From the NCBI GenBank assembly GCA_013297655.1, contig JAAFHV010000012.1, forward strand, positions 1-64,000: a stretch of 64,000 nucleotides of DNA, read 5' to 3'. A program made the translations under genes and the position numbers. This DNA is from Myxococcales bacterium (GTDB lineage: Bacteria; Myxococcota_A; Polyangia; Polyangiales; Polyangiaceae). The notes under the pieces are model-generated. The model made no database searches and was not told where the DNA came from. It saw only the letters and a program-made list of their open reading frames with translations. Below are positions 1-64,000 of this stretch, in pieces; within the stretch, counting starts at the first letter, position 1, and every line of letters begins with the position of its first letter.

Positions 1-1562
<1,562 letters not shown>

Positions 1563-1750
1563 CACCTCTTGCGTGATAGCAAAAACCGGAGAAAATGGCG
1601 CTATTTTCCGCCATCTCTGCGCGCATGCAGCAAGAAGCGCGCGCGGAGCGGGAGCCCAACCGAGCCACGAGGACGAGCCGAGGCAGACCCGGGAACGGAA
1701 GCGCCGGTGCCGGCCGCCTCTGGCTTTGCTATCGTAGAGGGCGAACGATC

Positions 1751-3415
1751 GTGACGTCGCCTCGCTCCCTCATCCTCGCGCTTTGGTTCACCGCCGTCGT
1801 CGTCTGCGGATTCGGCCGCACCGCGCGGGCCGAGTCTCCGTTCGACGGCAAGTGGCGACAGAGCGCGCTACGCGAGGATTTCACCGTCCAGAAGTGGCAA
1901 ACGGGCTGCGGCCCGCAGCCGCGATCGTCGAGCACCGGCGGGGGGGAGACGGTCTCCGTCCGCGCCGAAGGCGACGTGCTCAGCTTCGTCGGTGGCGGCC
2001 GCGTGTTCCGCTCGAACCAGTGCTACGACCCGCTCCCTTCGCTCGTCCGCGAGACCTACAGCCACGCCGCAGACAGCCGCCTCTGGCGCACCCGATGCGC
2101 GACTCCGCCAGGTGATCCGCGGAAAACCGTCATGCAAACGCTCGTGGCCGCTACGAGCGATACGCACATCGAGGTCACCGAGACCGGTCGCTACGAAATC
2201 GCCCACGAGGACGGCCTCTGCGTCGCGGACGTCCGTCGAACGCGGAGCTTCGATCTCATCCAGAAGGACACCCCCGCGGCGCCAGCGAGCGCGACCGCTT
2301 CCGCGCCCGCCACCGCACCCGCGCCCACCGCAGCACCTCCCGCTCCAAAAGAGGAGCCGAAACCCACGTCCACGTGCGCCACTCCCGGGCCCGCGGCGCG
2401 GCTCGAGGTTCGTCCGTCGAAGAAGCTCCTCCGCGCGGGTGAGTCGTTCACGTTTCGCGCGAAGGTGGTCGATCGCGACGGCTGTCCGCTCGTCGACGAG
2501 GTGAAATGGACGGCATCCAAAGAGGCCGCCGGTGCCCACGTCACCGTCGACGCAAAAGGCCTCGTCTCGGTGCCGGAAGGCACGCCCGAGGGCGAATACG
2601 GCCTCGAGGCGACGTCCGACGGCAAGTCGGCCAAGGTCACACTCAGCATCTCGACCGCCGCCAACTACGACGCGCTCCTCGCGAAGGACGGCCTCAACTC
2701 CGCCGGCGAGACCGATACGGCGAGCGTCACGTCGTTCCCCGGAGCAAGCATCGGCAGCAGCGAGGTCGCCGCGGAGGACGGCCACAACCGGCGCCGCGCG
2801 ATCTTCGTCGCCGTCATCGGCAGCCTCGTCGTCGCCCTCGGGATCGCCTATTTCGTGTTGCGGAAGCGGCAATCGAAGGCTCAAGCGCTCGAAGCCGACA
2901 CCCTCAACCGCTACGAAGAGCGCGTCCGCGAGACGGCCGCGCGAAACGAAGCGGGCGAGGCGGAGTACGAAGCCAAGCGACGAGCTCACGACGAGAGCGT
3001 GCGAGCCGCGGAAGAGGCCAAAGCGAAGCTCGCTCAGGCCCGCGCCGCGCGCGCCGCCGCCGGCCCGCGCGCCACCGCGGCCGTCGCTCAGCCCGCCGAG
3101 GAGCGCTCGTGCCCCACGTGCAAGCGCACCTTCAAGGACACCCTCTTTTGCCCGCACGACGGCACGAAGCTCTCCGAGAAGCCCGCCGAGGACCTCGGCA
3201 GCTCGCTTCTCTGCCCCACATGCAAAAGAGCGTTTCCAGAGGGAACGCGCACCTGCCCAGAGCACGGTGACGAGCTCGCGCCCCTGCCCGGCCCCGCCCG
3301 CGCGGCCCCGGTGAAGGCAGCAAAAGGCAAGATTTGTCCGAGCTGTGGCGCACGATTCGAGGGCGCGGCGACCTTCTGCGGCAAGGACGGGACGTCCCTC
3401 GTGCTCCTGAACTGA
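1751..3415 (+). CDS. Membrane protein with Ig-like domain, one TM helix, coiled coil and three C-terminal zinc ribbons
   Basis: I start this gene at the GTG at 1751 because it opens directly onto a signal peptide (MTSPRSLILALWFTAVVV); the frame is open further upstream but without signal-like sequence. The 554-residue product has an N-terminal extracytoplasmic part, an Ala/Pro linker, a bacterial Ig-like domain (about 217-302), one transmembrane helix (about 350-370), a charged Ala/Glu/Arg-rich coiled coil (about 375-445), and three zinc-ribbon-like units: CPTC..CPHDG (about 453), CPTC..CPEHG (about 487) and CPSC..CGKDG (about 529). The helix would place the ribbons in the cytoplasm. A TATCGT hexamer at 1730-1735 could be the -10. 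I do not recognise a named family; a scaffold linking the periplasm to cytoplasmic partners is inference. Confidence 0.8.
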   Translation: MTSPRSLILALWFTAVVVCGFGRTARAESPFDGKWRQSALREDFTVQKWQTGCGPQPRSSSTGGGETVSVRAEGDVLSFVGGGRVFRSNQCYDPLPSLVRETYSHAADSRLWRTRCATPPGDPRKTVMQTLVAATSDTHIEVTETGRYEIAHEDGLCVADVRRTRSFDLIQKDTPAAPASATASAPATAPAPTAAPPAPKEEPKPTSTCATPGPAARLEVRPSKKLLRAGESFTFRAKVVDRDGCPLVDEVKWTASKEAAGAHVTVDAKGLVSVPEGTPEGEYGLEATSDGKSAKVTLSISTAANYDALLAKDGLNSAGETDTASVTSFPGASIGSSEVAAEDGHNRRRAIFVAVIGSLVVALGIAYFVLRKRQSKAQALEADTLNRYEERVRETAARNEAGEAEYEAKRRAHDESVRAAEEAKAKLAQARAARAAAGPRATAAVAQPAEERSCPTCKRTFKDTLFCPHDGTKLSEKPAEDLGSSLLCPTCKRAFPEGTRTCPEHGDELAPLPGPARAAPVKAAKGKICPSCGARFEGAATFCGKDGTSLVLLN

Positions 3416-3416
3416 A

Positions 3417-3568
3417 GGCGCCCGAGCGAAATAAGTGTGCCTTCTCCAGCCGATCCTCTCGCTGCGGTCGGTGGCCTCGTCGCTCCGCTGCTCAAACTAC
3501 GGGAGTAGGTTTCCGGTGCCTCGCGTCGGTCTCGACAGGAGCCGACACACTTATTTCGATCGGGCGCC
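3417..3568. repeat. 25-bp imperfect inverted repeat around a 102-bp core in a gene-free stretch
   Basis: Arm 3417-3441 matches the reverse complement of arm 3544-3568 at 23 of 25 positions; the shared core includes CGAAATAAGTGTG. The left arm begins two bases after the stop codon of the upstream gene. There is no transposase, no target duplication at the outer edges and no T-run, so it is neither a clear insertion element nor a simple terminator. The rest of 3569-3877 holds only a TATAGT hexamer near 3750 that could be a -10 for the next gene. Confidence 0.7.
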
Positions 3569-3877
3569 TAACGAAACCGTACGCTCGGGACGAAGGATTT
3601 TTCGCGTCGGGGCGTAGATCGACCGCGGAGCGGCCACGTCCAAGCGAGGGTCCAAAAGCCGACCGCCCCGGGGTGGTCTTCCCCCAGGCCGAGGGCTATT
3701 CCCCGAGGCCTCATTCGGCCTTCACTTGATCGCCCAAAACGAAGCCCGCTATAGTTCGAATCGCGTGTAGCCCGAAGGAACGCTTTGCCGGTCGGCAAGG
3801 TCCTGCCAGGTTTACGCGGCGACGATTGGATTGGCGCCGACGAAGTCGGTCGAGCGCCCTCAAAGGACGGTTCCGCG

Positions 3878-5539
3878 ATGAAGATTTCGTGCCAATCGTG
3901 TCAGGCCAAGTACACCATCGCGGACGAAAAAGTCGTCGGCAAGGTCGTCAAGATCCGCTGCAAGAAGTGCGGCTCTACGATCGTCATCAACGGGGCCGAG
4001 GGCCACGCCGCGGACGACGCGAGCGCGGGCGGCAACGACGTGTACGACTACGCCGCAGGCGCAGGCGACCAGTGGACGGTGAACGTCGCCGAGGGCGATC
4101 AGCGCACGATGTCGACGCAGGACATCGTGAACGAGTACCGCACCGGCGTGGTCACCACCGAGACCTACTGCTGGAAAGACGGGATGGACGGCTGGCTTCC
4201 CCTCCGTGACATCGACCAGCTCCACCGCGCCGTCGCGAGCCCCAGCGTGCACCCGATCGCGACCTCCACCGGCGGCGAGTTCGCGCCGTCCGCTGCACCT
4301 CTCTTCGGTGCGGCGAGTGGCGGCGGCGGCGGCGGAAGCCTCTTCGGTGACAACGGCGGCGGCGCTCCGGCCCCCGCCGCTGCGCGCCGCGATCGCACAC
4401 GCAACGCCGGCGCCGACCTCTTCGGCGGGGCGGCCCAAGCCGGCAGCGAGAACGATCGCATGGTGAGCGCCGCGGCGGCCGCCAAAGAGGAGCCCAAGCT
4501 CACCGGCCAGCGCAACGAGTCGAGCGTTCTTTTCTCGCTCAGCGCGCTCACGAAGGAGGGCGAGAAGAACGGCGGCGGCGGTGGTGGCGGGAGCAGCAAA
4601 CCCGAGAACAAGACCACCGCCCAAGGGGACGGCTCCGGTCTCATCGACATCCGCGCCCTCTCGTCGGCGAACGCCAAGTCCGACAAGCCCAAGTCGAGCG
4701 GGGTCGACGACATCATGAACCTCGGCGGCGGCGGAGCGTTCGGGGCTGCCCTCGCCGCTCCGATCCTCGCGCCTCCGGCGATGGACCACGGCGCCGTCTC
4801 GGCCGCCGAGATGGAGCAATCCTCGGGCAACAAGGGCAACAAGGGCATCATCTTCGCGATCATCGGCGGCGTGGGCTTCCTCACCATCGCCGTGGTGCTC
4901 GCGATCGTCTTCACGCGGCCGCCGGCGGTCGATCCGTCGGCGAACACGGGCAGCGGCCACACCGGCGCCACCGGGCCGAGCGCCCTCGCGCAGAACGATC
5001 CTCCGAAGGACACCGCCACCGCGGCCGCGGCGCCCCCTCCGTCCGAGCCCGCCACGACCGCAAAAGAGCCCGGCGCCGGCACCGTCGCCGCGGCGACTGG
5101 CCCGAAGGCGGGCGCCCCCACCGGCGGCAAGAAGGCCGAGCCCAGCGGCGGCGCGGCGACCCCTGCAGCTCCCGCGGCTCCCCCCGCGGCTCCTGTCGGC
5201 ACCAGCCTCGAAGCGAAAATGCGCGCCGCGGCTGGGCAAACCGCGCCTCCTCCGGCGGCCCCGGCGGCCGCTTCCGGTGCGGCGTTCGACCGCGGCGCGG
5301 CGGCGGCATCCCTCGGCTCGATCAACGTCGCGTCGTGCAAAAAGCCCGATGGCCCCACGGGCTCTGGCCACGTCAACGTGACCTTCGAGCCGAGCGGCTC
5401 GGTCTCGTCGGCCGTGGTGGACGGCGGCCCCTTCCCCGGCACGCCGGTCGGCGGCTGCATCGCGGGCAAGTTCCGCGGCGCGCGTGTTCCCGCGTTCGGC
5501 GGCAGCTCGGTCAAGGTCGGCAAGAGCTTCACGCTCTGA
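3878..5539 (+). CDS. GltJ/AgmX-like protein: zinc ribbon, GYF domain, TM helix, TonB-like C-terminal domain
   Basis: The start at 3878 is chosen because MKISCQSCQAKYTI is the canonical opening of an MJ0042-type zinc ribbon and AAAGGACGG lies just upstream. The 553-residue product has the zinc ribbon (about 4-37, CQSC..CKKC), a GYF_2 domain (about 65-117, ending GWLPLRDIDQL), a long Gly/Ala-rich linker, one transmembrane helix (about 323-346), a second Pro/Ala linker and a C-terminal domain (about 471-553) with GHVNVTFEPSG and AVVDGGPFPGT. This order matches GltJ (AgmX) of the Myxococcus gliding machinery, whose cytoplasmic zinc ribbon and GYF domains bind regulators and whose periplasmic part carries TonB-like domains. 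I see one C-terminal domain here rather than several. Other glt/agl genes are not nearby, so a non-motility role is possible. The architecture is seen; the function is inferred. Confidence 0.85.
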   Translation: MKISCQSCQAKYTIADEKVVGKVVKIRCKKCGSTIVINGAEGHAADDASAGGNDVYDYAAGAGDQWTVNVAEGDQRTMSTQDIVNEYRTGVVTTETYCWKDGMDGWLPLRDIDQLHRAVASPSVHPIATSTGGEFAPSAAPLFGAASGGGGGGSLFGDNGGGAPAPAAARRDRTRNAGADLFGGAAQAGSENDRMVSAAAAAKEEPKLTGQRNESSVLFSLSALTKEGEKNGGGGGGGSSKPENKTTAQGDGSGLIDIRALSSANAKSDKPKSSGVDDIMNLGGGGAFGAALAAPILAPPAMDHGAVSAAEMEQSSGNKGNKGIIFAIIGGVGFLTIAVVLAIVFTRPPAVDPSANTGSGHTGATGPSALAQNDPPKDTATAAAAPPPSEPATTAKEPGAGTVAAATGPKAGAPTGGKKAEPSGGAATPAAPAAPPAAPVGTSLEAKMRAAAGQTAPPPAAPAAASGAAFDRGAAAASLGSINVASCKKPDGPTGSGHVNVTFEPSGSVSSAVVDGGPFPGTPVGGCIAGKFRGARVPAFGGSSVKVGKSFTL

Positions 5540-5649
5540 GTCACTCTCGGCCGCACGCGCGGGCTTGGCCATCGAGCCGGGTCCGCGCGTCGTCTTTCGA
5601 ACCGCACCTATCGATCGAGGCAAAAGCGACGCTTTAGGAACCCCTCGAA

Positions 5650-5769
5650 ATGGTTTCACTTTTTACCGCTCTGGTGGTGGCTTGTGGGTTCCTGCTGGGG
5701 CTCCGGGTGGGGCTCGTGCTCGGAAAGCGCAACGCCGAAAAGGCGGCCCTCGCGAAACGAAAGCGGTAA
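5650..5769 (+). CDS. Small single-TM membrane protein (39 aa)
   Basis: An ATG at 5650 follows AGGAA at a normal spacing and opens a 39-residue frame ending at TAA 5767-5769. The product is one hydrophobic helix (LFTALVVACGFLLGLRVGLVLG) followed by a strongly basic tail (KRNAEKAALAKRKR), a typical positive-inside small membrane protein. The next gene begins 10 bases later, so they may be co-transcribed. I do not recognise a family. The hydrophobic-then-basic pattern and ribosome binding site favour a real gene, but at this length chance is possible. Confidence 0.45.
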   Translation: MVSLFTALVVACGFLLGLRVGLVLGKRNAEKAALAKRKR

Positions 5770-5779
5770 GCCTCTTGGC

Positions 5780-6895
5780 ATGAGACGGCTCGCGTTGGGG
5801 CTCGCGTTGCTCCTTGGCTGCGGCGCTCTCCGTGGAGCGGAGCGCGAAGCCCACGCCGAACCTCCATCGCAAGCGCTGGCGAAGACGCTCGACGGTCCGA
5901 TGTGCGGCGTCAGGTTGCCAGGTCTCGATCGCCTCGCGGAGAAGCTCGCCCTTCGGAAAGGCCGCGGCGAGGCCCCTCTCGACCTGCCCGATCTCTCCCT
6001 CGCCGTGCTCGAGGAGCGCGTGCCTTACGTGTGGCCGCGGGCGTGGGTCGCGGTGGGGCCCTCGCGCGAGGCGCTCGCGACCGCCTACGCCGAGCATCGA
6101 AAAGGCCTCCGTACGACGCGCCCGATCTGTGGGCACGCCGTGATCGATCTCGCAGCAGGCAAGGTCGCCTACGCCGTCGTCGAGCTCGACGCGAAGGGCG
6201 AGCTCGTGCCCCTCAAGGAGCGCGCGCGGGTCGGAGAGTTCGTGTCGGTCGACGCGACCCTCGACGGCGACGTACGCGACGCGCGCGTGATGGTGAAGGG
6301 CCCGCTCGGTGCCCCACGCACGCTCCCCGGCGGGTTCGATCCCGCGTCGCGGAGGGTGCGCGCGACGTTCGCCCCGGACACCAACGGCGCCTTCACCGTG
6401 CAAATCGTCGCCGACACCGAGAGCGGCCCGCGCCCCATGCTCGAGACCCGCGTCTTCGCCGGGATCGCGCCCAGCTACGCCCGCGAGCGCACCGAGCTCG
6501 TGCCACCGAGCGGACCACCGGACGACGCGCTCTACGGCCTCGTGAAGCAGCTCCGGAGCGACGAGGGCCTCCCGCCTCTCGTGCGTGACCCGAAGCTCGA
6601 CGAGATCGCGAAGGCGCACGTGGCGGCGATGATCGGCAGGTCGCTCCTGTCGCACGACGCGGGCGACGGCGATCCACGTTCGCGCAGCGAGGACGCGGGG
6701 GTGCGCGCGAAGGTCGTGGCCGAGAACGTCGCGACCGGTCGTGAGGTACGCGGCCTTCATCGCGCGCTCACCGAGAGCCCTTCGCACCACGCGAATCTTC
6801 GCAACGGCGCCCTCGATCGGGTCGGCGTCGCGGTCGTCGCCGACAAGACGGGCGCGCTCTGGGGCTGCGAGCTCTTCACGGGAGGCACACGATGA
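5780..6895 (+). CDS. CAP/SCP-domain lipoprotein
   Basis: The ATG at 5780 opens a lipoprotein signal (MRRLALGLALLLGCG, lipobox LLGC). The product has 371 residues. The first 240 are an uncharacterised beta-rich region. The last 120 form a CAP (cysteine-rich secretory protein/SCP) domain, recognisable from RSDEGLPPLVRDPKLDEIAKAHVAAM, the His of SHDAG, AENVA and the closing SPSHHANLRNGALDRVGVAVV. Bacterial CAP proteins are secreted and of mostly unknown activity. The stop overlaps the next start (ATGA, 6892-6895), so the two lipoproteins are translationally coupled. The domain call is confident; the biological role is not known. Confidence 0.85.
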   Translation: MRRLALGLALLLGCGALRGAEREAHAEPPSQALAKTLDGPMCGVRLPGLDRLAEKLALRKGRGEAPLDLPDLSLAVLEERVPYVWPRAWVAVGPSREALATAYAEHRKGLRTTRPICGHAVIDLAAGKVAYAVVELDAKGELVPLKERARVGEFVSVDATLDGDVRDARVMVKGPLGAPRTLPGGFDPASRRVRATFAPDTNGAFTVQIVADTESGPRPMLETRVFAGIAPSYARERTELVPPSGPPDDALYGLVKQLRSDEGLPPLVRDPKLDEIAKAHVAAMIGRSLLSHDAGDGDPRSRSEDAGVRAKVVAENVATGREVRGLHRALTESPSHHANLRNGALDRVGVAVVADKTGALWGCELFTGGTR

Positions 6896-7224
6896 GCATC
6901 GAAACACACGCGCGCGCGTTCGCGCTCGGAGCGATCGTGCTCACCGGCTGCATCGGCGAGCCGAAGACCCCGTTCGACGCGAACCTGGCGAACGAGGCGA
7001 TCGAAAAGAAGAGCCTCGCGGAGTGCAGCACCGGCGCGCCGCTCGAGGGGCACGTCGCCGTCGTGTTCGCGCCGAGCGGCGAGGCAGAGACCGCGGTCGT
7101 CGACGGAGGCTCGATCGCCGGCACCGCGCTCGCCCAGTGCATCGAGCGCGTGTACCGCTCCGTTCGGATCGCGCCGTTTTCGGGTCCGAACGGCACCGCC
7201 CGCCACTCGTTCCGCATGCGTTAG
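6892..7224 (+). CDS. Short lipoprotein: stand-alone AgmX/GltJ-type C-terminal domain
   Basis: This 110-residue lipoprotein (lipobox LTGC) overlaps the CAP gene by four bases. After the signal it consists only of one domain that lines up with the C-terminus of the GltJ-like protein at 3878-5539. Shared landmarks are GHVxVxFxPSG, AVVDGG, GT, CI and a closing S/K-F motif. This family pairs with TonB-like or AgmX/PglI C-terminal domains. Having the domain both at the end of a membrane-spanning protein and free as a lipoprotein within 2 kb suggests a shared periplasmic binding partner, which is inference. Confidence 0.75.
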   Translation: MSIETHARAFALGAIVLTGCIGEPKTPFDANLANEAIEKKSLAECSTGAPLEGHVAVVFAPSGEAETAVVDGGSIAGTALAQCIERVYRSVRIAPFSGPNGTARHSFRMR

Positions 7225-7468
7225 CGCGAGCACCGAGCGCGGCAAGGGTGCGCAGATTCGCTGCACGAGCGCTCGCGCCCGGCAGCGCCTCGCTCGAATA
7301 AACCGCAACGATTCCAAACGGATCCATCATGCAGCGCGGCGTGTCGTTTGCGATCCTCGGCGCGCTGGAAAATACTGCAGCGGCCGACGCAACGAATCGG
7401 CGCGCTTGGGCGAGGAAGGGCACGCGGTTCGCTCCGCCCTCACCTCCGAAAACTTCATGAGGCTTTCC

Positions 7469-8368
7469 ATGTTCCTTCGATCGCTCGTCCCCACCCTCGC
7501 TCTCGTCGTGACCGCCGCTCTCGGCGCCGCGTGCTCCGCCACGGTGGAGCCAGGAGGCACCGGCCCCACGCCGAGCAGCACGGCCACCGGCAGCCCCACG
7601 GGCACCACCCCCGCCGGCCCGGTCGGCGCGAACGTCGTCGGCGCGGCCGGCATCGCCGCGTGGGACGCGCTCGCCACGAAGGACGCCATCAAGTCGTTCC
7701 CGAGCCTCTACCTTCACCAGTCCGTCGGCCAAGACCTGGAAGACGGCGCGGAGGACGCGGGCTTCGGCTTCGAGTACTACGGCCCCGGTCAGGCGCCGGG
7801 CTCGGTCGTGAACGGCCTCAACGGCGGCCTCTTCACCGACGTCGGCCCCGTCGACAACGGCAAGCCGCTCGCGAAGATCGGCATCGTTCGCCGCGAATTC
7901 CAGAAGCAAAAGAGCAAGCTCAAGGTGCTCGTCTTCAGCTTCGGTTACGCCGACGTGCTCGAGTCCGTCGACGAAGACGGCAAGAGCGTCACCCCCGACC
8001 AGGTATATGCAGAATACAAGAAGCTCGTCGCGGAGGTAAAGGCCGCGGGCGTGAAGTTCGTCCACGTCACGCCTCCGCTCGTCTTCGATACGTCGACGAA
8101 TGCCCCCAAGATGCAGATGCGCGCGTTCATGATCGACACCTTCAAGGACGACCCGATCTTCGACCTGACGGACATGGAAAGCATGGACGGCGGCAAGCGC
8201 TGCGAGCAAGGCGGGGTCTGGCACATCTGCCAAGCGAACCGCTCCAGCACGGCGTGCCCGAGCAAGAGCCAGGGGGTGGACACCGACGGCCAAGGGCACC
8301 TCTGCTCGAAGAAGGCGGCCGAGTTTTCGAAGGCGCTCCTCTACGCCATCCACTCCGCAGGAAAGTAA
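7469..8368 (+). CDS. Lipoprotein with SGNH-hydrolase-like fold
   Basis: Two in-frame ATGs compete, 7457 and 7469. I prefer 7469 because TGAGG sits just upstream and the product begins with a compact lipoprotein signal (MFLRSLVPTLALVV, Cys after GAA). The mature part begins with an Ala/Gly/Thr linker. A later stretch (LKVLVFSFGYADVL, then VKFVHVTPPLVF) and the closing VDTDGQGHLCSKKAAEF resemble blocks of SGNH/GDSL hydrolases, where the final Asp and His belong to the triad. The N-terminal GDS block is not obvious; LYLHQSVGQDL may replace it. It could therefore be a degenerate or divergent esterase. It stands alone, with a palindrome-rich gap downstream. Confidence 0.65.
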   Translation: MFLRSLVPTLALVVTAALGAACSATVEPGGTGPTPSSTATGSPTGTTPAGPVGANVVGAAGIAAWDALATKDAIKSFPSLYLHQSVGQDLEDGAEDAGFGFEYYGPGQAPGSVVNGLNGGLFTDVGPVDNGKPLAKIGIVRREFQKQKSKLKVLVFSFGYADVLESVDEDGKSVTPDQVYAEYKKLVAEVKAAGVKFVHVTPPLVFDTSTNAPKMQMRAFMIDTFKDDPIFDLTDMESMDGGKRCEQGGVWHICQANRSSTACPSKSQGVDTDGQGHLCSKKAAEFSKALLYAIHSAGK

Positions 8369-8641
8369 CGCCCACGTCGTCGCGGTCTCGGGCGAGCACA
8401 CTCGGGTGGGCTCGCTCGATTCGTTTTGGGCCAGGAAGTCAGCGCGTTCAGCTCGGGATCGCTCGTCGGCTCGATGCGCTCACACCGGACGTGACTGGCC
8501 ACGTAGCGCCCTCCGCGAAATGCATGCATACAGCATGTAAAAGGCGACCAGACCTCGGCCTCTGGCGCGCTCCGGACACAAAACGAAGCGGGCGAGCCAG
8601 AGGTTGCCCTCGGCTCGCCCGGTCGTGACGACGAGTGGCGA
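8369..8641. other. Intergenic gap with a small hairpin (CATGC-ATACA-GCATG)
   Basis: No credible gene lies in these 273 bases between convergent genes. At 8524-8538 a 5-bp stem CATGC/GCATG encloses ATACA; with the TGCA just before it the site resembles, but does not match, the dispersed dyad described below. There is no T-run, so a terminator role is uncertain. Confidence 0.4.
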
Positions 8642-10393
<1,752 letters not shown>

Positions 10394-10593
10394 CGAGCCG
10401 CACCGTACACGCGAGCCACGGCGGTTTGCATCCGTAATTTGGCGTTCTTCGCGGCCCTCGTCCTCGGTGACCTCGTGAAAAACGGCGGATCATGCCTTGA
10501 CGTGGCGCCCGCGCGATGCTTTCTTCCGCCGCCCTGACGGGAAGGCGAGGCGAGCGTGCCTTCGTCCCCCTTGCCCCACGAAGAAGAAGAGCC

Positions 10594-10743
10594 ATGAAAC
10601 GCACTTATCAGCCCCACAACACCCGCCGCGTCCGCACCCACGGCTTCCGTGCGCGTATGGCGACCGCTGGTGGCCGCAAGGTCCTCGCCAACCGCCGCCG
10701 CAAGGGCCGCGCCCGCCTCGCGGTCACCACCTTCAAGAAGTAG
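10594..10743 (+). CDS. rpmH: 50S ribosomal protein L34
   Basis: The 49-residue product [20 protein letters not shown]... ending LAVTTFKK is unmistakable L34, a basic protein of the large subunit that contacts 23S rRNA. The ATG at 10594 follows GAAGAAGAG; the frame is open upstream but family length fixes the start here. TTGACG at 10497-10502 could be a -35 element, though no good -10 is found at the right spacing. It opens the conserved rpmH-rnpA-yidD-yidC-khpB order; dnaA is not beside it as it is in many bacteria. Confidence 0.97.
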
Positions 10744-10819
10744 ATCACGAGCAGTCTTCGTCGCACGGCGAGCGTAGCCCCGTTCATCGGGATGCCGCTC
10801 GTCGTCACGAAGCTCCCGC

Positions 10820-11275
10820 ATGTCGGCCTCCGCGCGTACGTTCGCCCCGTCCCAGTCATTCGGGAAAGAGCGCCGTCTCGTGCGGAGAGTCGACTTTTTG
10901 CGCGTTCAGGGTTCCACGTTCCGCGTCACGACCCCCGCCTACGTCATGTTGGTCGCGCCACGGACGGAGCCCGACGGCCACGCCCTGCCGGCGCGGATTG
11001 GGCTCACGGTCGGGAAAAAGGTCGGCAACTCGCCGCAGCGAAACCGCGTAAAGCGCGTACTTCGTGAGCTTTTTCGCACCTGGCCGCCGCCGGGGCTCGT
11101 TCCTCCGGGGATCGACCTCGTCGTCATCGCGCGCGCCTCGGCCCCCGCCCTCGGGCTTCCCGACGCTCGCCGGGAGGTCGAAAAGGTGGCTCGCCTCCTC
11201 GTAAAACGCTGTGAAGAAGCGCGCGCTGCCCTGGCACGGGCGGCCCCGGAGCCTCATGTTCCGCCGCGTTCATGA
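10820..11275 (+). CDS. rnpA: Ribonuclease P protein component
   Basis: The product (151 aa) contains the RnpA core: FGKERRLVRRVDFLRVQ at the start, IGLTVGKKVGNSPQRNRVKRVLRELFR with the RNR signature in the middle, and IDLVVIARASA near the end. It helps the RNase P RNA bind and cleave the 5' leader of pre-tRNAs. The ATG at 10820 adds about 14 residues before the conserved core. The stop overlaps the yidD start (ATGA at 11272-11275), indicating translational coupling. The C-terminus is longer than usual and rich in Ala/Pro. Confidence 0.96.
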   Translation: MSASARTFAPSQSFGKERRLVRRVDFLRVQGSTFRVTTPAYVMLVAPRTEPDGHALPARIGLTVGKKVGNSPQRNRVKRVLRELFRTWPPPGLVPPGIDLVVIARASAPALGLPDARREVEKVARLLVKRCEEARAALARAAPEPHVPPRS

Positions 11276-11619
11276 GCGAGCCACAAGCGAGCCCCGCGCG
11301 CGATTCGAGGGCGGGAGCGATGGCGCTCTCGGAGCCCGGTTTTTTTGCGCGTTCGCTCATGGGCATCGTGCGCATCTACCAAATTCTGCTCTCGCCGTTC
11401 CTCGGCGGCCGCTGCCGGTTCGAGCCGTCGTGCTCGCGCTATGCGATGGCGTGCCTCGAGATGCACGGGGCGGCCCGCGGTGGCTTGCTTTCGGTCATCC
11501 GCGTGTGTAAGTGCCACCCCCTGCATCCTGGCGGATTCGATCCGCCCCCTCCCCTCGAAACGCTCGCCCCCGTCCCTCCTCCCGAGGGGCACGCGCCCGA
11601 AACCAAGGGCGCCTCGTGA
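11272..11619 (+). CDS. yidD: Membrane protein insertion efficiency factor YidD
   Basis: YidD is a small membrane-associated protein that assists YidC-dependent insertion. The signature is complete: IYQILLSPFLGGRCRFEPSCSRYA followed by CKCHPLHPGGFDPP. This copy (115 aa) has an N-terminal extension of about 25 residues and a Pro-rich tail compared with the usual 70-85 residue family. The start overlaps rnpA by four bases; yidC follows after 36 bases. Confidence 0.96.
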   Translation: MSEPQASPARDSRAGAMALSEPGFFARSLMGIVRIYQILLSPFLGGRCRFEPSCSRYAMACLEMHGAARGGLLSVIRVCKCHPLHPGGFDPPPPLETLAPVPPPEGHAPETKGAS

Positions 11620-11655
11620 ACACCCTCCCCGCGAGCCTCCGGAAAAGATCGTCTC

Positions 11656-13425
11656 ATGGACCGTAATACGCTCGTTCGTTGGGTCGTCATCGCGGCCGCG
11701 ATCTTCCTCTTCATGAAGTTCGGGCTGCCGATGATTCGCGGCGGCGACAAGCCCCAGGCGGTGCCGACCGAGGCCTACGTGAACGCCCCCGGCTTCGCGC
11801 CGGACCTCCTCGACGCGCCGACGGACGGCAAGCCGATCGAGCAGCCCGGCGAGGGTGAGCTGTGCGAGATCGCGGGCAGCCGCTTCGACGCCGTGCTCTC
11901 CACCCGCGGCGCCGGCATCGTGCACTTCGACCTGAAGGACCAGCAGTACGCCAACGGCGGCACGTTCGACATGTCGACCACGCCGGACCACGAGCGCTGG
12001 CGCAGCCTCCGCACGGTGTTCCGCGGCGAAGGCGCGAACGACCAGGTGAAGTTCGATCGTTTCCCGTGGAAGCTCGAGCGCATCGACGGCAAAAAAGGCT
12101 GCATTTTCACCTACGCCGACGAGCTCGTCGCGATCAAAAAGACGGTCAAGACCAACGAGCGCCCCTTCGAGCTCGAGGTCACCACCGAGGTGAAGAACCT
12201 CGCCGAGGACGCGAAGAGCCACAAGCTCACCGTCGGCATGTACGCCTTCCGCCGCAACGAAGAGGTGAAGGGCAAGCTCGGCCGCGTCTCCCCCTTCCAG
12301 ACCGAGCTCTCCTGCGCGCAGGGCAAAGACATCACGCGCAAGAACAAGGACGAGTTCAAAGAGGGCTGGCAGACGGTGCAGGGCATCGACCGCTACGCCG
12401 CGATCTCGAACTACTACTTCGGCCAGGCGCTCGTCCCCACGACCGAGGGCGGCTCCGCCGACTGCGCCATCCTCGCCGAAGACTGGGTCGCCCAGGGCCA
12501 GGCGCGCGACGACGACAAGGCCGCCGCGGTGTACCACGCGAGCCTCGTGTATCCTGCACGCAAGCTCGGCAAGGGCGAGAGCGCTTCGTACACCCAGGTC
12601 GCGTTCCTCGGCCCGAAAGAGCGCGACGTGCTCGCCGCAGCCGCCAAGGGTGGCCGCGTCCCGCCGCTCGCCGGTGATCCGAAGCTCGGGGAGCTCATCA
12701 ACCTCGGGTTCTTCTCCCCGGTGGCGAAGGTGCTCATCAGCTTCCTCGTCTTCCTCCACGACAAGGTGACGCTCGGGAACTGGGGCCTCGCGATCATCTT
12801 GATGACGATCTGCGTGCGCCTCGTGCTCTTCCCGCTCACGTGGAAGTCGATCAAGTCGACGATCGGGATGCGAAAGCTCAAGCCCGAGGTCGACGCGATC
12901 AACGAGAAGTTCGCCGACGACGCGCAGGCGAAGAACCTCGCGATGATGGAGCTCTGGAAGAAGAACGGCGTGAACCCGTTCGGCGGCTGCCTCCCGCAGC
13001 TCGTCCAGATGCCGGTCTGGTTCGCGATGTACACCACGTTGCAGACCGCGGTGGAGATGTACCACGAGAAATTCTTGTGGTTCCAAGACCTTAGCGCGCC
13101 GGATCGGTTCTACATCCTGCCCCTCGTGCTCGGCGGATTCATGATCCTCCAGCAGCGCATCGTGCCGCAGCAGCCGGGGATGGACCCGCAGCAGCAGAAG
13201 CTCATGATGTGGCTCATGCCGGGCATCTTCACCGTGATGATGCTGTTTTTGCCGGCTGCGCTCGGCGTTTACATGCTCACGAACAGCATCCTCGGCATCG
13301 TGCAGCAGCTCGCGGTCGAGAGGCTCTCTCCGCGTGGTGGTGGTGACAAGAAGCCCGGCGAAATTTCGGTCGAGGAAGTACCCTCGACCAAGGTAGAGAT
13401 CGGGAAGGGAAAGGCCCGGGTATAA
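11656..13425 (+). CDS. yidC: Membrane protein insertase YidC
   Basis: This 589-residue protein has the Gram-negative YidC layout: an N-terminal transmembrane anchor (about 8-25), a large periplasmic P1 domain (about 60-345), and a C-terminal five-helix insertase core. In the core, CVRLVLFPLTWKSIKS contains the conserved groove arginine, followed by the amphipathic hairpin MRKLKPEVDAINEKF and GGCLPQLVQMPVWFAMY. YidC inserts and folds inner-membrane proteins alone or with SecYEG. One TGYA-N3-TRCA dyad (12548-12558) lies in the P1 region. khpB starts four bases after the stop. Confidence 0.97.
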   Translation: MDRNTLVRWVVIAAAIFLFMKFGLPMIRGGDKPQAVPTEAYVNAPGFAPDLLDAPTDGKPIEQPGEGELCEIAGSRFDAVLSTRGAGIVHFDLKDQQYANGGTFDMSTTPDHERWRSLRTVFRGEGANDQVKFDRFPWKLERIDGKKGCIFTYADELVAIKKTVKTNERPFELEVTTEVKNLAEDAKSHKLTVGMYAFRRNEEVKGKLGRVSPFQTELSCAQGKDITRKNKDEFKEGWQTVQGIDRYAAISNYYFGQALVPTTEGGSADCAILAEDWVAQGQARDDDKAAAVYHASLVYPARKLGKGESASYTQVAFLGPKERDVLAAAAKGGRVPPLAGDPKLGELINLGFFSPVAKVLISFLVFLHDKVTLGNWGLAIILMTICVRLVLFPLTWKSIKSTIGMRKLKPEVDAINEKFADDAQAKNLAMMELWKKNGVNPFGGCLPQLVQMPVWFAMYTTLQTAVEMYHEKFLWFQDLSAPDRFYILPLVLGGFMILQQRIVPQQPGMDPQQQKLMMWLMPGIFTVMMLFLPAALGVYMLTNSILGIVQQLAVERLSPRGGGDKKPGEISVEEVPSTKVEIGKGKARV

Positions 13426-13429
13426 GCCG

Positions 13430-13945
13430 ATGACCGACGTCGAGACGAACGTGAGCGCGGACGCGCAGAGCCAAAGAGCAGTCGATTTCGTGCGCATGTT
13501 GCTCACGAAAATGCAGGTAGACGCCGAGGCGATCCTCGCCCCGGACGACGGCGAGGGCTCCGAAGGCGAGATCCGCATCGACATCGAAGGCCCCGACGCG
13601 GGCCGGGTGATCGGCAAGCGCGGAAGCGTGCTCGAGGCCATCCAATACCTCACCACCCGCGTCGTGCACCGCCCCGGCGACGGGCGCAGGCACGTCCAGG
13701 TGGACGCCGAGGGTTACCGCGCCCGCCACGAGGACCAGCTCGCCGAGATGGCTCAGAAGCTGGGCCAGCGCGTCGCAAAAGAGGGCAAGGTCATCACCTT
13801 CGACCCGATGAGCGCGCGTGACCGCCGCATCGTGCACGTCGCGTTGAAAGACGTGGAAGGCGTGCGCACCGAGAGCCACGGAGAAGGCCCCGATCGTCGG
13901 GTCCAGATCATCCCGCTCAAGAACGGCGCGCCTCCGGCGTCGTGA
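13430..13945 (+). CDS. khpB: KhpB/Jag RNA-binding protein (KH + R3H)
   Basis: The 171-residue product has a KH domain (IDIEGPDAGRVIGKRGSVLEAIQYL, with the GxxG loop as GKRG) and an R3H domain (MSARDRRIVHVALKDVEGVRTES, matching the R-x3-H signature). This is the SpoIIIJ-associated protein usually encoded after yidC, which binds RNA, often as a partner of KhpA. It lacks the N-terminal Jag-N domain of the Firmicutes version, as is usual outside that group. It is in tight spacing with yidC; mnmE, the common next gene, is absent. Confidence 0.94.
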   Translation: MTDVETNVSADAQSQRAVDFVRMLLTKMQVDAEAILAPDDGEGSEGEIRIDIEGPDAGRVIGKRGSVLEAIQYLTTRVVHRPGDGRRHVQVDAEGYRARHEDQLAEMAQKLGQRVAKEGKVITFDPMSARDRRIVHVALKDVEGVRTESHGEGPDRRVQIIPLKNGAPPAS

Positions 13946-14057
13946 TCGCGCTCGAGCGATCGTAGCTTTACGTGGGGCCGGCGCTCGCGAGCCCGGCCCG
14001 TGCGTTACTCTCTGTCGCCGCACGCTCCCGAAGCGCGGCCTTCGCGAGGAGACCGAC

Positions 14058-14984
14058 ATGCCTGCACGATACACTAATCTCGACGGGACGACGCCGGACA
14101 AGGGCCCGCTCGACATGCTCAAGTGGCAGGTCGGCGATAGGCTCCTCGGGAAGCGTCGGAGGCCGAGCGCCCCGTTCGTCACGCCGGTGCGCGAGAACGA
14201 CGGAGCGGCGGTTCGCGAGGCCGCGGCGAGCCTGACCTGGGTCGGCCACGCGACGTTCGCGATGCGTCTCGGGGGCAAGCTCGTCGTCACGGATCCGGTG
14301 CTCGGGGATCGCATCCAAGGCGTGATTCGTCGCCTCTCGCCTCCCGGCCTCCGACGCGAGGACATGGGCAAGGTCGACGTCGTGACGGTGTCGCACGACC
14401 ACTACGATCACCTGGATTTACCCTCGCTGCGGCGCATCGGTCCGGAGGCGACGTACGTGGTGCCCTCCGGCTGCGCGAAGCTGCTCCGCGACGCCGGGCT
14501 GCCGAAGGTGGTGGAGCTCGGGCGGTGGGAAGAAGCCGAGGTCGAAGGGCTTCGCGTGCGCCTCGTGCCTGCGCAGCACTGGTGTATGCGCGCGCCTTGG
14601 GACCGCAACACGAGGCTCTGGGGCGGGTTCGTGATCGAGGGCCCGGAGGGCAAGGCGTACCACGCCGGTGACACCGCCTTCGCGGACGACGTGTTCTCGC
14701 AGATCGGCGAGAAGGAGCCCGGCATCGACTGGGCGATGGTGCCGATCGGCGCCTACGATCCGGAGTGGTTCATGAAGCCGCAGCACATCGGCCCGGAGGA
14801 CGCCGTGCGCGCGTTCGAGCTCACCGGTGCGAAGACGTTCGTCGCGATGCACTGGGGCACGTTCCGCCTCACCGACGAGCCCACCGGCGAGCCTCCCGAG
14901 CGCCTCCGCGCCGCGTGGGACGCAGCGTCGCTCCCCACGAGCCGGCTCTGGGTCGTCGACGTCGGCGAGACACGCGCGCTCTGA
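14058..14984 (+). CDS. Metallo-beta-lactamase fold hydrolase, NAPE-PLD/UlaG-like
   Basis: The 308-residue protein carries the zinc-binding motif HDHYDHLD (113-120) plus PAQHW, HAGDTAF and AMHWGTF, the pattern of the NAPE-PLD-like/UlaG-like branch of the metallo-beta-lactamase superfamily. These are cytoplasmic phosphodiesterases or lactonases. LTWVGHATFAMRLGGK and TDPVLGDR are typical of the branch. The start at 14058 is supported by GAGGA ten bases upstream. A TGYA-N3-TRCA dyad (14063-14073) covers codons 2-6. The specific substrate cannot be read from the sequence. Confidence 0.9.
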   Translation: MPARYTNLDGTTPDKGPLDMLKWQVGDRLLGKRRRPSAPFVTPVRENDGAAVREAAASLTWVGHATFAMRLGGKLVVTDPVLGDRIQGVIRRLSPPGLRREDMGKVDVVTVSHDHYDHLDLPSLRRIGPEATYVVPSGCAKLLRDAGLPKVVELGRWEEAEVEGLRVRLVPAQHWCMRAPWDRNTRLWGGFVIEGPEGKAYHAGDTAFADDVFSQIGEKEPGIDWAMVPIGAYDPEWFMKPQHIGPEDAVRAFELTGAKTFVAMHWGTFRLTDEPTGEPPERLRAAWDAASLPTSRLWVVDVGETRAL

Positions 14985-15010
14985 GCTACGTCCTCCTAGA
15001 GCAACGAACT

Positions 15011-15023
15011 GTTCGGTGCTCTA
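15011..15023 (+). promoter_or_regulatory. Copy 1 of the 13-mer GTTCGGTGCTCTA
   Basis: This 13-mer also occurs at 28052-28064 (minus) and 38038-38050 (plus). At the other two places it lies 10-13 bases before a start codon. Here it lies 26 bases after the stop of the metallo-beta-lactamase gene and about 230 bases before the next start. The rest of 14985-15250 shows no gene. Confidence 0.4.
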
Positions 15024-15250
15024 GCGGCGTTCCGCGCGCGCCATTTCCGGCTTCCGGCGGGCCGCGCGCGGAGAAACTTTACGCCGGCCTCGCTTGACGA
15101 TCGGCCGACGCGGGCGAACCCTGGACTGCGGAAGGCGCGTGATTTTCGGCGAACGGTTCGCCGCGAGCACGGGTCGTCCGGGCGTGAGGCGATGTGCCCA
15201 CGCTCGTCCCGAACCCCGCCGTCGCGATCGCGAGGGCGCGAGGAAAACAC

Positions 15251-15808
15251 ATGCATCCTGCATTCTATTGGTGGTGGAAGAACGCCCGAAGGTCGGCGAC
15301 CGAGGGCGGTGAGGCGCACGCGCAGCACGGGGAGTGCGGCCCGCGAGGCTTTCGTGGTCACGGTCGTGGGCACGGTCCTCACGGACGACACGAGCACGAG
15401 CACGGGCATGGCCCTCACGAGCACGGGCCCGCGCACTTCGGCTCCCACGACGAGCCCTTCGGCGGCGGCCCGTTCGGCGTTCGTAGGCCGCTCCGTTTCT
15501 TGGCCCACAAGCTCGAGCTCCAAGACTCCCAAGTGGAAGAGCTCGCGCGCATCTTGAACGAGCTGAAGACCGAACGCGCCCAGGCCGAGGTCGATCATCA
15601 GCGCACGATCGCGGCGTTCGCCGACGCGGTCGAAGGCGCCACCTTCGACGAGGCCCGCGCCGCCGAAGGTGGACAAAAGCGCGTCGAAAGCGCCGACAAG
15701 CTGCGCACGGCCGTCGTTCGCGCGCTGGGGCGCATTCACGCCGTGCTCGACGAAAACCAGCGAAAGAAGCTCTCGTACCTGGTCCGCACCGGCACGTTGA
15801 GCCTCTAA
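15251..15808 (+). CDS. His-rich Spy/CpxP-like (heavy-metal sensor type) protein
   Basis: I start at the ATG at 15251 (MHPAFYWWWKNARRS); the frame is open upstream to 15194 but without a convincing start. Residues 20-75 are very His/Gly-rich (RGHGRGHGPHGRHEHEHGHG), a likely metal-binding tract. The rest is alpha-helical: LRFLAHKLELQDSQVEELARIL and, at the end, ALGRIHAVLDENQRKKLSYLV resemble the LTxxQ repeats of Spy/CpxP chaperones and periplasmic heavy-metal sensors. Unlike those, no signal peptide is visible, so it may be cytoplasmic. A TGYA-N3-TRCA dyad (15252-15262) overlaps the start codon. No ECF sigma or efflux gene is adjacent. Confidence 0.7.
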   Translation: MHPAFYWWWKNARRSATEGGEAHAQHGECGPRGFRGHGRGHGPHGRHEHEHGHGPHEHGPAHFGSHDEPFGGGPFGVRRPLRFLAHKLELQDSQVEELARILNELKTERAQAEVDHQRTIAAFADAVEGATFDEARAAEGGQKRVESADKLRTAVVRALGRIHAVLDENQRKKLSYLVRTGTLSL

Positions 15809-15888
15809 CGAACCCGTGAGGTGGCGCGCGATCGGCGACGGTCGCGCGCCTTGCTTCGTGGGGGCTCCGAGGCTTTGATGCGCGGCGC

Positions 15889-16509
15889 ATGTCCTCGAAC
15901 CCGTCCCGCGTGCTCTCCACTCTCGCCATCGGCCTCGCGCTCGCCCTTGCGGCCTGCGGCTCCGCCAAGACCCCCGACGTCGTGCGGACCGAGCTCCTCT
16001 CCGGTCCGAAGGACACCATCACCGTGGTCGCGTTCACCGACTACGAGTGCCCCTACTGCAAAGCAGCGCACCAGGAGATGACGCGCGCGATGCAAGCGGC
16101 TCCCGGCACCCGCCTGCGGATCGTCCGCCATCACGTGCCCCTCCCGAGCCACCCGCACGCCGAGCTCGCCGCGCGCGCCGCGATCTGCGTCGAGTCGCTC
16201 GGCGGGGACACCGCGCGTATGGACGACGCGCTCTTCAACGCAGGCTCCGCGCGGCTCGATCCGGGGAGCTTGGAAGAGGCCGGGGCCTACGCCGGAGCCG
16301 ATCGCGACAAGTTCGCCGACTGCCTCAAGAGCAACGGCACCACTGCGCGGTTGAAGGCCGATCTCGAAGCGTACATGCAGGCCGGCGCGGCCGGAGTGCC
16401 GCTCCACTTCGTAGGCAGCAAGCGCTTCGAGGGCGCCCAGGACGCGACCACCTGGCAAGACGTGTTCGCCGAAGCCGCAGCGGAAGCCGCCAAGCGCAAG
16501 CCCGAGTGA
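15889..16509 (+). CDS. DsbA-like thioredoxin-fold lipoprotein
   Basis: A lipoprotein signal (Cys at about 23, LAAC) leads into a thioredoxin fold with the redox motif CPYC at 54-57 (FTDYECPYCKAA) and a cis-Pro near the end (GVPLHFVG), giving a DsbA-type thiol oxidoreductase of 206 residues. It probably forms or isomerises disulfides in envelope proteins, many of which in this window carry paired cysteines. It is followed at 16642 by another lipoprotein and then by a second thioredoxin-fold lipoprotein. The family is confident; the substrate is unknown. Confidence 0.88.
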   Translation: MSSNPSRVLSTLAIGLALALAACGSAKTPDVVRTELLSGPKDTITVVAFTDYECPYCKAAHQEMTRAMQAAPGTRLRIVRHHVPLPSHPHAELAARAAICVESLGGDTARMDDALFNAGSARLDPGSLEEAGAYAGADRDKFADCLKSNGTTARLKADLEAYMQAGAAGVPLHFVGSKRFEGAQDATTWQDVFAEAAAEAAKRKPE

Positions 16510-16641
16510 CCCGCGCGTTTCCGAGCTGGCGCGCGTCTCGCTGACGTCTACCTACATTTGCCCCTTGACGAGTCGCGTCAGGATGCACAGCGGATCCGCG
16601 AAAAACCTGGCCATGAAGGTGCACCCAGCTATCTTCCGTCC

Positions 16642-17361
16642 ATGCGTGCTCGCCCTTGGTTCTTGGTCGTTGCGGGATGTGTGGGGGCCATAGCGATCGC
16701 GTGCGCGAACGGTACGGCGACGGACGACGAGGACGGCGGCGACGTCCCGATCGAAGAGGTCGACTCGGGCACCACGCCGACCCCGACCCGCGATTCGGCC
16801 TCTCCTCCCACGCCTCCCCAGCGCGACGCGTCCTCGTCCGACGACGGCGGGACCAGCGGTGACGGTGGCGTGAAGCTCGACGGTGGTGGTGACGGCGGAA
16901 CCACCGGAGATGGCGGAACCACGCCCGTCGCCTGCGCCGCACCGAACACGTGCGTCGGCGCGACCATCCTGCCGGATGTGAGTGGCGACGAGCGGGCAGA
17001 CACGGCGACGCGCACCGGATCGACCTCGCAGTGGTTCCGGATCCGCGTCAGCGAGGACAACACTGGAAGCGTTGCCGGCGAAAAGCTGAAGCTAAAGGTA
17101 ACGCTTACGTCGCCGCCGGGAGCGAACTTCGATCTCAGGCTCTACCTCGCGCCGGACGGGAGCAGCCAGAGCTGCACGGGACCCGATCGCACGACGAACG
17201 CAACAACGGGCAACGATGTGACGTCGATCGATTGGGGGGAAGGGTTTGTCTCCAATGGTTCGTCCGACGATCGTACGGTAACGATCGAGGTCGTTCACGT
17301 CTCCGGAACCTGTGCGACCGGTCAAAACTGGACCCTTCTCGCCGAAGGAAACAAGCTCTGA
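16642..17361 (+). CDS. Lipoprotein with Asp/Gly-rich linker and C-terminal beta-sandwich (PPC-like)
   Basis: The ATG at 16642 opens a lipoprotein signal (MRARPWFLVVAGCVGAIAIAC). A linker of about 70 residues rich in Asp, Gly and Thr follows, then a domain of about 140 residues whose pattern (WFRIRVSEDN, KLKVTLTSPPGANFDLRLYL, and a late VTIEVVHVSG) resembles bacterial pre-peptidase C-terminal beta-sandwiches. TATCTT at 16630-16635 lies six bases before the ATG and there is no ribosome binding site, so the mRNA is probably leaderless. The stop TGA overlaps the CTG start of the next gene. No specific function can be named. Confidence 0.75.
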   Translation: MRARPWFLVVAGCVGAIAIACANGTATDDEDGGDVPIEEVDSGTTPTPTRDSASPPTPPQRDASSSDDGGTSGDGGVKLDGGGDGGTTGDGGTTPVACAAPNTCVGATILPDVSGDERADTATRTGSTSQWFRIRVSEDNTGSVAGEKLKLKVTLTSPPGANFDLRLYLAPDGSSQSCTGPDRTTNATTGNDVTSIDWGEGFVSNGSSDDRTVTIEVVHVSGTCATGQNWTLLAEGNKL

Positions 17362-18710
17362 CGGGCCGCCGGCTGCGCGCGGGCGCAGCAGTCGGGCTCA
17401 TCGTGCTGACGTCCTGCGCATCGCAACGCGGGGAGCCGCGGCTGCCTTCGCCGCGTCCTGCGGCGCTCGTCTTCGTGGAGGACGATTTCCCCAAGGCCGC
17501 CGCGGAGGCGACACGCCGCGGGAAGCCCCTCTTCGTCGACGCGTGGGCGCCTTGGTGTCACACGTGCTTGTCGATGCGCGCGCGGGTGCTCGCCGATCCG
17601 ACCCTCGGCGACGCGAAGCTGCGCTCCGGCAAGCGCCTCGCCGATGCGTTCGTGTGGGCGTCGATCGACACCGAACGCGTGGAAAATACATCCTTCATCG
17701 CGGCGCACCCGAACCGGGTTTGGCCCACGCTCTACGTGCTCGCGAGCGACGCGCGGACGGTGAACGTGGCTTGGGAGGGCTCCGCGACGCGGGACGAGCT
17801 CGTCGCGCTGCTCTCGGACATCGAAGCGGGCGGCAACGACGCGCTCTTCGCGGTGGCGCTCGCGCACGCCGCGGGCCACCGCGTCACCGAGGCTCGCGCG
17901 GCGCTGACCACGATCACGAACGACACGCAGGCTTCCCCCGGGCTCCGCGCGCGCTCTCTCGAAGCGCTCGTCGGCCTCGACGACACGAGCCCCGACCGCA
18001 TCGTAGCGCTCGCGAAGGGAGCCCTCGCGTGGCTGCCCGTGTCCACGTCGCGCGCGACGGTGCTCGTGAGCGCGCTCTCCGCCCTCGACACGCTCCACGC
18101 GACGGACGAAGCGATCGTGCTGGCCGCGAACGAAGGAGCGACGGGAGCTCCGTGCGCGCACGCCGCGAAGTGCCCCGCGCTCGCCCCCGACGATCGCTCC
18201 GGGCTCTTCGAGGCGCTCGTCGATCACGCCAAAACGACGGGAAAGACCGAAGACGCGAAGCGCCTCGCCCGAGCGTGGCAGACGTACCTCGCAGAGGTCG
18301 CGGCCGAGGCCCGCACCGCGGACGAACGATACGTGTATGATGCACATCGGCTCCTCGCCGCAGAAGCTACGGGGGAGGTCGCGGCGTTCGTGCCCGTGCT
18401 CGAGGCGAGCGCGCGCACCTTCGCGAAGGACGGCAACACCCACGCGCGGCTCGCGAGGGCTTATGCGCACCTCGGGAGAAACGACGAAGCGGTTCGCGAG
18501 GCAGAGCGCGCGGTTGGCCTCCTCGAAGGTCCGCGTGTCCTCCGCGCGGCCAGCTTGCTCGCCGACCTCCACGAGCGCGCGGGCAGACGCGCCGAGGGCC
18601 GCAAGGCCTTGGTCGACGCGCTGCACCGATTGGGCGATTTTCCGCTCACCAAGAACCAACGCAAGCTCGCCGAGGCGTGCGAAAAGCGCGCAGCGGACCT
18701 TCGTCCGTGA
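17358..18710 (+). CDS. Thioredoxin-fold lipoprotein with C-terminal helical/TPR-like region; CTG start
   Basis: The start is inferred to be CTG at 17358, overlapping the previous stop (CTGA). AAGGA at 17345-17349 is ideally spaced, and from this codon the product has a clean lipoprotein signal (TGRRLRAGAAVGLIVLTSC, Cys20). No ATG, GTG or TTG nearby gives a signal peptide. The mature protein (450 aa in all) has a thioredoxin fold with DAWAPWCHTCLSMRARVL (Cys67 and Cys70), as in thioredoxin_7/DUF255-type proteins. About 300 helical residues follow, ending in TPR-like sequence (HARLARAYAHLGRNDEAVREAERAV). It may work with the DsbA-like lipoprotein upstream. A TGYA-N3-TRCA dyad lies at 18334-18344. 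Confidence 0.78.
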   Translation: MTGRRLRAGAAVGLIVLTSCASQRGEPRLPSPRPAALVFVEDDFPKAAAEATRRGKPLFVDAWAPWCHTCLSMRARVLADPTLGDAKLRSGKRLADAFVWASIDTERVENTSFIAAHPNRVWPTLYVLASDARTVNVAWEGSATRDELVALLSDIEAGGNDALFAVALAHAAGHRVTEARAALTTITNDTQASPGLRARSLEALVGLDDTSPDRIVALAKGALAWLPVSTSRATVLVSALSALDTLHATDEAIVLAANEGATGAPCAHAAKCPALAPDDRSGLFEALVDHAKTTGKTEDAKRLARAWQTYLAEVAAEARTADERYVYDAHRLLAAEATGEVAAFVPVLEASARTFAKDGNTHARLARAYAHLGRNDEAVREAERAVGLLEGPRVLRAASLLADLHERAGRRAEGRKALVDALHRLGDFPLTKNQRKLAEACEKRAADLRP

Positions 18711-18761
18711 TGTACGAAAGTGTGCGCGGGAGAAACGACGCGCAAACATCCGTGGCGCTGG

Positions 18762-18779
18762 GATCGTAGCGCTACGATC
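18762..18779. promoter_or_regulatory. Perfect 18-bp palindrome GATCGTAGC|GCTACGATC just before a start codon
   Basis: The two halves are exact reverse complements with no spacer. The palindrome ends six bases before the ATG at 18786, and its right half contains TACGAT, which is also the likely -10 of that gene. A protein bound here would cover the promoter, so an operator is plausible; an RNA hairpin is less likely if the mRNA is leaderless. Confidence 0.5.
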
Positions 18780-18785
18780 GACACG

Positions 18786-19253
18786 ATGCAGATCGCTCTC
18801 TTCGTCACGGCGCTCGCGATCTTCGTGTACCTCCTTCGTCGTGCGGTGGTCGCGCGTCGGACCGGAGGACGGGCGCTCGCAGCTCCGAAAATCGCGCCCG
18901 GCTGCCTCGAGCTCGAAGGGCTGCCGCTCCGCCACCTGTCGATCGACGGACACATGCTGCCGCTCGTGGGGGTCACCGCCGCCGATGCACGTGGCTTTTC
19001 GCACGTTCCGGCGGGGAGCCACCGCATCGTCATCGTCGCCGACGGCGAGGCCCGCGCGCTCGACGCCGTCGTGCGGTCCGGAGAAATTACACGCATCTCG
19101 CGCGGCGAACGTGGCGCGCTCGTCACGTCGACCGGCGGCCGCGTCCCGGTTCGATTCGATGCGTCTTACATTCATTTCCCGACCTGGTCGCGCGGGACCC
19201 GCTTCATGCTCACGGGCGGCGTCTCGTTCCTGCGCGGGCTCGAGGACGCCTGA
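18786..19253 (+). CDS. Hypothetical protein with N-terminal TM helix
   Basis: A 155-residue protein: one N-terminal helix (MQIALFVTALAIFVYLLRR), a basic stretch, then about 120 beta-rich residues (LSIDGHMLPLVGV, SHRIVIVADGEARAL, GRVPVRFDASYIHFP). I do not recognise a family. TACGAT at 18773-18778 lies seven bases before the ATG and there is no ribosome binding site. The 18-bp palindrome directly upstream suggests specific regulation. Confidence 0.7.
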   Translation: MQIALFVTALAIFVYLLRRAVVARRTGGRALAAPKIAPGCLELEGLPLRHLSIDGHMLPLVGVTAADARGFSHVPAGSHRIVIVADGEARALDAVVRSGEITRISRGERGALVTSTGGRVPVRFDASYIHFPTWSRGTRFMLTGGVSFLRGLEDA

Positions 19254-19361
19254 GCCGCCCCTGACGGCCTCGTGAAGCGAGCCAGCGGGGCTGGGCTGAC
19301 GGGTGCCCGCGACACGAGACACCGAACGGCGGCAGGGCGCCGAGTGCTGTAGCCTAGGTCC

Positions 19362-20615
19362 GTGCAATCGAAGAACTTCGCCGCCCTCGCGGCTCTCGGC
19401 GGCGTGCTCTTTTTCGAGCGCTTCGCTTATTACGCGTTCCGCGCTTCGATGTTCACGCGCTTCCGTACGGAGAGTCAGCTCGCGGTCGCCGACATCGGGA
19501 GAATCGCGGCGATGACGACCATCGCGCTGCTCGTCGCTTTTGCGCTCGGTGCGGGCATCTCGGCGTTCGCGCGCCATCGCCTCGTCATCGCCGGGCTCGT
19601 CGTCGCCCTCGCCGCAGGGCACGCGCTCGGAGCGGCGAGCGTCACCGCGGGAGCGTTCGTCATCCCCCTCTTCTCCGGCATCGTGCGACCCCTCCTCATG
19701 CTCGCGATCGCGGAAGAGCTCGCACGCGACGGCCGTATTTGGTCCGGAATGGCCGCGGGCGCTGGCATGTCCCTCGTGATGAACGTCGGCGCTTTCGCGG
19801 GCGGGTCATGCGGTGGGCTCGCGAGCCGCAGCAGCGGGTTTCTCGCCGTTCCTCCCGTGCTCATGATGCTCGCGATCGTGTGCGCGGCGGTGCTCGCGTT
19901 CGCGCTCCCAGGCGCACCATTCGAATGGGCACGGGCCTCGGACGCGACGGTCGTCCCCGGGCCGGGCCTCTACCGCGCGGAGCCCGTCGTCGTCCGCTCG
20001 GGGGGAGCGCCACCGCTCGTCGTGCTCGCGATCGTCGCGGCGGCGGCCGTCGTCGTTCGCTGGGAGCAGACCTTCCACTCCGAGGCGCTCTACCGAACGG
20101 TCGAAGTCGGCGCGCTGAACGCGATGGGCCCGCTCCTCTCGTGCGCCTTCGGGGCCGTTTTCGGCGCGATCGCGGCCTCCCTCGCGTCGTCCAGATCTCG
20201 CGTATCGCCGACCCTCGCTCTCGGTTGCGCGACCGTGTGCATCGCGATCTCCGCGTTCGTCATGGTCGTCGCTTCGGTGACCCACTCGAAGGCGCTCGCG
20301 ATCCTATCCATGTTGCTCGACGCGGCGAGCGACCCGGTCTTCACTGCCGTCTGCCTCGGGTTCGCGTTCACGACGACCTCGTCGCGTCATGTCGGGCTCG
20401 TCGCGGGCGCGCTCTCGGCGCTCTTCTTGATTCCCTCCCTCTTCTTTCGCGCGCTCACGCCGCTTCTCGACGATGGGGGAACGATCCTCCTCGCCTTCGT
20501 GGGCATACTCACGCTCGCCACCGGCGTGGTGACGATCGTCGTCGGGCCGCGCATCGACCGATCGCCCGAGCCACCGCCCGCTCCCGGAACCTTCCCCTCC
20601 GCCCGCGTCGGTTAG
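19362..20615 (+). CDS. MFS-type transporter with POT-family-like N-terminus
   Basis: The 417-residue protein has about 12 hydrophobic segments. Its first helix carries FFERFAYYAFRASM, close to the ERFxYYGMR signature of proton-dependent oligopeptide transporters (POT/PTR2). The remaining helices are Ala/Val/Ile-rich without the second POT motif that I can see, so it may be a divergent member. It starts with GTG at 19362; TAGCCT at 19350-19355 lies six bases before it with no ribosome binding site. It is convergent with the kinase gene across 50 bases. The substrate is unknown. Confidence 0.75.
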   Translation: MQSKNFAALAALGGVLFFERFAYYAFRASMFTRFRTESQLAVADIGRIAAMTTIALLVAFALGAGISAFARHRLVIAGLVVALAAGHALGAASVTAGAFVIPLFSGIVRPLLMLAIAEELARDGRIWSGMAAGAGMSLVMNVGAFAGGSCGGLASRSSGFLAVPPVLMMLAIVCAAVLAFALPGAPFEWARASDATVVPGPGLYRAEPVVVRSGGAPPLVVLAIVAAAAVVVRWEQTFHSEALYRTVEVGALNAMGPLLSCAFGAVFGAIAASLASSRSRVSPTLALGCATVCIAISAFVMVVASVTHSKALAILSMLLDAASDPVFTAVCLGFAFTTTSSRHVGLVAGALSALFLIPSLFFRALTPLLDDGGTILLAFVGILTLATGVVTIVVGPRIDRSPEPPPAPGTFPSARVG

Positions 20616-20665
20616 CTGCGTCGCGCCGATCGGAACGCGCACGACGAGCACGCCGCGCGACGGGA

Positions 20666-22633
20666 CTAGCGGTCGCTTTTCGCGCGACGATGAAGCTCAC
20701 GCGCGCCCTCTCGGAGGCGCTTGAGATCTTCCTTCGTGCTCCACGCGGCGAGGACGACGGCGAGGTTCGACCCGTTCGCCACCGCTTGCGCCCAGAAGCG
20801 CGTCGAGGGCACCTTCGCCGCAAGGAAAAACGTGACGAAGTAGACCAGCGCCGGGAACATGAACTTCGGCTCGCTCGTGATCGCCAGCATCGTCGTGAGG
20901 ATGCCCCACACGAGCAGCACCAGCGCGAGGTGGAGCTCGAGCGACATGCCGAGCACCAAACAACCCGGCACCGCCAGCACTTGCATGACGTAACCGACCA
21001 AGATCGCCATCGCCAAGTTGCGATTCAGCCTTGTTTTTCCCATTGAATCGCGGGCCCAATACATGAGCCCCATGCACAGCGCGGAGAGGCCCACCGTGCG
21101 CGCGAGCATCCACTCCATGGTCGGCTGTCCGCGCTGGAAGAGGGCGAGCGAGATAGGACCGATGACCCCGAGGAGGCCGAGCACGCCGCCGAAGAAGAGG
21201 CGCGTGCGGCGGCCCACGTTCGGATCGTACTCCGCCTCCAGCGCGTCGAGCTTCTCGATTCGGCGCCGCTCTTCTTCCCTCGCGCGCATCGCTGCGTCGA
21301 CGCGAGCAGCGAGCTCCGGATCGGGGGTCGTGAGCTCGGCGAGGATGGCGTGCGCAGCCTCGGGCGAGCCCTGCGAAAGCTCGTGGTCGATCATCCGAAT
21401 GGAGACCGCGCGCAGCCCGGCGCGGGCCTCTGCGTTCTCCGGCCACGTACGAAGTGCTTCCAAGTAGCCGAACCGCACCGCGCCGAACACGTTGTAGATC
21501 TCCTGCCGCTCCACCTTCGTCGAGGCGCCGAGCATCGCAAAAAGGTCTCCCCGCTTGGCGGTCGCCTCTTCCGCAAGATCGGCCGAGCCGCGGTGGGTGA
21601 GAAAATCGAGGACCGCCTTGCGGAGGTCGACCACGGTTTGGAAGCGATCGTCGTGGAGGCGCGCCATCGCGCGGGTGCACACCGCGGCGAGCTCGTGGGG
21701 GCAGTCGTCGGGGAACGAAGGCTGCGAGTAGACGATGCTCTTCACCATCGCCTGGAACGACGCGCCCTCGTGAGGAGGCTTCCCCGTCACGATCTCGTAG
21801 AGCACCGCGCCTAAGAGGTAAACGTCCGTTCTTTCATCGATTTTCGGCGTGGGAGAGCCGAGCATCTCCGGCGCCATGTAGCAGGGGGTGCCCGCTGCTT
21901 CGGTCGCGTCCTTCGCGAGCGGGAGACGCCCCGAGCCGTCGTCGACGAGGCTGACGGCGATGCCCCAGTCGAGGAGGTACACCTCGCCGAACTCACCCAC
22001 CATGACGTTCTCGGGCTTGATGTCGCGGTGGACGATGCCCTTCGCGTGGGCGCGGCTCACCGCTTGGGTGACCTGCAGGAGGACGCGAAGGTGCCAGTCG
22101 AGCACGTCCGAGGCGCCGTGTTTCTCGCGGACCTTCGCGGGATCGAGGAGCAGCGAGTCCCACGCGGTGCCAGACACGCGTCGCATGACGATGTGCGGGC
22201 GGCCCTCCTCGTCGGTGCCAAGATCGTAGATCGGGACCACGTTCGGGTGCTCGAGGCTGCCGGTGAGCCACGCCTCGCGGAGCAAGCGCAACGCGGCGTC
22301 GGCGCTGTCCTCGAGGTCGGCCTTGAGGGTCTTGATCGCGACCTCACGAAAGAGCGCGCTCTGCTCGGCGACGCGGACGATCCCCATCCCGCCCTCCCCG
22401 AGCGTCTCCCGGAGGGCGAACCCCGCGAGCGATCGCGAGGCGCCCTTGCCCGCGACCGCGAGCTTGTCGCGGACCCGCGCGAGGCCACCCGTGAGGTGCT
22501 CGGCGCGCGGCTCGATCGTCGAGCGCGGACGCTCCACCACGGCCTGCCCGATCTCTTTCATGATCGGGAGCGTGACCAAGCGGTCCGAGTGAACGTCGGG
22601 AGAAAGGGTGTCGTCGAGCTCGAAGCTCTTCAC
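20666..22633 (-). CDS. Ser/Thr protein kinase with C-terminal multi-helix membrane domain
   Basis: The start is GTG at 22633. The Hanks-type kinase domain covers about 72-350: GEGGMG loop (79-84), ATP-binding Lys in VAIKTLK (101), catalytic HRDIKPEN (202-209), a DWG in place of DFG (222-224), and APE in YMAPEMLG. The catalytic residues are all present, so it should be active. A helical region with coiled-coil character (about 380-470) and about five to six transmembrane segments (480-640) follow. The usual one-helix bacterial receptor kinase places its sensor outside; here the membrane part itself may be the sensor. It is divergent from the mechanosensitive channel at 22685 across 51 bases. 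Confidence 0.92.
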   Translation of the reverse strand: MKSFELDDTLSPDVHSDRLVTLPIMKEIGQAVVERPRSTIEPRAEHLTGGLARVRDKLAVAGKGASRSLAGFALRETLGEGGMGIVRVAEQSALFREVAIKTLKADLEDSADAALRLLREAWLTGSLEHPNVVPIYDLGTDEEGRPHIVMRRVSGTAWDSLLLDPAKVREKHGASDVLDWHLRVLLQVTQAVSRAHAKGIVHRDIKPENVMVGEFGEVYLLDWGIAVSLVDDGSGRLPLAKDATEAAGTPCYMAPEMLGSPTPKIDERTDVYLLGAVLYEIVTGKPPHEGASFQAMVKSIVYSQPSFPDDCPHELAAVCTRAMARLHDDRFQTVVDLRKAVLDFLTHRGSADLAEEATAKRGDLFAMLGASTKVERQEIYNVFGAVRFGYLEALRTWPENAEARAGLRAVSIRMIDHELSQGSPEAAHAILAELTTPDPELAARVDAAMRAREEERRRIEKLDALEAEYDPNVGRRTRLFFGGVLGLLGVIGPISLALFQRGQPTMEWMLARTVGLSALCMGLMYWARDSMGKTRLNRNLAMAILVGYVMQVLAVPGCLVLGMSLELHLALVLLVWGILTTMLAITSEPKFMFPALVYFVTFFLAAKVPSTRFWAQAVANGSNLAVVLAAWSTKEDLKRLREGARELHRRAKSDR

Positions 22634-22684
22634 GGATGGGAGGATGACCCACCCTTCCCCTTTTTGGGAAGTCTTTGGGACGGT

Positions 22685-24331
22685 ATGAGCGTTCGTATGG
22701 ATCGGTCACTGCCCTCTTCGAGGCTCGTTACGTTCGTGCTCATGCTCGCGCTCTTCTTGGGGGCGCTCGCGCCGACGACGGCGTTTGCGCAGGTGAAGGT
22801 GCCGGCGCTCTCTTCGCCGCCCGCACCGAAGCCGGTGTCGACGGAAGAAGAAGACGCGCCGGCGTTCGATTCTCCGCGCGCGAGCATGGGTCGCTTCTTC
22901 GCGGCGACGAACGAGGGGCGCTTTGCCGACGCCGCGCGCTACCTCGAGCTCTCGAAGGGCGACACCGAGAAGGGCCCCGAGCTCGCGCGGATGCTCGACG
23001 TGGTCCTCGCGCGCACGCTCCTCGTCGATCCGAACGAGCTCTCCCCGCTCGCGACGGGCCGTAAAGACGACGGGCTCCCCGCTGGCGTCGACGAGATCGG
23101 ACGCATTCGCGCGAAGGACGGCAAGGTCACCCCCGTGCGCGTCGTACGAAAAGAAGCCAAAGGGACCGACGACGAGCCGCGCTGGGTGTTCAGCGCGCAG
23201 ACGGTGTCGCAGGCGAACGCGCTCTATGATGCGCTCGGCGAGCGCTGGGTCCGAGATCACTTTCCTCCGTTCTTTTTTTACGAGCTGCCGCGGTCGTTTC
23301 TCCTCTGGCACGTCGGTGCGCTCGCGCTCCTCGGGCTCGCGAGCCGGCTCCTGTCGCTCCCCCTCGCGTGGCTCTTCGTCGGCGTGGTGGGCCGCGTGGC
23401 GCGCCGCTTGAAGCTCGCGTGGGACGATCACGCCAAGCGGCACATGCAAGGGCCGGCGCGCGTCGCCTGCATGGTCCCGCTTTTGTGGATTGGGTCGCGC
23501 TTCATCGGGCTCTATCAACCGGCCGACGCGCTCGTGCTCCGGGGGCTTCGCGCGCTCGTGCTCGTCGCGATGTTTTGGTTCGTCATGCGGATCGTCGCCT
23601 CGTTCGGGGGGAGCGTGCTCGAGAGCGACTGGGGTCGCACGCGCCCGTCGCTTCGGGGATTTTCGGCCTTCTCGCTCCGCGTGAGCCGGTTCGTCGTGTG
23701 GGTGCTCGGCAGCGTCGCGGTCGCGAACGAGCTCGGTTATCCGGTCGGGAGCATCATCACCGGGCTCGGCATCGGCGGCATCGCGATCGCCCTCGCCGCG
23801 CAGAAGACGGTCGAGAACCTCTTCGGCTCGCTGTCGATCTTGGTCGACCAGCCGTTCCGTGTCGGCGACACCGTGCGCGTCGACGGGGTGGAGGGCTCGA
23901 TCGAGACGGTCGGACTGCGCTCCACCCGCATTCGCACGTCGGATCGATCGCTCGTCGTGATCCCGAACGGGAAGCTCGCGGACATGCGGATCGAGTCGCT
24001 GTCCGCGCGCGATCGCACCCGCTTCGCGACCAAGCTGCGCGTGTTGCCGAAGGCCACCCACGACCAGATCGAGGCCTTCGTCGCGCTCGTCGCGCAGGAG
24101 CTCGCGAAGCACCCCAAGGTGCGACGCGAGGACGTCATCGTGCGCCTCGCGGGGATGGGCGACGGGATCCTGGAGGTGGAGGCCGGGTGCTCGGTCGAGA
24201 CCACGAAGTTCGCCGAGTTCGCCGACGCGCGACAGGAGCTCCTCCTCGTGTGCCTCGCCGCCGCGCGCACCTCCGGGGTGGAGCTCGCCGGACGGGAGCC
24301 CGCGACCGCTGCGACCGCCGCGACGGCATGA
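22685..24331 (+). CDS. Mechanosensitive ion channel, MscS family
   Basis: The start is placed at the ATG at 22685 (an in-frame ATG at 22697 is also possible); a signal-like helix (LVTFVLMLALFLGALAPTTAFA) follows. After an extracytoplasmic domain of about 180 residues come transmembrane helices and the MscS pore and beta domain: GLGIGGIAIALAAQKTVENLFGSLSILVDQPFRVGDTV, then VEGSIETVGLRSTRIRT and VVIPNGKL. This is the hallmark of MscS channels, which open under membrane tension to release solutes. At 548 residues it is a large, multi-domain MscS. It is divergent from the membrane kinase, so common regulation is possible. Confidence 0.93.
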   Translation: MSVRMDRSLPSSRLVTFVLMLALFLGALAPTTAFAQVKVPALSSPPAPKPVSTEEEDAPAFDSPRASMGRFFAATNEGRFADAARYLELSKGDTEKGPELARMLDVVLARTLLVDPNELSPLATGRKDDGLPAGVDEIGRIRAKDGKVTPVRVVRKEAKGTDDEPRWVFSAQTVSQANALYDALGERWVRDHFPPFFFYELPRSFLLWHVGALALLGLASRLLSLPLAWLFVGVVGRVARRLKLAWDDHAKRHMQGPARVACMVPLLWIGSRFIGLYQPADALVLRGLRALVLVAMFWFVMRIVASFGGSVLESDWGRTRPSLRGFSAFSLRVSRFVVWVLGSVAVANELGYPVGSIITGLGIGGIAIALAAQKTVENLFGSLSILVDQPFRVGDTVRVDGVEGSIETVGLRSTRIRTSDRSLVVIPNGKLADMRIESLSARDRTRFATKLRVLPKATHDQIEAFVALVAQELAKHPKVRREDVIVRLAGMGDGILEVEAGCSVETTKFAEFADARQELLLVCLAAARTSGVELAGREPATAATAATA

Positions 24332-24591
24332 GCGCGCCGATCACTCCTGGCTAAGCCCGAGGCCACGCATGGAGAGCTACGGATCCACGCGACCGAGAGG
24401 CTGCAATTTTCCGGGCCGTTTGCGCCGCGCAAAGACAATGTAGGCCCATATGCGCGTGCAATCTCGGCGTCGGCACGTTCGTTGCTGAAGAGTGTGCTCA
24501 GGCAGGGCGCGGTTCGTTCCGATTCGCACCGCCCAACGATTCGTTTGCCGTGACCGAGCTCGTTCGGTCGATGAACAAGGTGGGAGCAATC
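24332..24591. other. Intergenic region, no gene seen
   Basis: These 260 bases carry no credible reading frame or RNA. A ribosome binding site (GGGAG at 24582-24586) for the next gene lies at the right edge. Confidence 0.5.
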
Positions 24592-25746
24592 ATGGTCTCG
24601 AAGCGCTTGACTGGACTCGTCGGATCCTTGGCTGCGTGCGCGATCGTGGTCGCGTGTGGCGGTGGCGGCACCGACGATCCGGGCGCCTTCCCGGAGGCCT
24701 CGAACACCGGCAACGGCACCGTGAAGCCGCCCGCCGGCAACGGAAACAACAACGGCCCGTTCGGCGGTGGAACCACTCCCCCGACCGGCCCCGGCGTGAA
24801 CAACGAGTGCGCTTCGGTCAAGGCGCAGGCCGAGAAGCTCCCCCTCGAGATGATCGTCGTCCTCGATAAGTCGGGCAGCATGTGCGAGTACACCTCGGGC
24901 ACGAACCCGCGCGACTGCAACAACCCCGCGTCGAAGTGGAAAGTGGTCACGAAGGCGCTCGAGACGTTCTTCCGTAGCTTCGAGTCGGCCGAGATCACGG
25001 TCTCGCTGATCGCCTTCCCGAATGGCAACGAGTGCAGCGTGAGCACGTACGAGACGCCGATCGAGCGCCAGAAGCTCCCCCTCGGCGCGGACGCTCTCGT
25101 GGCGAAAATGAACGGCCTCAGCCCGAACGGCTCTACCCCGACGACCCAGGCCGCTCAAGGCGCCGTCAACTACGCCAAGACCGTCGAGACCGCCCTCGCG
25201 GGCAAGGGCAAGACCGTCATCGTGCTCGCGACGGACGGCTACCCGCAAGATTGCAACGGCAACAGCATCGCCGCCGCGGGCAACGTCGTCGCCACCGTCG
25301 CGTCGACGATCAAGTCGTACGTGATCGGCGTCGGCGGTCTCCTCCAAGACCTCGACCAGCTCGCGGCGAAGGGCGGCACGACCAAGGCGATCCTGGTGAG
25401 CACCGCGGACACGAACAAGGCCGCGACCGACCTCACCTTGGCGCTCTCTCAGATCCGCGGCGCGTCGCTCTCGTGCGAGTACGCCGTCCCCGCCGCTCCT
25501 GCCGGTCAGACCCTCGACGTCAACAAGGTCAACGTCCAGTTCACGCTCCAGGGCGGCCAGCCCGAGACGCTCCCCTACAGCGCCGACTGCGCGAACCCGA
25601 AGGGCTGGCGTTACGACAACGCCACGGCCCCGACGAAGATCCAGCTCTGCCAAAACGCGTGCGACAACGTCAAGTCGGTCGCCGGAACCACCGCGAAGCT
25701 CGACGTCGTCCTCGGCTGCAAGACCGAAGGCGGCACCCCGCGCTGA
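24592..25746 (+). CDS. Von Willebrand factor A domain lipoprotein
   Basis: The ATG at 24592 is preferred over one at 24571 because GGGAG precedes it at the right distance. The product has 384 residues, a lipoprotein signal (CAIVVAC), a Gly/Asn/Pro-rich linker, and a VWA domain: MIVVLDKSGSMCEY supplies the metal-binding DxSxS, with GSTPTTQA and LATDGYP completing the MIDAS site. Such proteins usually bind a protein ligand through a divalent metal. The C-terminal 130 residues hold paired cysteines suggesting disulfides. It stands alone; a surface adhesion role is inference. Confidence 0.88.
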   Translation: MVSKRLTGLVGSLAACAIVVACGGGGTDDPGAFPEASNTGNGTVKPPAGNGNNNGPFGGGTTPPTGPGVNNECASVKAQAEKLPLEMIVVLDKSGSMCEYTSGTNPRDCNNPASKWKVVTKALETFFRSFESAEITVSLIAFPNGNECSVSTYETPIERQKLPLGADALVAKMNGLSPNGSTPTTQAAQGAVNYAKTVETALAGKGKTVIVLATDGYPQDCNGNSIAAAGNVVATVASTIKSYVIGVGGLLQDLDQLAAKGGTTKAILVSTADTNKAATDLTLALSQIRGASLSCEYAVPAAPAGQTLDVNKVNVQFTLQGGQPETLPYSADCANPKGWRYDNATAPTKIQLCQNACDNVKSVAGTTAKLDVVLGCKTEGGTPR

Positions 25747-25838
25747 GGATCGCGCGAACGGCGCACGTCGCGGTCCGCGCCGCCCCACCGATTCACGAGA
25801 CGGTGCACGCGGAATCAGCGTAGTCTCGCGAGGCCTCG

Positions 25839-27827
25839 ATGACCGAGCCCTCGCCGCCCCCGCGCGGACCCTCTCCCCAAGAGCTGGCCTGGCAGGGCAC
25901 CACGCTCGAGGGTGACACCTTCGGCCAAGTGCGGATCGAGACGCTCCTCGCCGTCCGTCGCGGCGAGGCGGTGTATTCCGCGACCCAAGTCGAGTCGGAG
26001 GCGAAGGTCCTCGCGCGGCTCGCGATCGACGGCGCGGGTGTGTCCGGATTCCGCGAGCGGCACGCCGTCGAATCGCGCAAAGTCGCGGCGATCGCAGCGC
26101 GCGTGCCCCACCTCGCGCGGGTCGTCGCTTCGGGCGCGGCGAAGGCAGCGAACGGCGAGCTCACCCCGTTCCTGGTCACCGAAGGGCTCGAGGGAAAGAC
26201 CCTCCGCCGCCAGCTCGACGAGCGCGCGATCGGGGGAGCCTCCCTCGAAGAGGCGCTCGTCATCTTCAAGCCCGTCGTGACAGCGCTCTCGGCGCTGCAC
26301 CAGGAAGGCCTCGCCCACCGCGCGTTCTCTCCCGAGTGCGTCGTGTTCGCAGAGTCGCGGGGGCAGTCGACCACCAAGGTGACCGACCTGTGCATCGGGG
26401 TCGACGACACCTCCCCCGAGCCCACGCCGCGCCTCACCCCCGAGGAGCTCCGTTACGCCGCCCCGGAGCACTTCAAGAAGAGCTACGGCCCCACCTGCGC
26501 GGCCACCGACGTGCTCGCGCTCGCCCTCGTCGTAGTCGAGTTCCTCGCCGGCGCACCGGCACTTACATCGTCGGATCCGCTCGATCTCTATCTGGAATCG
26601 ACGAATCTGCAGCGACGCCCTTCGCCTCGCGCGCGCGGCGTTTCGTCGAGCGACGCGGTCGAGTCGGTGTTCGCGCGTGCCCTCGCCGTCGATCCGAAGA
26701 AACGATTCCAAGACGCAGCGGCGTTCTGGGATGCGCTGAAGGTGGCCTCCGAGGATCGCACGAGCAGGGTGACGCTCGCGCCCCGCGCCGCGACCCCGGC
26801 CGAGGCCTCCGACGCCCGTCGACGCGAGCGCCGCGAAAAGAACCTCAAGCGCACCCTCGCGTTCGGGGCGCTCTTCGCGACGTTCCTCGGCGGCATGGGC
26901 CTCACCCTGTATGTCCGCTCCCACGGTGCGCGTACCGCGAGCTCTGCTACTGCCGCACCGTCTGCACCGCTCGCGCTGCCCGCGCCATCGACGAACGGTT
27001 CACCCGACGCCGCGCTCGCGGCGGCGGGAGACGCGGGAGGCGCGGGAGGCGCCACGGCCGCCACGAGCGACGACGCGGGAGCGCCCGGTCCACCTGGCGA
27101 AGGCGCCATGGTGCGCGTGCCTGCCGCCACGTTCCCGATGGGCTCCGACAAGGAGACACGCGCCGAGAAGCCGATGCACAAGGTCGTGCTCACCCGTGCC
27201 TTCTCGATCGACGCGCTCGAAGTAACCGCGCTCGCGTACGAGAGCTGCGTCGTGGCAAAAAAATGCTCCCCGCCGCTCGTGCACTTCGGGGCCGGCAGCG
27301 ATCCACTCCAGAAGGGCTGCAACGTCGCGGCGCTTCGCCCGAAGAACCCTGCAAACTGCATCGATCAGCTCCAGGCGCAGGCGTATTGCGCGTTCGCGGA
27401 AAAGCGCCTCCCCACCGAGGCCGAGTGGGAGCTCGCCGCGCGCGGGACCGACGCTCGCGACTATCCGTGGGGCGACTCCGCGCCGCGATCGTGCGCGCAA
27501 GGCATCCTTCGCGGGCTCTCGGGCCCGTGCGAAAAGAAGCTCGAGACGTTCGACGTCGGCCTCACGCCCGAGGGCAAGAGCCCGTTCGCGGTCTGGGACA
27601 TGTCCGGCAACGTGTGGGAGTGGGTCGCCGACGGTTTCGCCGACTACCCCGTCGCCGACGCGACCGATCCGTTCGTCGCGCCGGGCGCGGGGGCGGACGC
27701 GAAGGGCGTGCTCCGGGGAGGCTCGTTCGACTACGCGGTGACCGTCGCGAAGACCACCTCGCGCCTCGCTCTCCTTCGCACCGCCGGCCACGTGAGCACG
27801 GGGTTCCGCTGCGCGAAGAGCCTCTGA
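25839..27827 (+). CDS. Pseudokinase - TM - formylglycine-generating-enzyme-fold fusion
   Basis: Residues about 20-310 have the shape of a Hanks-type kinase, but the key residues are missing. The catalytic loop reads HRAFSPECVVF where HRDxKxxN is expected, the metal loop reads TDLCIGV in place of DFG, and no clear VAIK lysine is seen. One transmembrane helix follows (about 336-356), then an Ala/Gly/Pro linker and an FGE/SUMF1-type domain to the end (MVRVPAATFPMGSD, EVTALAYESC, LPTEAEWELAARG, WDMSGNVWEWVADG, VLRGGSFDY, GFRC). FGE-fold domains activate sulfatases or act as binding modules. A ligand-sensing role is inference. TAGTCT at 25821-25826 may be the -10. A dyad lies at 27350-27360. Confidence 0.85.
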   Translation: MTEPSPPPRGPSPQELAWQGTTLEGDTFGQVRIETLLAVRRGEAVYSATQVESEAKVLARLAIDGAGVSGFRERHAVESRKVAAIAARVPHLARVVASGAAKAANGELTPFLVTEGLEGKTLRRQLDERAIGGASLEEALVIFKPVVTALSALHQEGLAHRAFSPECVVFAESRGQSTTKVTDLCIGVDDTSPEPTPRLTPEELRYAAPEHFKKSYGPTCAATDVLALALVVVEFLAGAPALTSSDPLDLYLESTNLQRRPSPRARGVSSSDAVESVFARALAVDPKKRFQDAAAFWDALKVASEDRTSRVTLAPRAATPAEASDARRRERREKNLKRTLAFGALFATFLGGMGLTLYVRSHGARTASSATAAPSAPLALPAPSTNGSPDAALAAAGDAGGAGGATAATSDDAGAPGPPGEGAMVRVPAATFPMGSDKETRAEKPMHKVVLTRAFSIDALEVTALAYESCVVAKKCSPPLVHFGAGSDPLQKGCNVAALRPKNPANCIDQLQAQAYCAFAEKRLPTEAEWELAARGTDARDYPWGDSAPRSCAQGILRGLSGPCEKKLETFDVGLTPEGKSPFAVWDMSGNVWEWVADGFADYPVADATDPFVAPGAGADAKGVLRGGSFDYAVTVAKTTSRLALLRTAGHVSTGFRCAKSL

Positions 27828-27840
27828 CGATCGCGCTCGC

Positions 27841-28041
27841 TCAGTCCTTCAGCTTGCGCGCGTGGAGCATGAGCGCGATGCCCGCCGCCCAGAGCGGGAG
27901 CGACATGATGCCCATTCCGACGAACAGCTTCTGCGAGCGGAGCTCGGCGCTCGTGATGAAGATGCTCGCGCCGCCCATCAAGAACGGGAACACGAGCAAG
28001 AGCCCCGCGAGCACCCGGGCGGTGAGCTTGTCGGTAAGCAC
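27841..28041 (-). CDS. Two-helix small membrane protein
   Basis: A GTG at 28041 opens 66 residues with two transmembrane helices (VLAGLLLVFPFLMGGASIFI and LFVGMGIMSLPLWAAGIALML) and a basic tail. I do not recognise the family. TAGGGT at 28048-28053 (minus strand) lies six bases before the start with no ribosome binding site, and a copy of the repeated 13-mer (28052-28064) overlaps it. That promoter context supports a real gene. Confidence 0.65.
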   Translation of the reverse strand: MLTDKLTARVLAGLLLVFPFLMGGASIFITSAELRSQKLFVGMGIMSLPLWAAGIALMLHARKLKD

Positions 28042-28051
28042 GGCCGAACCC

Positions 28052-28064
28052 TAGAGCACCGAAC
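28052..28064 (-). promoter_or_regulatory. Copy 2 of the 13-mer GTTCGGTGCTCTA, overlapping a putative -10
   Basis: Read on the minus strand the 13-mer ends 10 bases before the GTG start of the 66-residue gene, and its last two bases begin the TAGGGT hexamer. The placement suggests a regulatory site. Confidence 0.45.
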
Positions 28065-28237
28065 GGCCCGCTCGCCGAGATCTTTTTGTTTCCCGCGGAG
28101 GGAGCGCAGCGCGCCATGGGCTGGAGACGAACCGAAAGAGCTCCGCGCGGCCCCCGCCCACTGGTGCACCGCCTTAGCCTATGTTTCCCCACAATTCGGA
28201 CAACTCGAGTCGATGCAGGTATAGTACCGCCGGTTCC

Positions 28238-29506
28238 ATGCGCTTTCCCTCGGCCCTCGTCCCTTTTTCACTCCTCGCTTCTTCGTTGATCGCGTGCGGC
28301 TCGACGCCGCCGTTCCTCGTATTCCGCGGCGAGCCAGGCGAAAAGCTCGCTCCCGTGGTCGGCGATCCGGTGCGCATCCAGCAGCCGGGCTACGAGGTCT
28401 TCAACGGCGCGAAGTCGGGCTACCACTTCGTGCACTCGGCCGACGAATGGAAGGCGCTCTTCCCCGGTGGCGAAATTCCGCCCCTCCCGACCGACCTGAA
28501 CTTCACGCGCAAGATGATGATCATCGCCGTCGCCGACGGCAAAAAGGTCACTCACGTGAAGGTCACGAAGGTGCTCGACACGGCGAGCGCGGTTCACCTC
28601 TTCGTCCGTGAGACGATGGAAGGGCAGAACTGCAAGAGCGACCACGACGGCAACGCCTACGACGCCGTCATCACCGAGCGCCTCGACAAGAACATCCAAG
28701 TCCACGTCGAGGTGGAGCCGGGCAAGTCGTGCGGCGCGCCGCCGAGCGCGAGGGTGACCTGCCGCGTCGGGCAGGGCCAGTGGGAAAACAAAATCTCGGC
28801 CCAGCCCGGCGAGACGGTCGAGTGCGAGGCCGTCCCCGAGGTCACCGGCGCGTTCGCGATCGTCGATCAGGCGTGGCACTTCACGAGCATCCCCGGCGGC
28901 TCGGCCGCGAAGATGACGTTCTCGAAGAACAACACCCACGCCTCGTTCCCGGTCGATGGCTTCGGCAGCTACCTCGTCGCTTTCGAGGTCGCCGACGAGG
29001 CGGGGCGCAAGGGAACCGTGCAAGCCACGGTCGAGGTTCTGCCGCCGAAAGACGGCGACACCTACGTGCAGTTCGCGTGGGCGCACTTCGACGCCACCGA
29101 CGACCCTTCCACGTTCCCGCGCGTCACGCTCCGCATCACGGAAGACAAGACGAATCCGCGCGTTTGCGCCAAAGACGTCTCCAAGAAGCCGGACTTCTGC
29201 GACATCCGCGAGCAGCCGCCGACGGTGCTCTATCACCTGAAAGGCGCGCGCGATAAGTTCCTCGTCGAGGCGAGCTACCAGGACGAGCGCGCCAAGGGCG
29301 GACCGTACGTGTGCGTGCGCACGTTCTTCAACGGCGCGAAGGTCGCGGACCAATGCGACGACAACCCACGTCCTCCGGACTCCGTGTGGACGGTCGGCCT
29401 CCTCGACGCGAAGACCGCGACAATCGGCGCGCCGCCGCCCCCGCCAGCTCCCTCGGATGATCCGCCGCCCGGCAAAAAGCCCGTGAAGCCGGGCGCCAAA
29501 AAGTAG
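28238..29506 (+). CDS. Lipoprotein of unknown function with Ig-like segments
   Basis: The ATG at 28238 opens a lipoprotein signal (LLASSLIAC). The product has 422 residues: an N-terminal region of about 150 residues (YHFVHSADEWKALFPGG, MMIIAVADGKKVTHVKVTKVL) that resembles secreted protease-inhibitor-like domains, a middle region with PGETVECEAVPEV and DGFGSYLVAFEVADEAGR that reads like an Ig/PKD-type fold, and a Pro/Lys-rich tail. TATAGT at 28220-28225 is a good -10, giving a leader of about six bases. No named family is recognised. It is convergent with the ATP-grasp gene. Confidence 0.72.
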   Translation: MRFPSALVPFSLLASSLIACGSTPPFLVFRGEPGEKLAPVVGDPVRIQQPGYEVFNGAKSGYHFVHSADEWKALFPGGEIPPLPTDLNFTRKMMIIAVADGKKVTHVKVTKVLDTASAVHLFVRETMEGQNCKSDHDGNAYDAVITERLDKNIQVHVEVEPGKSCGAPPSARVTCRVGQGQWENKISAQPGETVECEAVPEVTGAFAIVDQAWHFTSIPGGSAAKMTFSKNNTHASFPVDGFGSYLVAFEVADEAGRKGTVQATVEVLPPKDGDTYVQFAWAHFDATDDPSTFPRVTLRITEDKTNPRVCAKDVSKKPDFCDIREQPPTVLYHLKGARDKFLVEASYQDERAKGGPYVCVRTFFNGAKVADQCDDNPRPPDSVWTVGLLDAKTATIGAPPPPPAPSDDPPPGKKPVKPGAKK

Positions 29507-29570
29507 TCCGTAGGCCCTCGCGGTCGCACGTCACGTGTCGCGGCGCGTGCGGGCGCATGTCGCTCGACCG

Positions 29571-30449
29571 TCAGGCTTCACGAGCGCGGGTCGCCTCGCG
29601 GACGACGGCGCGCGCGAACGCGGGGAGCGCCTCTGGAGCCTCGCGAAAGAACAACGACGGCTCGAGGAGCTCGAGCTCCATGAGGAGCAACGCGCCTTCG
29701 TCGTCGCGGGCCACGTCGACCCGGGCATAGAGAAGATCCGTGTAGGGTGCAAGCACCGCGGCGGCGAAGGCCCGCTCGTCGTCGTCGATCGGGACGCGGG
29801 TGACCGACTCCGCGTCGCGCGAGAACCGCGGGCTCTTACGGATCGCGTGCGAGACCTCGCCATCGAGGACCACGATCGAGCGCTCGCCGCGACCTTCTAC
29901 CGAGGCAAGGTACGGCTGGACGAGCACGTCGCGCTCGGCGACGAGCCCCGCGAAGAACGCCTCGCCCTCGCCCTCGCCCTCGCCGCGCCCCGCCTCGAAG
30001 CGCTTCGTCTTCCACGAGCCGGCCGACACACGCGGCTTCACGACCACGTCCGAGAACCCGTTCGAACGCGCGATCTCGGCGAGGGAGGTCGTGGCGCCAC
30101 GCTCGACGAACGCGGTCGGTACCGTCGCGACACCGCGCGCCCCGAGGACGCGGAGGTACGCCTTGTCGACGTTCTCGCGAAGCACCGCGACCGGGTTGCG
30201 AACCGCGACCACGGGCTCGATCCGAGTGAGCCACTCGACAAATTTACCTATGGATTGCGCGTAGTTCCATGTCGAGCGAACCAGCACGAGGTCGAGATCG
30301 GACGGGGCCGGAATCGCGTCCGGGCCGTCCCATGGGAGCAGGCTCACGGTCGCTCCTTCGCGCGCGAGGGCACGAAGAAGGGGCCCCTCGTCGACGTCCT
30401 CCTCGGGCGGCGCGAGACAGGTGGCGATGGCGATGCGCGGACGAGCCAT
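29571..30449 (-). CDS. ATP-grasp enzyme
   Basis: The start is the ATG at 30449 (MARPRIAIATC), preceded by GAGAGG; the open frame upstream is only a GC-rich shadow. The 292-residue product has the ATP-grasp pattern: a preATP-grasp region with LVLVRSTWNYAQ, VVVKPRVSAGSWKT as the ATP-binding lysine strand, DVLVQPYLASVEGRGERSIVVLDGEVSHAIRK, and the metal-binding LLLMELELLEPSLFF. These enzymes make amide or ester bonds with ATP; members of this subgroup are often linked to peptide or D-cycloserine-like chemistry, but the substrate here is unknown. A TGYA-N3-TRCA dyad lies at 29741-29751. Confidence 0.85.
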   Translation of the reverse strand: MARPRIAIATCLAPPEEDVDEGPLLRALAREGATVSLLPWDGPDAIPAPSDLDLVLVRSTWNYAQSIGKFVEWLTRIEPVVAVRNPVAVLRENVDKAYLRVLGARGVATVPTAFVERGATTSLAEIARSNGFSDVVVKPRVSAGSWKTKRFEAGRGEGEGEGEAFFAGLVAERDVLVQPYLASVEGRGERSIVVLDGEVSHAIRKSPRFSRDAESVTRVPIDDDERAFAAAVLAPYTDLLYARVDVARDDEGALLLMELELLEPSLFFREAPEALPAFARAVVREATRAREA

Positions 30450-30629
30450 GGGTTCCTCTCGAGGCGCGACGATACTGCCGATGATCCGACGGACGCGCAA
30501 CGCGACGATCGAGGGCGCGGCTCGACCTCCGACGAATGAACGAGCTGCTGCGATGGTGCGGTACCCTGCCGAGGCGTCGACGCCGACCGCGACGGAACGC
30601 CGCAGCCGAGCGGAGCGACACGAAGCTAC

Positions 30630-31847
30630 ATGACCGCGCTGACTACCTTCGTCACCGAGATGGTGTGCCTCGTATGGGCATCGACCCAAGCGACCGTGTG
30701 CGGGGTCGCGATTCGGCGTGCTCGCCGAACCTACTCCGTGGCGCGTGCGGACGGGGCGGACGGGGCGCCGACGCCTGACGTGCTCCTCGTACGCCCGGTG
30801 GCCGGTGACGAGCCTGGCCTCGAAGAGCGTCTCGTCGCGAGGGGTGGCGTCCACCGCGTCGTCATCGCGGTTCGGTCCCAGGAAGACGCCGCGACCCCCG
30901 CTGCGCGCGCCGCGATCGCGCGCATGAACGGAGGAGCCGACGCCACCCTCGTCGAGACCCACGCCGAAGGTCCGAACATGAAGGCGAGCCAGCTCGCGCA
31001 CGTCGTCACTCGTCACCGCAAGGGCGCGCAAATCGTGGTCGTCGCCGACAGCGACGTGGCCCTCGGCCCGAACGACGTGACGGCGCTGTTGGACGCGCTC
31101 GCGCACGACACGAAGCTCGGCGCGGCGTGGTGCCCGGTGACGTTCGTGCCCCCCCAGCTCGACGGGCGCGCGATCGGCGCGGGAGATCGCGCCACCGTCG
31201 CGATCCTCGTCGCGTCGCTGCACGCGTTTCCGATCTTGGCCGCGATCGATCGCTCGCTCTTCGTGGGGAAGCTGTTCGCGATTCGAGCCGACGCGCTCGC
31301 CGCGACGGGTGGCTTCGAGGCGCAGACCGGCGTGCTCGGGGAAGACGTAGAGCTCGCGCGCGCCCTCCGTCGCGCGGGGTGGCGCACCGCCGCGATCGCG
31401 CACGTGGCGAGGGCGACACGCTCGACCGCGACCCTGCGCGAGACGGCGAACCGTATGGCGCGGTGGTTGTTCGTCGTGAAGGGCCAGCGATCCGCGCTCG
31501 TCCTCTCGTACCCGCTCCTGCTCGCGGCGGTCGTGCCGTTCGCGCTCCTCGTCGCGCTCCTCGTGTGTGGGCCGACGCCTTCGTTCGTCCCGTCGTGCTC
31601 ACTCGCCGCCGTGGTGGCGGCGCGGCTCGCCGTCTCGTTCGAGGGTCGACGGCTCGCGGGGATCCGGCGCGGCGTCCTGGCGGGGCTCGTCGACATCGTG
31701 CTCGCGGATCTCGTGCTCGGCTTCGCGGTCGTGAGCGCGCTCGGCTCGCGCACCCTCGCTTGGCGCGGCGAGAGCCTGCGACTGGAAGGCGCACGGCTGA
31801 CCCGTGCGCGAGCGCCGACCGAGCTAAATAGCGAACGACCTCGGTAA
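30630..31847 (+). CDS. Ceramide glucosyltransferase-like (GT21/HpnI-type) glycosyltransferase
   Basis: The 405-residue protein has an N-terminal helix, a GT-A catalytic domain with NMKASQLAHVV, a metal-binding DSDVAL, GEDVELARALRRAGWR as the acceptor/base motif, and RMARW matching the (Q/R)xxRW-type signature, followed by about three C-terminal helices. This pattern fits family GT21 (ceramide glucosyltransferase or the hopanoid enzyme HpnI). It would add a sugar to a lipid at the inner membrane. No other sphingolipid or hopanoid genes are adjacent. It is divergent from the ATP-grasp gene across 180 bases in which I see no gene. Confidence 0.82.
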   Translation: MTALTTFVTEMVCLVWASTQATVCGVAIRRARRTYSVARADGADGAPTPDVLLVRPVAGDEPGLEERLVARGGVHRVVIAVRSQEDAATPAARAAIARMNGGADATLVETHAEGPNMKASQLAHVVTRHRKGAQIVVVADSDVALGPNDVTALLDALAHDTKLGAAWCPVTFVPPQLDGRAIGAGDRATVAILVASLHAFPILAAIDRSLFVGKLFAIRADALAATGGFEAQTGVLGEDVELARALRRAGWRTAAIAHVARATRSTATLRETANRMARWLFVVKGQRSALVLSYPLLLAAVVPFALLVALLVCGPTPSFVPSCSLAAVVAARLAVSFEGRRLAGIRRGVLAGLVDIVLADLVLGFAVVSALGSRTLAWRGESLRLEGARLTRARAPTELNSERPR

Positions 31848-31876
31848 CTTAGCTTAGCTCACTCAGCGGGAGTGGC

Positions 31877-32599
31877 TCAGCGGCCAACCCTTCGGCGGAG
31901 GGCCTCGAGCTCTTCCTCTTCGTCGCCTTCGCTGGCGACGGAACGCTTTGGCTCGTCGAGGACGCGGAGCTTCGCGGTTGGTCCCGCGTCCACCCGTGTT
32001 TTTTTCGAGGGGGCCTCCTTCGGCTTCGCCAGGACACGCGCCGCGAGCACGCCGCCCAAAAGCCCGAACAGGTGGCTCTGCCAAGAGATCCCCGCCTCGC
32101 CGGGGAGGATCCCGAAGAGCGCGCCACCATAGAGAAGGAACACCGCCACGCTGCCCGCGATCGACCAAAAGCTGCGCTCGAGCACGCCGCGAACGAGCAG
32201 GTAACCCAGGTAACCGAACACGAGCACGCTCGCCCCTACGTGGACCGAAGCCGACGGCGCGATCAGCCACGTGCCGAGGCCGCCTACGAGCGCGGAGAGG
32301 ATGCTGACGTACGCGAGATCGCGCTTGCGCCGGAGCATCACGAAGAAGCCGAGCACGATCATCGGCAACGTGTTGCTCATGATGTGCGCGAAGCTGCCGT
32401 GGAGAAACGGCGCGAACAGGATGCCAACGAGGCCGAAGAGCGTGCGCGGGTGCACCCCCAACCCGGCAAGCCGGCCCTGGAACACGAGCGCGTTCACGAT
32501 GTGGACGAGCCACATGAAGCCCACGAGACCGAAGAGCACGCTGCCCTGCGTCTTGAGCTCGCGCATCATCTCGCTCTTGCCGCTCGTCTCGGCCGCCAT
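31877..32599 (-). CDS. Rhomboid-family intramembrane serine protease
   Basis: The ATG at 32599 gives a 240-residue six-helix protein. HGSFAHIMSN (67-76) is the rhomboid oxyanion/His-Asn region, GASVLVFGY contains the catalytic Ser (124) and SWQSHLFGLLGG the catalytic His (176), so the dyad is complete. The residue after the Ser is Val rather than the common Gly. A charged cytoplasmic C-terminal tail follows the last helix. TACCCT at 32606-32611 (minus strand) lies six bases before the ATG with no ribosome binding site. Rhomboids cleave transmembrane substrates; the target here is unknown. Confidence 0.9.
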   Translation of the reverse strand: MAAETSGKSEMMRELKTQGSVLFGLVGFMWLVHIVNALVFQGRLAGLGVHPRTLFGLVGILFAPFLHGSFAHIMSNTLPMIVLGFFVMLRRKRDLAYVSILSALVGGLGTWLIAPSASVHVGASVLVFGYLGYLLVRGVLERSFWSIAGSVAVFLLYGGALFGILPGEAGISWQSHLFGLLGGVLAARVLAKPKEAPSKKTRVDAGPTAKLRVLDEPKRSVASEGDEEEELEALRRRVGR

Positions 32600-32941
32600 C
32601 AAGAGAGGGTAACCCCGCCTCCTGCGCGCCGCCTGTAAATGCGGGGCCGGTCGCTCGCACCCAAATGCGTTCGAACCTATGAGGATAGAGGGTGGGCGCT
32701 TATGGTCGAGCCCGCTCGCGTCAAAATCGGGCGCGCGAGACGTCACGACTGTTCCGTTCGGTCCACCGGCGCCTCGACAGGCGCGTCATAAATGCCGCCT
32801 CGCTGGGGCCCGAAGTGGCGTTTTTTCCCGCGATTCGGGCGTGCCACGCGATTTTTCGGCAAGAGAAGATTGACGAGACCCACGAAACCTTGGCAAAAAG
32901 GCGTCGCGATTCGAGAGGATTTCTCCGAGGAGGACGTTTCC
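32600..32941. other. Gene-free gap containing an orphan terminator-like element; possible small RNA
   Basis: No protein gene is seen. At 32768-32785 a GCGCCT/AGGCGC hairpin is followed by a stem between 32792-32798 and 32815-32821 (two G-U pairs) and then TTTTTT at 32821-32826, the form of a plus-strand intrinsic terminator. The gene to its left is on the minus strand, so the terminator has no obvious client; a small RNA starting near 32680 is possible. Confidence 0.4.
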
Positions 32942-33133
32942 ATGAAGAAGATTGCGCTTTTGTTTGCGGTGACGGCGGCGGTGGCGGCGGCGGCGATTGC
33001 CTGCGGCGATGTGAAGCCCCCGATGGACCCGTCGGCGCTCAGCTCGGCTTCGGCCGGCGTTCCCGCGGCCCCCGACATGCCGGCCGCCCCGAGCGGTGCG
33101 CCCTCCGGCGCCCCCGCCGCTCCCGGCAAGTGA
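32942..33133 (+). CDS. Small Ala/Pro-rich lipoprotein (63 aa)
   Basis: GAGGAGGAC precedes the ATG at 32942 at good spacing. The 63-residue product is a lipoprotein signal (MKKIALLFAVTAAVAAAAIAC) followed by a short unstructured Ala/Pro/Ser/Gly tail. It resembles the many tiny lipoproteins of myxobacteria; no function can be assigned. A terminator follows at 33172. Confidence 0.75.
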   Translation: MKKIALLFAVTAAVAAAAIACGDVKPPMDPSALSSASAGVPAAPDMPAAPSGAPSGAPAAPGK

Positions 33134-33171
33134 TCTCGTTCGCCGCGTGATCTCACGCGGTTACGAGCAGA

Positions 33172-33204
33172 AGAGGCCCTCGTTCGCGGGGGCCTTTTCG
33201 TTTT
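33172..33204 (+). terminator. Intrinsic terminator after the small lipoprotein gene
   Basis: AGGCCC (33174-33179) pairs with GGGCCT (33190-33195), and the stem runs into TTTTCGTTTT. It lies about 40 bases after the stop codon. Confidence 0.7.
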
Positions 33205-33277
33205 GTAGTTCGCCGTGGCAGCCGCGGCCCAAGCTCACGTTATCCGGCTTTGGCGCTCGCGGGCACGAGCGGCACGC

Positions 33278-34690
33278 TCAGTGAGCGGCGGGCGTGGAGC
33301 CCTTGGGCTTCGCGTTCCAGAGCCGAAGCGCGAGCAAGAACCCGAGCACCGCGACGGGCAAGATCGACGTAGGCCACGTCCACCACGCCGCCGCGCTTTG
33401 AGACTGCGGCTTCGACGGCAGCACGTGCGACAGGACGTACGAGCCGAGGGTGGAGCCGAGATAGACGCACCCGTCGATGACCCCGACGACCACGCCGACG
33501 TTTCGCTTGCCGCCGAAGTCCATGCTCGCGGTGCCCGAGAGCATGCCGTGCACGCCGATGATCGCGAGGGTCATGCCGATCAAGACCCAGCCCACCGCCG
33601 ACGAGCCCATCGTGAAGAACATGAGCACCGCGCCGACGACCATCATCGAGTAAAGCACCGCCGAGACTGGCCCGCGACGCGACTGAAAGAGGCGATCGGA
33701 GACCATCCCCGCGACCACGCCGCCGAGGATTCCGGCCATGCAGTTGAGGATGCCCCAGTGCTGCTGCACGAAGTCGGTCGCGGCGCGGCCGGTGTCCTCC
33801 GCGAACGGCTTGTACGTCTTCAGGATCGCGTTGCGGAGGTACCCGCTGCATAGCTCGACCGCCGCGATCGCGAGGATCGCGCCGTTCGAGAACATGAGCT
33901 TCACGACGGAGAGCAGCGGGAGGCGCTCGCCTTGGGTCGCGTCGCCGAGATCGAAATCGGCGTGCCCAGCGTCGCCGGGAGTGTCGCGGACCACGACCGC
34001 GTCGATGCACGCGAACACGAGCAAGATCGCCGCCGGCACGAAGAACGCGGCGGTGGGACCGAACGCCTTCACGAGGGCGGAGCACCAGTCGAACGCGAAG
34101 TAGAGCCCGAGCGAAATCAGGATCCCGAAAATGCCGCCGAACGTGCCGCGCTCACGGAGATGGAACCACGCCGAGTTCACCTTCACGATCGAGACCGCGC
34201 CGAAGCTTTGAAAGTACATGTTCACCGCGTAAAGCAGCGCAAACATGGGCAAAACGGCGGCGCGGGCATCCTTCGGGATGAAGTGTCCACCCTTCATCGC
34301 GGAGTACGCGAGGAGACCCATCGCCACGTTCGCGAACGCGGATCCGACGGCCGCGATGATGGTGGTCTTACGCCCGCCGAGCTTGTCCGTCAGCGGTCCG
34401 TTGATGACGAACGAGATGCCGTAGGTAAGCGCGCCCCACTTGTCGATGTCGAAGTACTGCGCCTTCTCGAACAAGAGGAGCGTGTCCTTCTTGTCGATGC
34501 AGGCGTTCAAGTTGTAGCGGCCCATGTAGAGGAACGCGTACGTGAGGCCGACCGGGAACCAGTTCGCGAACCTGCGCCGGACGAACGCCTTCGAGTGCCC
34601 GAGGTCGACCCGCGGGAGCCGCACCACCACGAGCACGATGACCGCGAGAAGGGCCGTGATGGCCAAGAGCTCCGACAGCCAAGCGGGCAT
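33278..34690 (-). CDS. MFS transporter of the GlpT/UhpC (organophosphate) type
   Basis: The start is the ATG at 34690 (MPAWLSELLAITALL). The 470-residue product has 12 or more hydrophobic segments. The second helix carries AFLYMGRYNLNACID, the organophosphate:phosphate antiporter signature region, followed by YGISFVINGPLTDKLGGRKT (the MFS loop motif) and later GGVVAGMVSDRLF. The extra N-terminal helix before RRFANWFPVG is unusual for GlpT. The substrate could be glycerol-3-phosphate or a sugar phosphate. It is divergent from the cNMP-binding protein across 287 bases in which I see no gene. Confidence 0.85.
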   Translation of the reverse strand: MPAWLSELLAITALLAVIVLVVVRLPRVDLGHSKAFVRRRFANWFPVGLTYAFLYMGRYNLNACIDKKDTLLLFEKAQYFDIDKWGALTYGISFVINGPLTDKLGGRKTTIIAAVGSAFANVAMGLLAYSAMKGGHFIPKDARAAVLPMFALLYAVNMYFQSFGAVSIVKVNSAWFHLRERGTFGGIFGILISLGLYFAFDWCSALVKAFGPTAAFFVPAAILLVFACIDAVVVRDTPGDAGHADFDLGDATQGERLPLLSVVKLMFSNGAILAIAAVELCSGYLRNAILKTYKPFAEDTGRAATDFVQQHWGILNCMAGILGGVVAGMVSDRLFQSRRGPVSAVLYSMMVVGAVLMFFTMGSSAVGWVLIGMTLAIIGVHGMLSGTASMDFGGKRNVGVVVGVIDGCVYLGSTLGSYVLSHVLPSKPQSQSAAAWWTWPTSILPVAVLGFLLALRLWNAKPKGSTPAAH

Positions 34691-34977
34691 GATTGGACGC
34701 GGACAATGGCACATGCAGCCCCACGCCCCAACCCAATTTGCGTGACATTTCGCATACCCACGGGCCTCGCGCCCCCGGAACGGCGTTAGGCCTGTTCGCG
34801 CCGCGTGCGGCCTCCCGCCGCTGCCCCGCCGCGCGCATGGCGATGCGCCTCGAGAGCGTGGCTGGATCGTCACTTCGCGCGGGACGGGATCGCACGGACG
34901 ACCGCTTCACGCGTCCCGTGCTTGCGCCGCGGTAAGGTCCGCGTGCATCATCGGGCGAACGCGCGCGCGTCTTAACG

Positions 34978-35847
34978 ATGCTTCACTCCGAGCTCCTCGC
35001 CCAGATTCCGCTCTTCGACACGCTGTCGCACGAAGACACGGAGGCCCTCGCCAAGCGTCTGACGGAGCGCCGCGTGAAGGCCGGCGACAAGGTGTTCGAC
35101 AAGGGCGACAAGGGCTCGTCGATGTACATCGTGCTCTCCGGCGCGGCCCAAATCTTCCTCCCCGGAAAAGAAGACGGCGACGACCGCGTGATCTTGAAAG
35201 ACGTGCGCACCGGCGAGTACTTCGGTGAGCTGTCGCTCTTCGACGACAAGCCACGATCGGCGAGCGTCGCGGCGAGCACGGACACCGTGCTCCTCGAGCT
35301 CACGCGCGAAGAGTTCGCCGAGCACCTCGGTCGCTCGAAGACCGCCGCGATGGCGATCTTGGCAGAGATGGCGGAGCGCCTGCGGGAGACCAACGCGCTC
35401 CTCTCGCAGCGGGCCGCGCGCGACGTGGTGAAGGAGATCGAGGACAACCTCACGTGGGGCCAGCGCCTCGCCGACCGCGTCGCGGAGCTCAACGGGAGCT
35501 GGGCGTTCATCTTGTTTTTGCTGGGGCTCACCGTCGTTTGGGTGATTTTGAACAGCGTCGTTCACATTCAATTCGACGACTACCCGTATCAATTTTTCAA
35601 CCTCGCCCTCGCGATCCTCGTCGCGCTCCAAGGCCCTCTGATCGTCATGAGCCAGAACCGGCAGACGCTCAAAGATCGAGCGCAGGCCGAGACCGACTTC
35701 CGCGTGAACTTGAAGAACGAGGTCGGGATCGAGGGGCTCCAGCGCGAGCTCGGCGCGTTTCGCGCGGAGACGTTGAAGCGCCTCGACGTGCTCGAACGCT
35801 ACGGCCGTCACGATCGCATCCGCCAAGAGATGCCCTCCAAGAAGTAG
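34978..35847 (+). CDS. Cyclic-nucleotide-binding domain fused to DUF1003 membrane domain
   Basis: Residues about 1-130 are a CAP-type cyclic nucleotide-binding domain (LFDTLSHEDTEALAKRL, GDKGSSMYIVLSGAAQIF, GEYFGELSLFDDKPRSASVAA, containing the phosphate-binding GELSL..RSA cassette). Residues about 150-289 are DUF1003, with two transmembrane helices (SWAFILFLLGLTVVWVILN and FNLALAILVALQGPLIVMSQNRQ) and a C-terminal coiled coil. No DNA-binding helix-turn-helix is present, so it is not a transcription factor; it probably alters a membrane function on binding a cyclic nucleotide. Confidence 0.9.
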   Translation: MLHSELLAQIPLFDTLSHEDTEALAKRLTERRVKAGDKVFDKGDKGSSMYIVLSGAAQIFLPGKEDGDDRVILKDVRTGEYFGELSLFDDKPRSASVAASTDTVLLELTREEFAEHLGRSKTAAMAILAEMAERLRETNALLSQRAARDVVKEIEDNLTWGQRLADRVAELNGSWAFILFLLGLTVVWVILNSVVHIQFDDYPYQFFNLALAILVALQGPLIVMSQNRQTLKDRAQAETDFRVNLKNEVGIEGLQRELGAFRAETLKRLDVLERYGRHDRIRQEMPSKK

Positions 35848-35955
35848 CTCCCGAGTCCCCGAAGAGCCGTCACGAGCCGCGCGATCGAAGCATGCAGATC
35901 GCAGGTATCGCGCGACGGCCGCGGAAAAGTGCGGCGCGGGGTTGCTTCCGTGCGT

Positions 35956-36148
35956 CCCAGAAGGTAGACGGGGAACGTCGATGGAGGCGGGAAGTCCGGT
36001 GAAATACCGGCACGGAGCCGCCGCTGTAACCGGGTACTTCTCTGCCACGAACCACTCGTCGTTCGCGTTCTCCTCGAGAGTCGCGCGCGCCGGGGAAGGA
36101 GGCAGAGCGGGCCGATCCGGGAGTCAGAACACCCCTCCGTCGAGGGCG
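35956..36148 (+). ncRNA. Cobalamin riboswitch
   Basis: The conserved elements are in order: GGGAAGTCCGGTGAAAT-ACCGG (about 35989-36010), GCCGCTGTAACC (36020-36031), GCCAC (36044-36048), GGGGAAGGAGGCAG (36092-36105) and GAGTCAGAACACC (36121-36133), ending with a C-rich strand (CCCCTCCGTC) that can close the base stem with GACGGGG near 35967. The element lies 80 bases before the lipoprotein gene at 36229. Downstream, GGCC-GGA-GGCC (36215-36225) can fold over that gene's GGAGG ribosome binding site, suggesting translational control. Cobalamin would be expected to turn the gene off. Confidence 0.93.
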
Positions 36149-36228
36149 AGAGCCGTCAGGGCCACGAGGCCACCGGGATCTCGCTCTTCCGAGACCTTGC
36201 CGCGCGAGCTTCGCGGCCGGAGGCCCGA

Positions 36229-37026
36229 ATGGTCAAAGGTGTGCTTTTTTCGTCGTGTTCGTTCGCCATCGTCGTCGCGCTGGGCTCTGCCGCGTGCGAC
36301 GCGGAGACGGTGACTCCTCCCATCGCCGACAGCGGGATCACCTTCGGAGAGGAGCCGGCCCCACCTCTGGATGACGCCGCGACGAAGCCGCGGGTGGACG
36401 GTGGCTTCCCGACCGAAGCAGGCGTGGTCCTCCCCGCGTCACGGTTCGCGAGCCGCGTCGTTCAGTTTACGCCCGGTGATTGCGCGGGCTTCGGCCTCTC
36501 GTCGATGCCGGACGTGGTGCTCGGCCCCCCCGAAGGCGGGGGCAACACGCAGGGCGGACTCGACGTGCTCTCCCTCGGCAAGGGAGGCTCTATCGTGCTC
36601 TCGTTCGAGGCCGATCCGATCGTCGACGGCGCGGGCCCGGATTTCCTCGTGTTCGAGAACGGGTTCTACGTGGGAAACGATCCGACTCGTCCGTTCGCGG
36701 AGCTCGCGACGGTGAGCGTGAGCGACGACGGCACCACGTTCCGCGAGTTCCCCTGCACGGCGAAGGCTTCGTCGCCGGCGCCCTATGGCGCGTGCGCCGG
36801 CTGGCATCCGGTTCGTTCGTCGAGCGCGAACGGGATCACGCCCTTCGATCCGGAGCTCGCGGGGGGCGACCCGTTCGACCTCGCCGACCTCGGCCTCGCG
36901 CGCGTGCGGTTCGTGAAGATCGTCGACAACGGCGAGGGCTCTTGCCCCGAGAAGCCCTCCGACAAGCTGACCACGGTCGGGTTCGACCTCGACGCCGTCG
37001 CGTCGATCAACCACGAAAAGAAGTGA
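36229..37026 (+). CDS. Riboswitch-controlled lipoprotein of unknown function (cobalamin-linked)
   Basis: The ATG at 36229 follows GGAGG (36219-36223). The 265-residue product is a lipoprotein (Cys after LGSAA). After a Pro/Asp-rich linker comes one domain with VLGPPEGGGNTQGGLDVLSLG, GSIVLSFEADPIVDGAGPDFLVFENGFY and DLGLARVRFVKIVDN. I recall domains of this pattern in secreted proteins of other phyla, but no biochemical role. Paired cysteines suggest disulfides. Because it is the only gene directly behind a cobalamin riboswitch, a role in binding or capturing a corrinoid at the cell surface is a reasonable inference. No btuB, btuCDF or cob gene is in the window. Confidence 0.85.
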   Translation: MVKGVLFSSCSFAIVVALGSAACDAETVTPPIADSGITFGEEPAPPLDDAATKPRVDGGFPTEAGVVLPASRFASRVVQFTPGDCAGFGLSSMPDVVLGPPEGGGNTQGGLDVLSLGKGGSIVLSFEADPIVDGAGPDFLVFENGFYVGNDPTRPFAELATVSVSDDGTTFREFPCTAKASSPAPYGACAGWHPVRSSSANGITPFDPELAGGDPFDLADLGLARVRFVKIVDNGEGSCPEKPSDKLTTVGFDLDAVASINHEKK

Positions 37027-37199
37027 CGTTTCGGCACTTTACGCGAGCCGTAAGGTCGAGGTTCGCCACGCGTTCGGTGCCGCGGTGGGAGTTTTTTCTC
37101 TCGCCGTCGTCTATCCGAACGATAGACTCACGCCCGCCCGGGGACGCCCTCTCTCATCTTTTGAGCGCCCCCGGGGGAAAAACCCGAAGGAGCTTTGCC

Positions 37200-37901
37200 G
37201 TGAACGTATCTCTGAAACTCTCCGCGATGGTCGCCCTCACCGCGATTGCCCTTACGGCCTGCGGCAAAGACGAGCCCCCCCAAACTCCCCCTGGCACCTA
37301 CGGCGCGAACGGCCAGTTCGGCCAGCCCGGCCAACCCGGACAGCCCGGACAGCCCCCCGCGGGCTACCCGGCCGGCCAGCCCACCGGTTACCCGCAGCCC
37401 GGCCCGGCCGCCACCGGCGCGCCTGCCCCCACCGGGGCTCCTACCGTCCCTGGCTTTCCGCCGGCAGCGCCAGCGGGTGGCGCCGGTGGCACCGCGCAGC
37501 AGCTCGATCCGAACCTCGCCGGGCTCGCCGCGGGTCCGATGATGATGTACGCGAACGGCGAAGCGCCCGGCATGGCCAAAGAAGGCAACATGGCGGCCGC
37601 GAACTTCCAGCCCGGCCAGACGCTCGAGGGCAACTTCACGATCCAGCCCGGCAAGTGCTACACGCTCGTCGCCGCGGGCGCTGGCATCAGCTCGATCGAC
37701 CTCGAGATGTTCCTCGTCACGCCCATCCCCGGCATGCAGGGCTCGTTCGCGAAGAACGCGAGCAAAGGCGCGCAGACCTCCATCGGCGGCAAGGCCAACT
37801 GCGTGAAGCTCGCGCTCTCGCCGGTCCCGGTCCAGGCGAAGTGGGTCGCGACCGCGAAGGCGGGCGCGGGCCTCATGGCGGTTCAGCTTTACTCGAAGTG
37901 A
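37200..37901 (+). CDS. Lipoprotein with collagen-like PGQ repeats
   Basis: AAGGAG at 37187-37192 points to the GTG at 37200. The 233-residue product has a lipoprotein signal (TAIALTAC), a Gly/Pro/Gln-rich stretch with GQPGQPGQPGQPPAGYPAGQP, and a C-terminal domain of about 120 residues containing LEGNFTIQPGKCYTLVAAG and KWVATAKAGAGLMAVQLYSK, probably a beta-sandwich. No named family. A strong GC hairpin follows at 37943. Confidence 0.72.
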   Translation: MNVSLKLSAMVALTAIALTACGKDEPPQTPPGTYGANGQFGQPGQPGQPGQPPAGYPAGQPTGYPQPGPAATGAPAPTGAPTVPGFPPAAPAGGAGGTAQQLDPNLAGLAAGPMMMYANGEAPGMAKEGNMAAANFQPGQTLEGNFTIQPGKCYTLVAAGAGISSIDLEMFLVTPIPGMQGSFAKNASKGAQTSIGGKANCVKLALSPVPVQAKWVATAKAGAGLMAVQLYSK

Positions 37902-37942
37902 TCCGATAGAGGCGGGCGCCCATACGCACGCCTCCACACGAA

Positions 37943-37974
37943 GACGCCGCGGAGCCCTCGGGCCTCGCGGCGTC
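37943..37974 (+). terminator. Strong GC hairpin, terminator-like without a clear T-run
   Basis: GACGCCGCG (37943-37951) pairs exactly with CGCGGCGTC (37966-37974). The sequence after it is GTCGCGTTTGG, so Rho-independent termination would be weak. Confidence 0.45.
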
Positions 37975-38037
37975 GTCGCGTTTGGTGACCGAGACGGCCC
38001 GCGACGCGACGCGACGAAAATCCTCGGTCATCGACCT

Positions 38038-38050
38038 GTTCGGTGCTCTA
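38038..38050 (+). promoter_or_regulatory. Copy 3 of the 13-mer GTTCGGTGCTCTA, just before serS
   Basis: The 13-mer ends 12 bases before the serS ATG at 38063. With the bases before it the match to the copy at 15011 extends to CTGTTCGGTGCTCTA. Confidence 0.45.
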
Positions 38051-38062
38051 TTCCGCCGCGTC

Positions 38063-39337
38063 ATGCTCGATATCGCCTTCATTCGTCAGAACCCGGATCT
38101 CGTCCAAGCGGCCGTCACGAACAAGCGGCAAGAGCTCAGCGTGAGCGACCTCTTGGCGGTCGACAAAGAGCGACGCGAGGGCATCGCCTCGATCGACGCG
38201 AAGCGCGCGCGAAAAAACCAGCTCGCAGCTCTCGTGCCGAAGGCGAGCAAAGAAGAGCGACCCGCCCTCATCGAAGAAGCGAAGGCCGTTCGCACCGAGC
38301 TCGAGGCCCTCGAGCCGAAGATGACGGAGCTGCAAAAGCGCTTCGACGACATGATGCTCCGCGTGCCGAGCCTCCCGCGCCCCGAGGTGCCGATCGGCAA
38401 GGGCGAAGAGGACAACGTCGAGCTTCGCAAAGTGGGCACGCCGCGCACGTTCTCGTTCACGCCGAAGGACCACGTCGATCTCGTGACCGGCCTCGGGCTC
38501 GCGAACTGGGACGGGCCGCGCAAGTTTGCCGGTGGTCGCTCGTACGCGCTCACGGGCATGGGCGCGATTTTGGAGATGGCGGTCACGCGTCTCGCGATCG
38601 ACATGCTCGTCGAGCGCGGCCTCACGCCGGTGATTCCTCCCGTGATCGTGCGCGAGCGCGCCCTCGTGGGGACCGGGTTTTTCCCGCTCGGACGCGAAGA
38701 AGCGTACGCGATCCCGGCCGACGATCTTTACCTCGTCGGCACGAGCGAGGTCGCGCTCGTGTCGCTTCACGCGGACGACATCCTCGATCCGGCGAGCTTG
38801 CCGATTCGCTACTGCGGCATGTCGCCTTGCTTCCGTCGCGAAGCGGGCGCCTCTGGCAAAGACACCAAGGGCCTCTACCGCGTGCACCAGTTCACCAAGG
38901 TGGAGCAGGTGGTGTTCTGCGTGCCGGACGAAGAGGTCGCGGAGAAGGAGCACTACACGCTCCTCGGAAACGCGGAGGCGATCCTCGCGAAGCTCGAAAT
39001 CCCCTACCGCGTCGCGATCGCGTGCACCGGCGAGATTGGGCTCGGGCAGACGCGCAAGCACGAGGTCGAGTCGTGGATGCCGGGCCGCAACGCCTACGCC
39101 GAGACGCACTCGTGCAGCACCTTGGGCGACTTCCAAGCGCGCCGCTCGAACATCCGCTTCCGCAAGGAAGACGGCACCCTCGCGTTCCCCTTCACGTTGA
39201 ACAACACCGCGATCGCGAGCCCGCGGATCTTGATCCCGCTCCTCGAGAATCACCAGAACGAGGACGGCTCGGTCACCCTCCCGAAGGCGCTCGTGCCGTA
39301 CATGAACGGCGTCGAGGTCCTCCGCCCGAAGGCCTGA
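38063..39337 (+). CDS. serS: Serine--tRNA ligase
   Basis: The 424-residue product starts MLDIAFIRQNPDLVQAAVTNKR, the standard SerRS opening, followed by the long antiparallel coiled-coil arm that binds the tRNA-Ser variable arm (about 25-100). The class II catalytic core has motif 2 (SPCFRREAGASGKDTKGLYRVHQF) and motif 3 (FTLNNTAIASPRILIPLLENHQ). The length is typical. The frame is open upstream to 37982, but homology fixes the start at 38063. No clear ribosome binding site; the repeated 13-mer lies directly upstream. A 14-bp hairpin follows the gene. Confidence 0.97.
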   Translation: MLDIAFIRQNPDLVQAAVTNKRQELSVSDLLAVDKERREGIASIDAKRARKNQLAALVPKASKEERPALIEEAKAVRTELEALEPKMTELQKRFDDMMLRVPSLPRPEVPIGKGEEDNVELRKVGTPRTFSFTPKDHVDLVTGLGLANWDGPRKFAGGRSYALTGMGAILEMAVTRLAIDMLVERGLTPVIPPVIVRERALVGTGFFPLGREEAYAIPADDLYLVGTSEVALVSLHADDILDPASLPIRYCGMSPCFRREAGASGKDTKGLYRVHQFTKVEQVVFCVPDEEVAEKEHYTLLGNAEAILAKLEIPYRVAIACTGEIGLGQTRKHEVESWMPGRNAYAETHSCSTLGDFQARRSNIRFRKEDGTLAFPFTLNNTAIASPRILIPLLENHQNEDGSVTLPKALVPYMNGVEVLRPKA

Positions 39338-39386
39338 AACGAACGCCCGAGGGGTGGCGCGCGAGGCTCCGCTCGCACGAGAGAAA

Positions 39387-39426
39387 CATGCAGCTTACAC
39401 CCTCCTTGATGCGTGTAGGCTGCATG
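39387..39426. repeat. 14-bp stem-loop made of two TGYA-N3-TRCA dyads in inverted orientation
   Basis: CATGCAGCTTACAC (39387-39400) pairs with GTGTAGGCTGCATG (39413-39426) with one G-U pair and a 12-base loop. Each arm contains a full copy of the dispersed 11-bp dyad (39389-39399 and 39414-39424). It lies 50 bases after serS. There is no T-run, but the stem could still act as a 3' end or transcription barrier. Confidence 0.7.
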
Positions 39427-39514
39427 GTTCGCCCGATGCGCGCCGAGGGCGTTTAGCGCGAGGTTCGCAATCCAGCGAGGCGCGACGGCGCGCTGCTACG
39501 TGAGGCGAGCGAGC

Positions 39515-41497
39515 CTAAACGAGCCGCGCCGAGACCTCGGGGTGCACGGCGCCGTGCTTCCATGGGAGACGCTTGCCCTTGATCGTGAGCCACGCGCCGG
39601 CGGCGGCGAGCACGACGACGAACGCGAGGAAGAGCAGGACGGCGGTGCTCTTCCCGCTGGACTTTGGTGCGCTCGCGTTCGGCTCGGCGCCTGGGGTGGA
39701 CACGGGGCCAGAGCCGGGTGGGAACGTAGCCTGGGGATTGCCCGGCATGGGACCCGACATCGAGCCGGGCGGGAACGTGCCTTGGGGATTGCCCGGCATG
39801 GGACCCGACATCGAGCCGGGCGGGAACGTGCCTTGTGGATTGCCCGGCATGGGACCCGACATCGAGCCGGGCGGGAACGTGCCCATGCCTTGGCCGGGTG
39901 GCGCCTGCATCATCCCGGGGGGATACGTGCCGGAAGGCATGCCTTGGCCGGGCGGCGCTTGCATCATCCCGGGGGGATACGTGCCCGGCGGCATGCCCTG
40001 ACCGGGCGGCGCTTGCATCATCCCGGGGGGATACGTGCCCGGCGGCATGCCCTGACCGGGCGGCGCTTGCATCATCCCCGGCGGGTAGGCGCCCGGCGGC
40101 ATGCCCTGACCGGGCGGCGCTTGCATCATCCCCGGCGGGTACGTGCCGGGAGGCGTCGCGTTCGCCGCTGGGGCTTGCATCATCCCCGGTGGGTACGTAC
40201 CGGAAGGCAGCGCGTTCGCGGGCCCCTGCATCACGCCGGACGGGTAGGCACCGGAGGGCTGCGGCCCTATCGACGCGGGTGCTCCGTAGGCGCCCGGCCC
40301 TGGCTGGCCTGGCTGCGCGACAGCCGACATTTGACCGGACGGGAAACGCTGCGGCCCCTGCGGCTGCGCGCCCTGCGGGAAGACCCCCGAGCTCGGCTGC
40401 GCGACCGGTAGCGCACCCGACGACGCGAACGAGCCAGGTCCGCGCGGGCTCGAGCCCTGCGCCGCGCCCGCCGCCGCCGCACCGAGCGCCATCTCGGCCG
40501 AGGGTGTGCGTAAGGCCATCGCCGCGGTGCCCGCGAGCGGCGACGTACCTGCAGACTGCATACTTGCAGGTTGCATAGGTTGCCCTTGGCTCGCGACCGC
40601 CGCGGCGTGGGCCTCCGCCTTCGCGAGCCCGGCGAGGAAGTCGGCCGGCTTCATGCCGAGCGGGAGGGTGTGGAGCTGAGGTGACGGTTTCGGCGCGGGA
40701 GGCCCCGCTTGGGCAGCCACCTGGGGCGCACGCTCCGGCGTCGTGCGCGTCTCCGCGAGGGGCGACGGACGCGCGGGCTCTGGCATGAGGATACGAGGCA
40801 CCTCCGCGTCGGTGGGGGCGGGGGCGAGCTTCGTGAGCATGAGCGCTTCACTCGACTCGCGGGACCCGGGGGACGCCTGGCTCTCCGGGATGAGCACCGG
40901 GAGCCCGTTCTCCATCACGAGCTCGTTCTCGAGCGCGGCGCGGCTGCGCAAGATCTTCACGACGTCGGCGGGGACCTGCTTCGTGACGAGGCTTCGCGGC
41001 TCGACGTCGCGGCTCGAGCGAATCGACTCCACGTCGAAGTCGTCCGGGATGTAAATCGGGCCCCGCTGCGTCGCGTCGTCGAAGTGATCCGCGGCTTCGC
41101 GGCGGCTCGACGCCACCATGTCGCCCATCTCCTCGGGCACGGTGGAGGGCGCGCCGTCTTGGGGGTACGCGTCGTGGGGAATCGCTGCCGGGCGCGCGAC
41201 GGTGGGCTCCGAAAAAGACGCTGGCCCCTCGGGCACGTTGCGGATCGCGACGTGGTTCGGCCCCGAGATTCTACGCACCCGCTTCAACGCCGACGCGTCG
41301 ACCGCACCGCCCTGCTTCGGGCGCAACATCGTGGGCGGACCGTCGATCGACGTGGGCGCGATCTTCTCGATGCGGGGGAGCTTGGGACGCGAGAGCTTCT
41401 GCGTCATCGCGACGTCGTCCTCGGCGTAACCGACCTGCGGCTCCGGGATCCCTTGCGGGAACGGATTCCGAGGGTCGTCCCTTCCCTTCCCCGACAT
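39515..41497 (-). CDS. Proline-rich repeat protein with one C-terminal TM helix
   Basis: The 660-residue product begins MSGKGRDDPRNPFPQG with no signal peptide, has about 270 residues of low-complexity charged sequence, then Ala/Gln/Pro-rich sequence, about six 18-residue repeats of TYPPGMMQAPPGQGMPPG and three 17-residue repeats of TFPPGSMSGPMPGNPQG. One transmembrane helix (STAVLLFLAFVVVLAAAGAWLTI) and a short basic tail close it. This looks like a tail-anchored protein with a long disordered cytoplasmic part. TAAGAT at 41504-41509 (minus strand) lies six bases before the ATG. Two TGYA-N3-TRCA dyads (40550-40575) lie in the middle. No family is recognised. Confidence 0.8.
   Translation of the reverse strand: MSGKGRDDPRNPFPQGIPEPQVGYAEDDVAMTQKLSRPKLPRIEKIAPTSIDGPPTMLRPKQGGAVDASALKRVRRISGPNHVAIRNVPEGPASFSEPTVARPAAIPHDAYPQDGAPSTVPEEMGDMVASSRREAADHFDDATQRGPIYIPDDFDVESIRSSRDVEPRSLVTKQVPADVVKILRSRAALENELVMENGLPVLIPESQASPGSRESSEALMLTKLAPAPTDAEVPRILMPEPARPSPLAETRTTPERAPQVAAQAGPPAPKPSPQLHTLPLGMKPADFLAGLAKAEAHAAAVASQGQPMQPASMQSAGTSPLAGTAAMALRTPSAEMALGAAAAGAAQGSSPRGPGSFASSGALPVAQPSSGVFPQGAQPQGPQRFPSGQMSAVAQPGQPGPGAYGAPASIGPQPSGAYPSGVMQGPANALPSGTYPPGMMQAPAANATPPGTYPPGMMQAPPGQGMPPGAYPPGMMQAPPGQGMPPGTYPPGMMQAPPGQGMPPGTYPPGMMQAPPGQGMPSGTYPPGMMQAPPGQGMGTFPPGSMSGPMPGNPQGTFPPGSMSGPMPGNPQGTFPPGSMSGPMPGNPQATFPPGSGPVSTPGAEPNASAPKSSGKSTAVLLFLAFVVVLAAAGAWLTIKGKRLPWKHGAVHPEVSARLV
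39719..39879. repeat. 51-bp tandem repeat, about three units, inside the Pro-rich gene
   Basis: Units starting near 39719, 39770 and 39821 are nearly identical and encode TFPPGSMSGPMPGNPQ(G/A). The in-frame period (17 codons) and near identity suggest recent unit duplication. Confidence 0.85.
39891..40214. repeat. 54-bp tandem repeat, six units, inside the Pro-rich gene
   Basis: Six in-frame 54-bp units encode 18-residue TYPPGMMQAPPGQGMPPG-type repeats. The units nearest 39945-40107 are almost identical, and those toward 40214 diverge, with a more degenerate unit beyond. Unit number may vary between strains. Confidence 0.88.
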
Positions 41498-41592
41498 GCC
41501 TTCATCTTAGCTTTCCGAACGCGAGAAGGGCCAACGGGAACGCGCAAACCTCGGACTTTCGCGCGGCGCGCAGCCAGAGCGCGGGATCCGCC

Positions 41593-41629
41593 TTGACAAC
41601 GCACGGACCTTAGTTGAATATGATTTTCA
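41593..41629 (+). promoter_or_regulatory. Promoter with Fur-box-like operator for the heme operon
   Basis: TTGACA at 41593-41598 is followed after 17 bases by GAATAT. Overlapping that, TGAATAT-G-ATTTTCA (41615-41629) fits the 7-1-7 Fur pattern TGATAAT-n-ATTATCA at 11 of 14 fixed positions. The stretch to about 41645 is strikingly AT-rich (CACTTTCACTTTCATTA) for this genome. It lies about 70 bases before the TonB-dependent receptor gene. Iron-bound Fur would be expected to block it. Confidence 0.75.
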
Positions 41630-41701
41630 CTTTCACTTTCATTACAGGGACTGAATGTTGTCGCCCGCGCTTCATCGACCGGCACCTCGAGCTGGCTCTT
41701 C

Positions 41702-43726
41702 ATGCCGCTCCGGGGGCGCTCGTCACGCTGCGAGCTCGCGTTGAGACCCATCGCGTACGCCATGACCGCCCTCTTCCTCACGTCACTCGGTGTGCCTCGC
41801 AAGGCGCGCGCCCAAACCAAGACGGCTCCCGAAGCGGTCGTGGTCACGGGTACCCGCACGCCCGAGAACGCGCAGCGCTCGACGATAAAGACCGACGTGG
41901 TCACCCGCGAGGAGGCCGAGCGTCGAGGCGCGACGAACGTGGCGGAGGCGCTCTCGTCGCAGCCCGGGGTGCAGGTGAACCCCGGCGCCTACGGCTCGAT
42001 CGGTGGCGTGAGCGCGATCCAAATCCAAGGCTTCGATCGCGACCGCGTTCTCGTGCTCGAGGACGGTGAGCGCATCGTCGGCGACGTTGGGGGCGCGATC
42101 GATCTGGCGTCGTTGCCGACCGCCGACCTCTCGCGCATCGAGATCGTGACCGGCCCCACGAGCTCGCTCTATGGCACGAGCGCGATCGGCGGAGTGGTGA
42201 ACGTGATCACGCGCGGACCGGACGCGCACGGGCCGAGCGGGCGGTTCCGCCTCGAGGCGCGGACCCAACCGGGGTATCTCGCGCAGGGCACGCTCGCCTA
42301 CCGCCGCGACTCGGCGTGGCTCGCGCTCGACGGGAACCTGGTCGGCACCGGAGAAAAAGCGGAGAAGCCCGGCCTCCCCGATTTCACGCTCCCTTCCGTC
42401 TCGCGGCGCATGATCGGCGTTCGCGCCGGGATGACGGTGCTCCCGCGCGTCGACGTTCGCGTCCGCGCGCGTTACTTCGACGACCTCACGAGCGGGCTCG
42501 AGTCGACGCTCGCTCCTGGGCTCGGGAGGTACCTCGTCGATCTACCGACGAGCACCCGCCGCGTCACGTTCCACGTCATCGAGAGCATCGATCTCGGGAG
42601 CGGCTCCAGCCTTCGCCTCACGCTCGGGAAACAGGCCGCGTTCGGCGACGCGACGAAGGACCGCCGCGACTCTCCCGTCGACGAGTCGCGTCTTCGGAAT
42701 CACGGGATGCAGAGCGCGGAGGGCACCCTTACCCTCGCCGACGGCGCGCGCACGTGGGTCGTCGGCTCGCGCGTCGAAGCCGAGAGCTTCTCCCAAGATT
42801 TGCGCAAGACCGAGAGCCAGACCGCGGGGCTCGTCACGACGGAAGGGCCCGAGGTCGCGCCGATCAGCTTCGGGAGCGCCGCCCTCTACGGGCAGCTCGC
42901 GTGGAAGATGGGCAAGAAGCTCACCGTGCTCACGGGTGGGCGCGGCGAGATCCACTCGCGCTACGGAGCCGTCGTCGTGCCGCGGCTGTCGGTCGCGTAT
43001 CGGCCGCGGGAGAACCTGCAAATGCGCGCGTCGTTCGGGCGTGGCTTTCGGGCGCCGAGCGCGAAGGAGCTCGGGTTCTCCTTCGATCACTCGTTCTACG
43101 GCTATCGCGTGATCGGCAACCCCGCCCTCGGCCCGGAGACGTCGTGGGGTGGCAACGCGGACATCTCCTACGCGCCGCACGAGGTGGTGACCCTCCGCGC
43201 TTCGGGTTTCGTGAACCGCGTGAGCGGGCTCATCGACGTGGACCTCGCCTCCGGGACCTCCACCGGAACAGTTGCAGACTACAAGTACGTGAACTTCGGC
43301 GACGGCACGACCCTCGGCGCGCAGGGCGGCGTGGTCGCGAAGGTGGGCGAGGTGCTCCGCGCGGAGGCGACGTACGACTACCTCTACACGCGCGACGAGA
43401 AGAACGAGCGGCCCCTCGGCGGGCGACCGCCGCACACGGTGACAGCGAGCCTTCGCGCGGTGCCGTTCTGGAAGCTCGAGGGGATCGCGCGCCTCCGCGT
43501 GGTGAGCGACGCGTTCGTGACGGAGGAGCTGCGATCGCCTGGTTATTCCACGCTCGATTTGCGCATCGGGAGGCCGCTTTGGGCGAGCTCGCAGGCCTAC
43601 GTGGGCGTGACGAACGTGTTCGACGTGAAGCAGGAGCCCGGTCGCGTCGGTGACTTCAGGCCGCCGTTCGGTCGTGTTTTTTATGTCGGTCTGCGCGCCG
43701 AATTTCCGTGGGAGGACGACAAATGA
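41702..43726 (+). CDS. hmuR: TonB-dependent heme receptor
   Basis: The start at 41702 gives a signal peptide (LRPIAYAMTALFLTSLGVPRKARAQ); an internal ATG at 41762 is possible. The 674-residue product has a TonB box-like VVVTGTRTPE, a plug domain (NVAEALSSQPGVQVNPGAYG, IQIQGFDRDRVLVLEDGERI, SRIEIVTGPTSSLYGTSAIGGVVNVITRG) and a 22-strand-type barrel ending in Phe-containing REFPWED-like strand sequence (GLRAEFPWEDDK). GRGFRAPSAKELGF is typical of heme and vitamin receptors. The heme assignment comes from the downstream HmuY and HmuTUVS genes. It overlaps the next gene by four bases (ATGA at 43723). Energy would come from a TonB-ExbBD encoded elsewhere. Confidence 0.9.
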   Translation: MPLRGRSSRCELALRPIAYAMTALFLTSLGVPRKARAQTKTAPEAVVVTGTRTPENAQRSTIKTDVVTREEAERRGATNVAEALSSQPGVQVNPGAYGSIGGVSAIQIQGFDRDRVLVLEDGERIVGDVGGAIDLASLPTADLSRIEIVTGPTSSLYGTSAIGGVVNVITRGPDAHGPSGRFRLEARTQPGYLAQGTLAYRRDSAWLALDGNLVGTGEKAEKPGLPDFTLPSVSRRMIGVRAGMTVLPRVDVRVRARYFDDLTSGLESTLAPGLGRYLVDLPTSTRRVTFHVIESIDLGSGSSLRLTLGKQAAFGDATKDRRDSPVDESRLRNHGMQSAEGTLTLADGARTWVVGSRVEAESFSQDLRKTESQTAGLVTTEGPEVAPISFGSAALYGQLAWKMGKKLTVLTGGRGEIHSRYGAVVVPRLSVAYRPRENLQMRASFGRGFRAPSAKELGFSFDHSFYGYRVIGNPALGPETSWGGNADISYAPHEVVTLRASGFVNRVSGLIDVDLASGTSTGTVADYKYVNFGDGTTLGAQGGVVAKVGEVLRAEATYDYLYTRDEKNERPLGGRPPHTVTASLRAVPFWKLEGIARLRVVSDAFVTEELRSPGYSTLDLRIGRPLWASSQAYVGVTNVFDVKQEPGRVGDFRPPFGRVFYVGLRAEFPWEDDK

Positions 43727-44868
43727 AGACGATCTCTGCCAAGGCTTCGGTCCTCGTGCTCGCCGCCCTCTCGGCAGCGGGCTCCGCCGCGTGCAGCGAC
43801 AGCGCCGCCGCCAAACCGGACGCGGGTGAGCCGACGGTGACCGATGGCGGCAAGCCGGTCGACGCCGAGGCGACCTTCACGTCCGGCGAGGAGATCGCGA
43901 TCCCGGTGCCCGAGAAGGGCCGCGTCTTCGTGAAGCTCTCGCCGCTCTCCATCGTCGCCGCGCCGACGGATCCGAAGGCGTCGAACGAGTGGGACATCGC
44001 GTTCGAGGGCTACGACATCACGACGAACGGAGGCGTATCCGGACAAGGGAAAGCGGCGGGCTTCGGACCCCTCGACGGGATCGCGTACGTGGCCGACAGC
44101 GCGCCGACGGTGCCGTTCCTCACCGCCGACAAAGCGGCGGGCGCGTTCCTCGATTGGTACGCCTACGAGGGCGCTCCGTCGCACGCGCTCTTCTCGCGCT
44201 ACCACGTGGTGGGCGTGAAGGACGGCGAGCGCCTGTGGAAGGTGCAGCTCCTCTCGTATTACGGCGAACGCGACGGCGCGCCGATAAGTGCACTCTACAA
44301 CTTAAGGTACGCCGAGCTCACCGCCAGCGGCGCGGGGCCGACCCAAGAAGTGAAGGCGCTCGACGGCACCGCCGGCGGCGCGGGTGGCGGCGTCGATCAG
44401 GTGAACGAGCTCCTCGATCTCGACAAGGGAGCACGGACGAAGCTCACCCCCGAAGGCGCGCTCGCGTCGAGCCTCTGGCACCTCTCTTTTCGGCGGCAGA
44501 ACGTAGGCGTGAACGGCGGCCTCGGCGGGACGCGCGGTATCGCCGCGTGCGATCTCGACGAGACGCTCCGTAAAGACGAGACGGTCGACGTCGTTCGTAC
44601 GCGCACGGCGGAGAGCGAGCGAGCGCGGTTCGACGCGGTGACGCGCGCCTCCTTCGAGGGCAAGGCCTTCCGCGCCGACAGGGTGGTGAGCGCGTTCGGC
44701 GAGCTGTGGCTCGACCGCGCCGGCGCGGTGCCCGCCCCCGCCTACGCGACGTGGCTCGTCGTCGACGCGAGCGGCCAGAAATACCTCGTTGGATTCAGCA
44801 AATTCGTTTCGGCCACCACGACGTCGCCCGGCACGGTCGTGATGCATCGCAAGCCGGTCCCAGGATGA
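43723..44868 (+). CDS. HmuY-family heme-binding lipoprotein with two HmuY-like domains
   Basis: GGGAGG precedes the ATG at 43723, which overlaps the receptor stop. The 381-residue product is a lipoprotein (Cys after GSAA). Residues about 55-200 contain NEWDIAFEGYDITTNGG and a closing LWKVQLLSYYG, the HmuY domain pattern. Residues about 235-378 repeat it in a weaker form (SLWHLSFRRQNVGVNGGLGG, then YLVGFSKFV). HmuY is a surface hemophore that takes heme from host or environmental proteins. A two-domain form is larger than the usual 200-220 residues. A dyad lies at 44289-44299. It overlaps the next gene at ATGA 44865-44868. Confidence 0.85.
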   Translation: MKTISAKASVLVLAALSAAGSAACSDSAAAKPDAGEPTVTDGGKPVDAEATFTSGEEIAIPVPEKGRVFVKLSPLSIVAAPTDPKASNEWDIAFEGYDITTNGGVSGQGKAAGFGPLDGIAYVADSAPTVPFLTADKAAGAFLDWYAYEGAPSHALFSRYHVVGVKDGERLWKVQLLSYYGERDGAPISALYNLRYAELTASGAGPTQEVKALDGTAGGAGGGVDQVNELLDLDKGARTKLTPEGALASSLWHLSFRRQNVGVNGGLGGTRGIAACDLDETLRKDETVDVVRTRTAESERARFDAVTRASFEGKAFRADRVVSAFGELWLDRAGAVPAPAYATWLVVDASGQKYLVGFSKFVSATTTSPGTVVMHRKPVPG

Positions 44869-45683
44869 ACATGAAGCGCAATACCCTCTTCGCACTCGGT
44901 CTTCTCTCCATCGCTGCGCTCGTGCCCGTCGCGGCCCCCGGCTGCTCGGATACGGAGGCCACCGCGGACGCCAGCACGCCGACCGCCGACACCGTCGCGA
45001 CGACGGAGCCCGAGGCCGCCGCGACGACGGAGCCCGACGCGACGGTGGCCGACTCGGCAAAGGAAACGTCGGTTCAAGGGTGCACGGCGGCGCTCGAGAC
45101 CCTGCTCAAGCCGATCGACAAGGTGTCGACGGGAGAGGTCACGATCCTCTCCGACGCTGGCGGGGAGCGGCTCTTGTTCGTCGACGCGACGGCGGGCGGC
45201 GCCGCGGGGGCGAGCCAGAACCCGAGGACGTACGTGAGCCTCGCGACCGGGAAACGGGTCGACGTGACCGACAAATCGGCCGCGACCTCGACCGACTGGG
45301 ACCTCGCCCTCGAGCGCGCGGTGCTCTTCACCAACAGCGGCCACGGCGGCCCCGGCTCCGGCTCCGCGGCCTACGTCGCGAAGCCGTTCGCCGACGTGAC
45401 CGCCGCCGACACGACCGGAAAGACGCTCCCCGCCGAGGCCTTCGTCGACGGGAGCTGCAACCCGCTAGTGGACCAAACCGGCGCGATCAAGAGCACGTTC
45501 GACGGCTGGTACGACTACGACGGCGCGACCAACAAGGTGACCCCGAAGACCGGCACGTTCGTCGTGAAGGGCGGAAAGGGTGCACTCTACAAGGTCGCGA
45601 TCACGCAGTACTACGCAACCGCCGACGGCGGCGGCCCCGGCCTCGCGGGTGCAAACTACACGATCCGCGTCGGAGCGCTCTGA
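44865..45683 (+). CDS. hmuY: HmuY-family heme-binding lipoprotein
   Basis: The 272-residue lipoprotein (Cys after AAPG) has an Ala/Thr-rich linker and one HmuY domain: STDWDLALERAVLFTNSGHGGPGSGSA, GWYDYDGATNKVTPKTGTFVVKGGKGALYKVAITQYYA. Start at 44865 overlaps the previous stop; ATG 44871 is an alternative. Its GGKGALYKV-type strand and the ISALYNL strand of the two-domain protein are both written with the same unusual DNA words (TGCACTCTACAA, dyads at 45581 and 44289). It should bind heme at the surface and hand it to the receptor. Confidence 0.88.
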   Translation: MNMKRNTLFALGLLSIAALVPVAAPGCSDTEATADASTPTADTVATTEPEAAATTEPDATVADSAKETSVQGCTAALETLLKPIDKVSTGEVTILSDAGGERLLFVDATAGGAAGASQNPRTYVSLATGKRVDVTDKSAATSTDWDLALERAVLFTNSGHGGPGSGSAAYVAKPFADVTAADTTGKTLPAEAFVDGSCNPLVDQTGAIKSTFDGWYDYDGATNKVTPKTGTFVVKGGKGALYKVAITQYYATADGGGPGLAGANYTIRVGAL

Positions 45684-45684
45684 C

Positions 45685-47151
45685 GTGAGCCGGGCGCGTC
45701 GGTCGTCTTGCTCGTCGGATCTCGCGCGGGTAGCCCTCGGTATCGGCCTCGGCGTTGGTCTCGTCGCGAGCACGTGGAGCTCGTCTGCCCTCGCGCAGTG
45801 CGTGCGTCCCACCGATCCGGCGGGCTACGGCGGGCGCGCGTACGGCGCCGACGCGGCGAGCTCGTTCGACTCGGCGCGTATACGTGTATGGTACACGAGA
45901 ACCGGCCCCAACGCGGTGCGCGTCGCTTCGACGAGGCCCGACGAGGTGCCGGACGACGTCGCCGAGGTCTCCGCGATCGCGGAAGGAGCGCTCTCCTCGT
46001 ACGCGGCAGCAGGCTTCCGCGCCCCCCTCGCCGACGACGATCTCGCGTGCGGGTCGAACGGGGGGGACGGCCGCCTCGACCTCTACCTCGTCGATTTCGC
46101 CGCCGCAGACGGGACCACCGTGGCCGAGCGTTGCCAACGATCAGGAAAAGCCAACGCGTGCGCGAGCTTCATGATGGTCGAGGCGCGGATGGATCAACGC
46201 TACGCGACGGCGGGAGAGGGCTACCGCACCGTCGTGCCGCACGAGCTCTTCCACGCGGTGCAAAACGCATACGACGCGGAGCTCGATCGGTTCTTCTCCG
46301 AGGGCACAGCGCAGCTCCTGACGAAGCGGATTTACCCCGCGCTGCCCGATCTCGAGCGCTTCCTTCCGCAGTTCTTCGCGGAGACGTCGCGCTCCCTCGA
46401 CAGCCCGGGCGGCGGCGTCACGGCGGGCTTTTTGTACGGCTCGGCGGTGTGGCCGCTCTTTCTCTCCAAGACCTACGGTGAGCCGATCGTGCGGCGTGTC
46501 CTCGAGGCGCAAGCTTCGGGGGGCGGACCGGTCCTCGACGCGACCGCGCGCGTGCTCACGGAGGACGAGAGCTCCCTCGGCGCCGCGTTCCTCACGTTCG
46601 CGACATGGAACAGCTCGACCGGCAAACGCGCCGCGACTGGCGGCTACGACGACGCCGCGAGGTATCCACAAGTGAAGGTCGTCGACCTCCCCGAAGGCGG
46701 AGCGGGCGTGCTCTCGGGCCTCGGCGCGTTTTACTATCGCGTGGCGGTCGATGCGCCGCGGTCCGTGAAGCTCGAGGCCGATCCCGCGCGCGTCGGAGCG
46801 ACCCTCGTGCCGGTCGTCGACGGAAGAGCCGTGCTCGCGGACGCCAAGCCGCTCCCGCACGACCTCGCGAGCGGCGAGGCGATCGTCGTCGTCGCGGGGC
46901 TCACGACCGCGAAGAGCGACGCGCGCTTCGCGATCACGCTCGCCGATCCCATCGTCGTTTCCCCCTCGCCGACCACCCCGACCCCGGCCCCCGAGCCCCC
47001 CGCCACGGCGGACGCCGAAGCTTCAGGTGGGTGCATAATGCACGGAATGCCGGGCGACGACCACGAGGCGATCACGCCGTTCGTGGGCGCGCTTTGTGCG
47101 GCGCTCTACGCCGTGTGCCGCGCGCGAAGGCGCGAGAAAGCCCGATCATGA
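45685..47151 (+). CDS. HEXXH zinc metalloprotease with MYXO-CTERM-like membrane tail, inside the heme operon
   Basis: The GTG at 45685 begins one base after the hmuY stop and opens a signal peptide (cleavage after SSALA). The 488-residue protein has VVPHELFHAVQNAYD (about 186-200) with the zinc-binding HELFH, and a Glu further on in FFSEGTAQLL that could be the third ligand, as in the MXAN_6640-type putative metalloproteases. Beta-rich sequence follows, then a Pro/Thr linker, GGC, a hydrophobic segment (ITPFVGALCAALYAV) and a basic end (CRARRREKARS), the layout of a MYXO-CTERM sorting tail. It overlaps hmuT (ATGA). Its place between HmuY and HmuT suggests it digests hemoproteins to release heme; this is inference. 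Confidence 0.87.
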   Translation: MSRARRSSCSSDLARVALGIGLGVGLVASTWSSSALAQCVRPTDPAGYGGRAYGADAASSFDSARIRVWYTRTGPNAVRVASTRPDEVPDDVAEVSAIAEGALSSYAAAGFRAPLADDDLACGSNGGDGRLDLYLVDFAAADGTTVAERCQRSGKANACASFMMVEARMDQRYATAGEGYRTVVPHELFHAVQNAYDAELDRFFSEGTAQLLTKRIYPALPDLERFLPQFFAETSRSLDSPGGGVTAGFLYGSAVWPLFLSKTYGEPIVRRVLEAQASGGGPVLDATARVLTEDESSLGAAFLTFATWNSSTGKRAATGGYDDAARYPQVKVVDLPEGGAGVLSGLGAFYYRVAVDAPRSVKLEADPARVGATLVPVVDGRAVLADAKPLPHDLASGEAIVVVAGLTTAKSDARFAITLADPIVVSPSPTTPTPAPEPPATADAEASGGCIMHGMPGDDHEAITPFVGALCAALYAVCRARRREKARS

Positions 47152-48062
47152 AATCAAGGTCCAACGTCGCCACGGTTTTCTGCTGTCTTTTCACGACGAT
47201 GCTCGCCTTCGGGTGCGACAAGGGGAAGAGCCCCGAGCCGGCTCCGGTGAGCGCGACGTCGGCAGAGGTGAGCAAACCCGCCGCGCCTCGGTACGTCACC
47301 GTCGGGGCCGGCAACACCGAGATCGTGTTCGGGCTCGGGCTCGGCGACAAGGTCGTCGGCGTCGACACCTCGAGCCTCTTCCCGGAGGAGGCCACGAAAC
47401 GGACCAAGGTCGGCTACCAGCGCACGCTCGCGGCGGAGGGCATCCTCTCGCTCACCCCGACGATGGTCATCGTCGGCGCGGAAGCGGGCCCGCCCGGAGT
47501 GCTCGACCAGCTCAAGGCGTCGAAGGTGCGGATCGAGACGATCGACTCGGAGCCTACGATCGAGGGGACACGCGCGCGGATCACCAAGCTCGCGACGTTG
47601 CTCGGCGCCGATCCGAAGCCGATGCTCGAGAAGCTCGATCGGGACCTAAAGGCGGCCGACGAGCTCACGAAGAAGGCCACGTCGAGGCCCAAGGTGCTCG
47701 CGCTCTACGCGCGCGGGGCGGGATCCGCGCAGGCGTTCGGGCAAAAGAACGCGGCCGACACGCTCGTCGCTCTCGCCGGCGGCGAGAACGTCATGAAGGG
47801 CTTCGAGGGCTCCAAGCCGATCACGGCCGAATCACTCGCGGCGGCCGATCCGGACCTCGTGCTCGTGTCCACGCGCGGCCTCGAGAGCCTCGGTGGCGCT
47901 GACGCGCTGTTCTCCCTCCCCGGCCTCGCGATGACGAAAGCAGGAAAAAAGAAGGCCTTCGTCGCGATCGACGATCTCCTCTTGTTCGGCCTCGGGCCGC
48001 GCGCGGGGGAAGGCGTCCTGACGCTCTCGAAGAAGCTCCACCCCGAGCTCGTGTCGCCATGA
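47148..48062 (+). CDS. hmuT: Heme ABC transporter substrate-binding lipoprotein
   Basis: A lipoprotein signal (LAFGC) precedes a class III periplasmic-binding fold: VTVGAGNTEIVFGLGLGDKVVGVDTSSLFP, LTPTMVIVGAEAGPPGVL, a long linking helix, and AFGQKNAADTLVALAGGENVM. This is the HmuT/ShuT pattern; the protein picks up heme in the periplasm and delivers it to the permease. It overlaps genes at both ends (ATGA at 47148 and 48059), so the importer is translationally coupled. Confidence 0.94.
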   Translation: MKSRSNVATVFCCLFTTMLAFGCDKGKSPEPAPVSATSAEVSKPAAPRYVTVGAGNTEIVFGLGLGDKVVGVDTSSLFPEEATKRTKVGYQRTLAAEGILSLTPTMVIVGAEAGPPGVLDQLKASKVRIETIDSEPTIEGTRARITKLATLLGADPKPMLEKLDRDLKAADELTKKATSRPKVLALYARGAGSAQAFGQKNAADTLVALAGGENVMKGFEGSKPITAESLAAADPDLVLVSTRGLESLGGADALFSLPGLAMTKAGKKKAFVAIDDLLLFGLGPRAGEGVLTLSKKLHPELVSP

Positions 48063-49144
48063 CGATGGCGGAGGCGCCTACGAGCCGGCCGACACCTCGC
48101 GCCGTCGCGCGGCCGTTCGCGTGGGCCACGTCGCGGAGCTTCGTGCTCGCGGCGGGGTGCCTCGTCGTCGCGCTGAGCGTCGTGCTCGGGTGCGCCGTCG
48201 GCGCGGTGCACGTGCCGCCTCTCGAGGTGCTCCAGAGCATGCTCGGGCTCGAGACGCCGCATCGCGAGATGCTGATGTCGATCCGTTTTCCGCGCGTCGC
48301 CCTCGGGCTCTTGGTGGGCTCCGGGCTCGGGCTCTCCGGCGCGTCGCTGCAAGGTGTCTTTCGGAACCCGATCGTCGATCCGGGCTTCCTCGGGATCTCG
48401 ACCGGCGCGGTGCTCTTCGCCGTCGTCGCGGTGGTGCTCGGCGGGCATGGCGCGGTGTCGACGATGCGGACCGCCCTCGGCGCGCCGCTCCTCCTCAGCG
48501 CCGCCGCGTTCGTCGGCGCCCTCGTCGCGATGCTGTCGGTGCGCTGGCTCGCGACGGTGGAGGGCCGCCTCTCGCTCACCGCGCTGCTTCTTTCCGGCCT
48601 CGCGGTGAACACCGTCGCCGGCGCGCTCACCGGCGTCTTGCTCTACGCCGCGACCGACGTGCAGGTCGTCACCGTCACGTTCTGGACCTTCGGGAGCCTC
48701 GGCGGAGCGACGTGGGGCACCGTGCTCCGGGTCGCGCCGATTTTTGCACTCGGCCTCGTCACGCTCCCTCGCCTCGGTCGCTCCCTCGACGCGCTCGTTC
48801 TGGGCGATGCAGAGGCGGGGCACTTGGGAATCCCGGTCGAGCGCACGAAGCTGCTCGTCATCGTCGTGTCGGCGCTGCTCGTCGGCGCGCAGGTGGCGGT
48901 CTCGGGTCTCGTCGGTTTCGTGGGGCTCGTGATCCCGCACGTGCTCCGCCTCTGGGCGGGGGCCTCGCACAAAACGTTGCTCCCCGCGTCGGCGCTGTTC
49001 GGCGCGGCGCTGGTGGTGCTCGCCGACACCAGCGCGCGCATCGTGGTGAAGCCAGCAGAGCTCCCCCTCGGTGTGATCACGGCCGCCCTCGGCGCTCCGT
49101 TTTTTCTCGCGCTCCTCCTCAAGGAGCGAAGGAGGCTCGTATGA
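48059..49144 (+). CDS. hmuU: Heme ABC transporter permease (FecCD family)
   Basis: The 361-residue FecCD-type permease has about 10 helices and the family landmarks IRFPRVALGLLVGSGLGLSGASLQGVFRNPIVDPGFLGIS, GLVGFVGLVIPHVLRL and ELPLGVITAALGAPFFLALLL. It forms the inner-membrane channel for heme with HmuV. The N-terminus has about 30 extra residues before the first helix. It overlaps hmuV by four bases. Confidence 0.95.
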   Translation: MTMAEAPTSRPTPRAVARPFAWATSRSFVLAAGCLVVALSVVLGCAVGAVHVPPLEVLQSMLGLETPHREMLMSIRFPRVALGLLVGSGLGLSGASLQGVFRNPIVDPGFLGISTGAVLFAVVAVVLGGHGAVSTMRTALGAPLLLSAAAFVGALVAMLSVRWLATVEGRLSLTALLLSGLAVNTVAGALTGVLLYAATDVQVVTVTFWTFGSLGGATWGTVLRVAPIFALGLVTLPRLGRSLDALVLGDAEAGHLGIPVERTKLLVIVVSALLVGAQVAVSGLVGFVGLVIPHVLRLWAGASHKTLLPASALFGAALVVLADTSARIVVKPAELPLGVITAALGAPFFLALLLKERRRLV

Positions 49145-49965
49145 TCGAAGGACACGATCTCGACTACGTGGTCTCCGGGATCCAAACGCTCCACCGTGTG
49201 TCGATCCGAGCGGAGGCGGGCGAAATCGTCTGCGTGCTCGGGCCGAACGGGGCCGGAAAATCGACGTTGTTTCGCCTACTTTCGGGCGAAATTGCGCCGC
49301 GAGCGGGCAAGGTCACGCTCCTCGGACACGACGTGACGACGACCCCAAAGGACACCCTCGCGACGATGCGCGCGGTCATGCCGCAGGAGTCGGTGCTCTC
49401 GTTTCCGTTCACCGCGTTCGAGGTGGTGATGCTCGGCCGCACGCCCCACGCCACCGCCGGCGAGACGATGGCCGACCGCGCGATCGCGCGCGCCGCGATG
49501 GCCGCGACCGACTCCCTCGCGTACGAGGATCGAACCTTCTCGTCTCTCTCCGGAGGCGAGCGTCAACGCGTGACGGCGGCGCGGGTGCTCGCCCAGATTT
49601 GGGAGGGAGAAGAAGGCCGCGCGCTCCTCTTGGACGAGCCCACCTCGAGCCTCGATCTGCTCCACCAGCACGGGCTCCTCGAGACCGCGACGACGATGGC
49701 CGAGCGAGGCTGCGCTGTCGTGTGCATCTTGCATGATTTGAACCTCGCCGCGCGCTACGCCACGCGGGTGGTGGTGCTCCAAGAGGGCCGCAAGGTCGCC
49801 GAAGGAACGCCCCGCGAGGTGCTCACACGTGCCCTCCTCGCCGACGTGTTCGAGGTCGACGCGCGGATCTTCGTGCCAGAGGGCACCGAGATCCCCGTCG
49901 TCGTTCCTCGAGGTCCGCTCTCGAAGACAAAGCCCCCTCGCCTCGCCACAGGAGCCCTTTTATGA
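49141..49965 (+). CDS. hmuV: Heme ABC transporter ATP-binding protein
   Basis: The 274-residue ATPase has Walker A GPNGAGKST, a Q-loop Gln (MPQES), the signature LSGGERQR, Walker B ALLLDEPTSSLD, and the H-loop ILHDLN. The IWEGEEGRALLLDEP segment is typical of HmuV/HemV, which power heme import. A dyad (49723-49733) lies across the H-loop codons, using TTG and CAT. It overlaps hmuS (ATGA at 49962). Confidence 0.96.
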   Translation: MIEGHDLDYVVSGIQTLHRVSIRAEAGEIVCVLGPNGAGKSTLFRLLSGEIAPRAGKVTLLGHDVTTTPKDTLATMRAVMPQESVLSFPFTAFEVVMLGRTPHATAGETMADRAIARAAMAATDSLAYEDRTFSSLSGGERQRVTAARVLAQIWEGEEGRALLLDEPTSSLDLLHQHGLLETATTMAERGCAVVCILHDLNLAARYATRVVVLQEGRKVAEGTPREVLTRALLADVFEVDARIFVPEGTEIPVVVPRGPLSKTKPPRLATGALL

Positions 49966-51032
49966 CCACCACCACGCCCGAACGCCTCTACGCCGATTGG
50001 TCCACACTCAGGTCGAATGAGAAGGGCCTTCACGCCCTCGACATCGCGAAGAAGCTCGAGGTTTCGGAGGGAGAGATGCTCGCCTCGGCGTGCGGAAAAG
50101 ACGGCCCCGTGCGCGCGCGACGGCTCAAAGGACACATCAAGGAGATCTTCGCGAAGATGCCCTCGCTCGGCACCGTGAAGACCGTGACCCGCAACCCGAA
50201 CGCGGTGATCGAGGTGCTCGGTACCTACGACAAGATCGAGTTCTTCGGGATGATGGGACAGAGCGTGAGCAGCATCGACTTGCGCATCTTCGCGTCGCGG
50301 TACGGGCAAGCCTTCGCGGTGCGCGAAGAGACGAAACGCGGCGTTTCGGAGGGGATCCAGTTCTTCGACCCGTACGGACGCGCGGTCCACAAGATGTACC
50401 TCAAGGAGGGCAGCGATCGTGCCGCCTACGAGGCGCTCGTGGCCGAGCACTTGTCCGACGATCAGAGCCCCGCGATGGAGATCGATCCCGAGCCCCCGCC
50501 GCCGGTAGAACGCCCCGACGCCGAGGTCGACGTCGCCGCCTTCCGCGCCGAGTGGGAGAAAATGACGGATACGCACCAGTTCTTCGGGCTCCTCCGAAAA
50601 CACGACGTGACCCGCACGCAGGCTCTTCGCCTCATCGGGAAAGACTTCGGCGAGTCGGTCGACGGAGGGGCGTTCACGCGCCTCCTCCACGAGGCCGCGA
50701 AGCGCGCGATCGACTTCATGATCTTCGTCGGTAACCCGAGCATGATCCAGATTCACACCGGCGCAGTGAAGAAGGTCGTCGCGATGGGCTCGTGGATCAA
50801 CGTGCTCGACCCGGGCTTCGATTTGCACGTCGTCGAGAGCGCGATCACGCACGCGTACGTGGTGCGGAAGCCCACCGCGGACGGCATCGTCACGTCGCTG
50901 GAGGTCTACTCCGCAGACGGCGAGACCATCGTCCACGTGGTCGGCAAGCGGAAGCCGGGACAGAGAGAGAGCGAGGAGTGGCGCGACGTGCTTGCCACCG
51001 CGACGCGGCCACCGAGCAGCGACGCTTCGTGA
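49962..51032 (+). CDS. hmuS: Cytoplasmic heme-utilisation protein HmuS/HemS family
   Basis: The 356-residue product has the two-repeat layout of the HemS/ChuS/HmuS family: the first half with NPNAVIEVLGTYDKIEFFGMMGQ and DLRIFASRYGQAFAVRE, the second with DFMIFVGNPSMIQIHTGAVKKVVAMGSWINVLDPGFDLHVVESAI, in which a His ligand binds heme. Family members store, traffic or break open heme to release iron. It is the last gene of the operon; 466 gene-free bases follow. Confidence 0.94.
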   Translation: MTTTTPERLYADWSTLRSNEKGLHALDIAKKLEVSEGEMLASACGKDGPVRARRLKGHIKEIFAKMPSLGTVKTVTRNPNAVIEVLGTYDKIEFFGMMGQSVSSIDLRIFASRYGQAFAVREETKRGVSEGIQFFDPYGRAVHKMYLKEGSDRAAYEALVAEHLSDDQSPAMEIDPEPPPPVERPDAEVDVAAFRAEWEKMTDTHQFFGLLRKHDVTRTQALRLIGKDFGESVDGGAFTRLLHEAAKRAIDFMIFVGNPSMIQIHTGAVKKVVAMGSWINVLDPGFDLHVVESAITHAYVVRKPTADGIVTSLEVYSADGETIVHVVGKRKPGQRESEEWRDVLATATRPPSSDAS

Positions 51033-51498
51033 CCGAGGTCCCACTTCACCCCGACGAACTGGCCTCCCCCGTCGCGCGGCTCGTACTGTCCATAAATCCA
51101 GGTATTTGCACGCGCTTCTCCTCGGTCGGCCTCGACACGAAGGAGCGCTGCGCGTGGAAATGCAGCGTTTTCGGCGCTCGACCGTGTCGTTTGGAGCTCG
51201 TCATGCGGGCGCCGGAAAAGACCGCGTGGATCGCGGCGTACGACGCGACCTCGCCGATGCGCCCGTCGAAAGGCAGGCGGGGGTGCCTCGAGCGGATTGC
51301 GCCCTCGGGTGCATCGACTTACTTCCCACGAGCCCGTTTCGTGTGTCAGAACGCGTACCCCGCGGAGGTCGAGCGAGCCATCGCAGGGCAGAACGGCGTT
51401 TCTCGCCTGTTCCGCGGTCGGTTCGTTCCCTCTTTCGCTCACCTCGTTTTGGTGTAAAGAAGCCCACCTCCCTTTTTGCTGCAGAGAGAATCACTGTC
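51033..51498. other. Intergenic region, no gene or clear structure seen
   Basis: Long overlapping frames occur on both strands, but none has a plausible start or recognisable product. CCATAAATCCAGGTATTTG near 51091 is locally AT-rich and could hold a promoter. No T-run terminator for the heme operon is visible. Confidence 0.5.
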
Positions 51499-52110
51499 AT
51501 GAGCCGAGCCACAGGTCCCCGAGTCAAAGTCATGCGCGCCCTCGGAGTCGATCTTCCGGGCCTCTCCCCGAAGAAGATCGAACGTCGTCCGTACCCCCCG
51601 GGGCAGCACGGCCAGGCGCGCAAGAAGCTCTCGGAGTACGCGCTTCGCCTGCAGGAAAAGCAGAAGATCCGCCTCAACTACGGCCTCTCGGAGCGCAAGT
51701 TCCGCGCGCTCATGATCGAAGCGAAGCGCACCTCGGGCCCCACCGGCACGAACCTGCTCTCGCTCATCGAGCGCCGCCTCGACAACGTCGTCTTCCGCGC
51801 CGGCTTCGCCCGCACGATCCCGGAAGCCCGTCAGATCGTGAACCACGGTCACATCCTCGTCGATGGTCACCGCGTCGACATCGCGTCGTACCGCGTCGGC
51901 CTCGCGCAGGTGATCTCGGTCCGCGAGAAGAGCATGGAGCACCCCAGCATCGTGAACAGCGTCGCGACGCCGGAGCCCTTCCAGACCGCGTGGCTCGAGG
52001 TCGACAAGGCCAAGAAGACCGCCAAGGTCACCACCCTCCCGGACGAGACCTCGGTCCTCTTCCCCGTGAAGGTGCAGCTCGTCGTCGAGTACTACTCGAA
52101 GCGCCTCTGA
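51499..52110 (+). CDS. rpsD: 30S ribosomal protein S4
   Basis: The 203-residue product MSRATGPRVKVMRALGVDLPGL... with KKIERRPYPPGQHGQARKKLSEY, and the S4 RNA-binding domain RRLDNVVFRAGFARTIPEARQIVNHGHILVDGHRVDI, is a primary 16S rRNA-binding protein. It is the cysteine-free form, lacking the N-terminal zinc cluster. It stands alone rather than within the alpha operon (rpsM-rpsK-rpsD-rpoA), so a second rpsD may exist elsewhere in the genome. Confidence 0.97.
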   Translation: MSRATGPRVKVMRALGVDLPGLSPKKIERRPYPPGQHGQARKKLSEYALRLQEKQKIRLNYGLSERKFRALMIEAKRTSGPTGTNLLSLIERRLDNVVFRAGFARTIPEARQIVNHGHILVDGHRVDIASYRVGLAQVISVREKSMEHPSIVNSVATPEPFQTAWLEVDKAKKTAKVTTLPDETSVLFPVKVQLVVEYYSKRL

Positions 52111-52150
52111 TCTCCGCTTCCTAGCGTAGCGTATTCGAGATTTCGCGACG

Positions 52151-53047
52151 ATGGAGAGGCTTCGACGCTTCCTCGAGTCCCTCGCATACGCCAACGTTTG
52201 GCTCTCGCTCACAGCCGGTGGGCTGTCGATGGCCACTCTGTATTTCGTCGGCGAGCGCTCCCTCACGGGGCCGCTCGCCGTCGGCGTTTTGTTGCCTGTC
52301 GGATCGATGTATGCAGTGTACACGTTCGACAAAGTCGTGCAGTGGGACCCGGTCGCGGACGCGGCGAACGATCCTGCGCGGAGCGCGTTCATCGCGACGT
52401 TCCGGCCGTATTTGCTCGGCCTCGCGGCGCTCGGGGCAGTCCTCGGAGGTGTGTTCGCGTTCCTCTCCCCCGGGGGCGCGAAGGCGCTCGCGCTCTTCGT
52501 CGTGCCGTTCCCGATCGCGATCGCCTACGGCACGAACGTGCTGCCGGCGCGGTTCCGTTACCGGCGCCTGAAGGACGTGACGGGCGGAAAGAGCCTCACC
52601 GTCGCGGCGACGTGGGCGCTCACGTGCGTGACCTTGCCCCTCGTCGCGACCGGTAAATCGCCCTCGATCACGATGCACCTCGCCCTCTTCGGGTGGGTGC
52701 TCGCGCGCTTCTTCGTGAACACCGTGTTCTTCGACGTGGGCGACATCGTCGGCGACGAGGCGGCCGGAACGCGCACGATCCCGGTCGTGCTCGGCGCGGT
52801 GCGCACGTTTCGCCTCCTCGAATTTTCAGCGGTATCGGCGACGCTCGTGGGCCTCGGCGCGGCGATGCTCTCCCCGTTTCGCGTGCCGGCGGCGGCCTGC
52901 GTGATCGCGAACGGCGCGTTCGACCTTTGGTACGTGCGCGCCGGAAAGACAGGCCGTGATCTCGGGTTCGTGTGCGACGTGTATGCGGACGGCCTCGGGC
53001 TGCTCACCGCCGCGACGGTGGTCGTTTGCGTGTGCTTCTCGTCGTGA
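52151..53047 (+). CDS. UbiA-family prenyltransferase
   Basis: The 298-residue protein has about nine helices and the two Asp-rich motifs of the family: YTFDKVVQWDPVADAANDPAR on one loop and FFDVGDIVGDEAAGTRTIPVVLG on the other, where magnesium-bound prenyl diphosphate is held. UbiA enzymes join isoprenoid chains to aromatic or lipid acceptors. The first motif departs from the usual NDxxDxxxD, resembling the less-studied subgroup seen in carotenoid or chlorophyll-related members. The acceptor is unknown. A dyad lies at 52314-52324. Confidence 0.87.
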   Translation: MERLRRFLESLAYANVWLSLTAGGLSMATLYFVGERSLTGPLAVGVLLPVGSMYAVYTFDKVVQWDPVADAANDPARSAFIATFRPYLLGLAALGAVLGGVFAFLSPGGAKALALFVVPFPIAIAYGTNVLPARFRYRRLKDVTGGKSLTVAATWALTCVTLPLVATGKSPSITMHLALFGWVLARFFVNTVFFDVGDIVGDEAAGTRTIPVVLGAVRTFRLLEFSAVSATLVGLGAAMLSPFRVPAAACVIANGAFDLWYVRAGKTGRDLGFVCDVYADGLGLLTAATVVVCVCFSS

Positions 53048-53120
53048 AGAGTCGCGCCGGCGGGACGGCAGACCGCCGAGAACTTGGGCCTCTTAGGAGA
53101 GTCGTTTTAGTGCTCGAAGG

Positions 53121-54263
53121 GTGAGCCCCCGCATCTCCCTCGTTCCGGTCGCGCTTTCGCTCTTCGTCGTCGCGAGCGCGTGCAGCCAAGGCCAGAGCCA
53201 AACCGACGGCGAAAAGGCGGCCCCGAGCGGAGAGCCCACGCCCGCGCCGTCGCCAGCACCTGCGCCCGAAGCCGCAAAGCCGGAGACAAAATCCGCGTTC
53301 CCGCCCCCGCCCGATAGCCACGGAGCGTGCCCTTCCGGGATGGTGCTCGTGGAGGGCGACTACTGCACCCAGGTGGAGCACAAGTGCAAAGCGGGGAAGA
53401 GCTGGTACGCCAAATGGAACGACAAGACCATTTGCCTCGAGTTCGAGGCCCCCGCGAAGTGCGTGGGCGAAAAAGAGCATCGTCGGTATTGCATCGATCA
53501 ATTCGAGTATCCGAACAAAGCCGGTGCTCGCCCCACCGTGATGAACGACTTTCCGCAAGCGCAGCGCCTCTGCGCCGAACAGGGAAAGAAGGTGTGCACC
53601 GAGTCGGAGTGGACGATGGCGTGCGAAGGCCCCGAGTACAAGCCGTACCCTTATGGCTACTCGCGTGATCCGGAGATATGCCGCGGCGACCAAAAAGGGG
53701 TAGAGCCGGAGTCCGAAGGAACGAACGATCGCGGCGATCCGTTCTACAAATTCGCGTCGAAGAAAAAAGACGTGCGCGTCGCGGAGCTCGAGCGCCTATT
53801 CCAGGGAGTGCCCTCCGGCTCGCAGCCCAAATGCGTGAGCGACTATGGCGTCTACGACATGCCCGGCAACGCCGACGAGCTCGCCGCTTCGGAGACGAAG
53901 GACAGCCCCTACGACAACGTGACGACCGGCGGCCCGTGGCGCTACGGCGTGCGCAACCAGTGCCGGCCCAAGATCTACACGCACAACGAGGGCTTCGCTT
54001 ATTACTACTTGAGCTTCCGTTGCTGCGCCGAGCCCGACGGCAAACCCACCGATCCGCGCTCGCCGAAGCAGATCCGCAGGCACGAGGATTGGCGCGGTGG
54101 ACAGCCCCCCGTCCGCGACTCGTGGGACGGCGATCCCTTCCCCGATCCGCTCCCCGCCGAAGACAAAAGCTCCGCCCGCCCTGCGCGTCCGGGCCCAGGG
54201 GGGAAGACCGCGGCCGCGAGCGCACCGACGAAGCCGCACACGACGGATTCTATAACCAAGTAG
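53121..54263 (+). CDS. FGE/SUMF1-fold lipoprotein
   Basis: A GTG at 53121 after CGAAGG opens a lipoprotein signal (VVASAC). After a Pro/Ala linker the product (380 aa) has an FGE-sulfatase-type domain: MVLVEGDYC, YCIDQFEYPNKAGARP, LCAEQGKKVCTESEWTMACEG, YGVYDMPGNADELA and a closing SFRCC. It has many cysteines, probably disulfide bonded. Catalytic FGE enzymes use a specific Cys pair that I cannot place with confidence, so it may be a binding protein. It is the second FGE-fold protein in the window. Confidence 0.82.
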   Translation: MSPRISLVPVALSLFVVASACSQGQSQTDGEKAAPSGEPTPAPSPAPAPEAAKPETKSAFPPPPDSHGACPSGMVLVEGDYCTQVEHKCKAGKSWYAKWNDKTICLEFEAPAKCVGEKEHRRYCIDQFEYPNKAGARPTVMNDFPQAQRLCAEQGKKVCTESEWTMACEGPEYKPYPYGYSRDPEICRGDQKGVEPESEGTNDRGDPFYKFASKKKDVRVAELERLFQGVPSGSQPKCVSDYGVYDMPGNADELAASETKDSPYDNVTTGGPWRYGVRNQCRPKIYTHNEGFAYYYLSFRCCAEPDGKPTDPRSPKQIRRHEDWRGGQPPVRDSWDGDPFPDPLPAEDKSSARPARPGPGGKTAAASAPTKPHTTDSITK

Positions 54264-54399
54264 TTATCTTACGGGTGTGCCAGAACACGCCCGCATGGCA
54301 CGGGTGTCGCCCGGCTCGAGGGTCGCGCCCGCCTTTGAACGCGCCAAAACAAGCGTGGAACGCATCGTGCTAGGCTTCTGAGGTTCCTCGGGAGGTCTC

Positions 54400-55533
54400 A
54401 TGAAGGGCTTGTTAGCGACTGCGACGGTGCTCGGGTTCTCGTGTGTGATGGCGACGAGCTTCGCCGCCGGCTGCTCGAGCACCCCGGTCGATACGACCGA
54501 CTCGGGTGTCGCGCCGACGCCGGCGCAAGATCCGAGCAAGCTGCCTGCGCCCGCGAAGGGCCAGGGCTTCCAGTTCAAGACCGAGGCCTTCGCGGTCGCG
54601 CCGGGGATCGAGCAGCAAGACTGTTACTTCTACCGTGTGCGCGACTTGGCGCGGGCGGGCGGCCTGCCGGAGAACGAGCCGGTGAACCTGCACCGCGTGC
54701 AGATGGTGCAGCGCGACGGCTCCCACCACATGAACCTCTTCCGGGTGAAGAGCCTCCTCGGCCTCGACCCGAACAAGGCCACCCTCGTGCGAGGGCAGAA
54801 CGGCCTCGGCGAATGTTTCAAGAGCCCGAACTGGGCCGACTGGCCGCTCGTCGCCAATACCCAACAAGACGGGCAAGTGGACTGGACGTTCCCCGAGGGC
54901 GTCGCCAACGTGTTCCAGCCCGACGAGTGGATCATGCTGCAAACCCACTTCGTCAACGCGACGAGCCAAAAGTCCCCCGACGGCACCGGCGAGGTCGCGG
55001 TGAACTTCTATACGGTCCCGAAGGCCGAAGTGAAGTACGAGATGGGCACCGTCTTCGCGACCAAACAATCGATCCGCGTCTGCGCCGGCAACAAGACCCC
55101 CACCTACGAGGGGAGCTGCCAGATCAAGGGCAAAGAGCCGGTGAAGATCATCGGCGCGAATGGCCACTTTCACAGCCGCGGCAAGCGCTTCGACATGTAC
55201 TCGTGGGATGGCAAGAGCATCGGCACCCCCGCCGACAGCGCGCGGTTCTATCGCTCGGAGAGCTGGGACGACCCGCCGATGGCGCGCTCGCCGGAGCTCG
55301 AGGTCGTGGTTCAGCCCGGCGGCGGCGTGTATTATACATGCAGCTACCAATGGCAGCCGCCGGACCCGAAGATCGGCTGCGAGGGCGTGAACAAGTACGA
55401 CGAGACGAAGTTCAAGACCCCGGCCGACAAACAAGACTGCTGTTATACGTTTGGCCCGGTGGTGGAGCAGAACGAGCACTGCAACGCGTTTCTTTATTAT
55501 TATCCGAAGCAAGACGACATCAACTGCTTCTGA
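54400..55533 (+). CDS. Copper type II ascorbate-dependent monooxygenase-like lipoprotein
   Basis: GGGAGG precedes the ATG at 54400. The 377-residue lipoprotein (Cys25, FAAGC) has the histidine pattern of the PHM/DBH copper fold: DGSHHMNLFR (first copper site), LQTHFVN, then GHFHSRGKRFDM in the second half (HxH of the second copper site) and a late NEHCNAFLYYYP near where a Met ligand is expected. Such enzymes hydroxylate C-H bonds using two coppers and ascorbate; whether all ligands are present needs alignment. A dyad (55328-55338) forces TAT TAT ACA codons. Confidence 0.8.
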   Translation: MKGLLATATVLGFSCVMATSFAAGCSSTPVDTTDSGVAPTPAQDPSKLPAPAKGQGFQFKTEAFAVAPGIEQQDCYFYRVRDLARAGGLPENEPVNLHRVQMVQRDGSHHMNLFRVKSLLGLDPNKATLVRGQNGLGECFKSPNWADWPLVANTQQDGQVDWTFPEGVANVFQPDEWIMLQTHFVNATSQKSPDGTGEVAVNFYTVPKAEVKYEMGTVFATKQSIRVCAGNKTPTYEGSCQIKGKEPVKIIGANGHFHSRGKRFDMYSWDGKSIGTPADSARFYRSESWDDPPMARSPELEVVVQPGGGVYYTCSYQWQPPDPKIGCEGVNKYDETKFKTPADKQDCCYTFGPVVEQNEHCNAFLYYYPKQDDINCF

Positions 55534-55564
55534 GCGCGGGATACCCCGCCGAGGCGCTCCTCCT

Positions 55565-56311
55565 TTGAGCCGAACGGGTCTTCATGCGCACGTCCTCCGC
55601 GCCGCGGTCCTCGCTGGGATCGCGGCTTCGGGCTGTGCCTTCGGTGCCGTGGTTTTCGCCGCGTGCAGCTCGGATCCGATCGCCCCCGCGCCGGACGCCG
55701 ACACCCGCGACACCGCGCCGCCGCCGATCGGGGAGTGCGGGTTGCCCTTCTTGGGTGACCCCGCGAAGCCGATGGAGATCGAGATTCGCGCGCTCACCGC
55801 GACGGGCGCCGACGTGGCGATGAAGAACGGCTCCGACTTGGCGCTCGTGTTCCCGCCTCAGGGCGGGCGCGTGTCGTTCGTGGGCATTCGCGCGATGAAC
55901 GTGGACCCGTGCGGGGTGCGCCTCCTCGGCGCCGTCCGTGATCCGCGCTCGCAACAGGTGCGCATCGACGGGCGAACGGTGAACCTCCAGCGCGCCGCCG
56001 ACGGCTACGGGGTGACCGGCCTCGGCAACACCGACGTCACCTCCGACGTCGCGATCGCGGCCTATTCCAACGTGCCACTTTGCCCGAACCAGTGGTCCGA
56101 CGAGTCCATCTTCGATCACGAGTACGAGCTCGAGGTCGTGGTGACGGACAAGGGCGGTCGCCGTGGCGGCGCCAAAATCACGGTGACCCCCCGGTGCTCC
56201 GAGCCCGAGCGCGAGCCGCAGTGCAAATGCTTTTGCAAAAAGGGATACGTGCTCGGCGAGCCCTGCGGGGAAGACGCCGGGATCGTGCTCGAAGCGGGGA
56301 GCGATCAGTGA
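55565..56311 (+). CDS. Lipoprotein of unknown function with C-terminal Cys cluster; TTG start
   Basis: The most economical start is TTG at 55565, with GAGG upstream; it gives a lipoprotein signal (AGIAASGCAFGAVVFAAC). The mature region has beta-rich sequence (MEIEIRALTATGADV, DLALVFPPQGG, HEYELEVVVTDKGGRRGG) and a Cys cluster near the end (CKCFCKKGYVLGEPC). The stop overlaps the next start (GTGA at 56308). It seems to form a unit with the flanking lipoproteins; function unknown. Confidence 0.7.
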   Translation: MSRTGLHAHVLRAAVLAGIAASGCAFGAVVFAACSSDPIAPAPDADTRDTAPPPIGECGLPFLGDPAKPMEIEIRALTATGADVAMKNGSDLALVFPPQGGRVSFVGIRAMNVDPCGVRLLGAVRDPRSQQVRIDGRTVNLQRAADGYGVTGLGNTDVTSDVAIAAYSNVPLCPNQWSDESIFDHEYELEVVVTDKGGRRGGAKITVTPRCSEPEREPQCKCFCKKGYVLGEPCGEDAGIVLEAGSDQ

Positions 56312-57399
56312 CGACTCGAGAATCGATCCGCGCCAGCGTCGCGTGCGCGGTGGTCGTGTGCGTGGGGCTCGTGGCCTGTTCTTCGGATGTCCCCGCCCCG
56401 CTCGACGCAGGCGTCGACGCGGGACCCGACACGAGCGTGGCCCTCGAGTGGCGCGTGGTGCTGGAGAACCTCGACGGCGCGCTGCTCTCGGTGTGGAGCC
56501 CTCCCGGCACGAAAGAGGTGCTCGCGGTGGGAGGCCCGCTCGGCAACAGCGGTTTCGAGGCGCTCGTCCTTCGCTACGACGGAACACGCTGGAATCGGCT
56601 CCCCGCCGGCGGGACGAGCTCGTTTTGGTGGGTCGCGGGCACGAGCGCGACCGACGTATGGATGGTGGGCGAGAAGGGCCGTATTGCCCATTACGACGGC
56701 GCGAATTTTCGCCCCCACCCCGAAGCGGCGGGCGACTACACGCTTTATGGCGTATGGCCGGCGAGCCCCACGAGCGCTTATGCCGTGGGAGGGCTCGCCG
56801 AGACGGGCAAAGGCCCCCAAAACGACGTGATCCTCCGCTGGGACGGCACGAGCTGGAAGCGTGAGGCGCTCCCCAGCGAAGAAGGCCGCGCGCTCTTCAA
56901 GGTGTGGGGCCGGAGCGACGACGACGTGTACGTGGTCGGCGAAGCGGGGACGCTCTGGCACAAAAACAAGGGCACTTGGGCGCGCGAAGCGAACCAACCC
57001 GTGATCGCGACGGGCACGTTGCTCACCGTGTTCGGCTGCGACGACGGGCGCGTGTTCGCGGTCGGCGGTCGCGACGTGCTCCGGAAAAAAGACGGCACCT
57101 GGACCCGCCTCGCCGACGCTCCCCTCTTCAACGACGTGAACGGCGGCGCCTGCGGGAAAGACGGCACCGTGGTGCTCGTCGGCCTCGGGGGGCTCAAGCT
57201 CCGTCTCGTGCAAGATGCATGGATCGACGAGGCGACGCAGAAGCCATATACCGATTTGCACGGCACGTTCGTCGATGCCGAGGGCACGATGTACGGCGTC
57301 GGAGGGGGTTATCTCTCGTCGGCGAAGCCGGGCGCACGTCGCAATGGCACGTTGGCGCGACGGGGACCGGGCGTGATCTCGAGCACCGTCGTGCCCTGA
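56308..57399 (+). CDS. Beta-propeller-like lipoprotein
   Basis: The GTG at 56308 overlaps the previous stop. The 363-residue lipoprotein (GLVAC) contains repeating blades of about 45 residues: SVWSPPGTKEVLAVGGPLG, WVAGTSATDVWMVGEKGRIAHYDG, GVWPASPTSAYAVGG, KVWGRSDDDVYVVGEAGTLWHK, TVFGCDDGRVFAVGGRDVLRK. This is the secreted propeller pattern common in myxobacteria. The likely role is protein or glycan binding. A dyad lies at 57209-57219. Confidence 0.83.
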   Translation: MTTRESIRASVACAVVVCVGLVACSSDVPAPLDAGVDAGPDTSVALEWRVVLENLDGALLSVWSPPGTKEVLAVGGPLGNSGFEALVLRYDGTRWNRLPAGGTSSFWWVAGTSATDVWMVGEKGRIAHYDGANFRPHPEAAGDYTLYGVWPASPTSAYAVGGLAETGKGPQNDVILRWDGTSWKREALPSEEGRALFKVWGRSDDDVYVVGEAGTLWHKNKGTWAREANQPVIATGTLLTVFGCDDGRVFAVGGRDVLRKKDGTWTRLADAPLFNDVNGGACGKDGTVVLVGLGGLKLRLVQDAWIDEATQKPYTDLHGTFVDAEGTMYGVGGGYLSSAKPGARRNGTLARRGPGVISSTVVP

Positions 57400-57431
57400 C
57401 GCCCACGCTCGCGTCGCGTACATTCCGAACC

Positions 57432-57818
57432 ATGCGCGCGAAGCTTCGCCGGATCACGATCGACGGCGTCGTTTACCGATGGATCGTGAGCCACGTTCAC
57501 GATCGTGCGCCTGGAGGCGGGCGCGACAAGGCATGCAGCGAGCGCTTCGTGGCTTATCTCGATCGCAAGAAGGCGAGCCCGCTTCGTGTCGTGTTTCGCG
57601 ACGGACCCCATCGGCGCGCGGGATACCCGTCTTCGGGGATCGTGTGGACTCCCGACGCGGAGGCGAACCTCAACGCGCCTTCGGTCGTGGCGCGCGTGAT
57701 TCGACGGGCCCTCTCGGACGGGTGGACACCGAACGAGGCACGAACCGCGTTCGTCGTGGCGGACGGCTTCGTGTTCCTCGGCCTCGATCGGGCGGTCGAC
57801 GACGACGAAGACCCGTGA
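57432..57818 (+). CDS. Conserved-looking hypothetical protein (128 aa)
   Basis: MRAKLRRITIDGVVYRWIVSHVHD... is a compact cytoplasmic protein with beta-rich start (RVVFRDGP), GIVWTPDAEANLNAPSVVARVI in the middle, and an acidic end. I do not recognise the family. TACATT at 57419-57424 lies seven bases before the ATG without a ribosome binding site, a pattern seen at other genes here, which supports it as real. Confidence 0.65.
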   Translation: MRAKLRRITIDGVVYRWIVSHVHDRAPGGGRDKACSERFVAYLDRKKASPLRVVFRDGPHRRAGYPSSGIVWTPDAEANLNAPSVVARVIRRALSDGWTPNEARTAFVVADGFVFLGLDRAVDDDEDP

Positions 57819-57914
57819 CCCGCCGGTCTTGCCTCCCGGCGGCGCGACTCGTACTTAAGGGGGGCGCTCGACGATGGACCGGAGGACGATCGTGGCGATT
57901 CGGAGCGACTCGAT

Positions 57915-58751
57915 TCAGCGCTTGGCGCCCGAGACGGCGCGCATCTGCCGCGCGGCGAGGGCCGCATACACCGACCTCGGGAGCGCCCTCTTGAGCGCCC
58001 ACGCGACGCGCCCGTCGCGGTGGGGGAGCACGTAAAACGAGCGCTTTCGGACCGCCTCGTGGATCTCTTCTGCGACGTCGTCGGCCGTCAAGGTGCCGCG
58101 ATCGAGCAGCTTTTGCATTCGCGCGTGGAGCGTGGGGTCCGGGGTACGCATGCTCTCGCCGAGGTTCGTCTTGAAGAACGACGGGCACGCGACCGACACG
58201 CCGATACCGTGCTCGCGGAGCTCGTTCTGGAGCGTCTCGGAGAGCGACACGACTGCCGCTTTGGTCGCGTTGTAGCTGCTCATGTAGGGCACGTCCAAGA
58301 GGCCCGCCATCGACGAGACGTTCACGATGTGCCCGCTCCGCTGCTTCTTCATTCGCGGCACGAACACACGACAGCCGCGCACGACGCCGAGCAAGTTGAT
58401 GTCCACGATCCAGCGCCAGTCGTCGATCGAGACCGCGTCGATCGCGCCCGCCTGCGCGACGCCGGCGTTGTTCACGACCACGTCGACACCGCCCCACGTG
58501 TCGTCGAGCTTCTTCGCGGCGGCCTCGATCGCGTCCTCGTCGCGTACGTCGACGTGGGCGTAAATCGTGTCGCGCGCGCCGAGGCGCTCGAGTGCCTTTT
58601 TGGTCTCTTCGCCGCGCTCGTCGTTCAAGTCGACGATGCACACACGCGCGCGCTCGCGGGCGAAGCGCTCGGCGATCGCGCGTCCGAGGCCGCTCGCCCC
58701 TCCGGTGACGAAGACCCTCTCCCCCGATACCCCAGCGCTGCGCGTCGACAT
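57915..58751 (-). CDS. Short-chain dehydrogenase/reductase
   Basis: The 278-residue classical SDR has TGGASGLG (16-23) for NAD(P) binding, NNAG (94-97), the catalytic Ser in NVSSMAG (146/147) and YNATK (Tyr160, Lys164). The Asp in VDLND after the second strand suggests NAD rather than NADP. A basic C-terminal part with FYVLPHRDGRVAWALKRALP resembles SDRs that act on lipids or sterols near membranes; the substrate is unknown. TACCGT at 58758-58763 (minus strand) lies six bases before the ATG. Confidence 0.9.
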   Translation of the reverse strand: MSTRSAGVSGERVFVTGGASGLGRAIAERFARERARVCIVDLNDERGEETKKALERLGARDTIYAHVDVRDEDAIEAAAKKLDDTWGGVDVVVNNAGVAQAGAIDAVSIDDWRWIVDINLLGVVRGCRVFVPRMKKQRSGHIVNVSSMAGLLDVPYMSSYNATKAAVVSLSETLQNELREHGIGVSVACPSFFKTNLGESMRTPDPTLHARMQKLLDRGTLTADDVAEEIHEAVRKRSFYVLPHRDGRVAWALKRALPRSVYAALAARQMRAVSGAKR

Positions 58752-58978
58752 GGCACGACGGTACGCGAAACGGGGCGCGAGGGCCCGTGACGCGCGCGGC
58801 CAGCGTGGCCTACGAAGCGAGCAAGCAAACCGCGATGTGCCTCTTCTTCCGTCGCGCGGGGCCCGACGGGATGCGCGAGCGGTCGACGCGGGCGCCCGAG
58901 AATCGAGCCGATCCGTGCCCCTACCCGCGGCGCTTCACGCGGCTCGCGGAGGGAGGAAAACGGGAAGAGAGATGTCGG

Positions 58979-59050
58979 AGGCGTGGATGGGATTCGAACC
59001 CACGTATGATGGTTTTGCAAACCATTGCCTAACCACTTGGCTACCACGCC
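58979..59050 (-). tRNA. tRNA-Cys (anticodon GCA)
   Basis: The minus strand folds as a 72-base cloverleaf: acceptor GGCGTGG/CCACGCC with discriminator U, D-arm GCC/GGC, anticodon arm ATGGT-TTGCAAA-ACCAT with anticodon GCA, and T-arm GTGGG-TTCGAAT-CCCAT. CCA is not encoded. Discriminator U73 and the GCA anticodon are the identity elements of tRNA-Cys. Confidence 0.95.
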
Positions 59051-59167
59051 CCAGCCGGGCTTACACTCGACGACGTAGCTCTTAGCCGACCCACGCGCTC
59101 CAGGTCAACGCCTTCTCGATGGGGTGCGGTTCGCACGGCTTTGGCAAACTGGGCTATCGTCCGCGGC

Positions 59168-59719
59168 ATGGGAATTTTGCGTACGGTGGGGATGTACGTG
59201 CTGGTCCTCGCGACCGCGCTCGTGCTCGGGGGATGCGGCGTGCCGTGGAACGTGGTCAGCCAAGCGGCCCCGAATCCGATGCAGCCGCAGTCGAAGTTCA
59301 CGGTGCAGAAGCTCTCCTTCGAGAACCTGCAAGTGGGCGAAAAGAGCGACAAACAGTACGCCGGCGAGAAAGAGGACAAAACGGCCAACGCCTGGGAGGG
59401 CGACAAGGTCGAGATGAGCGAGGCCTTCGCGCACGGCTTCACCGAGGACCAAGCGCCGCTCCAGGCCGGAGACAACGGCGACTTCGTGGTGCAGGTGAAC
59501 TGCGGCTTCATCGAGCCCGGTTTTTACGCCTACGTCGCGTCCGCGCCCGCCGAGATCCACGTCCGCGCCAAGATCATGGACAAGACGGGCAAGCTGGTCG
59601 ACGAGATCGAGATCGTGACCAGGTCTTCGGACATGGCCAAACGCACCCGCCTCCGCAACGCCGCGCGGCTGGGAGGCGAGGCCCTCGCGAAGTACCTGCA
59701 CAAGCGCCTCGGGCTGTGA
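59168..59719 (+). CDS. Lipoprotein of unknown function, first gene of a three-gene operon
   Basis: The ATG at 59168 opens a lipoprotein signal (LVLGGC). The 183-residue product has KFTVQKLSFENLQVG, EGDKVEMSEAFAHGF and FVVQVNCGFIEPGFYAYVASAPAEIHV, a compact beta-rich domain without a recognised family. TATCGT at 59155-59160 lies seven bases before the ATG and no ribosome binding site is seen, so it is probably leaderless. The stop overlaps the next start (GTGA at 59716). Confidence 0.78.
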   Translation: MGILRTVGMYVLVLATALVLGGCGVPWNVVSQAAPNPMQPQSKFTVQKLSFENLQVGEKSDKQYAGEKEDKTANAWEGDKVEMSEAFAHGFTEDQAPLQAGDNGDFVVQVNCGFIEPGFYAYVASAPAEIHVRAKIMDKTGKLVDEIEIVTRSSDMAKRTRLRNAARLGGEALAKYLHKRLGL

Positions 59720-60063
59720 CCGAAGACGACGACACGCTCACCTCGGCCGAGTTTCCCGAGGAGACGGCCGAGGTCTCGCTCCGCGCGGAGGTGCGCGAGC
59801 TGTCGCGTACGGTGCGCGTGCTCGTCGAATTGCTCGCGGAAAAAGGCCTCCTCGACGAGGTGGAGGTGCGCGCACGCCTCGCCAACGCACGCCGCCTCGG
59901 GATCGGCGCAGAGGCCCACCCGTACCGCGCGCTCTCGGTCCCGCGGGAGCCGGCGCCACCAGGAACGATCGCGTGTGCGCGCTGCGGGACGTACGTCGCG
60001 GAGCGCAAAGCGTTCACGAACGCGAACGGTCGATTCTGCCGCGACTGTTTCGAACCGGCATGA
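59716..60063 (+). CDS. Small protein with helical region and C-terminal zinc ribbon
   Basis: The GTG at 59716 overlaps the previous stop. The 115-residue product has an acidic start, a helix (LRAEVRELSRTVRVLVELLAEKG) and a C-terminal zinc ribbon (CARCGTYVAERKAF..GRFCRDC). It is cytoplasmic by appearance. Overlaps on both sides (GTGA and ATGA at 60060) tie it to the lipoprotein and the glycosyltransferase, so an accessory or regulatory role for the latter is possible. Confidence 0.72.
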   Translation: MTEDDDTLTSAEFPEETAEVSLRAEVRELSRTVRVLVELLAEKGLLDEVEVRARLANARRLGIGAEAHPYRALSVPREPAPPGTIACARCGTYVAERKAFTNANGRFCRDCFEPA

Positions 60064-61682
60064 GCGTGGGCATGTCGCCGGCCGCACGTGATCGCGCCCT
60101 CGCGCGGGTCGCGATCGTGGCGTTGAGCCTCGGCTTTCGCCTGCCCGAGATCGTGCACGCGCGGGAGGTGAACTCGGACTCCGCGATCGTGGGCCTCCAG
60201 GCGATGCACGTGCTGCGCGGCGAGTGGTCCGCGTTCTTGTGGGGCAGCGGCTACCAAAGCTCGGCGGACACCTTCGTCGCGGCGGGGGTGTTCGCGCTCT
60301 TCGGTAAGTCGGCGGTATGTCTCGTTCTTTCGGCGCTCAGCCTCCACGTCGTGGCGACCCTCGCCGTCGCGTCGATGGGGGAGCGGCATGCCCGCCTCGC
60401 GCGGCTGCCGAAGCCGGCGTTCGTCGGAGCGCTCGTCGCGTTGCCGCTCGTGTTTACCACCGCGGCGATCCACACGTACGCGCTCTACCCTCCACGCCAA
60501 GCGTCGATCACGCTCGCGATCGTGGGCCTCGTTTGCATCGACCGCGCCTCGGTGTCGCGGCGCCGTGAGGCGTGGCTCTTCGCGGGATCGCTGCTCGCGA
60601 CGCTCGCGTGTGCAGCCGATCCGTACGCGCTCGTGTTCTTGCCGCTCGCCGCCGGCTCCGCGTTCCTCTCCGCGTTCGAGAGCACGTTCGGGACGCGGGT
60701 CGAGCTCCTCCGCGGGAAGCGACGCGACGGTGTGCACCCCGCGCGGGGCTCCCTCCTGCGGATCGCGATCGCGGCGGCGGGTGCCCTCGTGGGCGCGCTC
60801 CCGATGCTCGCGCTCTGGCGATCGCACTCCGCGAAGATGGGGGTCGTGAACATGGACGGCTCGAGGGTCGCGCACAACCTCGCGCTCCTCCGCGAGACGT
60901 GCGGACCGTGGGCGTTCGGCGCGACGAGCTTCTACGCGCGCCACATGATGGATTACGGCCCATGGGAGATGCCGCGCGCATATGCCCTCTTCGCGAAGAG
61001 TGCAGTATGCATCTTCTTGGCGCTCTTCCCCGCGGCGCTGCTTTTGTCGCTCTTCACGCGCAAGATGCCGTTCGCGACGCGACGGGCGGGGCTCACCGGG
61101 GCCATCGCGTTGCCACTCACGCTCTACGGGTTTCTCACCTCGGTGATGGTGATGGACCATTTCTCGATGCGCTACTTGGCGAGCATTCCCCTGCTCTTGC
61201 CGTTCGCGCTCGTGCCGCTCGTGAAGGTGTTCGGGAGTCGGAAGGTGGCGGCGCTGATCGCCGCGCCCCTCGTCGCGGCGGGGGTGTCTGGGTGGGTCTC
61301 GTTCGGGCCCGACGTGCGCGGCCCGTTCGTCGCCGATGTCGCGCCGGGACCAACCGACGAAGAGCGCGTGGTGGAGACGCTCGCGCAAGAAGGCGTGACC
61401 CACGCGATGGCCGACTATTGGACCGCCTACCGCGTCACGTACGTGACGGAAGAGCGCCTCGTGGTGGTGCCTACGCACGCGAAGCAGGACCGTTACCGCC
61501 CCTACCGCGACGCGTTCGAGAAGCAGAAGAAGGTCGCCTACCTCGTCGATCCGCTTCGAAGCGGAGAGGCTCCGGACGCGGTCGCGGAGGCGCTCGCAAA
61601 GGGCGAAATCATGGGCCCCGGCAAGGTGTCACGGCGCACGGTGGGCCGCTTCGCGGTGTTCGTCGTCGAGCGCGCTCCGTAA
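60060..61682 (+). CDS. GT-C glycosyltransferase (dolichyl-phosphate-mannose/ArnT type)
   Basis: The 540-residue protein has about 12 hydrophobic segments. REVNSDSAIVGLQAMHVLRGEW on the first loop is the acidic catalytic loop of GT-C enzymes (GT39/GT83-like). The C-terminal 120 residues are soluble and extracytoplasmic. It would move a sugar from a polyprenyl-phosphate donor to a protein or lipid on the outer face of the inner membrane. The overlapping lipoprotein gene may encode an acceptor or partner. A dyad (61001-61011) uses GCA and GTA codons. Confidence 0.82.
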   Translation: MSVGMSPAARDRALARVAIVALSLGFRLPEIVHAREVNSDSAIVGLQAMHVLRGEWSAFLWGSGYQSSADTFVAAGVFALFGKSAVCLVLSALSLHVVATLAVASMGERHARLARLPKPAFVGALVALPLVFTTAAIHTYALYPPRQASITLAIVGLVCIDRASVSRRREAWLFAGSLLATLACAADPYALVFLPLAAGSAFLSAFESTFGTRVELLRGKRRDGVHPARGSLLRIAIAAAGALVGALPMLALWRSHSAKMGVVNMDGSRVAHNLALLRETCGPWAFGATSFYARHMMDYGPWEMPRAYALFAKSAVCIFLALFPAALLLSLFTRKMPFATRRAGLTGAIALPLTLYGFLTSVMVMDHFSMRYLASIPLLLPFALVPLVKVFGSRKVAALIAAPLVAAGVSGWVSFGPDVRGPFVADVAPGPTDEERVVETLAQEGVTHAMADYWTAYRVTYVTEERLVVVPTHAKQDRYRPYRDAFEKQKKVAYLVDPLRSGEAPDAVAEALAKGEIMGPGKVSRRTVGRFAVFVVERAP

Positions 61683-61764
61683 GCGCCGAGCCGCGCCCGG
61701 AAAGGGAATGTGCCGCCTACGAGGCGCGCCGCGCCAAGGGAGCGAGCACGTGCGAGCCTGCAGC

Positions 61765-62787
61765 TCAGAGCACGACCGCGAAGATCTTCATGAACACGAA
61801 GGCCATGAGCGCGCTCAAGGGGAGCGTGAGCACCCAGGCGATCACGATGTTGCCGGCGACGCCCCAGCGCACGGCAGAGAGCCGCTTCGACGCGCCGACG
61901 CCCATGATGGAGGCGTTGATGACGTGGGTAGTGGAGACCGGAACGCCGAGGTGGCTCGCGCCGAGGATGACCATCGCCCCCGCCGCTTCGGCCGCGAAGC
62001 CCTGCACCGGAACGATGTGGATGATCTTGGAGCCCATCGTCTTGATGATCTTCTGACCCCCCGCCATCGTGCCGAGCGCGATCGCAGAGGCGCAGACGAG
62101 CACGACCCAGGTCGGGACCGCGTCGCCCTTGGGCGCGATCGCGGCCGGGAGCACGTGGCCGGACTGCTGGTACGAGAGCAGCGCGAGGGTGATGACGCCC
62201 ATCGACTTTTGCGCGTCGTTCGAGCCGTGCGCGAACGCCATGAGCGCGGCCGAGAAGAGCTGGAGCTTCTTGGAGGTGCGGTTTACGGCCGCCACGCGCG
62301 CCTTCAAAAAGTAGATGACCCAAAGCACCGCGATCATCGTGAAGAACGCGACGACGAAGCCGAGGGTGGGCGACACGACGAGGGGGACGAGCACCTTCTG
62401 GACGAGCGCCGACCACTTGAACGCAGACACCCCCGCCTTCGCCACGACCGCGCCGGCGAGCGCGCCGATGAGCGCGTGCGACGAGCTGGAGGGGATCCCG
62501 AACCACCACGTAATGAGGTTCCACACGCACGCGCCGACGAGGGCGGCGAGCACCACTTGCTGCGTGACGATCGCCGGATCCGCGAACCCGGAGGCGATCG
62601 TCTTGGCGACCGCGGTGCCGCCCATCGCACCGAAAAAGTTCAATATTCCCGCGCATATGACCGCGGTACGAACCGGGAGCACGCCGGTGGAGACCACGGT
62701 CGCGATCGCGTTCGCGGCGTCGTGGAAGCCGTTGATGTAGTCGAAGACGATGGCGGCGATGACCACCGCGACGAGCAAGCTAAGCAT
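61765..62787 (-). CDS. pit: PiT-family inorganic phosphate transporter
   Basis: The ATG at 62787 gives 340 residues with about 10 helices. The duplicated PiT signature is clear: DYINGFHDAANAIATVVSTGVL in the first half and FAHGSNDAQKSMGVI in the second, plus IPSSSSHALIGALAG and PVSTTHVINASIMG. PiT carriers move phosphate with protons or sodium. It overlaps its partner gene at 62780 by eight bases, the usual PiT/PhoU-like pairing. Confidence 0.95.
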   Translation of the reverse strand: MLSLLVAVVIAAIVFDYINGFHDAANAIATVVSTGVLPVRTAVICAGILNFFGAMGGTAVAKTIASGFADPAIVTQQVVLAALVGACVWNLITWWFGIPSSSSHALIGALAGAVVAKAGVSAFKWSALVQKVLVPLVVSPTLGFVVAFFTMIAVLWVIYFLKARVAAVNRTSKKLQLFSAALMAFAHGSNDAQKSMGVITLALLSYQQSGHVLPAAIAPKGDAVPTWVVLVCASAIALGTMAGGQKIIKTMGSKIIHIVPVQGFAAEAAGAMVILGASHLGVPVSTTHVINASIMGVGASKRLSAVRWGVAGNIVIAWVLTLPLSALMAFVFMKIFAVVL

Positions 62788-63409
62788 GCTTGACCGCGAG
62801 GTTGGCGAGCACGCTCGCGAGCTCGTCGCAGTGGTCGAGCGCGTTCTCGAGGTCGTCCAGGACGGCCTTCTCGCGGAGGAGCACCTTCGCGTCGACGGTG
62901 CCGTCCTTGAAGAGGCGCGAGACCTCGGCCTTGTAGATGCGGTCGCCTTCCTTCTCCAGCTTGCGGAGCTCGCGCGCGGCCTCGACCACCTCGCCGTAGC
63001 CGTGCTTACGGAGCTTCGGGATCGCCTTGTCGACGACGATGGTGCACTCGTGGAGCACGCGCATGAGCTCGCGCATCGCCGGCGTCCACGCCTCGACGCC
63101 GAAGAGCATCGCCGCGCGCGCGGCGCCGTTCGCGAGATCCAAGATGTCGTCGAGCTCCGAACAGAGCAGGTGCAAGTCCTCACGATCGATCGGGGTGACG
63201 AACGTCTTCGCGAGGGCCTCTTCCATCTTGTGCACGAGGCGGTCGCCGGCGTGCTCGTGGTCCTGCATGACCTCCGAGGCCTTCTTCACGTCGTCCTCGG
63301 CCATGAACGCGGCGATGGCCTCGCGCGCGGTTTTGGCCTGCTCTTCGAGGATGTCGAAGAACTGCTCTTCCTTCGGGACCAGCCAGCGGATGGCGTCTTG
63401 GATGCCCAT
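62780..63409 (-). CDS. PhoU-like (DUF47/TIGR00153) regulator of PiT transporter
   Basis: The 209-residue all-helical protein matches the DUF47 family (LVPKEEQFFDILEEQAKTAREA, DHEHAGDRLVHKMEEAL, ELDDILDLANGAARAAMLF, DALEEVL-type end with NALDHCDELASVLANL). These PhoU relatives bind metals and are encoded next to PiT transporters, which they are thought to restrain. The gene lies directly upstream of pit with an eight-base overlap. Confidence 0.93.
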   Translation of the reverse strand: MGIQDAIRWLVPKEEQFFDILEEQAKTAREAIAAFMAEDDVKKASEVMQDHEHAGDRLVHKMEEALAKTFVTPIDREDLHLLCSELDDILDLANGAARAAMLFGVEAWTPAMRELMRVLHECTIVVDKAIPKLRKHGYGEVVEAARELRKLEKEGDRIYKAEVSRLFKDGTVDAKVLLREKAVLDDLENALDHCDELASVLANLAVKHA

Positions 63410-63536
63410 TCTTGCGGCCCACCGTGGCGATTCTCGGAACGGGGGTCAAGCGGAAGTTCCTCGAGTTTGCCAGGGGTTCACACGGGTGTCGCTCCATCTG
63501 CGCGAAACCCATGATGCCCACGAGCGGCCCCCTCGC

Positions 63537-64000
63537 TCAGGGCTTCTCGCCCACGTATGCCCGCGCCGCGAGCACGCCGCGCTCGTGGAGCGGCACGACG
63601 CGCGGCAAAAACTTCGCCTTGCGGAGCGACGCCACGAAGCTCGCTTCTTCGTAGCCCGACCACACCGCGAAGAGGCCACCGCTCCCGAGCGAACGGAGCG
63701 CGCTCTCGAGGCCCGCCGGCGCATAGAGGCGCGCGTTGCTGCGGAAGCTTGCCCAACCCGGACCGTTGTCGACGTCGAGCAGGATCGCGCCGACGCCGCC
63801 CTCCGCCTCGCGCGCGATCACGTCCGCGACGTCGGCGAGCTCCAACGTGACACGTGCATCTTGCAATGAATCGCCGAGGAGGTGGCGCGCGTGGGTCTCG
63901 CCCACCGTGACGACGGCGGCGAGCTTCTCCACGACGATGATCCGCGTTTCTGCTCTCGCGACCTCGAGCACGCCCTGGAGCGTGGACCCGAACCCGAGAC
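63537..64000 (-). CDS. Spermidine-synthase-like methyltransferase-fold protein (N-terminus cut by window edge)
   Basis: The frame is open through the right edge, so the N-terminus is missing. LGFGSTLQGVLEVARAETRIIVVEKL is the nucleotide-binding loop and acidic strand end of a Rossmann-fold methyltransferase or aminopropyltransferase. GAILLDVDNGP matches the D-x-x-D(N)GP region of spermidine synthase relatives, and LYAPAGLESALRSLGSGGLFAVWS the helix and strand after it. Without the N-terminal strands the choice between polyamine synthase and an uncharacterised relative stays open. A dyad lies at 63855-63865. Confidence 0.78.
   Translation of the reverse strand, partial: LGFGSTLQGVLEVARAETRIIVVEKLAAVVTVGETHARHLLGDSLQDARVTLELADVADVIAREAEGGVGAILLDVDNGPGWASFRSNARLYAPAGLESALRSLGSGGLFAVWSGYEEASFVASLRKAKFLPRVVPLHERGVLAARAYVGEKP

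Follow-up and report, generated by a model that had tools for sequence, protein, structure and literature searches.

A predicted corrinoid-capture lipoprotein of the BtuH superfamily behind a cobalamin riboswitch in a member of the Myxococcota

The 64,000-nucleotide stretch of Myxococcales DNA analysed here (the window) contains a cobalamin riboswitch followed by the gene of a 265-residue lipoprotein that, on the strength of its sequence and structural models, is very probably a corrinoid-capture protein, from a branch of the BtuH superfamily in which the domain occurs on its own. The initial annotation had proposed a surface corrinoid-binding lipoprotein, and this role is now strongly supported by linkage to cobalamin riboswitches in two phyla, by linkage to TonB receptors and by distant homology to BtuH. 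The same annotation had anticipated a fold other than the BtuG propeller, which proved right, and a new kind of binder, which did not, as the domain belongs with BtuH (PDB 7BIZ and the H-domain in 8BLW).

We propose that when cobalamin is short the riboswitch would leave the message open, probably at the level of translation, and that plentiful cobalamin would lead the switch to repress translation. Under shortage the lipoprotein would be made, exported and anchored through Cys23 in the outer membrane, presumably at the cell surface. Its predicted pocket, in which Asn144 and Phe146 would correspond to BtuH2 Asn399 and Phe401 and where Glu143, Asp217, Asp253 and Asp255 might coordinate calcium close to the nucleotide loop, would bind corrinoids (vitamin B12 and its relatives) outside the cell. 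The captured corrinoid would be handed to a TonB-dependent BtuB-like receptor, which is presumably encoded elsewhere in this genome and is adjacent in many relatives.

The riboswitch and the genes behind it

The initial annotation described a complete cobalamin riboswitch, and the RF00174 match indeed covers the model from end to end (1-189), scoring 65.7 bits (cmscan; gathering threshold 31.5; E 5e-14 over the window). The start of the element lies 11 nt 5' of the coordinate in that annotation (35956), and 73 nt separate the riboswitch from the start of the lipoprotein gene (Table 1). In the minimum-energy fold of the leader the ribosome binding site GGAGG pairs with upstream sequence; the leader folds were not more stable than those of shuffled sequences. 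Translational control of the lipoprotein gene by the riboswitch is possible, and because a terminator scan found no intrinsic terminator in the leader, translation is probably the step at which the switch acts.

Table 1. Coordinates of the features in the window and of the two other riboswitch-associated lipoproteins in the same genome
Feature	Position	Strand	Basis or context
Cobalamin riboswitch aptamer (RF00174), full length	35945..36155	+	cmscan 65.7 bits, model 1-189
Ribosome binding site GGAGG of lipoprotein gene	36219..36223	+	sequence
BtuH-like lipoprotein, 265 aa, ATG start	36229..37026	+	ORF
Putative signal peptide ending at presumed lipidated Cys23 (...VALGSAAC)	36229..36297	+	ORF and alignment by eye
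BtuH-type domain, aa 66-265, predicted corrinoid-binding, beta-rich discoidin/CBM32-like fold	36424..37023	+	AlphaFold, Foldseek
DFLVFENGF motif, aa 138-146	36640..36666	+	alignment of homologues
Second lipoprotein, GTG start, Gly/Pro/Gln-rich linker and small domain	37200..37901	+	before serS, after homologue, in many relatives
L046 lipoprotein, 417 aa, contig C145 of G000	L046:3387-4640		directly behind cobalamin riboswitch
L047 lipoprotein, 443 aa, contig C71 of G000	L047:192-1523		directly behind cobalamin riboswitch

The 265-residue ORF contains the motif DVLSLG...DGAGPDFLVFENGF quoted initially. Its product has a hydrophobic N-terminus and, at Cys23, an atypical lipobox; on inspection many homologues read LVAC or LLAC. 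A Pfam search of the protein found no family at E<=1, a plasmid collection contained no match, and phmmer with the single protein against the PDB returned nothing useful (PnpC, E 0.63). Among NCBIfam models there was a sub-threshold match, over residues 102-221, to the LIC_13355 lipoprotein family (NF033170; 46 bits, E 3.7e-12, cut-off 120). By this sequence comparison the window protein is related to NF033170 and stands outside the family as defined.

The lipoprotein had originally been described as the only close client of the riboswitch. That it is the only one is not certain, as the second lipoprotein gene at 37200-37901, which is conserved in many relatives, begins 173 bp past the stop of the BtuH-like gene and is possibly co-transcribed with it. 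The family of this second lipoprotein adjoins two of the genome's four riboswitch loci, a paralogue on the minus strand (L046:2188-3033) being divergent from the other riboswitch.

Distant homology to BtuH and the predicted pocket

The AlphaFold model of residues 66-265 (pLDDT 83.8, pTM 0.85) matched only one PDB entry at E<=0.001 in Foldseek: BtuG1 of Bacteroides thetaiotaomicron (8BLW, chain B; E 1.6e-4, probability 1.00). The TMq to this chain is modest, at 0.54; with the full-length model BtuG1 again ranked highest. BtuG1 has a C-terminal BtuH domain (PMC10404256). Judging from the fold, the match appears to fall in this H-domain of 8BLW, the remainder of BtuG1 being a propeller. The predicted structure of the window protein, a beta-rich domain of 200 aa, is not the beta-propeller of BtuG, and no propeller-only BtuG chain occurs in its top 50 fold matches. 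BtuJ structures are likewise absent from the top 50, and membership of DUF4465/BtuJ was ruled out, there being no PF14717 match at E<=1.

Direct sequence comparison gave a fainter signal. In the PDB the sequence profile matched BtuH2 (7BIZ) best, at a weak E of 0.1; another direct comparison gave E 0.22. The direct profile match covers the N-terminal half of BtuH2, a segment for which hhalign reported a probability of 92%, the segment having been chosen after the fact. The two families are bridged by a planctomycete protein (L146) that carries PKD domains, as BtuH2 does. It matches the window-family profile at E 1e-15 and the BtuH structures at E 3.2e-14 (8blw) and 2.7e-11 (7biz), and its gene itself lies behind a cobalamin riboswitch. 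Foldseek and this bridge together identify a homologue of the globular domain, some 200-270 aa long, that is expected of a BtuH protein, and the locus has the cobalamin riboswitch; it does not have the btuB operon.

The residue correspondence depends on shifting the numbering of the 7BIZ chain by 100, since only then does it agree with the residue names in the publication. In BtuH2, Asn399 binds the phosphate of B12 and Phe401 lies at the lower ligand (PMC8941943). Asn144 and Phe146 of the window protein align with these two residues, so that the nucleotide-loop contacts are matched; 50/50 homologues share the Asn and 49/50 the Phe. Glu143 is invariant, Asp217 is conserved, and Asp253 and Asp255 nearly so. 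As BtuH2 holds calcium and sodium close to the nucleotide loop, a metal site formed by these four acidic residues is a fair guess, no more. The Gln333 ribose contact of BtuH2 is not matched: the window protein has Ala86, at whose position Gln occurs in 8/39 and 10/50 homologues. The profile alignment stops short of the half that carries the corrin-ring contacts His476, Tyr510, Trp511 and Trp577, equivalents of which were not identified.

The conserved Asn also bears on the form of corrinoid that would be captured. Ligand specificity is not readable from sequence and varies among known corrinoid systems, and it could be argued that the protein captures incomplete corrinoids, for example cobinamide, in preference to B12 and other complete cobamides. 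However, Asn144 aligns with a BtuH2 residue that touches the nucleotide-loop phosphate, which incomplete corrinoids lack, and we regard a preference for them as very unlikely.

A broader objection is that the lipoprotein, while regulated by cobalamin, may use its discoidin/CBM32-like fold to bind not corrinoids but another target, for example a glycan or a receptor's cell-surface partner. The fold neighbours that rank after BtuG1 are CBM32, discoidin and factor V/VIII C domains, and LIC_13355 (NF033170) of Leptospira, a lipoprotein with the same domain, is described as a laminin/plasminogen binder (PMC11891782), unlike the corrinoid role predicted for the window protein. BtuG1, however, heads the list as the sole match at E<=0.001, homologues occur in operons with TonB receptors and with a DUF4465 B12 binder under cobalamin riboswitches, and the Asn that aligns with the B12-phosphate ligand does not vary. 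The LIC_13355 study, moreover, used refolded inclusion bodies and does not mention B12 in its text (PMC11891782). One of the neighbours, the CBM32 of AlyQ, is also given as a modest structural neighbour of BtuH (PMC8941943). Binding of a different target is thus unlikely in our assessment, and corrinoid capture remains the preferred reading. On the basis of the shared domain, LIC_13355 may be a corrinoid-binding protein.

Among characterized systems the closest are BtuH2 (BT_1956, 7BIZ) and the H-domain of BtuG1/BtuGH (BT_1490, 8BLW) of B. thetaiotaomicron, likewise lipoproteins in cobalamin-riboswitch loci. Their C-terminal domain is homologous to the window domain and the nucleotide-loop Asn and Phe are conserved, the similarity being remote. 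In BtuH2 the domain is preceded by PKD/Ig domains and in BtuG1 it is joined to a propeller, whereas the window domain stands alone after a short linker. In comparison with BtuH2, the window protein also lacks a match to Gln333 and mapped corrin-ring contacts, and has no btuB next door; btuH is in an operon with btuB in more than 80% of cases in gut Bacteroidetes. BtuG, a YncE-like propeller, has the same presumed role of passing B12 to BtuB, with an unrelated fold. BtuJ/DUF4465 proteins (PF14717, IPR027828) are surface B12-binding lipoproteins of jelly-roll fold under cobalamin riboswitches, and one is co-operonic with a homologue of the window gene (L105). Most likely, to judge from the alignments, the domain of the window protein is homologous to BtuH and works like it, with one contact absent and no btuB beside the gene.

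Homologous loci and the genomic setting

Homologues were found in 88/108 genomes of the window's family and in 177/284 genomes sampled across the phylum. The scoring proposed at the outset, of homologues behind cobalamin riboswitches or beside btuB, came out positive. A same-strand cobalamin riboswitch lies upstream at 50 of the 76 distinct homologous loci in Myxococcota and Planctomycetota, a sum that also takes in L012 (positive) and L014 (negative), and, of the 42 larger neighbourhoods, 18 include a TonB receptor no more than 4 kb away, abutting on the same strand in at least 8 of them. In the window's family the riboswitch is upstream at 16 of the 28 distinct loci besides the window: 13 score above gathering, two just below it (L019 and L033, at 31.4 and 30.1 bits) and one (L010) stands ahead of an intervening lipoprotein gene. 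Three further family loci have a divergent riboswitch in the gap. The corresponding counts are 10/18 for the rest of the phylum and 11/14 for the most divergent branch, and in Planctomycetota a riboswitch, mostly the genome's only one, lies within 1.9 kb upstream at 12/14 loci. The chance expectation is roughly 2 in 10,000 per gene (~2e-4, given that the 108 genomes, of about 8 Mb each, contain 223 switches). These counts come from related genomes and loci and are hence not independent, so that the binomial P calculated for them has no meaning as such; that the linkage recurs in two phyla amid differing neighbours is nonetheless difficult to account for by a single inherited arrangement. About one third of the homologues have no riboswitch within the region searched.

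The operons of relatives place the homologue among other candidate components of corrinoid uptake. In L113 (G028, from the window's family) the order is riboswitch, homologue, TonB receptor and BtuG-like lipoprotein; in L105 it is riboswitch, DUF4465 protein (PF14717, E 6e-53), homologue and TonB receptor, and DUF4465 proteins are B12 binders (PMC12751083, PMC13398666). In L104 divergent switches serve the homologue and a TonB receptor whose best model, TonB-B12, scores below cut-off. In L010 one riboswitch precedes an L047-type lipoprotein, the homologue and a TonB receptor, and this locus is a single operon of genes that the window's genome has on separate contigs. The lipoproteins adjoining TonB receptors (L113:4985-6418; L054, L058, L060, L062, L063, L100 and L012) have profile hits to BtuG propellers at E about 0.3, weak hits that suggest a better BtuG candidate than the window protein. 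Near cobalamin riboswitches in three genomes, the BtuH-like gene follows the gene of a larger surface protein that has a weak Kelch match, a tail of dockerin-like or TSP3-like type and no family assignment (L057:7370-8881, L056:10744-12561, L061:12432-14849).

In the window there is no TonB receptor adjoining the gene. A plus-strand cluster at 41702-51032 encodes a TonB receptor, two consecutive HmuY proteins, Peripla_BP_2, FecCD, an ABC ATPase and HemS/ChuX. The best NCBIfam models for its receptor and ABC genes are TonB-B12 and BtuC, both far under cut-off; because two HmuY genes and a HemS gene sit with them, the cluster is a heme uptake system and was ruled out as a B12 transporter. The initial statement that the window holds no known cobalamin gene is therefore upheld. 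The presence of this system 5 kb downstream raises the question of whether the lipoprotein binds heme as part of it. However, serS and an opposite-strand gene lie in between, close relatives keep the order CNMP-homologue-serS with no TonB-receptor match within 4 kb, and the riboswitch senses cobalamin, which makes a role in heme uptake highly improbable and leaves corrinoid capture as the preferred function.

The genome of the window (9.9 Mb, 97.6% complete) contains four cobalamin riboswitches. ORF inspection showed that one of them lies ahead of the gene of a class I ribonucleotide reductase. This enzyme is a substitute that works without B12, and it is a classic client of cobalamin riboswitches. 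Each of the remaining three is followed by the gene of a lipoprotein from a family of its own, namely the window gene, L046 (417 aa) and L047 (443 aa). The L046 and L047 lipoproteins have no Pfam or NCBIfam match and received no name from the search libraries; the L047 group has a weak YncE-propeller profile match (E 0.04). Both are candidates for further corrinoid binders. CobQ was not found in the genome, which has ten B12-binding-domain matches, and for this reason the organism, judged by that one synthesis marker gene, probably needs B12 and imports it. No riboswitch-controlled BtuB was found in the genome, and a BtuB candidate on contig C79 had, on inspection, no visible cobalamin context.

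In the literature BtuH is a domain of gut Bacteroidetes that has a few homologues in Firmicutes and no known structural relatives. We found no description of a BtuH-like protein in Myxococcota or Planctomycetota in the literature searched, outside which most subscription journals lie. A wider proposal has two parts: that corrinoid-capture proteins of the LIC_13355/BtuH superfamily are widespread and unrecognised outside Bacteroidota, in most Myxococcota, part of Planctomycetota and Leptospira; and that the window's genome has a dispersed capture regulon of three riboswitch-controlled lipoproteins (the window gene, L046 and L047), none seen beside BtuB, to which at least one more new family of binders would belong. 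For the two parts jointly we put the chances at about even. A stand-alone BtuH relative that recurs as a client of the cobalamin riboswitch in Myxococcota and Planctomycetota would make lipoprotein-assisted B12 capture a general strategy of free-living bacteria; a family that has no function in Pfam would gain one, and the Leptospira protein filed as an adhesin would deserve a second look. Among the planctomycete loci (L136-L149, genomes G370-G475), some BtuH-like genes encode a PEP-CTERM-like or dockerin tail.
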